DNA of 36,813 bases. It comes from Gammaproteobacteria bacterium. GTDB lineage: Bacteria; Pseudomonadota; Gammaproteobacteria; Steroidobacterales; PWYM01. The stretch spans positions 1 through 36,813 of the forward strand of contig PWYM01000188.1 in assembly GCA_003567855.1 (NCBI GenBank), in the 5' to 3' direction. Below, in pieces: positions 1-36,813 of this stretch (positions are counted from its first letter, which is position 1; each line of letters opens with the position of its first letter). The position numbers and the translations under genes were made by a program. Below the pieces are notes generated by a model, which worked only from the letters and a program-made list of their open reading frames with translations, was not told the DNA's origin and did not search any database.

Positions 1-925
1 AGCGGGTCTGGCGCACCCAGGCCGCGGCTTCGGGTCGGAACAGGTGATCATTGCGCGCATACAGCTCGGTGGCACGGATGCCGAGCGGGCTGTCGAGAAA
101 AATCTGCCACTCGTCGAGCTTCCAGTCGGCCTGGTGCCTGGCAAACAGGTAGAGCAGCTCCTGCGTGCGGCCGATCGCGAACGCCGGCACGAGCACGTTA
201 CCCCGGCCCGCACTGGCGGCCTTGAGTATCGTGCCGATCTCGTGCTCGGTGTCACGCCGGCTGCGATGCGCGCGGTCACCGTAGGTGCACTCGAGCAGCA
301 CCAGATCGGCGTGTTCGATCGGCTGCCAGTCGGGCATCAGGGGTCCGCCGCGGTGGCCAAGGTCACCGCTGTAGACGAGGCGGCGTTCGGCGCCGCGCTC
401 GCGGGTGACGATCTCGACGACGGCGGCACCGAGTATGTGGCCGGCATCGTGCAGCTGCAGCGAGATGTCGGGGAGGATCTCGGTGCGCCGGCTGTACTCG
501 TGGCGCTGCATGCGTGTCATGCAGGCCTCGACGTCGGCGGCGGTGTACAGCGGCGCAACGGGCGGGGCGTCGGGGTCCTTGGCGCGACGACTGGCCTGCT
601 CGGCGGCTTTCTCGTTCAGCCATGCGGCGTCCTCGAGCAGGAGGCCGGCGATGTCGGCGCCGGCGCGATGCACGTGGATCGCGCCGGAGAAGCCGTCGCG
701 CACGAGCTGCGGCAACCGCCCGGAATGGTCGAGGTGTGCATGGCTGAGCACGACCGCGTCGATTTTCGCGGGCTCGAACGGCCAGTTTTCCCTATTGCGT
801 GCTTCCTCGCGGGGCTGGCCCTGGAACATGCCGCAGTCGAGCAGCACGCGTCGCCCGGCGGCCTCCAGTTCGAAACACGATCCTGTGACGCCGCCTACGG
901 CGCCGTGAAATCTCACTCTAGGCAT
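1..925 (-). CDS. Metallo-beta-lactamase-fold RNA-processing nuclease (beta-CASP family), 3' end outside window
   Basis: Partial gene of about 308 residues, starting at the ATG at 925-923 and running off the left edge. The N-terminus GAVGGVTGSCFELE is typical of the YSH1/COG1236 group of beta-CASP nucleases. The metal-binding motif HAHLDH lies at about residues 62-67. A further motif AGHILGAA (His about 163) and GDLG (Asp about 188) complete the visible zinc ligands. ECTYGDR and VPAFAIGRTQELLY mark the entry into the beta-CASP cap. Family members act on RNA in the cytoplasm, as endo- or exonucleases. The C-terminal part with the last histidine motifs lies outside the window, so catalytic completeness cannot be judged. 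A weak GGGA ribosome site precedes the start. The gene is divergent from the lipocalin. Confidence 0.85.
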   Translation of the reverse strand, partial: MPRVRFHGAVGGVTGSCFELEAAGRRVLLDCGMFQGQPREEARNRENWPFEPAKIDAVVLSHAHLDHSGRLPQLVRDGFSGAIHVHRAGADIAGLLLEDAAWLNEKAAEQASRRAKDPDAPPVAPLYTAADVEACMTRMQRHEYSRRTEILPDISLQLHDAGHILGAAVVEIVTRERGAERRLVYSGDLGHRGGPLMPDWQPIEHADLVLLECTYGDRAHRSRRDTEHEIGTILKAASAGRGNVLVPAFAIGRTQELLYLFARHQADWKLDEWQIFLDSPLGIRATELYARNDHLFRPEAAAWVRQTR

Positions 926-1075
926 GTCGCTATCCCTGCAGGCACCCTTACAGTACTGACGGCGTCGGTTGCCGAGGCCGTCGCGCGCCCACTGTAGCAT
1001 CTGCCCGAATCCACCTGCGTGCGGACTGCGAATCTTAAGCGGACGAAGCCGCAGATACGTGTCGAGGAGCCGACG

Positions 1076-1651
1076 ATGAGTCACGCCTTTTCTCTCCGCC
1101 TGCCTGTCATGGGCCTGGCCGTTGCCATGCTGCTCGCCGGCTGCCAGTCGAATCCGCCGATGCCCACCGTCGACCACGTGGACCTCGATCGCTACATGGG
1201 TGACTGGTACGTGATCGCCAACATTCCGACGTTTCTGGAGCGCGATGCCCACAATGCCGTCGAGACCTACACGATGAACGATGACGGCACCATCGACACG
1301 GTGTTCCGTTTCAGGCGTGGGGGCTTTGACGGCGACGTGCGACGCTATAATCCGCGCGGTTTCGTGCGCAGCGAAAACAATGCCGAGTGGGGCATGCGCT
1401 TTGTCTGGCCGTTCAAGGCGGAATTCCTCGTCATATGGCTGGATGACGACTACCGCCACACCGTGATCGGGCGCACCCGCCGCGACTACGTCTGGATCAT
1501 GGCGCGCGAACCAGAAATCCCCGACGAGGAATTCGAAGAGATCGTCGCCTACCTCGACGGGGTGGGGTACGACGTCACTGAGCTGCAGCGCGTGCCGCAG
1601 CGCTGGCCGGAGCCCGACGGGACGCCGAACGCCGCCGCGACGCGCGAGTGA
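1076..1651 (+). CDS. blc: Blc-like outer-membrane lipocalin lipoprotein
   Basis: 191 residues. The start is the ATG at 1076, preceded by GAGGAG; an in-frame GTG further upstream would put residues before the signal peptide. A lipoprotein signal with lipobox LLAGC gives an acylated Cys23. The mature N-terminus holds the lipocalin signature region DLDRYMGDWYVIANIP, with the G-x-W core. Length and order fit bacterial Blc lipocalins, which sit in the outer membrane and bind fatty acids or lysophospholipids. WGMRFVWPFKAEFLVIWLDDDY and the later DYVWIMAREP fit the family strands. It lies convergent to fahA, with only 12 bases between stops. No operon partner is visible. Confidence 0.88.
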   Translation: MSHAFSLRLPVMGLAVAMLLAGCQSNPPMPTVDHVDLDRYMGDWYVIANIPTFLERDAHNAVETYTMNDDGTIDTVFRFRRGGFDGDVRRYNPRGFVRSENNAEWGMRFVWPFKAEFLVIWLDDDYRHTVIGRTRRDYVWIMAREPEIPDEEFEEIVAYLDGVGYDVTELQRVPQRWPEPDGTPNAAATRE

Positions 1652-1663
1652 GACAGGCGCCGC

Positions 1664-2677
1664 CTACGGCTGGCCGGAGCTGACGACGCGCTGTTCTATG
1701 GCACCGAATATCGTGTGGCCGCCGGCATCGAGCATCTCGATGCGAACGCGGTCACCGAACTTCAGGAAGTCGCTGCGCGGTTCGCCGTGCAGCAGCGTCT
1801 CGACGGTGCGCTGCTCGGCAAGGCAGGAATAGCCCACGCCACCCTCGGCTACGGGTCGACCGGGTCCGCCGTCGAGGCGGTTCGAGACAGTGCCCGAGCC
1901 GATGATCGTGCCCGCGCAAAGGTTGCGCGTACGTGCGGCGTGCGCGATCAGGCGGGCAAACGAAAAGGTCATGTCGACGCCGGCATCGGGCCTGCCGAAG
2001 AGGTCGCCATTGATGTGCGAGACGAGCGGCAGATGCAGCTTGCCGTCACGCCACGCATCGCCGAGTTCGTCAGGGGTGACGGCGACGGGTGAGAACGCGG
2101 TCGCCGGCTTCGACTGATAGAAGCCGAAGCCCTTGGCGAGTTCGCCGGGAATGAGCTTGCGCAGCGACACGTCGTTGAGGATTACCACGAGCCGCACGTA
2201 ATCGAGCGCGCGCTCGGCGGGGGGGCCCATCGGCACGTCATCGGTGATCACGCCGATCTCGCCTTCGAGGTCGATGCCGTACGCCTCGTCTGGCACGACG
2301 ATGTCGTCGCAGGGGCCGAGCAGATCATCGGAGCCGCCCTGGTAGATCAGCGGATCCTCCCAGAATGACGGCGGCATTTCGGCGCCGCGCGCGCGACGCA
2401 CGAGCTCGACATGGTTCACGTACGCGCTGCCGTCGGCCCACTGGAAGGCGCGCGGCAGCGGCGCGGCACAGTCGGTGGGCTTGAACGCGAAACCCTCGAC
2501 CTCGCCGCTTTCCAGCGCCGCGTGGCGTGCCGCGAGCGCCTCGTGGCAGCCGGTCCAGTCGTCGAGCGCAGCCTGCAGCGTGGGGCGTATGTCGCTCGCG
2601 CTCGCGGCGCGGGCCAGATCGCGCGTGACGACGAGCAGTTCGCCGTCACGGCCGTGTTTTCTGCTGGCAAGCTTCAT
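1664..2677 (-). CDS. fahA: Fumarylacetoacetate hydrolase family protein
   Basis: 337 residues, belonging to the fumarylacetoacetate hydrolase family. Members cleave fumarylacetoacetate to fumarate and acetoacetate, the last step of tyrosine/homogentisate catabolism. The metal-binding region EAYGIDLEGEIGVITDDV is visible near the middle, followed by VVILNDVSLRKL and a C-terminal GTIIGSGTVSNR segment. The ATG overlaps the stop of hmgA by four bases (ATGA at 2674-2677), so the two genes are translationally coupled. This context favours fumarylacetoacetase over other reactions of the broad FAH family. A maleylacetoacetate isomerase gene, which normally completes the pathway, is not in the window. 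Confidence 0.87.
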   Translation of the reverse strand: MKLASRKHGRDGELLVVTRDLARAASASDIRPTLQAALDDWTGCHEALAARHAALESGEVEGFAFKPTDCAAPLPRAFQWADGSAYVNHVELVRRARGAEMPPSFWEDPLIYQGGSDDLLGPCDDIVVPDEAYGIDLEGEIGVITDDVPMGPPAERALDYVRLVVILNDVSLRKLIPGELAKGFGFYQSKPATAFSPVAVTPDELGDAWRDGKLHLPLVSHINGDLFGRPDAGVDMTFSFARLIAHAARTRNLCAGTIIGSGTVSNRLDGGPGRPVAEGGVGYSCLAEQRTVETLLHGEPRSDFLKFGDRVRIEMLDAGGHTIFGAIEQRVVSSGQP

Positions 2678-3819
2678 TTCTTCTCCCTGTCGTGTGCGGC
2701 GCGCCAGCTGTCGACGTAGTCGGCGCGCTCGGTTTCGGAACCAGCGGCGCCGATATCCAACGGGTCACGCGTGTCGACCATCACCGCGTATTCTTCGGTC
2801 GCCGGCTTGCTCTGCTGGAGCATGTTCTTCAGCGCACCGGGATGTGGCCCGTGGGTGAAGCCCCCGGGGTGCAGCGTGACCATGCCGGGGTGTATGCCGT
2901 CGCGGCTGAAGAAGTCGCCGTCATGGTAGAACAGCACCTCGTCGTAGTCGTCGTTGCTGTGAAAAAACGGCACCTTGAGTGCGCCGGGATCGGTTTCGAA
3001 CGGACGCGGCGCGAACGTGCACACGACGAAACGCTCGGCGATGAACGTGGTGTGTGCCGACGGTGGCACATGGTAGCGGTGGCTCATCAGCGGCCGGATG
3101 TCGCGCACGTTGATGCGGCACACGCTCAGGTCGCCATGCCAGCCGACCGCGTCGAGCGGGTTGTACGGGTAGGTGATCACCGACACCTCGTTGCGACGCT
3201 TGACGCGGACCTGCCAGTGGCGCTCGTCGTTCTGCTGCGTACGAAAGGCCTCGTCCATCGCGGGCACGTCGAGCATCGCCGGGTCGAAGATCGCGTGCGG
3301 ACCGACCAGGCCTTTTTCCGGCAGCATGTAGTGGTCGTTGGTCGCCTCGATCAGCAGCGCGGTGAGCTTGTCGTCGCAGTCGAGTCGCCACATCGTGCCG
3401 CGCGGGATCACGACGTAGTCGCCGGCTTCCAGCGCGAGGTGCCCATAGTCGCAGTAGAGTTCCGCCTCGCCGCGGTGCAGGAACAGCAGCTCGTCGCCAT
3501 CGGCGTTGCGGGCGAGATGGTCCATCGACCCCGACTGGTGCCAGAACCGGTAGCGCACGTGCGCGTTGTACAGCAGCTCGCGGGCCGACCACGGGCCGCC
3601 CGTATCGGCGCCCAGCGTGGTGAGATCGAACGCGCGTGGCCGCAGCGGGCCCTCGAAGCCGATCCAGCCGGTCGGCGGGCGCTGGTGATAGAAAAACGCG
3701 GCGGGCCCGAAGAAGCCTTCCTTGCTGACTTCCCGTTCGTAGGTGCCTGCGGGCAGGTCGGCGTGCGCCTGCCGTGACGCCCGGCCCTCTACGTGCGGAT
3801 AACTGATGAATTTTTTCAT
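2674..3819 (-). CDS. hmgA: Homogentisate 1,2-dioxygenase
   Basis: 381 residues. The ATG at 3819 is preceded by AGGAG, so an in-frame upstream start is not needed. The cupin-fold enzyme uses Fe(II) to open the ring of homogentisate to maleylacetoacetate. The C-terminal half carries the likely iron site: His287 and Glu294 in FFHSNDDYDEVLFYHDGDF, and His323 in GGFTHGPHPGA. The His-to-Glu spacing is seven residues, one more than I recall for the human enzyme. At 381 residues it is shorter than the roughly 430-445 usual in Pseudomonas and animals, which points to a separate bacterial clade. It is the first gene of the hmgA-fahA pair. A candidate operator lies in its upstream region. Confidence 0.87.
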   Translation of the reverse strand: MKKFISYPHVEGRASRQAHADLPAGTYEREVSKEGFFGPAAFFYHQRPPTGWIGFEGPLRPRAFDLTTLGADTGGPWSARELLYNAHVRYRFWHQSGSMDHLARNADGDELLFLHRGEAELYCDYGHLALEAGDYVVIPRGTMWRLDCDDKLTALLIEATNDHYMLPEKGLVGPHAIFDPAMLDVPAMDEAFRTQQNDERHWQVRVKRRNEVSVITYPYNPLDAVGWHGDLSVCRINVRDIRPLMSHRYHVPPSAHTTFIAERFVVCTFAPRPFETDPGALKVPFFHSNDDYDEVLFYHDGDFFSRDGIHPGMVTLHPGGFTHGPHPGALKNMLQQSKPATEEYAVMVDTRDPLDIGAAGSETERADYVDSWRAAHDREKK

Positions 3820-3854
3820 GGTCACGGTGGCTCCTGACCAGAACGGGGGGGCGA

Positions 3855-3872
3855 TAGTTTCACATGTAACTA
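3855..3872. promoter_or_regulatory. Candidate operator between hmgA and the dehydratase gene
   Basis: Inverted repeat TAGTT-N8-AACTA within the 137-base divergent region between hmgA and the PLP enzyme gene. It is AT-rich in a GC-rich background. Its size and form resemble MarR-type operators, but the regulator is not identified and could act on either gene. Confidence 0.4.
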
Positions 3873-3956
3873 ACGAGGGCGCAAACGCGGCCCGCACGCC
3901 GTACACTTGGCGCGCGCCGCGTCCGGGCGGTTCCCGGCATTGTCACGGAGTCACGG

Positions 3957-4967
3957 GTGAATCAACAGCCCACGCCGGCCGACGGGCCGCCGCTGCCGAA
4001 CGCCGCCGAAGTCGAAGCGGCCGCGCGACGCCTTGCCGGCGTCGCGGTGCGCACCCCGCTGCTGGAACTGCCGGTGCTCAACAACCACGTTAACGGCCGC
4101 GTGTTCCTGAAGGCGGAAATGTTCCAGCGCACCGGCTCGTTCAAGTTCCGCGGTGCCTACAACCGGCTCGTGCAGCTGTCGCCGGAAGAATCCGCGCGCG
4201 GCGTGGTCGCGTTCTCGTCGGGCAACCATGCGCAGGGCGTCGCCGAAGCGGCCCGGCTGCTCGGGATCGCGGCGACCATCGTGATGCCCGCTGACGCGCC
4301 GGCGGTGAAACTGGCCAACACGCGTGCGCTGGGCGCCGAGGTCGTCGTCTATGACCGCCGGCTCGAGAGCCGTGAGGACCTGGCGACACGCCTCGCAGCG
4401 GAGCGGGGCGCAGTACTCGTGCCGTCGTTCGACGACTATCACATCATCGCGGGGCAGGGGACGGCTGGACTGGAAATCGCCGAGGACCTGCAGCGCAGGG
4501 GCGTCACGCCGGGCCGCGTGCTGATCTGCGCGGGCGGCGGCGGCCTGACGGCCGGCTGTGCGCTCGCGCTGAAGGCGCGCTTCCCGGACACCGCGATCTA
4601 CACCGTGGAACCTGCAGACTGGGATGACCATCGCCGTTCGTTCGCAAGCGGCCAGCGCGAGCAGGTTGCGGGCGATGCCCCGGTGTCGATCTGTGATGCG
4701 CTGCTGTCGCCCAGTCCGGGTGAGCTGACGTTCCGGATCAACCGGGCGCTGTGCGCCGGCGGGCTGTCGGTATCCGATGCGGAGGTCATGCAGGCGGTCG
4801 CATGGGCGTTCACGCGGCTGCGGCTGGTGCTCGAACCGGGTGGCGCAGTCGCGCTGGCGGGGCTGCTGATGCGCAAGGTCGACCTCGACGGGGGCAGCGT
4901 GGTGGTCATGTGCTCGGGCGGGAACATCGACCCTGCGATGCTGATGCGGTGCCTCGATGCCCGCTGA
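3957..4967 (+). CDS. PLP-dependent threonine/serine dehydratase (serine racemase group)
   Basis: 336 residues with a GTG start at 3957, a few bases after a GGAG ribosome site. It is a fold-type II PLP enzyme. The lysine that binds PLP lies in TGSFKFRGAYN near residue 62. The substrate loop SSGNHAQGVAEAARLLG follows, and the phosphate-binding glycine loop is CAGGGGLTAGCAL. The C-terminal segment VMCSGGNIDP holds the serine that contacts the pyridine nitrogen. There is no ACT domain, so it is a short catabolic type rather than the isoleucine-regulated biosynthetic IlvA. Members deaminate threonine or serine to 2-oxobutyrate or pyruvate, or racemise serine; sequence alone does not separate these. 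It is divergent from hmgA and convergent with the hydrolase gene. Confidence 0.85.
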   Translation: MNQQPTPADGPPLPNAAEVEAAARRLAGVAVRTPLLELPVLNNHVNGRVFLKAEMFQRTGSFKFRGAYNRLVQLSPEESARGVVAFSSGNHAQGVAEAARLLGIAATIVMPADAPAVKLANTRALGAEVVVYDRRLESREDLATRLAAERGAVLVPSFDDYHIIAGQGTAGLEIAEDLQRRGVTPGRVLICAGGGGLTAGCALALKARFPDTAIYTVEPADWDDHRRSFASGQREQVAGDAPVSICDALLSPSPGELTFRINRALCAGGLSVSDAEVMQAVAWAFTRLRLVLEPGGAVALAGLLMRKVDLDGGSVVVMCSGGNIDPAMLMRCLDAR

Positions 4968-4976
4968 GCCCGTGCC

Positions 4977-5801
4977 CTACGACCCGTCGATCACGTGGGT
5001 CGCGATGAAGCCCGAGATCGCCCGCCGGTAATCGGCGCCGCTTGCGAGGAAGCCGTCGTTGTGGCCGCCACGCATGCGGAAGAACTCGCGTTCGCCAGGC
5101 ACCGCCTCGTACAGCGCTTCGCCGTGCGAGAACGGCACGATCTCGTCGTCGGGGCTGTGCAGCACCAGCACCGGCGCACTCACCCGCGACAGCGCATCGA
5201 CGACGTCGTAGTCGAGTCGCGCGAGCAGCCGCACCGGGAAGATCGGGTAGACGCTCGCGCCGAGTTCAGGCAGCGACGTGAACGTGGATTCGAGCAGCAG
5301 CGCACCAGGGGTGTGTCCGGCGGCGAGCCAGGCGGCCACGGCACCACCGAGCGAACGGCCGAACAGCACGATGTCATCCGGTTCGACGCCGCGCTCTTCG
5401 GTGACCCAGCGCCACGCGGCCTCGGCGTCCCTGTAGGTGCCGGCCTCGGTCGGCCGACCCTCGCTGCGCCCGTAACCGCGATAGTCGAAGATGAACACCC
5501 GCAAACCGAGTTCGCTGAAGATGCGGATGGTGTCCATGCGGTGCGAGATGTTGCCGGCGTTGCCGTGGAAGACAATCACCACCGGTGCGTCGTCGTCACC
5601 GTGCACGTACCAGCCGTGAAGCGCGACTCCGTCGGCCGCCTCGAAGGTCACGTCGTCGAAGGCCAGGTCCAGCGCGGACGGGTCGGCGATGAGTTCGCGG
5701 CCTCCCACACCGGACAGGAACACCAGCCGTTCCTGGAACGCCCACATCAGCGCGCAGACGACGACGTACGCGAAGGCAAGTGCGGCAAGGAATCTCAGCA
5801 T
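4977..5801 (-). CDS. Membrane-anchored alpha/beta hydrolase (BEM46/YfhR-like)
   Basis: 274 residues. The ATG at 5801 gives an N-terminal hydrophobic anchor (LAALAFAYVVVCALMWAF, about residues 4-21), so the catalytic domain is probably held at the inner membrane. The fold is the classical alpha/beta hydrolase: oxyanion loop VIVFHGNAGNISHRMD, nucleophile elbow FGRSLGGAVA (Ser), acid in LHSPDDEIVPF and catalytic His in RGGHNDGF. The order and the YDYRGYGRSEG-like segment match BEM46/YfhR proteins, whose substrates are largely unknown. The gene ends ten bases from the convergent dehydratase gene. It starts 16 bases after the stop of the XRE-cupin regulator and may be transcribed with it. Confidence 0.85.
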   Translation of the reverse strand: MLRFLAALAFAYVVVCALMWAFQERLVFLSGVGGRELIADPSALDLAFDDVTFEAADGVALHGWYVHGDDDAPVVIVFHGNAGNISHRMDTIRIFSELGLRVFIFDYRGYGRSEGRPTEAGTYRDAEAAWRWVTEERGVEPDDIVLFGRSLGGAVAAWLAAGHTPGALLLESTFTSLPELGASVYPIFPVRLLARLDYDVVDALSRVSAPVLVLHSPDDEIVPFSHGEALYEAVPGEREFFRMRGGHNDGFLASGADYRRAISGFIATHVIDGS

Positions 5802-5817
5802 GGCGGCGACGGGGCCT

Positions 5818-6363
5818 TCAGAAGCTCGGCGGCGTGCACGCGGTGACGACAACCACGTCTTCGCGCCCGGGATTGCGGAAGCGGTGCGGCACCCGGCTGT
5901 CGAACAGGAACGCATCGCCCGGTCCCAGCGTCTCGGTATCGCCGCCGACGGTCACCTCGAGACGGCCGCTGATGATCACGCCGCCTTCGTGGGAGTCGTG
6001 GCTCAGCGGCGAGCGGCCGGTGTCGGCACCGGGGCGGTATCGCTCGTGGAGAATCTGCAGCCGGTGGTGCTTGAGGTCGCGTCCGACCTGGCGGTAGGTG
6101 ATCGGCCCGTGGGCGATCTCGGTGAGCTCGTCGTGGCGAAAGAACACGCGGTGTTCGGCACCGACGTCGAGCGCGAAGAAGTCGCTCATCGAGATCGGCA
6201 CGGCGTCGAGGATGCGCTTGAGCATGCCCACCGACGGGCTGGTGCGCTGGTGCTCAATCAGCGAGATCGTCGCGTTGCTGACGCCCGAGCGGCGGGCGAG
6301 TTCGCGCTGTGACAGGCGGTGCAGCGCCCGCACGCGCTGCAGGCGGAGACCGGTATCGTCCAC
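5818..6363 (-). CDS. XRE-family regulator with C-terminal cupin domain (PuuR-like)
   Basis: 181 residues from the GTG at 6363, which has AGGA seven bases upstream. A longer form could start at TTG 6423 but has no ribosome site and would cover the AT-rich promoter region. Residues about 4-60 form a helix-turn-helix: LSQRELARRSGVSNATISLIEHQRTSPS. The rest is a cupin barrel with HDSHEGGVIISGRLEVTVGG and GDAFLFDSRVPHRFRNPG. This architecture matches PuuR and related regulators that sense amines, amino acids or their aldehydes. The gene is divergent from the omega-transaminase operon, which it most likely controls. AT-rich sites between the two genes are candidate operators. Confidence 0.87.
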   Translation of the reverse strand: MDDTGLRLQRVRALHRLSQRELARRSGVSNATISLIEHQRTSPSVGMLKRILDAVPISMSDFFALDVGAEHRVFFRHDELTEIAHGPITYRQVGRDLKHHRLQILHERYRPGADTGRSPLSHDSHEGGVIISGRLEVTVGGDTETLGPGDAFLFDSRVPHRFRNPGREDVVVVTACTPPSF

Positions 6364-6384
6364 GTTTCGATCCTGGGCTGTTAA

Positions 6385-6470
6385 CTCGGTTGATATATTG
6401 AACACTTTGGGCTGAGAAGCCAAATAAAACAGGTATTTGCGATTTCGCCATTCAAATATTGTTAAGTTTC
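6385..6470. promoter_or_regulatory. AT-rich divergent promoter/operator region of the transaminase operon
   Basis: This stretch is far richer in A+T than its surroundings. It contains GGTTGATATATTGAACA near 6388-6404 and, on the other strand, TTAACAATATTTGAA near 6451-6465. The two share an ATATT core next to GAA/GAAC and look like related binding sites of the divergent XRE-cupin regulator. Start points were not resolved; a TATATC on the minus strand could serve as the regulator's -10 box. Confidence 0.45.
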
Positions 6471-6542
6471 TGTCGAACGCTTACCGTAGCCTGTTCAGAT
6501 TCGCACGCGCTACCCCCGTCGGGGGGCGACCAAGGAGGACTC

Positions 6543-7877
6543 ATGGCCAAGCGTCAGAGTGACTTGCCGAACCCGCTGCCGGACATGGACGCCTACTGGG
6601 TGCCGTTCACGGCGAACCGCGCCTTCCGCAAGGACCCGAAGCTCATCGTCGAGGCCGAGGGCATGTACTGCACCACCCATGACGGCCGTCGCCTGCTCGA
6701 CGGCATCGCGGGCCTGTGGTGCTGCAATGCCGGCCACCGGCATCCGAAGATCGTCGCCGCGGTGAAGGAACAGCTCGACCGGCTCGATTACTCGCTGGCC
6801 TTCCAGATGTCGCATCCGAGGGCCTTCGAACTTGCCAGCCGACTGGCGGCGATCAGCCCCGAGGGGCTCGGACGCGTGTTCTTCACCAACTCGGGCTCAG
6901 AGGCGGTCGACACCGCGCTGAAGATTGCGCTCGCCTATCACCGCGTTCGTGGCGAAGGCACCCGCACGCGCCTGATCGGCCGCGAGCGTGGCTACCATGG
7001 CGTGGGCTTCGGCGGCATCTCGGTGGGCGGCATCTCGCCCAATCGCCGGATGTTCGGTGCGCTCATTCCGGGCGTCGACCACATGCCGCACACGCACAAT
7101 CTCGAGCACAATGCGTTCAGCCGTGGCCAGCCCGAGTGGGGCGCACATCTTGCCGAAGAACTCGAGCGCATCGTCGAACTGCATGACCCGTCGAACGTCG
7201 CCGCCGTCATCGTCGAGCCGATCGCGGGCTCGGCCGGTGTGCTGCTGCCACCGAAGGGCTACCTCGAGAAGCTGCGCGAGATATGTGACCGCCACGGCCT
7301 GCTGCTGATCTTCGACGAGGTCATCACGGGCTTCGGGCGCACCGGTGCGGCGTTCGCGGCCGAACGGTTCGGCGTGAAGCCCGACATCATCACCGTCGCC
7401 AAGGGGCTGACCTCGGGCACCGTGCCGATGGGTGGCGTGATCCTGCGCGACGACATCTTCGAGGCGTTCATGACCGGCCCCGAGGAGACGATCGAGTTCC
7501 CGCACGGCTACACGTATTCCGGCCACCCGCTGGCGGCCGCCGCGGGTTGCGCGGCGCTCGATGCATACCTTGAAGAAGGCCTGTTCGAGCGTGCGCGTGA
7601 GCTCGAGCCGTACCTCGAGGAGCGCCTGCACGGCCTGCGCGGCAAGCCACACGTGATCGACATCCGCAGCATCGGACTGCTCGGCGCGGTCGAGCTCGAA
7701 CCGGTCGAGGGGCGCCCGACGCTGCGCGCGATGGAGGTGTTCCGCCGCTGCTACCGCGACGGCGTGATCGTGCGCACAACCGGCGACACCGTCGCGCTGA
7801 CGCCGCCGCTGATCATCTCGCGCGAACAGATCGACACGATCGTCGACACGCTGGCCTCGGCGCTGGACGAAGCCTGA
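6543..7877 (+). CDS. Omega-amino acid:pyruvate transaminase (class III)
   Basis: 444 residues. The ATG at 6543 follows a strong AAGGAGG site, so in-frame upstream codons are not used. It is a class III PLP aminotransferase. GLWCCNAGHRHP and SHPRAFELASRLA at the N-terminus and FFTNSGSEAVDTALKIA at the cofactor site are close to the beta-alanine:pyruvate transaminases (BauA type). The cofactor aspartate lies in LLIFDEVITGFGRTG, and the PLP lysine in DIITVAKGLTSGTVPMGG. It should move the terminal amino group of beta-alanine, GABA, taurine or a similar omega-amine to pyruvate, giving an aldehyde and alanine. It heads an operon with alanine dehydrogenase, aldehyde dehydrogenase and a BCCT carrier. 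The exact amine is not decided by sequence. Confidence 0.92.
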   Translation: MAKRQSDLPNPLPDMDAYWVPFTANRAFRKDPKLIVEAEGMYCTTHDGRRLLDGIAGLWCCNAGHRHPKIVAAVKEQLDRLDYSLAFQMSHPRAFELASRLAAISPEGLGRVFFTNSGSEAVDTALKIALAYHRVRGEGTRTRLIGRERGYHGVGFGGISVGGISPNRRMFGALIPGVDHMPHTHNLEHNAFSRGQPEWGAHLAEELERIVELHDPSNVAAVIVEPIAGSAGVLLPPKGYLEKLREICDRHGLLLIFDEVITGFGRTGAAFAAERFGVKPDIITVAKGLTSGTVPMGGVILRDDIFEAFMTGPEETIEFPHGYTYSGHPLAAAAGCAALDAYLEEGLFERARELEPYLEERLHGLRGKPHVIDIRSIGLLGAVELEPVEGRPTLRAMEVFRRCYRDGVIVRTTGDTVALTPPLIISREQIDTIVDTLASALDEA

Positions 7878-7927
7878 AATCTCACCATACACATGCGACC
7901 CGGTCGCATCAGGGAAGGACTGAACGA

Positions 7928-9046
7928 ATGAAGATTGGAGTACCCCGGGAAATCAAGAACCACGAGTACCGGGTGGGGCTGACCCCGTCGAGCGTGCGGG
8001 AGTTGCGCTTCAATGGCCACGACGTGCTGATCGAGACCGCGGCCGGTGCCGGCATCGGCGTCAGCGATGACGACTATCAGGCGGCGGGCGCGAGCATTGC
8101 TGACAGCGCGAAGGCGGTGTTCGACGCCGCTGACATGATCGTCAAGGTCAAGGAGCCCCAGCCCGACGAGTGCCGGATGCTGCGCCGGGGGCAGGTGCTG
8201 TTCACCTACCTTCATCTCGCGCCGGATCCCGAGCAGGCGAAGCTGCTGGTGGAGTCGGGCGCAACGGCAATCGCTTACGAGACCGTGACCGGCCCGAACA
8301 ACTCGTTGCCGCTGCTGTCGCCGATGAGTGAGGTCGCCGGGCGGCTGTCGGTGCAGGCCGGTGCGCGCTGCCTCGAAAAGGAGGCCGGCGGCGCGGGCGT
8401 GCTGCTCGGCGGCGTGCCGGGCGTGCCGGCTGCACACGTGGTCGTGATCGGTGGCGGTGTCGTCGGTACCAATGCGATCCGCATGGCGATGGGCATGGAG
8501 GCGCAGGTCACCGTGCTCGACCGGTCGCTGAAGCGCCTGCAGGAACTCGACTTCCAGTTCGGCGGCCGGCTGAACACGATCTATTCGACGCGCGATGCGC
8601 TGGAGCACTATTCCAGCATCGCCGACCTGCTGATCGGCGCGGTGCTGATTCCCGGGGCGTCCGCGCCAAAGCTCGTGTCTCGCGAGATGATCCGCAACAT
8701 GAAGCCCGCCTCGGTGGTTGTCGATGTCGCGATCGACCAGGGCGGTTGTTTCGAGACTTCGCGCCCGACCACGCACTCGGACCCGACCTACGTCGTCGAT
8801 GACGTCGTGCACTACTGTGTCGCGAACATGCCCGGCGCGGTGCCGCGCACCTCGGCCTTCGCGTTGAACAATGCCACGCTGCCGTTCGTGCTCGCGATTG
8901 CCAACCGTGGCTGGCGCCAGGCGATGGCCGATGACGCGCACCTGCTGAATGGTCTGAACGTCCACGACGGGCGCATCACCTTCCAGGCCGTCGCCGAGGC
9001 GCTCGGCCACGAGTACCTGCCGGCCGCCGATGCGTTGCGTACCTGA
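7928..9046 (+). CDS. ald: Alanine dehydrogenase
   Basis: 372 residues, the standard length. The ATG at 7928 lies 50 bases after the transaminase stop. The N-terminus [20 protein letters not shown] is the alanine dehydrogenase/PNT signature. The substrate-binding lysine is in VKVKEPQ, and the catalytic His in [10 protein letters not shown]. The NAD-binding Rossmann loop reads [36 protein letters not shown] and [21 protein letters not shown] complete the family pattern. It oxidatively deaminates L-alanine to pyruvate and ammonia with NAD+. Beside a pyruvate-dependent transaminase its likely job is to regenerate the amino acceptor and release the amine nitrogen as ammonium. Confidence 0.95.
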
Positions 9047-9051
9047 CCGAC

Positions 9052-9085
9052 GCACGGCCCGCGTGTTTTGCCGCGCGGGCCGTGC
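9052..9085 (+). terminator. Strong hairpin between ald and the aldehyde dehydrogenase gene
   Basis: A perfect 12-bp stem (GCACGGCCCGCG at 9052-9063 pairing with 9074-9085) with a 10-base loop lies just after the ald stop. No T-run follows. It may be a partial terminator, an mRNA-stabilising hairpin or a processing signal that sets lower expression of the two downstream genes. Confidence 0.55.
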
Positions 9086-9136
9086 CGGGCTAGCATCGGG
9101 GCTCTGAGCCCACGCCAGCGACGGCAGGAGACGGTC

Positions 9137-10564
9137 ATGTACGAGTACCGGCAGTTCTATATCAACGGTGAATGGGTAGACCCGGCGAGTCCGGCGGACC
9201 TGCCGGTCGTCAATCCAGCCACCGAGGCCCAGGTGGGCGTGATCAGCAACGGCTCGGCCGAGGATGTGGACCGCGCGGTCGCCGCGGCTCGCGACGCCTT
9301 CGAGACGTTCTCGCAGACCAGTCGCGATGATCGGGTGGACCTGCTTAAGGCGCTCGCCGACGCCTACAAGCACCACTACGACGCGATTGCGGAGGCGATC
9401 TCTGACGAGGTCGGCGCGCCGATGAGCGTGGCGACCAAGATGCAGGCCGCCGCCGGTATCGGCCATATCAAGAACTACATCCGCATCCTGTCCGAATACG
9501 AGTTCGTCCAGGATATGGGCAAGACGCGGGTGGTGCGCGAACCCATCGGCGTGTGCGGTTTCATCACACCGTGGAACTGGCCGATCAACCAGATCACCTG
9601 CAAGGTCATCCCGGCGATCGCGGCCGGCTGCACGATGGTGCTCAAGCCGAGCGAGATCGCGCCGATCAACGCGGCGCTGTTCGCGCAGGCGGTGCACGAT
9701 GCCGGTGTGCCCAAGGGGGTGTTCAACCTCGTCAACGGTGACGGTCCCGGGGTCGGCGCCGCGATCGCCGCGCATCCGGGCATCGACATGGTGTCGTTCA
9801 CCGGGAGCACGCGCGCCGGTGTCCAGGTCGCGAAGGCCGCCGCTGACTCGGTAAAGCGCGTCGCGCAGGAGCTCGGCGGCAAGTCACCGAACATCCTGCT
9901 CGACGACGTGGACTTCGAAAAGGCGGTCTCGGCCGGCATGCAGTCAGTGCTGCTCAACAGCGGTCAGTCCTGCAATGCGCCGACGCGCATGCTGGTGCCG
10001 GCCGATCGCATCGACGAGGTCGCTGCAATCGCCAAGGCGGTCTGCGACAGGGCTGTGGTCGGCGATCCGCGTGCCGAGGGCACCCAGTTGGGCCCCGTGA
10101 TCAGTAAAACCCAGTGGGACCGCGTGCAGTCGCTGATCCAGAAGGGTATAGACGAGGGCGCGACACTCGTCTGCGGCGGCACCGGGCGGCCAGCGGGCCT
10201 GGACAAGGGCTACTACGTCAAGCCCACGGTGTTCAGCAACGTCAGCAACGACATGACGATCGCGCGCGAGGAGATATTCGGCCCGGTCCTGGTCGTCATT
10301 GCCTACCGTGACGAGGAGGAGGCGGTGCGCATCGCCAACGACACGCCCTACGGGCTCGCCGCGTACGTGTCGTCGGTTGATCCGGAGCGCGCGCGTCGGG
10401 TGGCCGCCCGTATGCGCGCCGGCAGCGTGCACATCAATGGCGCCGGCGCCGATCCGATGGCGCCGTTCGGCGGCTACAAGCAGTCGGGCAACGGTCGCGA
10501 ATGGGGCGTGTTCGGGCTCGAGGAGTTCCTCGAGGTGAAGTCCCTGCTCGGCTACGCGGCCTGA
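9137..10564 (+). CDS. NAD(P)-dependent aldehyde dehydrogenase
   Basis: 475 residues. The ATG at 9137 follows a GGCAGGAG site. It is a classical hydrolytic aldehyde dehydrogenase: FITPWNWPINQITCKVIPAIAAGC, cofactor loop FTGSTRAG, general-base Glu in QELGGKSPNILL and catalytic Cys in NSGQSCNAPTRM. EEIFGPVLVV and the C-terminal PFGGYKQSGNGRE are also present. The motifs are not those of CoA-acylating methylmalonate/malonate semialdehyde dehydrogenases, so the product should be a free acid. In this operon it probably oxidises the aldehyde released by the transaminase, for example a semialdehyde or an aminoaldehyde. Its stop is four bases before the transporter start. Confidence 0.9.
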   Translation: MYEYRQFYINGEWVDPASPADLPVVNPATEAQVGVISNGSAEDVDRAVAAARDAFETFSQTSRDDRVDLLKALADAYKHHYDAIAEAISDEVGAPMSVATKMQAAAGIGHIKNYIRILSEYEFVQDMGKTRVVREPIGVCGFITPWNWPINQITCKVIPAIAAGCTMVLKPSEIAPINAALFAQAVHDAGVPKGVFNLVNGDGPGVGAAIAAHPGIDMVSFTGSTRAGVQVAKAAADSVKRVAQELGGKSPNILLDDVDFEKAVSAGMQSVLLNSGQSCNAPTRMLVPADRIDEVAAIAKAVCDRAVVGDPRAEGTQLGPVISKTQWDRVQSLIQKGIDEGATLVCGGTGRPAGLDKGYYVKPTVFSNVSNDMTIAREEIFGPVLVVIAYRDEEEAVRIANDTPYGLAAYVSSVDPERARRVAARMRAGSVHINGAGADPMAPFGGYKQSGNGREWGVFGLEEFLEVKSLLGYAA

Positions 10565-10568
10565 TCGC

Positions 10569-12140
10569 GTGACGGGTGCGTTCCGCCAGCCGGTATTCGT
10601 CGTATCGGTCGCGGTCATCTCGGTGCTGGTGCTGGCGGGCGCGGTATTCCCGGATGCTTTCCGCGTCGCCTCCGAAGGCGCCCTGGGATGGATGACATCC
10701 ACGCTCGGGTGGTTCTATCTTGCGTCGGTGTTCGGGTTCGTCGCGGTGCTCGTCTACCTCGCGTGTTCGCGCTACGGGGGGATACGGCTGGGCGCGCCCG
10801 ATAGCGTCCCCGAGTTCTCCTACTACGCCTGGATCTCGATGCTGCTCGCGGCCGGCTTCGGCATCGGGCTGGTGTTCTACGGTGTCGCCGAGCCGATGTC
10901 GCACTACCTCACGCCGCCGTATGCGATGGTCGAGGGCGGCACCACGGAGGCCGCGCGGCTTTCGATCCAGTACAGCTTCTTCAACTGGGGCGTCAGCCAG
11001 TGGGCGGCGTTTTCCATCGTCGGCCTGATCATTGGCTTCTACCAGTTCCGAAAACAGCGCCCGGGCCTCGTGTCGGTGGTGCTGGAACCCATGACTCGCG
11101 GGCGCGCCGGTGGCGCGCACCTGGGTGGTGCGCTCGACGTGTTCGCGGTGGTCGCGACGGTGGTCGGCGTTGCGACGTCGCTCGGGCTCGGCGTGCTGCA
11201 GATCAACGGTGGACTGAACGCGGTGTTCGGCTTCCCCGAGGGCTTCACATGGCAGGTGATCATTCTCGGGGTGATGTTCGCCGCGTACATGATTTCCGCC
11301 GCGACCGGCCTGAACCGTGGTATCCGCATTCTGTCGAGCATCAACCTTACGCTGGCGCTGGCGCTGATGGTGTTCGTGATCGTGTTCGGCCCCACGGTGG
11401 TGATCCTGCAGACCATCGTCCAGGGCATCGGTGACTACATCCAGAATTTCCTGGCGATGAGCCTCACCGCCGGCGCGTACGACGACACCGGCTGGGCCAG
11501 CGGATGGACGATTTTCTACTGGGCCTGGGTGATCGCGTGGTCGCCGTTTGTCGGCACCTTCGTCGCGCGGATATCGCGGGGGCGCACGATTCGCGAGTAC
11601 GTGTTCGGCGTGCTCGTGGTGCCGCCGCTGATCGCCTGCGTGTGGATGGGGGTGTTCGGTGGCGCGGGTCTGCACATGGAGATGACGCAGGGTGCGGGGC
11701 TCGCCGCGGCGGTAGAGCAGAACATCACGGTGGCGCTGTTCAGGCTGTTCGAGCTCCTGCCGCTGTCGACGATCCTGTCGATCCTCGGCATGGTGCTCAT
11801 TTTCATCTTTCTGATCACGTCGGCGGATTCGGCGTCCTACATCGTCGCCCAGATGACCGACCGGGGCAGCATCAACCCGCCGCTCGCGAAGCGCCTGACG
11901 TGGGGCGCGCTGCTCGCGGCGATCTGCCTGACGCTGATCGCCACCGGCGGCCTGCAGGGGCTCCAGGCCGGTGCGGTGCTCGCGGCACTGCCGTTCACCT
12001 TTATCCTGTACGCGATGGTCTGGACCCTGTTCCGCGAACTGGCCGCCGACCGCCGCGCGGCCCTCGAGGCGCTCTACCGCAAGCACGACCGCACGCCCGT
12101 CGCCGCCACCATCGAAGAAGCCCGCAAGCTCGACAAATAA
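10569..12140 (+). CDS. BCCT-family transporter with altered aromatic box
   Basis: 523 residues with a GTG start at 10569, four bases after the aldehyde dehydrogenase stop. Twelve hydrophobic segments are expected for BCCT carriers. Family motifs are AAGFGIGLVFYGVAEPM and WTIFYWAWVIAWSPFVGTFVARISRGRTIREY. Family members import betaine, choline, carnitine and related compounds across the inner membrane with Na+ or H+. Relative to BetP, the two Trp of the fourth segment are kept (Trp140, Trp145). The position of BetP Tyr197 is Phe148, and that of Trp374 is Val321. Weakening of the cation-pi box and the catabolic neighbours suggest a different cargo, perhaps the omega-amino acid used by the operon. 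That link is inference. Confidence 0.9.
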   Translation: MTGAFRQPVFVVSVAVISVLVLAGAVFPDAFRVASEGALGWMTSTLGWFYLASVFGFVAVLVYLACSRYGGIRLGAPDSVPEFSYYAWISMLLAAGFGIGLVFYGVAEPMSHYLTPPYAMVEGGTTEAARLSIQYSFFNWGVSQWAAFSIVGLIIGFYQFRKQRPGLVSVVLEPMTRGRAGGAHLGGALDVFAVVATVVGVATSLGLGVLQINGGLNAVFGFPEGFTWQVIILGVMFAAYMISAATGLNRGIRILSSINLTLALALMVFVIVFGPTVVILQTIVQGIGDYIQNFLAMSLTAGAYDDTGWASGWTIFYWAWVIAWSPFVGTFVARISRGRTIREYVFGVLVVPPLIACVWMGVFGGAGLHMEMTQGAGLAAAVEQNITVALFRLFELLPLSTILSILGMVLIFIFLITSADSASYIVAQMTDRGSINPPLAKRLTWGALLAAICLTLIATGGLQGLQAGAVLAALPFTFILYAMVWTLFRELAADRRAALEALYRKHDRTPVAATIEEARKLDK

Positions 12141-12145
12141 CCCCC

Positions 12146-12219
12146 GGGGTCGGACCGCAGCAACCCTATGATTTACCTTGAATTAGTAGATGAAATTGGC
12201 GCACTTGCGGTCCGCCCCC
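12146..12219 (+). terminator. Inverted repeat after the BCCT gene
   Basis: The arms are GGGGTCGGACCGCA at 12146-12159 and its near complement at 12206-12219, a 14-bp stem with one mismatch around a 46-base AT-richer loop. It starts six bases after the transporter stop. It could terminate the operon, or be a REP-type repetitive element; only one copy is present here. Confidence 0.5.
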
Positions 12220-12253
12220 CGCAAGTTGTTGCGCCGGCGGGAGTTTTTGGCAG

Positions 12254-13231
12254 ATGAGCGTGAACGCGACGAGAGGTCGGGGTGCCAGCATCATGGTGCT
12301 GGTCAGCGTGGTCCTGATGGGCGTGGCGGTCCTGCTGCTGCTGTCGCGCGATGGTGCGCTGGCGCTGCGTGTCGATGTCGACGTGTTTGCGGCCGCAGTG
12401 GCCGTAATGGCGACCGCGGCCGGGATTTATGCGCTGCTGCGGTCGCCGCCGGAGTGGTCGCGGATATGGTGGCCGGCGGCGATCACGCTGATGGCGGCGC
12501 TCGTCACGGTGATGGCGCTCGTGATGCGGTTCGCGCTGACCCAGCAGTGGGACGACCAGGTCATGGTGGCCGGTGAAGCGCGTGAGGTGCGGCTTTTCGC
12601 GCCGCGTGGTGAGGGGCCATACCCCGGGCTGGTACTGGTTGGACGCCCCGAACGTGCCGAGGCCGCCTACCTGGGACGTTACCTGTCCGAGCGTGGCCTG
12701 GTGGTCCTCTACAGTCCCACCGCGTCAGCCGACGACATGCAGTCCCAGGCTGCCCAGGCCGCGGTGGAGCTGACATGGCTGACTGAGCAGCGGCGCGTGG
12801 ACGCCGACCGCAGCGGGTTTTTCGGCGCCGGAGAAGCCGTCGGGCTGGCCGCCGCGGTGGCGCCCGAAGCGGGTTTCGTCGTCACCGTGCTCGACGAAGG
12901 TGCGGCTCATCCGGGGATCTGGCAGGAGGTCCGGATCCCCATCCTTGCGCTCGTGGGTGGGGCTGGCGCCGACGGTACCCCCTCCGCGGAGCGTCTCGTC
13001 GATGAACTCATCGATGTGGTCGCCCCCGAGGCGCTGAGCTCGCTGGACTGGCTGATCTTCGACGACAGTGACCGGCAGCTGCGCGAGCGGGGCCGGCTCG
13101 GGCTGTCAGGCCCGCCGCAGGGCTATCCGCTGGTGGTGCCGGTCTGGATACACAATCTCGGCGACGCGCCGCCTCCCGACACCATGCCGCTGCCGTGGAT
13201 GCCGCAGCCGGAGGCCGAAGAGACCCGCTGA
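12254..13231 (+). CDS. Membrane protein with degenerate alpha/beta hydrolase-like domain
   Basis: 325 residues. I do not recognise a named family. Three hydrophobic segments (about residues 13-31, 43-61 and 72-94) are followed by a soluble domain resembling dienelactone-hydrolase-type folds: EVRLFAPRGEGPYPGLVLVGRPER, a GRYLSERGLVVLYSPTAS strand, then GFFGAGEAVGLAAAVAPEAG. In active relatives the last segment reads G-A-S; here the nucleophile position is Gly. No convincing catalytic His follows either. It is therefore probably a non-catalytic member with a binding or structural role. The ribosome site is weak. It is downstream of the BCCT gene, separated by an inverted repeat, so it is probably a separate unit. 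Confidence 0.7.
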   Translation: MSVNATRGRGASIMVLVSVVLMGVAVLLLLSRDGALALRVDVDVFAAAVAVMATAAGIYALLRSPPEWSRIWWPAAITLMAALVTVMALVMRFALTQQWDDQVMVAGEAREVRLFAPRGEGPYPGLVLVGRPERAEAAYLGRYLSERGLVVLYSPTASADDMQSQAAQAAVELTWLTEQRRVDADRSGFFGAGEAVGLAAAVAPEAGFVVTVLDEGAAHPGIWQEVRIPILALVGGAGADGTPSAERLVDELIDVVAPEALSSLDWLIFDDSDRQLRERGRLGLSGPPQGYPLVVPVWIHNLGDAPPPDTMPLPWMPQPEAEETR

Positions 13232-13255
13232 GCCCGGCCCGCGCGTCGTGCCTCG

Positions 13256-13681
13256 CTAGTCCTGCCCGCGCAGTCGGCCCCACGTCAGCAGCCGGTCCTG
13301 GTCCCTGAGCAGGTACAGCGCGAGGCAGGCCGCGAGCATCGGCCAGGCGGCGAAGAACAGCAGGTTATCGAATGGTTCGAGGTACTGCTGGTACGACGAC
13401 AGCGTCGATATGCCGTGGAACAGGAAGACCAGCCCGTAGGTCAGCCGTTTCCAGACACCCGCCGCGAACAGCGCCAGCAGGATCAGCTCGGCGATGCCGA
13501 TGGCTGTCATGAGGCCGCTGCCGAGTCCCGACAGCCCGTAGAAATTCTCGAACACGGCGGCGGCGTGGTCGGGGTGAATGAGCTTGTCCAGCGTCCACAT
13601 CAGCATCACGATGAGGACGCCGGCCCTGAGGGCCAGCAGGCTGATTTCGATCCTGCGGCGGTCGGCCAGGTCGTTGGTCAT
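13256..13681 (-). CDS. DoxX-like small integral membrane protein
   Basis: 141 residues. The ATG at 13681 is preceded by GGAG. Four hydrophobic segments are visible: LLALRAGVLIVMLMWTLDKLI, GLMTAIGIAELILLALFAAGVW, GLVFLFHGISTLSSY and LLFFAAWPMLAACLALYLL. The four-helix layout, the charged residue after the first helix and the GIAELILL segment resemble DoxX/DoxD-like proteins. These are often linked to thiol or quinone chemistry but have no uniform function. The match is by pattern only. The gene is convergent with the hydrolase-like gene and downstream of the host-attachment-family gene on the same strand, 115 bases away. Confidence 0.7.
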   Translation of the reverse strand: MTNDLADRRRIEISLLALRAGVLIVMLMWTLDKLIHPDHAAAVFENFYGLSGLGSGLMTAIGIAELILLALFAAGVWKRLTYGLVFLFHGISTLSSYQQYLEPFDNLLFFAAWPMLAACLALYLLRDQDRLLTWGRLRGQD

Positions 13682-13796
13682 CCAGCATCTCCAATTTGGG
13701 CCGGTACCCGTGCCGCCAGCGGGTGCTGGCCGCACGGGCACGCTACGCCACGTTTATTGAAGATGCAATCAATCGCCGTCGGAGCGACGCCCGAAC

Positions 13797-14258
13797 TCAG
13801 TTCGACAGGTAGGGTTTGATGCGTTCGGGTTCGAGCGCGACGAGATTCTTCGCGATCTCGCGGCTGACCCTTTCCAGCGTGGGTTTGGTCAGGGATTCGC
13901 GCATCATTCCAAGCAGTTGCGGCGGGGCGATCAGGATCAGCTCCTCGAACTCCTCGCGGGTTCGGCCGCGCTCCACGCGTTCGACCACCTCCCGGGCGAA
14001 CTGGGCCCGGCCGTTGCGTCGGCCTGGCGGAGCGGCGTCGGCGCGCCCCCGGCCGTTGTGACCCACCCCCTTGAACATGCGTCCGGCTTCATCGTCGTCG
14101 CTGGCAGCATCGCGCCCCTGGGATTGACGGTCCTCCATGGATATGACCGTCTTGAGCGGGCTGTTGAGCTGCTTCCGCAGGTAAATCTGGGCGTGGTTGC
14201 TGTCTGCCACGACGACCCAGGTCCGGCCGGTGAGCATGTTCTCCTGGCGATTGGGCAT
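13797..14258 (-). CDS. Host attachment family protein (PF10116-type)
   Basis: 153 residues. The ATG at 14258 follows GGAGG. The N-terminal half WVVVADSNHAQIYLRK and the C-terminal half FEELILIAPPQLLGMMRESL match the host attachment protein family, named from an Agrobacterium protein needed for binding to plant cells. ADSNHAQIY is the typical opening. The middle is a charged, probably disordered linker (GRDAASDDDEAGRMFKGVGHNGRGR). No signal peptide is present, so the protein is cytoplasmic. The family is widespread in non-pathogens and its biochemical role is unclear; the name should not be taken as function. Confidence 0.82.
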   Translation of the reverse strand: MPNRQENMLTGRTWVVVADSNHAQIYLRKQLNSPLKTVISMEDRQSQGRDAASDDDEAGRMFKGVGHNGRGRADAAPPGRRNGRAQFAREVVERVERGRTREEFEELILIAPPQLLGMMRESLTKPTLERVSREIAKNLVALEPERIKPYLSN

Positions 14259-14570
14259 GTGCTGTCCTCCGCAGGTCAGGTGGGGTCTGCCTGCTCGAGT
14301 CTATGGTCTTGTCACCATGCGCGTCAGTTGAAACCGCGGTCCCCCGTAACGACCGTTCAGCGGCTGCGGGCGATCGTTCGCGCGACCGGCGTCTGTGCGA
14401 GACGGCAGATCGGAATTCGGCTACGCCATACGTCATGACGTTGCGCCCCGCCGACGGCAGCCGCAGGTGCGGTATCCTCGCAACGGTTCCGTCGGCCAGG
14501 GCATGGCAGGGCATCCTTGGTCACGGCACGCCGGGGTATCGCGCCCGGCACGGGGGTTCTAGCTATCAAG

Positions 14571-14588
14571 ATTGCGGACAGCGCAACA
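14571..14588 (+). promoter_or_regulatory. Shared operator-like motif, copy 1
   Basis: ATTGC-N7-GCAACA with spacer GGACAGC. The core forms a palindrome TTGCG-N5-CGCAA. The same 11 fixed bases with the same 7-base gap occur at 23514 and 25750. It lies 260 bases before the first gene of the receptor operon. Confidence 0.6.
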
Positions 14589-14678
14589 GAGTTGTACTAC
14601 CATTGCGATTGATCACCGGTCGCATTTGTTGTCTCCTAGCGAACGGGCATCTTTAAGGGTTAAACCTTTGACGCGCGC

Positions 14679-14694
14679 GTTGCAGGGACGCAAC
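14679..14694. repeat. GTTGC-N6-GCAAC inverted repeat
   Basis: Perfect 5-bp arms around AGGGAC, about 90 bases downstream of motif copy 1. The half-site GCAAC matches that motif but the gap is one base shorter. It may be a weaker site for the same protein, or a chance hairpin. Confidence 0.35.
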
Positions 14695-14848
14695 CGCGTG
14701 GCCCACCTTGGGACGGCGCCGGTGGCGAGTCCCGTGTGCCCGGAACGCCGTTGCGGCCGCCGGGCGGACTAAGCTGGCGCGCCGATGATCCGCGCGCCCG
14801 GCGCGTACCACGCGCGCACAGGATGCTTTTTTGGGGAGTCGGGAGTCG

Positions 14849-15376
14849 ATGAGACACGCTGTTGTAGCCATATTCCTGGCAGCGCTCGCGCTGGCAGCCT
14901 GCAGTGGTAGCAACGACGCCGCCGAGGCGGAGCGCGATGGCGTTTCTGCTAGTGCGCCGGTCAATGGCACCGCCGCCACCAACGGCAATGGCCGCGTGCG
15001 TCCGGACCAGGTTCTTGTCGACATGTTCCGCTGGTGGAATGACGCCTATAACGAAGACGACGGTTTCACCGCCGAGAATTTCGCCCGTTATTACACCGAA
15101 GACGCGGTCATGCTCATCAACGGCAATCGGCGAGGCACCGGGCCTGCCGAGCTTGCCGCACACTTCCGCAACATCAAGGCCAATTCCGAGGAAGTCGAGA
15201 TCATGCTGCCGTTCCTCGAAAGCTTCAATTCCGGCGACCGTACGTTTACGGCCCACTACGTGCGATCGATCCGCGGCGGCCCGGAGCAGTGGGAGCACAT
15301 CATGGGCTACGCGGTGATTCGTGACGGACGCATCGCGCTGATCAACTTCGTAGGCGTGCCGGCCGACGCGCCCTGA
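14849..15376 (+). CDS. SnoaL/NTF2-like lipoprotein
   Basis: 175 residues. The ATG at 14849 follows GGGAG; an in-frame GTG 18 bases upstream is less likely. A short lipoprotein signal with LAAC gives an acylated Cys18. A low-complexity linker rich in Ala, Asn and Gly follows. The folded part starts at about residue 50: VDMFRWWNDAYNEDDGFTAENFARYYTEDAVMLINGNRRGTGPAELAAHFRNI. This is the SnoaL/NTF2 cone-fold pattern used for small-molecule binding or, in some members, isomerase or cyclase chemistry. It is the first gene before a TonB receptor, 43 bases away, and is probably co-transcribed. It may bind the compound or a breakdown product in the periplasm. That role is inferred from context. Confidence 0.8.
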   Translation: MRHAVVAIFLAALALAACSGSNDAAEAERDGVSASAPVNGTAATNGNGRVRPDQVLVDMFRWWNDAYNEDDGFTAENFARYYTEDAVMLINGNRRGTGPAELAAHFRNIKANSEEVEIMLPFLESFNSGDRTFTAHYVRSIRGGPEQWEHIMGYAVIRDGRIALINFVGVPADAP

Positions 15377-15419
15377 CCTCAGACATCAACAGAACAACGG
15401 ACCACCAGGAGACGAAATC

Positions 15420-17711
15420 ATGGTCGAGCAACACAACAGCGTGACTAAGCGCGCGCCGGGCAGCCTCGGGCTGCGGCGTCAGGTCGCGATTCTCTGCGGC
15501 GCCTCGTGGGTCGCACTTGCGCTGCCGATGGCGGCTGCCAGCGCGCAGCAGCAACAGCAGCAGCAGACCGCGCAGCGCGGGATGCTCGATGAGGTGGTCG
15601 TCACCGCGCAGCGTCGCGAAGACTCGATCCAGGACGTGCCGATCAGCGTGACCGCGTTCAGTAGCGAGGAGATCACTCTCGCCAACATCAAGGGTGTCGA
15701 TGACTTCTTCTATCGCACGCCCAACGTCAGCTTCACGCAGGGTGGTTCGCGCGACCGCCGCGAGCTGAGCATCCGCGGCGTGACGAACCAGGTTTCGCGC
15801 GACTACGACGTGCGTCCCGATTCGTTCGGCTTCTACATCGACGAGTTCAACGTCGTGCAGGGCACCGTGAATCCGCCGATTCTCGACATGGAGCGCATCG
15901 AGGTGCTTCGTGGCCCGCAGGGCACGGCATTCGGGCGAAACGCCGTCGGTGGTGCCATCAACCTCGTCACCCGCAAGCCCGATAACGACTTCTTCATGGA
16001 GAACTCGATCGGCTACGAGCGCTTCAATACCATCGACGTGCAGTCGATCCTGAACATCCCGCTGATCGAGGACACGCTCGCAGTGCGCTTCGCCGGCAAC
16101 TACCGTGAGACTGACGGACATATCCGCAACATCAACGTGATCGGCGGCGGTAACGATTCCAAGTACCAGTACCTGCGCGGCACCGTGCGCTGGACGCCCA
16201 CCGACCGGTTCACGCTCGACGTGCAGGGCACCTTCGTCAACGAGGAAGTGGGCATGCGCGAGGGCGTGCCGTCGGGCGTGATGTCGCCGTTCGGTTCGTT
16301 CCTGTTCGGCCCTGAGGCTAATCCCGACGGTGTCGGCTTCTATCCCGAGAACCGCAGCCGCGTGAACTTCAACCGCGGCCAGAACGTCGGCAACGAGTTC
16401 TACTACGTGATGGCGCGTGCCCAGTACGACTGGGACGACGTGTCGCTGATCAGCATCACGGGTTACATCGACAAGGACGAGTTCCTCGTCGGTGACATCG
16501 ACGGTGGCAGCATCGACGCCTTCTACGAGACCAAACCCCTGTTCCGTAATTCGTTCACCCAGGAGCTGCGCCTGATTTCCAGCCTGGACGGACGCTTCAA
16601 CTGGTCGGGCGGTGTGATCTTTGCGCGCGACCGCGGCAGCCAGGACCAGTTCACCTTCGCCGGTAACGAGGCGCCGCTGGGGCTGCAGCCCGACCAGCAG
16701 GTTACCTCGTCGGGGTCAGAAGGCGAAATGAAGAGCTACGCCGCCTACGGCGAGATCTTCTACGACCTCACCGACCGCCTGCAGCTCAAGCTCGGCGCAC
16801 GGCTGAGTCGCGAGGAAGTCGACCAGCTGACGTTCCGCACCTCGGGTGACCCGCCGGTGATCACCGCCTTTGCTGACGGTTCCACCAAGTACACCGACTT
16901 TTCACCGTCGATGTCCCTGACTTACAACATTACCAATGATGTCTCGGTCTACGGCACCGTGTCTCGCGCCTACAAGAGCGGTGGCGTTCAGACGAACATT
17001 GCGCTGGCTGCAGAGGGTGAGCGCGAGGACTTCGACGAGGAGGTTCTCTGGAACTACGAAATCGGCGTGAAATCCGAGCTGTTTGACCGTCGCCTGCGCC
17101 TGAACGCCGCCGCGTTCTACATGGACTGGGAAGACATGCAGGTGAACAGCGCGGCCGGCGTGCTTACCGAGGGTGGCGACATCAGCTTCCTGTCGGCGAT
17201 TCTCAATGCTGCCGAGGCCCGCAATTACGGCTTTGAAATCGACGGCCAGGCGCTGGTGACCGACAGCCTCGTCGTGGGCTTCGGCCTGGGCTACCTGAAC
17301 GCCAAGTTCGACAACTTCGAGGACGCGTTCGTCGAGGGGCAGTTCGTCGACCTTTCCGGCCAGGTGATCCCGAACTCGCCGCGCTGGACCGCCAACGCGA
17401 ACATCCAGCAGAACTTCGAGCTGGGCAACGGTCGTGAGGCGTATGTCCGGGGCGAGATATTCGGACGCAGCAGCAACAAGTCCGAGATCAACTCGCTGGT
17501 GTTCGGTGGCTTCCCGTACGAAGTGCCCGGCTACGGTCAGTTCAACCTGCGTGGTGGCATCCAGACCGAGCGCTGGGACGTGACCGCCTTCGTCGAGAAC
17601 CTTTTCGACAACAACTACTACACCAACTCCTACCAGAAAGCCTTCTACGGCGGCATGCACGTCGTGCCCTCGTTCCGCAACTGGGGCATTCGTCTGACGG
17701 TACGGCTCTGA
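15420..17711 (+). CDS. TonB-dependent outer-membrane receptor, first paralog
   Basis: 763 residues. The ATG at 15420 follows CCAGGAGA. A signal sequence ends in AAASAQ, followed by a run of seven Gln and then a TonB-box-like segment LDEVVVTAQRRE. The plug domain shows QDVPISVTAFSSEEI, ELSIRGVTN and IEVLRGPQGTAFGRNAVGGAINLVTRKP. The barrel runs to a C-terminal aromatic strand (NWGIRLTVRL). There is no N-terminal signalling domain, so it is a pure transporter. It imports an unknown ligand across the outer membrane with TonB-ExbBD energy. It is clearly paralogous to the receptor at 21019-23295: shared segments include VNPPI.D.ERIE.LRGPQ, IGGGNDS.YQY and VGMREGVPSGV. The peptidase gene begins three bases after its stop. 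Confidence 0.93.
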   Translation: MVEQHNSVTKRAPGSLGLRRQVAILCGASWVALALPMAAASAQQQQQQQTAQRGMLDEVVVTAQRREDSIQDVPISVTAFSSEEITLANIKGVDDFFYRTPNVSFTQGGSRDRRELSIRGVTNQVSRDYDVRPDSFGFYIDEFNVVQGTVNPPILDMERIEVLRGPQGTAFGRNAVGGAINLVTRKPDNDFFMENSIGYERFNTIDVQSILNIPLIEDTLAVRFAGNYRETDGHIRNINVIGGGNDSKYQYLRGTVRWTPTDRFTLDVQGTFVNEEVGMREGVPSGVMSPFGSFLFGPEANPDGVGFYPENRSRVNFNRGQNVGNEFYYVMARAQYDWDDVSLISITGYIDKDEFLVGDIDGGSIDAFYETKPLFRNSFTQELRLISSLDGRFNWSGGVIFARDRGSQDQFTFAGNEAPLGLQPDQQVTSSGSEGEMKSYAAYGEIFYDLTDRLQLKLGARLSREEVDQLTFRTSGDPPVITAFADGSTKYTDFSPSMSLTYNITNDVSVYGTVSRAYKSGGVQTNIALAAEGEREDFDEEVLWNYEIGVKSELFDRRLRLNAAAFYMDWEDMQVNSAAGVLTEGGDISFLSAILNAAEARNYGFEIDGQALVTDSLVVGFGLGYLNAKFDNFEDAFVEGQFVDLSGQVIPNSPRWTANANIQQNFELGNGREAYVRGEIFGRSSNKSEINSLVFGGFPYEVPGYGQFNLRGGIQTERWDVTAFVENLFDNNYYTNSYQKAFYGGMHVVPSFRNWGIRLTVRL

Positions 17712-17714
17712 GGC

Positions 17715-19646
17715 GTGACGGGCCGAAGCCCGGACGCCAAGGCAGTCTCAGCGGCAGCGGCCGGTATCCTCTGGATGCTGGCCCTGCCGCTGGCTTCTTG
17801 CGGTGGGGATCCGCCTCCCGAGGAGGCGGAAGTCCACCTGCAAAGGTATTCTCAGGCGCCGTCCGCGACGCCTTTGCATGCACCCGGCGATGGCCGTAAA
17901 ACCGATCCGCGTTTTCTCGCGTTTGCTGACGAGATCTACCACGCACTGATCGAGCACAGTCCGCTGATGGCGGCCCGGCTCGGCGTCGACCCGGCCGGTG
18001 ACCACTGGGACGATCTCTCCCCGGAAGCGCTGTCGCGCCAGCATGATTTCCTGCTATCGGCGCGTGAGCGCCTGACGCGCGAATTCGATCCCGAAGCACT
18101 CGACCCACGCACGCGCCTGCAGTACGACGTGCTGCTGGAGGAACTCGAGTTTCGCATCAAGCGTGAACACGAGTGGCGCGATCACGTCTATCCCCTGAAC
18201 CAGATCGTCGGGCTGCACCTCGATGTGGCCAACACGCTGATCAACCGCCACCGCATCGCCTCGGCCGCCGACGCGGAGGCCTACATCACGCGCCTGCGTC
18301 GCGTGAGGCCACTGTTCGAGCAACTCGTCGAGCGGATGAAGGCTCACGAGGCTGCCGGTGTGCTGATGCCGGCACCCGTGTATCCACGGCTCATCGGCGG
18401 CGTCGAGCGGCTCATGTCGGGCGCGCCATTCGATGATGACGATGATCACCCGATCTGGCAGGATTTCCAGCGCAAGCTGGCCGAATCCGATATCGACGCG
18501 GACGAACGTACGCGGCTGCGTCGCGATGCCCGGGATGCCCTCATGGGCCCATTCCTCGACGGCTACCGCATGTTGCACGAACGACTCGAGGACGAGGCGG
18601 CTCGCACGGAAGTCGACGGCGGCGTGTGGCAACTTCCGGACGGCGACCGCTTCTACGAGTTCGCCGTTCGCCTGTTCACTACCACGGAACTGACGCCAGA
18701 CGAAATCCACGACCTGGGGGTCGAGCACGTCGCGCGCATTCATGACGAAATCGGCGCCATAATGGCGGCGGTCGACTTCGACGGGGATCTGTCAGCGTTC
18801 TTTGAGTTCATGCGCAACGACGACCGCTTCTACTACCCGGACACCGACGCGGGCCGCGCAGCCTACCTGGCCCACGCACGCGACCTCATGGGCGCCATCG
18901 CCGCGCGCATGGACGAGATCGTGCCCGAGCCGCCACGTTCGCCGCTCGAGGTCCGCCGCTTCGAGGCTTACCGCGAACACTCGGCACCCCGGGGGATGTC
19001 GGAGCCCGGTTCGGCCGATGGCTCGCGCCCGGGCGTCACCTATCTCAATCTCGCGAACATGCGCGATGCGCCGACCTACGCACTCGAGGCGCTGCTGTTC
19101 CACGAGGGTATTCCGGGCCACCACCTGCAGAAGGCGCTGATCAACGAAAACCCGCAGATCCCTGAGCTGCGCAAGATCGACATCTGGTGGCTGTACGGTG
19201 CGCACGTCGAGGGCTGGGCGCTGTACGCCGAGTATCTGCCGCGGGAGATGGGGTTCTACGAGGATCCGTATTCGGACTTCGGTCGGCTGTCGATGGAGCT
19301 CTGGCGCGCGGTGCGGCTGGTGGTCGATACCGGCCTGCATGCAAAACGCTGGACACGCGAGCAGGCGATCGATTACATGGTCGAAAACTCCCCGGCCTCA
19401 CGCGAAGGCAGCGCGCGCGAGATCGACCGTTACCTCGTGGTGCCGGGGCAGGCGACCGGGTTCATGATCGGCATGCAGGAAATCCTTGCATTGCGCGACC
19501 GCGCCCGGGATGCGCTGGGTGATGCGTTCGACATACGCGAGTTCCATCAGGTCACGCTCGAGCACGGCTACCTGCCGCTGTGGGCACTGGGCGAGGCCGT
19601 GGATCAGTGGATCGATGAAGTACACGCGAGACGGGAAGGCTCATGA
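17715..19646 (+). CDS. DUF885 family metallopeptidase-like lipoprotein
   Basis: 643 residues with a GTG start at 17715, three bases after the receptor stop, so translation is probably coupled. A signal with LPLASC suggests a lipoprotein acylated at Cys29. The DUF885 domain fills the rest: an acidic helical N-terminal half, then LLFHEGIPGHHLQKALINENP at about 460-480 with His463, Glu464 and His469-His470. A following segment, YGAHVEGWALYAEYLP, may supply a third metal ligand. The His-Glu-x-x-x-Gly-His-His arrangement is the family's predicted zinc site. Many members are exported and are thought to be carboxypeptidases or dipeptidases, but few have been tested. Its place between receptor and amidohydrolase suggests trimming of imported peptides or amides. 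Confidence 0.88.
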   Translation: MTGRSPDAKAVSAAAAGILWMLALPLASCGGDPPPEEAEVHLQRYSQAPSATPLHAPGDGRKTDPRFLAFADEIYHALIEHSPLMAARLGVDPAGDHWDDLSPEALSRQHDFLLSARERLTREFDPEALDPRTRLQYDVLLEELEFRIKREHEWRDHVYPLNQIVGLHLDVANTLINRHRIASAADAEAYITRLRRVRPLFEQLVERMKAHEAAGVLMPAPVYPRLIGGVERLMSGAPFDDDDDHPIWQDFQRKLAESDIDADERTRLRRDARDALMGPFLDGYRMLHERLEDEAARTEVDGGVWQLPDGDRFYEFAVRLFTTTELTPDEIHDLGVEHVARIHDEIGAIMAAVDFDGDLSAFFEFMRNDDRFYYPDTDAGRAAYLAHARDLMGAIAARMDEIVPEPPRSPLEVRRFEAYREHSAPRGMSEPGSADGSRPGVTYLNLANMRDAPTYALEALLFHEGIPGHHLQKALINENPQIPELRKIDIWWLYGAHVEGWALYAEYLPREMGFYEDPYSDFGRLSMELWRAVRLVVDTGLHAKRWTREQAIDYMVENSPASREGSAREIDRYLVVPGQATGFMIGMQEILALRDRARDALGDAFDIREFHQVTLEHGYLPLWALGEAVDQWIDEVHARREGS

Positions 19647-20923
19647 TGAATACCGTGGTCAGGATGGTTAAGGTAATGGTCGTGCTGGCGCTTGCATTGC
19701 CGGCACTGGCTGGTGCGCAGGTGCAGGCGATCGTTGGCGCCGGGCTCGTCGACGTGATCGAAGGCCGCGCTATAGAGAATGCTGTCGTCGTGATCGAGAA
19801 CGGGCGGATCACGGCCGCGGGCCCGGCGGCCGAGGTCAGTATTCCCGATGGTGCCGAACGCATCGACCTCGAAGGCCGCTGGCTGGCGCCTGGCCTGATG
19901 AACATGCACGTCCACCTGGGGTTGATACTGCCGGGCCTGATGACGGCGCAGCATGCCGGCGAGAGCGATGCGGAACTCACACTGCGCATGGCCGACAACG
20001 CGAAAAAGTCGCTGCACTCGGGCGTCACGACAATCCGCCAGCCAGGCGACAGCCGTCATGCCGATATTGCGCTTGGTCGAGCCATAGACCGCGGTGTACT
20101 ACCCGGTCCGCGTATCGTCTCCTCCGGTGAAATGGTCAACATTACCGGGGGCCACGGTGCCGGCACCGAGATGCACCACGACGGCCCTTACGAATTGCGC
20201 AAGGCCACTCGCTACCAGATCCGTGCTGGTGCGCAATGGATCAAGATCGCCATCTCCGGCGGCATCGCCACCCCGGTGGGCGGCATCGGCCAGCCCATGA
20301 TGACGCGCGACGAAATCGAGGCGGTGGTCGACATCGCCCAACGCCACGGACTCAAGGTGACCGCGCATTCGGGGTCCGCCGAGGCCACGCGTGTCGCCGT
20401 CGAGGCGGGTATTCACGGCGTGGAGCATGGCTATTTCCTCGACCGCGACGTGCTTCGACTGATGCGTGAACGCGATGTCTGGTACGTGCCGACCATCGTG
20501 GTCAGTCAGCCCGGGACGTTCGATTTCTTTGAACGTATCGGCTCGCCGCCGTGGTACATGGAGCGCGTCTACGAGGTCGGGCAGGACCACTGGCGGGCAC
20601 TGGAGATGGCCATCGAGGAAGGCGTGAACATCGCGCTCGGCTCAGACCAGTTTCCCTACGAGCCCAACGATGGCACTACGGCCACGATCCGCGAGGCCGA
20701 ATACTACGCCGAGGCCGGTATGTCGAACCTCCAGGCGCTGCAGGCGGCGACCATCCAGTGCGCGCGCATGCTCGACATGGAAGACGACATCGGCTCCATC
20801 AGTGTAGGCAAGTACGCCGACATCGTCGCGCTCGAGGCCAACCCGCTAGAGGATATCTCGGCGCTGCGCACGCTGGGCTTCGTGATGAAGGAAGGTCGCG
20901 TGTATCGCAACGATTGGGAGTAG
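19643..20923 (+). CDS. Exported amidohydrolase, Xaa-Pro-dipeptidase-like group (paralog 1)
   Basis: 426 residues. The ATG at 19643 overlaps the DUF885 stop. A signal sequence (VMVVLALALPALAGAQ) sends it to the periplasm. Binuclear metal-site residues are in order: HVH at 89 and 91 (GLMNMHVHLG), a probably carboxylated Lys201 in WIKIAISGG, His242 in VTAHSGSAEA, His262 in GVEHGYFLD and Asp335 in LGSDQ. ITGGHG at about 167-172 is typical of the group that includes the Sgx9260-type peptidases cleaving Xaa-Pro, Xaa-Lys or Xaa-Arg dipeptides, and some amide-toxin hydrolases. The specific substrate cannot be read from sequence. Two close paralogs lie at 25933 and 27212. All end in DISALRTLGFVM followed by a short VYRNDWE tail. 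Confidence 0.88.
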   Translation: MMNTVVRMVKVMVVLALALPALAGAQVQAIVGAGLVDVIEGRAIENAVVVIENGRITAAGPAAEVSIPDGAERIDLEGRWLAPGLMNMHVHLGLILPGLMTAQHAGESDAELTLRMADNAKKSLHSGVTTIRQPGDSRHADIALGRAIDRGVLPGPRIVSSGEMVNITGGHGAGTEMHHDGPYELRKATRYQIRAGAQWIKIAISGGIATPVGGIGQPMMTRDEIEAVVDIAQRHGLKVTAHSGSAEATRVAVEAGIHGVEHGYFLDRDVLRLMRERDVWYVPTIVVSQPGTFDFFERIGSPPWYMERVYEVGQDHWRALEMAIEEGVNIALGSDQFPYEPNDGTTATIREAEYYAEAGMSNLQALQAATIQCARMLDMEDDIGSISVGKYADIVALEANPLEDISALRTLGFVMKEGRVYRNDWE

Positions 20924-20959
20924 TTTCCGCCCGCGTGCGACCCCCTTTGTAACGATCCA

Positions 20960-20988
20960 GGCCATGCCCGGTGGATCCGGGCATGGCC
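20960..20988. terminator. Bidirectional hairpin terminator between convergent genes
   Basis: A perfect 12-bp stem GGCCATGCCCGG with loop TGGAT lies in the 95-base gap between the converging amidohydrolase and second receptor genes. T-runs are poor on both sides, so termination may depend on hairpin strength. Confidence 0.7.
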
Positions 20989-21018
20989 CTTCGCAGGCAT
21001 AAGTAAAAGGGGCGTGCG

Positions 21019-23295
21019 CTACATCGCGCCGAACCGGTACGTGGCCCTCAGTCCGAAGGTGCGGAAGGAGGGCTCGATATGCAGGCCGCCGGTGAATGCC
21101 TTTTCGTAGGCATTGGTGTAGAAGTTCCGATCGAAGACATTCTCGGCATACGCCACCAGTCGCCACCGTTCGAACTCCATGCCGGCGCGCAGATTGAAAT
21201 AGTTGTAGCTGGGCACCTCCCATGGGAAGCCCTCGCGGACCATCGCGCTCGTGGTTGGCCTGATCGAGGCCCGGTACGTCCACTCGGTGCGCACCCAGGC
21301 ATCGATCGTCGGCGTGAGGGCAAAGCTGTACTCGGCGTCAGCAGAGAAGGTCCACTTCGGTGAGTTGGGAATGGTGCGACCGTCGAGCACCACATTGGCA
21401 CTGTCTATGAATGCGACGAAGTTCTCGAACTTCGCATTCAGGTAGCCGGCGCCCGCATTCACGAGCAGGTTGTCGGTGATCAGCGCGGTGAGTTCAAGCT
21501 CGACGCCCTTGGAGGTGGCGGAGTCGGCGTTGTCTGTTCCGCCGAAAAGCACGAAATTGCCGTCGGCGTCGATCAGGTTCTCCTGGAACGCGACCTGCAG
21601 GTCTTCCCAGTCCATGTAGAACACCGCAAGGTTCAGCAGTAGACGCCGATCGAGGAACTCCGACTTGATTCCTACTTCGTAGTTCCAGAGCGTTTCCGGG
21701 TCAAAGGACTCGCGTTCCGGGTTTGGCGCGATCTGCACGCCGCCTGACTTGAAGCCCTTGGACACGGTGCCGTAGACGGAGACCAGCTCGTTGACCGTCC
21801 AGTTCAGCGCGAATCTCGGAGAAAAATCGGTGAAAGTGTCTTGCGCAGAGACGACGGTCTCCTGTACGCCGGTCTGTCCGATAACGGTCGTACGTATCTT
21901 CTCCTCGCTGTAGCGGCCGCCCACCGAAACGGTGACGGTATCGGTCAGTGCGTAGTCGATCTGGCCGAACAGCGCCCAGCTGTCACTTTCGAACTCCGAA
22001 TCGGTGCTGCTGATCACGACGCCCTCGGGAATGCCGAAGATCTGCTCGGCTCCGACGAGCGTGCGGTTCCATGTCGAGCCCTCATCGTCTGCGACGATGC
22101 CGCCGACGCTCCACTGCAGGCGCGCATCATCGGTGTTCTGCAGCCGCACTTCCTGGCTGATGCTGTCGCGCTTGATGTTCCGGAACTCGTTGAAGAAGTC
22201 GCGACTGCCGCCGTCGATGTCGCCGGCGAGGTAGAACTTCGAGTTGATGTACCCGGTTATGCTCGTCAGCAACAGGTTGCCGGTCTCGTAGTCGATGCGA
22301 AGCACACCGTTCCTGAAGTTCGTGCCAACACGTTGGGGGTTGTTGAAGTTGGTGCGGTTACGGTTCTGCGGGAAGAAGCCCACTTCATCTATCCACGGGT
22401 CTGAGCGGCCATCACCCGTTCGGTCCGGGAGAAGCCCCGGGTAGAGCACGTCGCCAGCGAAGGTGGAGAAGACGCCGGAAGGTACGCCCTCGCGCATGCC
22501 TACGTCCTCGCCGACGTACTGCCAGGTCGCGTCGATGGTCAGGTTGTCGGTAGGCGTGAAGCGCAGCGACGGGCGGATGTACTGGTACTCCGAATCGTTA
22601 CCGCCACCGATGGGGTGGATGTTCTTGATGTTGCCGTCGCTCTCGAGGTACTTGGCGTTGATGCGCATCGCGAGGCGCTCGTCAATGAGCGGGACGTTCA
22701 GGACGCCCTCGGTGTCGATGGTGTTGAAGCGCGAATAGTCGACCATCACCGAGCCGCCGAATTCGTTTTCGGGTTTACGCGTTGTGATGCTGATGCCGCC
22801 GCCGAGCGCATTGCGCCCGAAGTAGGTGGCCTGCGGTCCGCGCAGGATCTCGATGCGCTCGATGTCCATGATCGGCGGATTTACGGTGCTCCCTGCAACA
22901 CTGAAGTCGTCAACGTAGAACCCTGTGGTGGATGAACCGACGAATCCGAGAAAGTTCGTGACGCCGCGGATGCTGATCTGGCGCCTGGAGCGTGCCCCGT
23001 TGCTGATGTAACTTGCATTGGGCGTGCGTTGCATGTAGTCGGAGACGTCGCGGAACATGTTTTTCTCGATCGAGTCCGCCGTAAATGCCGACAGCGCGAT
23101 CGGTACGTCGCGCAGGGACTGGTCGCGGCGTTGCGCGGTGACGACGATCTCCTCGATACCGGACGCTTCCTGCGCGCCTGCAGGCAACGGATGACCTGTG
23201 AGCAGCCCCGCAGTTGGCCACAGACATGCTGCCGCCAACGTTTTTCCGGCGCGCCGTGTACGCGCTCCCGTCTTCGCACGATCAGTGTTGCTCAT
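21019..23295 (-). CDS. TonB-dependent outer-membrane receptor, second paralog
   Basis: 758 residues. The ATG at 23295 is preceded by GGGAGG. A twin-arginine-like n-region (RTRRAGK) leads a signal sequence ending near LPAGAQ. A TonB box IEEIVVTAQRRDQSLRDVP follows, then plug motifs ISIRGVTN and IEILRGPQATYFGRNALGGGISITTRKP, and a beta barrel ending in FRTFGLRATYRFGAM. It resembles the receptor at 15420 along its whole length, including IGGGNDSEYQY, VGMREGVPSGV, FYMDWEDLQV and the C-terminal AYEKAFTGGLHIEPSFR. The ligand is probably of the same class but with different detail. It is divergent from the esterase-VOC gene and shares its control region, which carries motif copy 2. Confidence 0.92.
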   Translation of the reverse strand: MSNTDRAKTGARTRRAGKTLAAACLWPTAGLLTGHPLPAGAQEASGIEEIVVTAQRRDQSLRDVPIALSAFTADSIEKNMFRDVSDYMQRTPNASYISNGARSRRQISIRGVTNFLGFVGSSTTGFYVDDFSVAGSTVNPPIMDIERIEILRGPQATYFGRNALGGGISITTRKPENEFGGSVMVDYSRFNTIDTEGVLNVPLIDERLAMRINAKYLESDGNIKNIHPIGGGNDSEYQYIRPSLRFTPTDNLTIDATWQYVGEDVGMREGVPSGVFSTFAGDVLYPGLLPDRTGDGRSDPWIDEVGFFPQNRNRTNFNNPQRVGTNFRNGVLRIDYETGNLLLTSITGYINSKFYLAGDIDGGSRDFFNEFRNIKRDSISQEVRLQNTDDARLQWSVGGIVADDEGSTWNRTLVGAEQIFGIPEGVVISSTDSEFESDSWALFGQIDYALTDTVTVSVGGRYSEEKIRTTVIGQTGVQETVVSAQDTFTDFSPRFALNWTVNELVSVYGTVSKGFKSGGVQIAPNPERESFDPETLWNYEVGIKSEFLDRRLLLNLAVFYMDWEDLQVAFQENLIDADGNFVLFGGTDNADSATSKGVELELTALITDNLLVNAGAGYLNAKFENFVAFIDSANVVLDGRTIPNSPKWTFSADAEYSFALTPTIDAWVRTEWTYRASIRPTTSAMVREGFPWEVPSYNYFNLRAGMEFERWRLVAYAENVFDRNFYTNAYEKAFTGGLHIEPSFRTFGLRATYRFGAM

Positions 23296-23438
23296 TGGAC
23301 CTCCCTTGATGCGGCACCATGCCGGATGACCACGAACTCACTGGGACATGCGCAGGCGGGCGCCACGCCAGGCGCGCGCATCAAGGCGCGTCGACCGCGA
23401 GCAGACCATGGTTCGCCACGCTTCGGGCTCTCTTGTTG

Positions 23439-23501
23439 ACCCGTTGCTTTTCCCCGTGTCGACAGATTTCCTCCTATTTCGAAGAAAAAGCAATAACGGG
23501 T
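23439..23501. repeat. Long inverted repeat in the receptor 2/esterase control region
   Basis: Left arm ACCCGTTGCTTTT at 23439-23451; right arm AAAAGC-AAT-AACGGGT at 23486-23501, its complement except for a 3-base insertion. The arms are 34 bases apart. It may be a second regulator's paired site, or a hairpin in the receptor leader. Confidence 0.45.
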
Positions 23502-23513
23502 CCAGACAGTTAT

Positions 23514-23531
23514 ATTGCAGTCCACGCAACA
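23514..23531 (+). promoter_or_regulatory. Shared operator-like motif, copy 2
   Basis: ATTGC-N7-GCAACA with spacer AGTCCAC. It lies 18 bases before the esterase start and 219 bases from the divergent receptor start. A TATATT that could be a -10 box overlaps its left end. It matches copies at 14571 and 25750 in all fixed positions. Confidence 0.6.
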
Positions 23532-23549
23532 GCTTCCGGGGAGCACGTG

Positions 23550-24902
23550 ATGGATGAGTTTGTCCGTACAGCCAGGCGCGGCGTGGTTCGAGCTGCAGTG
23601 GCGTGCAGTCTCGTGCTCGGCCCGCTATCGCCCGCACCCGCGCAGGACATGTCGACGTACTACACCGTCCGCCATGCCGATCAGTTCGAAATCGACTGGA
23701 CGGGCTTCTATCGCGAGGGCAACCGGCGCACTGCTGATGCGCGCACCCGATTCCCCCATGTCAGCGACCTCGCCTACGGGGGCGACCCCAAGCAACGGCT
23801 TGACCTGTACCTGCCGGACGACGCTGATGGCGCTCCAGTGTTCCTGTTTCTGCACGGAGGCGGCTTCGGCGAGGGCGATCGCGCACACTACGGTTTCGTC
23901 GCCGAGGTGCTGGCCGAAAACGGCGTGATTACCGCGGTGGCGAGCTATCGGCTTGGCAGTGGCGGCCACCTGTTCCCGGCCCCCCGCGACGACGCACGCG
24001 CCGCGCTTGCGTGGCTGCACGCCAACATCGCGACCCACGGCGGAGACCCGGAGAACCTTTACGTCGGAGGCCACTCCGCAGGTGGCCTGCTCGCGGCGGA
24101 TCTCGGTGCCGACACCAGGTGGCTGGACGACCATGCCGTGCCGCGACACGCGTTGCGCGGCATCGTGCCCGTCAGTGGACCTTACGACCTGCGCGGTGAT
24201 GATCGACCCGGCTACATAGACGCGTATGCACCGGACGCCGACAGCCGCGTCGCCGCAAGTCCACTGGCGACGCTCGGGCATCCGGCGCCGCTGGCGGTCA
24301 TCGCGACAGGCGAACGCGAACCCTCGCTGCACGCGACCGCCGAAGCCCTCGACCGGGCGCTGCGCGACGCGGGCACCTGTACGCGTCGACTGGTGCTCGA
24401 GTCGGCTGACCATGCCGACACCGCGCTTGCATTCGCCGTGGCCGACGGCATGCTTGCCGCGGCGATATTGCAGATGATCATGGGTGAGCAGATGTGCGTT
24501 CAGCCTTCACCGCCGCGCGAGTCGGTCGTATTCTTCTACTACGATGACCTCGACGCGGCACGCGACTTCTATGCGCAGCGCCTCGGCCTGGAGCCCACGC
24601 TCGAGATGGAATGGGTGACCATCTACCGCATCGGCCCCGGCAGTTCCGTGGGCCTCGTGCAGGACGGCCGGGGGTACCACTCGGTCGCCGAGGATCGCCC
24701 GGCGATGCTCAGCATCGTGATCGACGACGTGGACGGCTGGTATGAGCACCTGCGGGCGGCGGGCGTGCCGCTTCTGTCCTCTCCGCCGACGGCGGAGGAG
24801 GTCGCCGCGCGGGGTGAGGACGCACCCCCGATTCGCGGGTTCCTCGTCGAGGACCCGGGCGGCTACACGGTCGAATTTTTCAGCTGGCGCGCATCCGACT
24901 GA
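23550..24902 (+). CDS. Secreted esterase (alpha/beta hydrolase) fused to a glyoxalase/VOC domain
   Basis: 450 residues. The ATG at 23550 follows GGGGAG and gives a signal sequence (RRGVVRAAVACSLVLGPLSPAPAQ); longer in-frame starts lack one. Residues about 60-315 form a hormone-sensitive-lipase/carboxylesterase-type hydrolase: HGGGF at 102-106 for the oxyanion hole and nucleophile Ser176 in GGHSAGG. A late His lies in LESADHADTAL. From about residue 322 a VOC/glyoxalase-like module begins: VVFFYYDDLDAARDFYAQRLGLEPTLEMEWVTIYRIG, ending in FLVEDPGGYTVEFFSW. The hydrolase could open an ester or lactone and the VOC part bind or rearrange the product. The junction shows no frameshift. The fusion is unusual and the substrate is unknown. 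Confidence 0.85.
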   Translation: MDEFVRTARRGVVRAAVACSLVLGPLSPAPAQDMSTYYTVRHADQFEIDWTGFYREGNRRTADARTRFPHVSDLAYGGDPKQRLDLYLPDDADGAPVFLFLHGGGFGEGDRAHYGFVAEVLAENGVITAVASYRLGSGGHLFPAPRDDARAALAWLHANIATHGGDPENLYVGGHSAGGLLAADLGADTRWLDDHAVPRHALRGIVPVSGPYDLRGDDRPGYIDAYAPDADSRVAASPLATLGHPAPLAVIATGEREPSLHATAEALDRALRDAGTCTRRLVLESADHADTALAFAVADGMLAAAILQMIMGEQMCVQPSPPRESVVFFYYDDLDAARDFYAQRLGLEPTLEMEWVTIYRIGPGSSVGLVQDGRGYHSVAEDRPAMLSIVIDDVDGWYEHLRAAGVPLLSSPPTAEEVAARGEDAPPIRGFLVEDPGGYTVEFFSWRASD

Positions 24903-24940
24903 CTCTGCTCCGAAGACGGGTCCACGCATCGTCTTGCCAG

Positions 24941-24973
24941 GCACCCGCCGGGTCGTGCAACCCCGGCGGGTGC
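24941..24973. terminator. Bidirectional hairpin terminator between convergent genes
   Basis: A perfect 12-bp stem GCACCCGCCGGG (24941-24952 with 24962-24973) and a 9-base loop lie between the stop of the esterase-VOC gene and the stop of the convergent lipoprotein gene. T-runs are absent. Confidence 0.65.
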
Positions 24974-24984
24974 TGGTCCATCAG

Positions 24985-25704
24985 TTAACGCACCACGCGG
25001 TATTCGCGACCGTCCTCGAGCGCGAGCGATACGCCGTCGAACGTGGCCTGCAGCGTGACGTCGCGCAAGTTCGTTGCAGAATCGGGTGTCGCTTCCGACC
25101 AGCGGGTGACCTGCAGCTCGAGCTCGTTGCCATCCCGCGTGTAGGTGCCGTAGCCATTGACGGTGCCTTCGGACGTGCCCTGCACGAGGATGAAGTGGTC
25201 GTCGACGAGTGCGAATGCACCGCTCTCGATCGAGTAGACGCTGCCGAGCCCAGGCCCGACACGCTCGAAGGTCTGCACAGTACCGCTGCCAAACACCAGC
25301 GTGAGCTCGTCCCCGTCGCGCGATATCGTTAACTGATGCTCGTGATCGGCGCTGACGTCGAGCGGAGCATCCTGATCCGGTGCAACGAAGATCTGCTGGC
25401 GCGCGAACAGCGTCACCGAGTCCGCGTTGGCCGCGTACGGACCCGTATGCGCCATCACGCGTTGATCCTCGAACGGTTCACCGTCGAAGATCGACTGTTG
25501 CATGAACACGCCGTCGTGGAAAAGGAATATGCCGGTCAGTGGCATTTCGTCACCACCGCTGGTCGTAAGGCCGGTGTAGGCCCAGAGTCCGCTGACGAGG
25601 TCCTCGGCCGTGCCCGCACGCATCTCGTCGTCGGCCGGCGAGCAGCCCAGGATCAGCAGCAGGACGGCGCAGAGGGCCGCGAAACGCACGTAATAAGCTT
25701 TCAT
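24985..25704 (-). CDS. Lipocalin-like lipoprotein of unknown role
   Basis: 239 residues. The ATG at 25704 has GGGGAA upstream and starts a lipoprotein signal (ALCAVLLLILGCS) with acylated Cys21; an in-frame start 159 bases upstream would place non-signal sequence first. The mature part is beta-rich. It opens with EDLVSGLWAYTG, which recalls the G-x-W strand of lipocalin-like domains, then repeats strand-turn units such as GIFLFHDGVFMQQSIFDG and NGYGTYTRDGNELELQVTRW. I cannot assign a firm family. Its start is 46 bases from shared motif copy 3 and it is divergent from amidohydrolase 2. It is therefore probably part of the same regulon, perhaps as a periplasmic binder. Confidence 0.75.
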   Translation of the reverse strand: MKAYYVRFAALCAVLLLILGCSPADDEMRAGTAEDLVSGLWAYTGLTTSGGDEMPLTGIFLFHDGVFMQQSIFDGEPFEDQRVMAHTGPYAANADSVTLFARQQIFVAPDQDAPLDVSADHEHQLTISRDGDELTLVFGSGTVQTFERVGPGLGSVYSIESGAFALVDDHFILVQGTSEGTVNGYGTYTRDGNELELQVTRWSEATPDSATNLRDVTLQATFDGVSLALEDGREYRVVR

Positions 25705-25735
25705 ATCGTGTTCCCCATCGCAATTGATCTGCACT

Positions 25736-25830
25736 GATTTTCTCCACGCATTGCATCTGGTGCAACAAAAAGTCCCATTAGTGATGCGCCTTGTCGCGGG
25801 CGTGTCGTCTACTATGGAGTGGAGAAAATC
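25736..25830. repeat. 12-bp perfect inverted repeat framing motif copy 3
   Basis: GATTTTCTCCAC at 25736-25747 and its exact complement GTGGAGAAAATC at 25819-25830, 71 bases apart, in the divergent region between the lipoprotein and amidohydrolase 2. It could be a pair of operators bridged by looping, or a long-range hairpin. The left arm directly precedes motif copy 3. Confidence 0.55.
25750..25767 (+). promoter_or_regulatory. Shared operator-like motif, copy 3
   Basis: ATTGC-N7-GCAACA with spacer ATCTGGT; the core is a palindrome TTGCA-N5-TGCAA. It lies 46 bases from the lipoprotein start and 165 bases from the divergent amidohydrolase start. Confidence 0.6.
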
Positions 25831-25932
25831 CGGCCGCCAGCGGCTCGTGCACGGTGCAGGCACCCGCGACCCGCGGCCAACCGGACAGGTCCGGGCCGGT
25901 CACGGTCCAGCCATTCGCGGGAGGGAAATCGA

Positions 25933-27207
25933 ATGCGCACAATTCTGATCACACTGTCATTTTTCCTGTTGACGGCAGTCGCCAGCCTGTCCGCTGAAGA
26001 GCGGCCGACGGTGCTCCGTGCCGCCGGCATGGTCGACGTGCTCGAAGGTCGGAGCATCCGGGACGCCGTTGTCGTTATTGAGAACGGACGTATTGCGGCA
26101 GCGGGTAATGCCGCCGATGTCGACGTGCCCGAAGGCGCGGATGTCGTCGACCTCGGCGACCGTTGGCTCGTGCCGGGCCTGATGAACATGCACGTACACC
26201 TCGGGCTTGCGTTGCCTGGCCTGATGGCCGCGCAACACGCCGGAGAGAACAAGGCGCAGCTCGTGCTGCGCATGGCCGACGTCGCGCGAGAGTCGCTGCT
26301 GTCGGGCGTCACGACGGTGCGCCTGCCCGGTGACCGTCGTCATGCCGATCTCGCGCTGCGCGAGGCGATCGAGCGCGGTACGCTGCCGGGCCCGCGCATC
26401 ATCTCGTCCGGCCAGGGCGTGGGCATCACGGGTGGCCACGGCTCGTCGCTCGAGTTCCGCAACGACGGCCCGTACGAGCTTCGCAAGGCCACCCGCTACC
26501 AGATCCGAGCCGGTGCCGAGTGGATCAAGATCTCGATCTCCGGTGGCATCGCCACGCCCGTCGGCGGCATCGGCGAGCCGCTGATGACGCGCGACGAGAT
26601 CGAAGCGGTCGTCGATATCGCCAACCGCCACGGCATCAAGGTCACCGCCCACTCGGGTTCGGCCGAGGCGACGCGCGTCGCCGTAGAGGCCGGCATCAGC
26701 GGTGTCGAACACGGCTATTTTCTGGACCGCGACGTGCTGCGCCTGATGCGCGAACGCGGCGTCTGGTACGTGCCCACGATCGTCGTCAGCCAGCCGGCCA
26801 CGTTCGATTTTTTCGAGCGCATCGGTTCGCCCGACTGGTACATGGAACGCGTCTACGAGGTTGGCCAGGATCACTGGCGTGCGCTCGAGATGGCGGTGGA
26901 AGAGGGCGTACTGATCGCGCTGGGTTCGGACCAGCATCCGCACGAGCCCAATGACGGCACCACCGCGACCATCCGCGAGGCCGAGTACTACGTGGAAGCC
27001 GGCATGACCTCGCTGCAGGCGCTGCAGGCCGCGACCATCCAGAGTGCGCGCATGCTCGACAAGGAAGACGAGATCGGCTCGCTTTCGCCGGGGAAATACG
27101 CCGACATCGTCGCCGTCGAGGGCAACCCCATCGACGACATCTCGGCGCTGCGCACGCTTGGCTTCGTGATGAAGGGCGGCAAGGTCTACCGCAACGACTG
27201 GGAGTAG
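25933..27207 (+). CDS. Exported amidohydrolase, Xaa-Pro-dipeptidase-like group (paralog 2)
   Basis: 424 residues. The ATG at 25933 follows GAGGGAAA and starts a clear signal sequence (TILITLSFFLLTAVASLSA). All predicted metal ligands are present: His87 and His89 in GLMNMHVHLG, Lys199 in WIKISISGG, His240, His260 in GVEHGYFLD and Asp333 in LGSDQHP. It is very similar to the paralog at 19643 over the whole length. Differences cluster near LPGDRRHADLALREAIERG and ISSGQGVGITGGHGSSLEFRNDG, which lie near the active-site mouth in this group. The next paralog starts five bases after its stop, so the pair forms one operon. It is predicted to be a periplasmic dipeptidase or amidase with a related but shifted specificity. 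Confidence 0.88.
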   Translation: MRTILITLSFFLLTAVASLSAEERPTVLRAAGMVDVLEGRSIRDAVVVIENGRIAAAGNAADVDVPEGADVVDLGDRWLVPGLMNMHVHLGLALPGLMAAQHAGENKAQLVLRMADVARESLLSGVTTVRLPGDRRHADLALREAIERGTLPGPRIISSGQGVGITGGHGSSLEFRNDGPYELRKATRYQIRAGAEWIKISISGGIATPVGGIGEPLMTRDEIEAVVDIANRHGIKVTAHSGSAEATRVAVEAGISGVEHGYFLDRDVLRLMRERGVWYVPTIVVSQPATFDFFERIGSPDWYMERVYEVGQDHWRALEMAVEEGVLIALGSDQHPHEPNDGTTATIREAEYYVEAGMTSLQALQAATIQSARMLDKEDEIGSLSPGKYADIVAVEGNPIDDISALRTLGFVMKGGKVYRNDWE

Positions 27208-27211
27208 GTCG

Positions 27212-28540
27212 GTGCGGCTCGCGCTGCTGGCCACGCTGCTGCTCGCCGCCGGTACGGTCTGTGCACAGACCGTAGTGCTGCGCGCAGCCGGGCTGGTCGA
27301 CGTCCTCGCCGGCGAGGCGGTTCCCGATGCCGTCGTGGTCGTGGACGGCGGGCGGATCGTTGCCGCAGGCCGGGCGGCGACCGTGGAGGTGCCTCAGGAT
27401 TCGCATGTCATCGACCTGGGTGACCAATGGCTGCTACCGGGTCTCATGAACATGCATGTGCACCTGGACCTGCTGCTGCCGGGGACGATGGCAGCCACGC
27501 ATGCGAACGAGAGCGAAGCGGAGCTCGTGCTGCGCATGGCGGACAACGCACACAGATCGCTGCTCAGTGGCGTGACGACGGTGCGCCAGCCGGCGATGTT
27601 CCCGTCACTAGCCGCGCGCGCCGGCCGGTTTACCGATCGTGCCACGATGCCGGACCGGCGTCGCGACGCCCGTCCCCCCGACGTCGCGCTTGCCCGGGCC
27701 ATCGAGCGCGGCGTGCTTCCCGGGCCTCGGCTGATCACTGCCGGGGAGATGGTCAACATCACAGGCGGCCATGGGGCCGCGGTCACGCCGCTGCACGACG
27801 GGCCATACGATATGCGCAAGGCCACGCGTTACCAGATCCGTGCCGGGGCCACGTGGATCAAGCTTGCGATTTCCGGCGGAATCGCGACACCGGTCGGCGG
27901 TATAGGCCAGCCGCTGATGACACGGGATGAAATCGAGGCTGTCGTCGACATCGCGGGCCGCCACGGAGTACGGGTCACGGCCCACGTGGGTTCGGCTGAG
28001 GCTGCTCGCGTCGCGGTCGAGGCCGGCGTGAACGGTCTCGAACACGGTTACTTCCTCGACCGTGACATCCTGCGACTGATGCGCGATCACGGTACCTGGT
28101 TCGTGCCTACGATTGTCGTCAGTCAGCCTGCGACTTTTGATTTCTTCGAGCGCATCGGTTCACCCGAGTGGTACATGGAGCGCGTCAGAGAGGTGGGTCG
28201 CGATCATTGGCGCGCGCTGGAGATGGCGATAGAGGAGGGCGTGAACATCGCGCTGGGTTCAGACCAGCATCCGTTCGAGCCCAACGACGGCACTACCGCC
28301 ACCGTCCGCGAGGCCGAGTACTACGTCGAAGCGGGCATGACGCCACTGCAGGCACTGCGCGCGGCGACGATCGATGCGGCGCGCATGCTCGGCATGGATG
28401 ACTCGCTTGGCGCGCTGTCGCCGGGTTTCGAGGCCGACATCGTCGCCGTCGACGGTAATCCCATGGAAGACATCTCGGCGCTGCGCACGCTCGGTTTCGT
28501 GATGAGGGAAGGCCGCGTCTACCGCAACGACTGGGAGTAG
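27212..28540 (+). CDS. Exported amidohydrolase, Xaa-Pro-dipeptidase-like group (paralog 3, with insertion)
   Basis: 442 residues with a GTG start at 27212, four bases after the previous stop. Signal sequence LALLATLLLAAGTVCAQ. Metal ligands are kept: His82, His84, Lys217, His258, His278 and Asp351. Relative to its two paralogs it has about 20 extra, Arg-rich residues at roughly 129-156 (within PSLAARAGRFTDRATMPDRR), where the others read PGDSRHADIAL or PGDRRHADLAL. This loop follows the GVTTVRQP strand near the substrate entrance and may change specificity. The frame stays open through it, so it is not a frameshift. It ends four bases from the convergent YfcC-type permease gene. Confidence 0.87.
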   Translation: MRLALLATLLLAAGTVCAQTVVLRAAGLVDVLAGEAVPDAVVVVDGGRIVAAGRAATVEVPQDSHVIDLGDQWLLPGLMNMHVHLDLLLPGTMAATHANESEAELVLRMADNAHRSLLSGVTTVRQPAMFPSLAARAGRFTDRATMPDRRRDARPPDVALARAIERGVLPGPRLITAGEMVNITGGHGAAVTPLHDGPYDMRKATRYQIRAGATWIKLAISGGIATPVGGIGQPLMTRDEIEAVVDIAGRHGVRVTAHVGSAEAARVAVEAGVNGLEHGYFLDRDILRLMRDHGTWFVPTIVVSQPATFDFFERIGSPEWYMERVREVGRDHWRALEMAIEEGVNIALGSDQHPFEPNDGTTATVREAEYYVEAGMTPLQALRAATIDAARMLGMDDSLGALSPGFEADIVAVDGNPMEDISALRTLGFVMREGRVYRNDWE

Positions 28541-28544
28541 CGCG

Positions 28545-29915
28545 TCAGCTGTACCCTATCCACACGGCGACGACCATCGCGACCGCCGCCGCGGCGGTGA
28601 GCTTGAGCAACAGCGGCCCGATGAAACGCACCCAGCGTGTGTACGGCACTCCAGCCAGACCGAGTATGCCCATCAGCACCGCATTGGTCGGGATGATCAT
28701 GTTCGTGAAGCCGTCGCCGAACTGGTAGGCGAGCACCGCGGTCTGGCGTGAGACGTTCACGAGGTCGCCGATCGGCGCCATCAGCGGCATGGTCGCGAAG
28801 GCCTGGCCGCTGCCGGACGGGATGAAGAAATTCAACAGGCTCTGCAGTAGCAACATGCCGACTGCCGAGATCTCGGGCGGAAACAGCGACAGCGGTGCGG
28901 CAAGCCCGTTGACGACCGTGTGCAGCACCTGGCCGTCTTCCATGATCAGCGCGATGGAACGCGCGAAGCCGATCAACAGCGCGGTGCCGGTCATCTGCGC
29001 GGCGCCGGCGATGAACGTGTTCGCGGCGTCGTCGAGGCGCAGCCCACCGATCAGCGTGGCGGCGATCGCGAGCGCGAGGAACAGCGCGGCGAGTTCGACC
29101 AGGTACCAGTCTGCTACGGTAATGCCCAGCACCAGCGCGATCAGCGTCACGAGCCCGCTGATCAGCACCAGGCGCCGCCGGTTCGTCATGCCCGGATAGG
29201 CCTCGGGTTCGGGCGCCTGCGCGGCGGGAACGTCGGCGACGAGGCTTGCCGATGGATCGGCGTGCACGCGCATTGCATAGCGGTAGACGTGGTGGAAGGC
29301 GATCAGGAACATTGGCACGGCGATGATCGCGCGATACCACCAGCCCGAGCCCGGCTGCAGGCCGGCGACTTCCTGCGCGACGAGTACGGTGAACGGGTTG
29401 AACAGCGCGCAGCCGTAGCCCACGCCGTAGCCGATCACGAGCAGCGCGATTGCGACGATCGTGTCGAGCCGTAGCGCCGAGGCGAGTGCGATCAGGATAC
29501 CGACGAAGGCGATGTACTCGGCCGACATCCCGAAGGTTGCAGAGAACACGCCGAAGGTGAACATCGAGCCGAAGATCAGCAGCCCGATGCGATCACCGAA
29601 CCGTTCCAGCAGCCCGCCGATCATCGCGTCGATCGCACCAGTGCTGCGCACGACCGCGATCACGCCGCCAATCAGGAATACGAAAAATATTACCGCCTGG
29701 GCGTCGGCCATCGCGCGCGGTACCGCGGTCAGCAGTGACCAGGGTGCGAGTACCGGCGGGTCTTCGACGACCTGGAAGGTCCCGGGCACGACGACTTCGC
29801 CGGCGTCGGTGACCTCGGTGTCGAAGCTGCCCGCGGGCAGCACCCACGTGAGCACCAGCGCGAACATCATGATCGCGAACAGCAGGACCAGCGTGTGGGG
29901 GACCCGCAACGCCAT
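28545..29915 (-). CDS. YfcC-family inner-membrane permease
   Basis: 456 residues. The ATG at 29915 follows GGGAG. The N-terminus RVPHTLVLLFAIMMFALVLTWVLPAGSF, followed by VVVPGTFQVVEDPP, matches the YfcC/DcuC-like family (PF03606). About 11-12 hydrophobic segments are visible. The two re-entrant loops typical of the wider superfamily are suggested by FGMSAEYIAFVGI and LLNFFIPSGSGQAFATMPLMAP. Family members are annotated as C4-dicarboxylate or basic amino-acid carriers, and substrate predictions are weak. Next to three periplasmic amidohydrolases it is a good candidate for taking released amino acids or acids into the cytoplasm. It is convergent to amidohydrolase 3, so it has its own promoter. 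Confidence 0.85.
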   Translation of the reverse strand: MALRVPHTLVLLFAIMMFALVLTWVLPAGSFDTEVTDAGEVVVPGTFQVVEDPPVLAPWSLLTAVPRAMADAQAVIFFVFLIGGVIAVVRSTGAIDAMIGGLLERFGDRIGLLIFGSMFTFGVFSATFGMSAEYIAFVGILIALASALRLDTIVAIALLVIGYGVGYGCALFNPFTVLVAQEVAGLQPGSGWWYRAIIAVPMFLIAFHHVYRYAMRVHADPSASLVADVPAAQAPEPEAYPGMTNRRRLVLISGLVTLIALVLGITVADWYLVELAALFLALAIAATLIGGLRLDDAANTFIAGAAQMTGTALLIGFARSIALIMEDGQVLHTVVNGLAAPLSLFPPEISAVGMLLLQSLLNFFIPSGSGQAFATMPLMAPIGDLVNVSRQTAVLAYQFGDGFTNMIIPTNAVLMGILGLAGVPYTRWVRFIGPLLLKLTAAAAVAMVVAVWIGYS

Positions 29916-29985
29916 CGGTTTCTCCCGAACCTGACCGTGATCGCGCGACTCTACTGCATGGGCGCCGCGATCGCGAGAGCCCGGG

Positions 29986-30855
29986 TCAGATGTGGGTGGG
30001 GTCGAGGAAGCCGAACGCCACGACGATCGCTAGCAGCCACAGGTAGAATGAAAACACCTTGAGGTTAGCGCGGTATAGGAAATACAGCACCAGCTTCAGC
30101 GACGCGATACCTACCACCGCGGACACGACGAACGCCACCGCGAGCGCGGTCAGGCTGATCTCGCCCAGCCCGTCGCCGATCTCGACCTCGATCGCCTGTA
30201 CCAGTGTCGCCGCCAGAATCGTCGGGATCGCGAGGAAGAAACTGTACTCGGCAGCCCAGCGGCGCTTGAGGCCGCTGAACAGCGCGAACACGATGGTCAT
30301 GCCGCTGCGGCTGAGCCCGGGCACCAGCGCAAAGCCCTGCGCGGCGCCGATCACCGCGGCGATCGGCAGGTTGATCTGGCGCAGGCCCCGTGGCCGGCGC
30401 GACAGTCGATCGGTCCACCACAGCAGCACGCCGGTCATTGTCAGTGTGCCGGCCACGAGGATCGGCGATGCGAATACCTGCTCGAACGTCGCCTTGAGCG
30501 TAAAGCCGACCACTGCGGTTACGCCGACCGATGCCACGCAGAGCAGGCCAAGCCGCAGGAAGAGCAGTTCCTGACGCGCCCGCCCGCCGGCCGCTGCCCA
30601 CTGCCACGCCTGGCGGATGATGCCGGCAACGAGCTGGCGCAGGCTCGACCAGAACACCACCGCGATCGACACCAGCGTGCCGACGTGCACGACGAGGTCG
30701 AAGAGGATCATCTCCGGGCTTTCCGGCGGCGGCAGGTCTTGGCCCTGGCGGATCAGCCAGTGCTGGGTGATCACGAGGTGCGCGGTGGAGCTCACCGGCA
30801 CGAACATGAAGATGCCCTGTATCACGCCGAGCAGTACGGCGATCCAGATGGCCAT
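29986..30855 (-). CDS. uppP: UppP/BacA-family undecaprenyl-diphosphatase-like protein with altered active site
   Basis: 289 residues, with multiple membrane segments and both family blocks. Block 1 reads GVIQGIFMFVPVSSTAHL (about residues 10-27). Block 2 reads VPGLSRSGMTI at about 178-188. Canonical UppP recycles undecaprenyl diphosphate for cell-wall synthesis using an (E/Q)xxxE motif plus PGxSRSxxT. Here the first acid position is Gln13, which the motif allows, but the second, essential Glu is Met17. Ser22-Ser23, His26 and Arg183 are kept. It is therefore probably a divergent family member with low or different phosphatase activity, and a second, canonical copy may exist elsewhere in the genome. 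It is a single gene with a candidate promoter upstream. Confidence 0.85.
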   Translation of the reverse strand: MAIWIAVLLGVIQGIFMFVPVSSTAHLVITQHWLIRQGQDLPPPESPEMILFDLVVHVGTLVSIAVVFWSSLRQLVAGIIRQAWQWAAAGGRARQELLFLRLGLLCVASVGVTAVVGFTLKATFEQVFASPILVAGTLTMTGVLLWWTDRLSRRPRGLRQINLPIAAVIGAAQGFALVPGLSRSGMTIVFALFSGLKRRWAAEYSFFLAIPTILAATLVQAIEVEIGDGLGEISLTALAVAFVVSAVVGIASLKLVLYFLYRANLKVFSFYLWLLAIVVAFGFLDPTHI

Positions 30856-30898
30856 CGGAAAACCTCGCCGGGCGGGTGTGGGGATCTCAGCCGCGCGA

Positions 30899-30927
30899 AG
30901 TATACGGGTTCCGGCAGGGCGCTACAG
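30899..30927 (-). promoter_or_regulatory. Candidate promoter of the uppP-like gene
   Basis: On the minus strand a TATACT -10 box (30904-30899) lies 44 bases before the ATG. A weak -35 box CTGTAG sits 17 bases further upstream. The -10 match is good, the -35 poor. Confidence 0.4.
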
Positions 30928-30990
30928 GACTCGGGTCACGGGTCCGCTCAACTAAGGGGCGACGGGGCGCCGTGTCGCCGAGTCGCAAGT

Positions 30991-31031
30991 GAAAACGAAA
31001 AGGCCGGCATGCCCCGGGGCATGCCGGCCTT
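30991..31031 (-). terminator. Rho-independent terminator of the Spy-like gene
   Basis: A perfect 32-base palindrome with 16-base arms (AAGGCCGGCATGCCCC at 31000-31015) lies 29 bases after the minus-strand stop at 31060. On that strand it is followed by a T-rich tract (TTTTCGTTTTC). This is the clearest intrinsic terminator in the window. Confidence 0.85.
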
Positions 31032-31059
31032 GACAGCTTCGCCGCCGTAACTGTCGCGA

Positions 31060-31788
31060 TCAGCTGCGATCCCGGTACCTGCGTTCGCCCCTTTCGCCAC
31101 GCTCGCTGCGGCGCTCACGCCAGGCTTCACGGCGCGCCTCGCGCGCCGTTTCCAACTCGGCGAGCTGCTCGGGGGTGAGTACCGACTCGATGTCGGCGCG
31201 CAGTGACTGCCAGGACTCGCGCCGCGCCTCGCGGTCAGGGCGTGCGGCCTCGCCGGCGTCACGACGCGCGGCATATTCGCTGCGCATCTGTTCGCGGTGA
31301 TTGCGCATCAGTGCGCGAATCTCGGTGCGCTGCGCGTCGCTGAGGTCGAGCTGTGCGTACGCGGCACCCATGCCGCGGCGCGCATGGCCCTTGCCGCGCT
31401 TGCCATGGCGGCCCCCACGGTAATGGCCACGCCGGTCGGCACGCAGCTCGTCCAGACGCGCCTGCTGCTCGGGCGAGAGGCGCAGCCGGATCTCGTCGTG
31501 CAGTGCGGCACGGGCATCACGCATCGCCTCGCGTGCGCCCGGTTCCCAGTTGCCATCGGCGTCGCGCAGGTTGCCGCGTACCCACTCGCGATGGCTCTGC
31601 AGGAGCAGGCGGATGTCCTGCTGCTGCTCGACGCTGAGGTCGAGCGACTGGGCCATGCGTGCCACCGGGTCGTGGCCGCGCTTGCCGCGCTGCTCGTCGC
31701 CGGCGTGGGCAGTGGCGCCAAACGCCAGTCCGAGCCCCAGCAGGGCGACGGCAAGCGTACGAACGGGGCGTGCGGTGATCGTGTTCAT
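31060..31788 (-). CDS. Spy/CpxP-like periplasmic protein with four LTxxQ-type motifs
   Basis: 242 residues. The ATG at 31788 follows AGGAG; upstream in-frame codons lack a ribosome site. Signal sequence TLAVALLGLGLAFGATAHA. The mature protein is highly charged and helical, with two pairs of LTxxQ-type motifs: LSVEQQQDI and LSPEQQARL, then LSDAQRTEI and LTPEQLAEL. Spy and CpxP, which act as periplasmic chaperones or stress sensors, usually carry one pair. This protein may therefore be an internal duplication, joined by a basic Gly/Arg/His-rich linker (RRGHYRGGRHGKRGKGHARRG) that could bind metal or polyanions. It lies downstream of a Cpx-like kinase and regulator on the same strand and probably feeds back on the sensor. 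Confidence 0.82.
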   Translation of the reverse strand: MNTITARPVRTLAVALLGLGLAFGATAHAGDEQRGKRGHDPVARMAQSLDLSVEQQQDIRLLLQSHREWVRGNLRDADGNWEPGAREAMRDARAALHDEIRLRLSPEQQARLDELRADRRGHYRGGRHGKRGKGHARRGMGAAYAQLDLSDAQRTEIRALMRNHREQMRSEYAARRDAGEAARPDREARRESWQSLRADIESVLTPEQLAELETAREARREAWRERRSERGERGERRYRDRS

Positions 31789-31914
31789 GTTCGTGCTCCT
31801 CGTGTTCCGCCAGCGCCTGGCGGGCGGACCCACAGCGGGTTTGCGTACGATTGAAAGCCTACCGCCGCGCCGCGTCGAGCACGGTCAAGGGACCACAACA
31901 AGTGTGAAGAATTG

Positions 31915-33282
31915 TTACGCCGCGCGAGGGGGCAGCCAGAGCCTGATCTCCAGGCCGCCGCCGTCGCGATTCACCGCGGTGACGCGTCCGCCGTGGCGCT
32001 CTACTGCGCGCCGGGTGATCGCCAGGCCCACGCCGCCGCCCGGGCTTGCCTCGCTGCGGTCACGGCTGAGACGCACGAAGGGTTCGAACATGCGCTCGAG
32101 CATTTCGGGTGCGACGCCCGGCCCACGGTCGCCGACAACGATCTCGCAGCCGCCATCTGTGGCGGCACGTGCGGTGATCTCGACCTCGCTACGGTCGGGT
32201 GCGTGGCGGACCGCGTTCCTGACCACGTTCTCGACGGCGCTGTGCAGAAGCTCCGGCTCGGCATCCACCGACAGTGTCTCGGCCGCGTCCAGATGCACCG
32301 TTACCTCGTGCGGCCCGCCCTCGAGCGAGGCGGCATCGGCGATCTGCTCGAGCAGTTCGCGCAAGTCGGTACGCTCACGCCGCGGCGCCTCGTCGTCGGT
32401 CAGTCGCGAGTAGGTCAGGATCTGCCCGATGAGGGCATTGAGCCGCTCCATTTCGTCCTCGATGCGCGCGAGGTAGGCGTCACGGACGTTGGCGTCGTCG
32501 CTGTCGCGGGCGAGCGTCATAGCGACCTGGATGCGCGACAGCGGAGAGCGCAGTTCATGTGACACGTCGCGCAGCAGCTGGCGCTGGCCGTCCAGCAGCG
32601 ACTGGATCCGGCCGGCCATGTGGTTGAAGTCACGCGCCAGGTCGCCGAGTTCATCCCGGCGCGCGGTCCAGCGCGGCGCCACGCGCGCGTCGAGGTGACC
32701 GCTGCCGAGCGCCTCGCCGGCGACGCGCAGTTCGCGGATCGGACGGCTCAGATGGCGTGCGAGGAGCAGGCAGACGAGACCGCTGATCGAGATCGCAAGC
32801 AGCAGCAGACCCCACGGGCCAATGGGCCCGAGCACGCGCAACAGCACCGGCGGCCGCTGCGCGGCGATGATCAGCAGGTAGTCCTGCGCACCGTCACTCA
32901 GCACCTGCGCGTGACGGCCGCGACGCGTCACGGTATCGAGCCCTTCACCGTGCTCCCAGCGGCGCAGCAGCCCACGCATCGCACGGGGCGGCGCGCGTTC
33001 GCGCAGTTCGCGCCCGGTATCGTCGAAGATCCACACGTCGAGGCGGCGGAACCTCCGGTCGGCCCGCGCCGCCCAGTCGCGCAGCGCGGGCTCGCCGCCG
33101 TCCTGCAGCGCGCGGTTCGCGGCGCCCACCAGTGCATCGCGCATCCGTGTGGCGCGCATCGACTCGCTGCGCTCGTCCTGCTGCAGGCGTTCGAGCTGGA
33201 GATTCACGACCAGCACCGACGCGATCGTCAGGCTGACGACCAGCCAGAACGCGAGGAACAGCCGCAGGTAAAGCCGTGTCAC
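31915..33282 (-). CDS. CpxA-like sensor histidine kinase
   Basis: 455 residues with a GTG start at 33282 that overlaps the regulator stop by four bases. TM1 is about residues 5-27 and a periplasmic sensor region runs from about 28 to 150. TM2 is at about 152-175, then a HAMP domain. The phospho-accepting His242 is in RDVSHELRSPLSRIQ. ATPase boxes follow: N box ENVVRNAVRHAP, G1 VGDRGPGVAPEMLERMFEPF and G2 GGGVGLAITRRAVERHGG. The layout is close to CpxA, which responds to envelope stress. The periplasmic part is Arg-rich (RADRRFRR, RERAPPRAMRGLLRRWEHG), which could pair with the charged Spy-like protein encoded downstream. Confidence 0.92.
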   Translation of the reverse strand: MTRLYLRLFLAFWLVVSLTIASVLVVNLQLERLQQDERSESMRATRMRDALVGAANRALQDGGEPALRDWAARADRRFRRLDVWIFDDTGRELRERAPPRAMRGLLRRWEHGEGLDTVTRRGRHAQVLSDGAQDYLLIIAAQRPPVLLRVLGPIGPWGLLLLAISISGLVCLLLARHLSRPIRELRVAGEALGSGHLDARVAPRWTARRDELGDLARDFNHMAGRIQSLLDGQRQLLRDVSHELRSPLSRIQVAMTLARDSDDANVRDAYLARIEDEMERLNALIGQILTYSRLTDDEAPRRERTDLRELLEQIADAASLEGGPHEVTVHLDAAETLSVDAEPELLHSAVENVVRNAVRHAPDRSEVEITARAATDGGCEIVVGDRGPGVAPEMLERMFEPFVRLSRDRSEASPGGGVGLAITRRAVERHGGRVTAVNRDGGGLEIRLWLPPRAA

Positions 33283-33989
33283 GACTGTTCCAGCACGAGC
33301 CGGTAGCCGCGGCCGCGCTGGCTCTGGATGCGCGGCTCACCGTCGGAAAGCGGTCCGAGCTTGCTGCGCAGCCGGCTGACATGCGTGTCTACGCTGCGGT
33401 CGAACGGGGTCAGGCGCCGGCCAAGCGCGTGTTCGGACAGTACTTCCCGATTGATGACCTCGCCGGGCTCGGCCAGCAGGCGTTCGAGGATCGCGAATTC
33501 CGCGCCAGTGAGCCGCAGCAGCCTGTCGCCGACGCGGACCCGACGGCTGTGCGCATCAAGCTGCAGGTCGCCACCCTGGGCCGTGTCCTGCGTCGCGCCC
33601 GCCGCATCACCGGCAGTTCGACGCAGCACCGCGCGCAGCCGCGCGGCGAGCTCGCGGGGATTGAACGGCTTCGGGAGATAGTCGTCGGCGCCGAGTTCGA
33701 GGCCGATGATGCGGTCGGTATCCTCACCGCGGGCGGTCAGCATGATCACCGGAATGGCGGCCGCCGGCGCGCCGTGCTCGCCGCGCAGCGAGCGCAGCAC
33801 GTCGAAGCCGCTCATGTCGGGCAGCATGACGTCGAGGACGACGGCGTCCGGGGGGGTATTTCGCACGCGTTCCAGCCCGCCCGCGCCGTCGGCGGCATGG
33901 CTCACGTCCAGGCCCTCGCCCTCGAGGAATGCCTCGAGCATCGCCGCGAGTGCGACGTCGTCGTCGATGATCAGCACATGCGCACGCAT
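33279..33989 (-). CDS. OmpR/CpxR-family response regulator
   Basis: 236 residues. The ATG at 33989 begins MRAHVLIIDDDVALAAML; longer in-frame starts only add non-homologous sequence. The receiver domain has the acidic pair at residues 9-10, phospho-accepting Asp53 in VVLDVMLPDMSG, and Lys107 in DDYLPKPFNPREL. The C-terminal winged helix (about 135-230) reads LTGAEFAILERLLAEPGEVINREVLSEHALGRRLTPFDRSVDTHVSRLRSKL, very like CpxR. It overlaps the kinase gene start. It probably controls the Spy-like gene and its own operon, as CpxR does in enterics. It is divergent from the third TonB receptor, with 154 bases between. Confidence 0.93.
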   Translation of the reverse strand: MRAHVLIIDDDVALAAMLEAFLEGEGLDVSHAADGAGGLERVRNTPPDAVVLDVMLPDMSGFDVLRSLRGEHGAPAAAIPVIMLTARGEDTDRIIGLELGADDYLPKPFNPRELAARLRAVLRRTAGDAAGATQDTAQGGDLQLDAHSRRVRVGDRLLRLTGAEFAILERLLAEPGEVINREVLSEHALGRRLTPFDRSVDTHVSRLRSKLGPLSDGEPRIQSQRGRGYRLVLEQS

Positions 33990-34056
33990 ATGGGGTCCGC
34001 TTGCAGGGTCCGCCCCGATTATGACCACTTCGCGCGCGGCATGTCGCCGGCAGCGG

Positions 34057-34084
34057 TTGCTTTTGGTGACGGGGATGCTAGCTT
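34057..34084 (+). promoter_or_regulatory. Weak candidate promoter of the third TonB receptor
   Basis: TTGCTT and TAGCTT are separated by 16 bases, 60 bases before the ATG at 34144. The match to the consensus is partial. Confidence 0.25.
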
Positions 34085-34143
34085 GCGTGCAGGGATCGTA
34101 CGGCGCCACGGTGGTGGTCGCCCAGGGAAGACGGAGTTTCTGC

Positions 34144-36273
34144 ATGCTGACTGATTCGGCACGGACTGGCCTGGAGGGCGCACGGCATACCGTCGTGCCA
34201 TCGAGGCTGAGGGTGGCGGCTGCCGGCGCGGCGCTCGCCGCGATGGCCGGTCTTGGGTCATTGCCCGCCGCGGCCGACGGCGGCGCCGAGGTCGAGACCA
34301 TCGAGGTCACCGCGCAGCGCCTGTCGCGTGACCTGCTCGGCACGCCGGCGGCGCTCAGCGTCGTCGATGCGCTCGACGCAGGCCAGGCGCGCCAGAATCT
34401 GCAGCTCGACGAGGCCCTGAATCGCGTGCCTGGCGTATACCTGCAGAACCGCTACAATTTTGCACAGAACGTGCGGCTGTCGATCCGCGGCTTCGGCTCG
34501 CGTGCGCCTTTCGGGATACGCGGCGTGCGTGTGATCGTCGACGGTCTGCCCGAGACCACGCCGGACGGCCAGTCGCAGGTCGATGCAATAGACCTGCTGT
34601 CGGTTGATCGCATCGAGGTGCTGCGCGGTCCGAACTCCGCGCTTTACGGCAATGCAACCGGCGGCGTCGTGAACATCCACACGGCATCGGGCGAGGACAC
34701 CCCTGAGCTTGCGCTGTCCGGCGTGGGCGGCAGTTACGGGTTCCGTCGTGCGGCGGTGCAGGCCGGCGGACGCCACGGTGACTGGCACGGGCACTTCAGC
34801 GCCTGGCACATGGACTATGACGGCTATCGCGAGCAGAGCCGGGCGCGCAAGAGCCTCGTGCGGGGCAGGGTCGGTTACGACATCAGCGACCGATCAACGC
34901 TCACAGCGCTGTTCACCTACCTGCACGCGCCGACCTCCGAGGATCCGGGTGGCCTGACCGCGGCACAGGTCGCCGATGATCGTCGACAGGCCAACATGTT
35001 CTCGCGCAACCTCGACGCGGGACAGGACGTGGATCAGTGGCGACTCGGGCTCGTCTGGGACAACGAGTTCCGTCACGGCGGTGAACTGCTTGCGCGGGCG
35101 TTCTACACCCAGCGTGACTTCCGCCAGCAGCTGCCGTTCCCGGGCGCCAGCATCGTCGGCTTTGATCGTGACTTCTATGGCGTCGGCGTGCAGTACGCCA
35201 ACGAGGTCGCCGTCGGTGCACTGCCGCTTCGCTACATCGCGGGTGTGGATGCCGAGCAGCAGCGCGACGACCGCGACCGCTTCAGGCGCGAGTTCGACGG
35301 CAGCTTCGGCCCGCGCGCGCTCGACCAGGTCGAACGTGCCGGTTTTGTTGCAGGGTACCTGCAGGGCGACCTGGACCTGACTGAACGCCTGACGGTGACT
35401 GCCGGGGCTCGCTTCGACCGGCTTAGATTTCGTATCGACGACCGTTTCCAGGCGGCCGACATCGATCTGTCCGGGCGGCGCAACTTCAGCGAAACCAGTT
35501 TGACCGCGGGCCTGAGTTACGCGCTGGACGAGCGACATCGCGTCTATGCCGTCGGCGGTACCGCGTTCGAGACACCGACCTTTACCGAGTTCGCCAATCC
35601 CGTTGGGACCGGTGGCTTCAACCCGGAGCTTTCGCCGCAGGAGGCTGAAAGCCTGGAGCTCGGCATGCGCGGACGCACCGGCACGCTGGAGTACGAAGCC
35701 GCGCTCCATTTCACTCGGGTGCGCAATGAGCTCACGCCGTTCCAGCTCGAGGACTCCACGGACGAGCGCACGTTTTTCCGGAACGCCGGCCGCACTCAGC
35801 GCAATGGCGTCGAACTTGGGGCCCGATGGCAGGCCACGGAGACGCTCTCTGTGGCCGGCAGCTACACGTGGTCGGATTTCGAATACCGGCACTTCGAGGA
35901 TGCCGCGGGCAACCGGTTCGACGGCAACCGCCTGCCGGGGATTCCGCGGCAGACGATGTTCGGCGAGCTCGCGTGGCGCGACGCGCAGGGCCGCTTCGCG
36001 ATTGTCGACGTCTTCGCCGCCGACTCGCTCTACACCGAGAATGCGAACACCACCGAGGTCGGCGGTTACGCGGTGTGGAACGCGCGCGCCGGCATGATCC
36101 ATGCGTGGAACGGCTGGGAAGTCGAAACCTTCGTCGCAGTCAACAACCTGCTCGATCGCGAGTATTTTTCGAACATCCGTATCAACGACGCCAACGGTCG
36201 CTTTTACGAGCCTGCACCGGAGCGCAACTGGTTTGCAGGCTTCAAGGTGCGGCCGCCGTTTCTGACACGCTGA
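34144..36273 (+). CDS. TonB-dependent outer-membrane receptor (metal/siderophore type)
   Basis: 709 residues. The ATG at 34144 follows GGAG and starts a signal sequence (LRVAAAGAALAAMAGLGSLPAAA); the frame is open far upstream but that part overlaps the regulator antisense. TonB box ETIEVTAQRLS; plug motifs LDEALNRVPGVYLQNRYNFAQNVRLSIRGFGSRAPFGIRGVRVIVDGLPETTPDGQ-like and RIEVLRGPNSALYGNATGGVVNIHT. The barrel ends in FKVRPPFLTR. It shares only general family features with the two receptors in the peptidase locus and belongs to a FecA/siderophore-like subgroup, as suggested by FGIRGVRVIVDG. The ligand is unknown. It is divergent from the response regulator. The glcB promoter overlaps its 3' end. 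Confidence 0.9.
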   Translation: MLTDSARTGLEGARHTVVPSRLRVAAAGAALAAMAGLGSLPAAADGGAEVETIEVTAQRLSRDLLGTPAALSVVDALDAGQARQNLQLDEALNRVPGVYLQNRYNFAQNVRLSIRGFGSRAPFGIRGVRVIVDGLPETTPDGQSQVDAIDLLSVDRIEVLRGPNSALYGNATGGVVNIHTASGEDTPELALSGVGGSYGFRRAAVQAGGRHGDWHGHFSAWHMDYDGYREQSRARKSLVRGRVGYDISDRSTLTALFTYLHAPTSEDPGGLTAAQVADDRRQANMFSRNLDAGQDVDQWRLGLVWDNEFRHGGELLARAFYTQRDFRQQLPFPGASIVGFDRDFYGVGVQYANEVAVGALPLRYIAGVDAEQQRDDRDRFRREFDGSFGPRALDQVERAGFVAGYLQGDLDLTERLTVTAGARFDRLRFRIDDRFQAADIDLSGRRNFSETSLTAGLSYALDERHRVYAVGGTAFETPTFTEFANPVGTGGFNPELSPQEAESLELGMRGRTGTLEYEAALHFTRVRNELTPFQLEDSTDERTFFRNAGRTQRNGVELGARWQATETLSVAGSYTWSDFEYRHFEDAAGNRFDGNRLPGIPRQTMFGELAWRDAQGRFAIVDVFAADSLYTENANTTEVGGYAVWNARAGMIHAWNGWEVETFVAVNNLLDREYFSNIRINDANGRFYEPAPERNWFAGFKVRPPFLTR

Positions 36274-36291
36274 GACGCGAGCGGCTATGAT
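36262..36291 (+). promoter_or_regulatory. Candidate sigma-70 promoter of glcB
   Basis: CTGACA (5 of 6 consensus bases) and TATGAT (5 of 6) with an 18-base spacer, starting inside the last codons of the receptor gene. The predicted start is about 70 bases before the glcB ATG. Confidence 0.5.
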
Positions 36292-36366
36292 GTTCGGGTA
36301 CAGCCACCGGCGATCTTAGGGGTTGACCGTCGGGGCCATCCGCATGTCGACAGGGGCGAGACGCCG

Positions 36367-36813
36367 ATGACCGACCGTATCCGCTGCCACGGACTCTCGG
36401 TGGCAGAAACACTTCACCAGTTCGTCGAGCGTGAGGCGCTGCCCGGCACGGGGTTGTCCGCCGACGAATTCTGGCGCGGCCTGGCCACGCTGATCGAGGA
36501 GCTGACACCGGAAAACCGCGCCCTGCTTGCAGAACGTGAACGTCTGCAGCGAGCGCTCGATCACTGGCACCGTACGCATCCGGGTCCGATCCGCGACGCC
36601 ACCGCGTACCGCGCCTTTCTCGAAGACGAACGCTACCTCGTGCCGGCGCCGCGATCGGTACAGGCGACCACGGCCAACGTCGACGAGGAAGTCGGCCTGC
36701 GCCCAGGACCGCAGCTCGTCGTGCCGGTCAGCAACGCGCGCTATGCGCTCAATGCGGCGAATGCGCGCTGGGGCAGTCTCTACGACGCGTTGTATGGCAC
36801 CGATGCGATCCCC
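36367..36813 (+). CDS. glcB: Malate synthase G, 5' part (runs off the right edge)
   Basis: 149 codons visible, starting at the ATG at 36367. [39 protein letters not shown]-like opening, [21 protein letters not shown], then [14 protein letters not shown] and the conserved [36 protein letters not shown] segment are unmistakable for isoform G (about 720 residues when complete). The enzyme condenses glyoxylate and acetyl-CoA to malate in the cytoplasm, supporting growth on C2 compounds or glycolate. The catalytic TIM-barrel is outside the window, so its completeness cannot be judged. It appears to be transcribed from its own promoter. Confidence 0.93.

Follow-up and report, generated by a model that had tools for sequence, protein, structure and literature searches.

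The first half of the protein studied here finds its best match, in sequence and in structure, in the feruloyl esterase 4zrs and the BD-FAE and hormone-sensitive-lipase-like esterases, with which it shares the fold, the HGGG and GHSAGG motifs and a conserved His. It differs from this group in having 25% identity over the fold, in having Glu257 where Asp is usual, and in carrying a VOC domain at its C-terminus. The VOC domain resembles in fold TioX, TnmS1-3, UcmS2 and MRD (Z 12.5-14.3), which bind without a metal, and it too lacks a complete metal site; those proteins, however, are single domains from antibiotic producers, have no hydrolase attached and are 19-24% identical to it. Bleomycin N-acetyltransferase 2zw4 offers the parallel of an enzyme followed by a VOC-like C-terminal part, through which it binds bleomycin; residues 180-301 superimpose on our VOC model with Z 12.9 and rmsd 2.7 over 115 aligned residues, but the enzyme is an acetyltransferase rather than an esterase, is not known to be exported and is 15% identical. 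A further fusion, in genome G108, resembles ours in that an apparently secreted hydrolase ends in a VOC domain of the same clade, although the hydrolase there is not an esterase but belongs to the amidohydrolases and is related to the one encoded at 25930-27207. A literature search over titles and the opening lines of abstracts, mostly outside subscription journals, returned no paper on such a fusion or cluster. Two ordinary domains of known families occur here in a new combination, and the fusion is real.

The fusion gene

The stretch of DNA analysed, referred to as the window, is the 36,813-nucleotide contig PWYM01000188.1 of a gammaproteobacterium of the order Steroidobacterales. The fusion gene in it has the following parts.

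23550..24902, + strand: whole fusion gene, 450 amino acids plus stop (single frame, Pfam, codon-position G+C)
23550..23642, + strand: apparent Sec-type signal peptide, residues 1-31, ending in LSPAPA before QD (read by eye from the sequence)
23643..24497, + strand: alpha/beta-hydrolase domain (Pfam, alignment, model, Foldseek)
24498..24521, + strand: short interdomain linker without a second signal peptide (sequence)
24522..24887, + strand: VOC domain, residues 325-446 (Pfam, alignment, model, structural matches)

From the ATG at 23550 to the stop at 24902 there are 450 codons with no internal stop, encoding first an apparent signal peptide, then a hydrolase of the alpha/beta type (PF07859/PF20434) and last a VOC domain with the complete fold (PF00903). 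This is the arrangement that an earlier note had read from the letters, and Pfam, motifs and models agree with it for the two domains. The mechanical open reading frame begins further upstream, at 23319. Third-position G+C drops over 23319-23543 (0.72, 0.64 and 0.40 in three 75-nt blocks) and lies at 0.72-0.92 in every interval from 23550 on; being steadily coding-like only from about 23550, it makes the start proposed there a sensible one.

The same note had raised the prospect of a sequencing error joining two genes near 24490-24520. We looked for one and found no sign of it in codon-position G+C, the in-frame third-position value staying at 0.78-0.88 across the junction (24390-24659). In the alignment the hydrolase half stops about where its single-domain relatives stop, and the VOC fold begins about 8 residues later, which leaves no space for a further exported protein to carry its own signal peptide. 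On these two grounds we rejected a frameshift, or a junction of two separate genes, at 24490-24520. In-frame ATGs are present at the start of the linker (24480-24494), one of which, at 24492, has GGTGAG just upstream and could start the VOC half as a product of its own; codons for Gly-Glu account for these letters just as well.

The hydrolase half

Residues 84-289 match alpha/beta-hydrolase families in Pfam, all above the curated cut-offs: Abhydrolase_3 (PF07859) with 60.8 bits against 25, BD-FAE (PF20434) with 59.7 against 26.8 and COesterase with 57.5 against 27. Profile score and full fold together make this half a member of Abhydrolase_3 / BD-FAE, while no NCBIfam family at all scored above its cut-off. 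Among the esterase equivalogs of that collection, such as LipP1, HaHSL and CHL_hydrolase, the best was LipP1 with 69 bits against 350. HGGG lies at residues 102-105 and GHSAGG at 174-179, with S176 as the nucleophile and H288 as the His; HGGG, S176 and H288 are conserved in relatives. Judging from the alignment, the acid of the triad is probably E257, a column that holds Asp in nine and Glu in one (L017) of ten aligned relatives.

The AlphaFold model of this half is a complete domain (pLDDT 90.1, pTM 0.90), and its best Foldseek match is 4zrs, a feruloyl esterase from a soil metagenome (E 2.2e-19), with a Pseudomonas lipase and, lower down, a kynurenine formamidase among further matches. Esterases acting on chloramphenicol also occur among the matches of this half. 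The two halves were modelled separately, without their mutual arrangement, since a whole-length alignment had placed esterase tails onto the VOC half. Viral contigs held 13 relatives of the esterase and none of the VOC domain.

The VOC half

PF00903 (Glyoxalase) matches residues 329-443 with 42.7 bits against a cut-off of 20.6, over profile positions 7-121 of 121, and this score and the paired beta-alpha-beta-beta-beta fold place the second half in the VOC superfamily. Its AlphaFold model is likewise a complete domain (pLDDT 86.4, pTM 0.80). The structural matches comprise metal enzymes, with GloA2 the highest at Z 14.4, GlxI at 13.3 and FosA and FosB at about 13, and binding proteins, with TioX at 14.3, TnmS2 at 13.8 and MRD at 12.5; TnmS1, which like TnmS2 is titled an antibiotic binder, TnmS3, UcmS2 and EhpR are also among them. 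As metal enzymes and binders match the model about equally, the fold alone leaves the function of the VOC half undecided.

The classical metal-ligand columns were placed by their spacing to a conserved Asp-Leu and by alignment with FosB, and we take them, partly from known structures, to correspond to V326, G368, M386 and E442. Only E442, one of the four, keeps the ligand residue, and the full His/Gln/Glu set of metal-dependent VOC enzymes (glyoxalase I, FosA/FosB, extradiol dioxygenases) is absent from the window VOC domain in this alignment. Across 13 aligned VOC rows the first column always holds V, I or T. Gly occupies the second in 12 rows, with Ala in the remaining one, and Met the third in 12 rows, with Leu in the other; the Glu of the fourth is invariant, as are W355, Y330 and Y331. 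The alignment with FosB puts the second His of that protein two columns before our second column, at a position where none of the 13 rows has His. The column preceding the first ligand column has Gln in six rows and His in one, so that shifting the alignment by one residue could bring a ligand back in those proteins; the window protein, which reads Ser-Val in the two columns, would gain none.

These residues bear on the possibility that the fusion unites two consecutive enzymes, the VOC half transforming the product of the hydrolase without a classical metal site. The fold of the VOC half is complete, metal-dependent enzymes are among its best structural matches, and the kept Glu and the invariant Tyr pair could serve a metal-free catalysis. 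We nevertheless consider such a second enzyme unlikely, given that three of the four classical ligand positions are replaced and that, as described next, the same VOC subfamily is found on an esterase, an amidohydrolase and a domain with no Pfam match, which fits a general binding part better.

Relatives and other fusions

The exact esterase-VOC pairing was found in no other genome, neither among 97 genomes searched with the whole protein nor in searches with the VOC half, which covered the order (396 genomes), the class (369), the phylum (398) and family f6 (107). These sets overlap, most of them include the window's own genome, and frames were read for the closer matches only. The earlier note had held that absence of the fusion from all relatives would speak against it, and by that rule this result does; since G108 joins a VOC domain of this clade to a different hydrolase, the pairing looks like a lineage-specific fusion rather than an artefact. 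The whole protein has matches in 82 of the 97 genomes (its own included), nearly all in the hydrolase half only, and within the window's genus the other four genomes have single hydrolases of the window type, with lipoprotein-like starts, and no VOC domain of the window subfamily. A scan of genome contigs gave 11 relatives, all of the VOC half only, in frames of 120-178 aa.

At E 1e-12 or better, the VOC half has matches in 23 of the 396 genomes of the order, where frames were read out at 13 VOC loci. In G108 (L067:8151-9725, minus strand) the VOC domain forms the C-terminus of an apparently secreted amidohydrolase, with PF01979 and PF00903 in one frame. The amidohydrolase part of that fusion is about 34 residues shorter in mid-domain than its window counterpart; either a true deletion or a fault of assembly may account for this. 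In the more distant members G289, G136, G209 and G089 (L071:8201-9409, L072:8101-9363, L073:7635-8873 and L074:7994-9430) the VOC domain follows a domain that appears to be exported and is some 270 residues long; in G289 this domain gave no Pfam match. The VOC domain stands alone in G201, G104, G120, G161, G263 and G152, mostly behind an apparent signal peptide, and the window's own genome has a second, single VOC gene on contig C125. Most of the close members read out start with apparent signal peptides, and the earlier generalization of VOC proteins as usually cytoplasmic does not fit this subfamily in the order.

The remaining matches in the order are frames of 267-362 aa, several with two VOC hits. 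Tandem two-VOC lipoprotein-like proteins were also seen, for example in G209 (L073:6528-7526), divergent from and adjoining the VOC fusion gene. Beyond the order sample, matches at 1e-18 were obtained in two of 368 other class-sample genomes and nine of 397 other phylum-sample genomes; seven frames from these 11 were read, one of them overlong and VOC-only at its end, and the other four open frames are 137-187 aa long. A tree of 21 VOC rows joins the window fusion, the G108 fusion and the single VOC proteins of G201, G104 and G120 in one clade (support 99/97), within which G108 pairs with the single protein of G201 (93/86). The window and G108 hydrolase fusions therefore look like separate events.

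The gene neighbourhood

The genes around the fusion are as follows.

15420..17711, + strand: second TonB-dependent receptor (Pfam, blastp)
17715..19646, + strand: DUF885 protein of the same neighbourhood (Pfam, blastp)
19643..20923, + strand: third amidohydrolase, a paralogue (Pfam, amidohydrolase search)
21019..23295, - strand: TonB-dependent receptor (Pfam, blastp)
24985..25710, - strand: small lipoprotein-like protein with no Pfam match (Pfam scan, genome search, blastp)
25930..27207, + strand: apparently secreted amidohydrolase of the Xaa-Pro dipeptidase / ochratoxinase type (Pfam, NCBIfam, searches)
27212..28540, + strand: second amidohydrolase, a paralogue (Pfam, amidohydrolase search)

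The three amidohydrolases are 78% identical over their aligned parts and lie within 9 kb, while other VOC genomes with a close-type amidohydrolase carry one each. By sequence they group with Xaa-Pro dipeptidase, arginine carboxypeptidase Cc2672 and ochratoxinase. A DcuC-type carrier is also encoded in the neighbourhood. The DUF885 protein was considered as an HExxH metallopeptidase and rejected, as the HExxH motif is absent. Genes of FAA-hydrolase type and homogentisate-dioxygenase-like genes, of aromatic amino-acid breakdown, are present at 1664-3906, about 20 kb from the fusion.

It could be argued that the VOC half captures a toxic compound which the hydrolase then inactivates, on the model of VOC proteins that bind bleomycin, mitomycin or thiocoraline. 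The structural matches to TioX, TnmS1-3, MRD and EhpR would agree with such protection or sequestration, as would the chloramphenicol-acting esterases among the hydrolase matches. The neighbourhood, however, is one of uptake and catabolism (TonB receptors, amidohydrolases, DUF885, the DcuC-type carrier), and no efflux or antibiotic-biosynthesis gene was found among the 19 window proteins scanned, which makes this explanation decidedly improbable.

Related clusters

Clusters were compared by blastp of the window proteins against the frames of the relatives' loci. G104 has, in order, a TonB receptor (65% identical to that at 21019-23295), an amidohydrolase (59%), an S9 peptidase, the VOC gene, the lipoprotein (49%) and a sodium symporter. 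In G120 the VOC gene has a double amidohydrolase on one side and an S9 peptidase on the other; next come an amidohydrolase (61%), a TonB receptor (66%) and a frame matching DUF885 in part, the lipoprotein being about 7 kb away. An SNF-family sodium symporter, 59-63% identical to that of G104 and matching PF00209 in G289, follows the VOC gene by a few bases in G289, G136, G209 and G263 (L071:6809-9409, L072:8101-10761, L073:7635-10244 and L076:8392-10254), four genomes of one family, three of which share a genus and so amount to few independent observations. The stretches examined by blastp in G201, G161, G089 and G152 held no amidohydrolase, lipoprotein or symporter marker.

In the same-genus genomes G001, G003 and G004 a TonB receptor (74-75% identical to that at 15420-17711) stands together with DUF885 and an amidohydrolase (79-80%); a single esterase of lipoprotein type lies about 8 kb from this core, and there is no VOC gene. 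G164, of another family, likewise combines receptor, DUF885 and amidohydrolase, with no VOC gene on its short contig. These four genomes indicate that the core consists of receptor, amidohydrolase and DUF885, and that the VOC domain is an addition. At 1e-60 the 12 VOC-bearing genomes give 22 amidohydrolase matches, 16 at 35-42% identity and six at 62% or more; the window accounts for three of the six and G104, G120 and G108 for one each, which lies about 2.5 kb from the VOC gene in G104 and G120 and is fused to it in G108. The close type is present in nine of 186 genomes of the order at 1e-100, so it also occurs without a VOC gene. The lipoprotein was found in four of 392 genomes (the window's, G104, G120 and G346), three of which have a VOC gene nearby; in two of the three others, G104 and G120, it is within about 7 kb of that gene, and in G346 it adjoins a DUF885 match about 9 kb from a close amidohydrolase, with no VOC gene. 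Genomes bearing the cluster are few, and some are sister genomes.

The exact pairing was seen in a single draft genome (302 contigs, 87.55% complete), which might raise the suspicion of a chance fusion with no functional link between the halves, or of a fault in assembly or sequencing. Either seems quite improbable in view of the even G+C across the junction, the lack of room for a second signal peptide, both domains being intact in the models, the relatives of the flanking receptor and lipoprotein that also lie near VOC in G104 and G120, and the separate hydrolase-VOC fusion in G108.

Discussion

The explanation we favour, at a probability of about one in two, is that of an exported hydrolase with a metal-free VOC binding domain, serving a TonB-linked cluster that scavenges peptides, amides or esters. 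The product of the fusion gene would be an exported two-domain protein, in which the first domain, a putative serine hydrolase of the feruloyl-esterase / kynurenine-formamidase-like group, would cut an ester or amide bond, and the second, a VOC fold without a complete metal site, would most likely bind the substrate or product and hold it or hand it over. A peptide-, amide- or ester-type compound would be taken up by the cluster through the TonB receptor; the amidohydrolases, and the DUF885 or S9 proteins, would cut it outside the cytoplasm, and the pieces would then be imported. Family names suggest that the substrates are peptides, N-acyl amino acids or comparable amides or esters, through the kinship of the amidohydrolases taken together with the S9, DUF885 and SNF-type symporter proteins. 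Of the two roles that the earlier note had envisaged for the fusion, a two-step reaction or sequestration of a product, the holding of a substrate or product is the one now favoured, whereas a metal-dependent second step is weakened.

The VOC domains that are joined to, or encoded beside, exported hydrolases in relatives suggest a shared helper part of a nutrient-scavenging cluster. A more specific and doubtful proposal is that the VOC domain without a metal site acts as an exported ligand holder between hydrolase and transporter, comparable to the binding proteins of other transporters, and that such a ligand-holding domain has repeatedly been attached to, or encoded with, the hydrolases of TonB-linked clusters and SNF-type sodium symporters. 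The interest of the locus lies in a VOC subfamily, poor in metal ligands, that is repeatedly joined to different exported proteins and placed in a scavenging cluster. If the favoured explanation is right, an extracytoplasmic role would fall to VOC proteins that would be annotated as glyoxalases or as bleomycin-resistance proteins, and the ligand of the VOC half may reveal the substrate of the whole uptake cluster of receptor, amidohydrolases and esterase.
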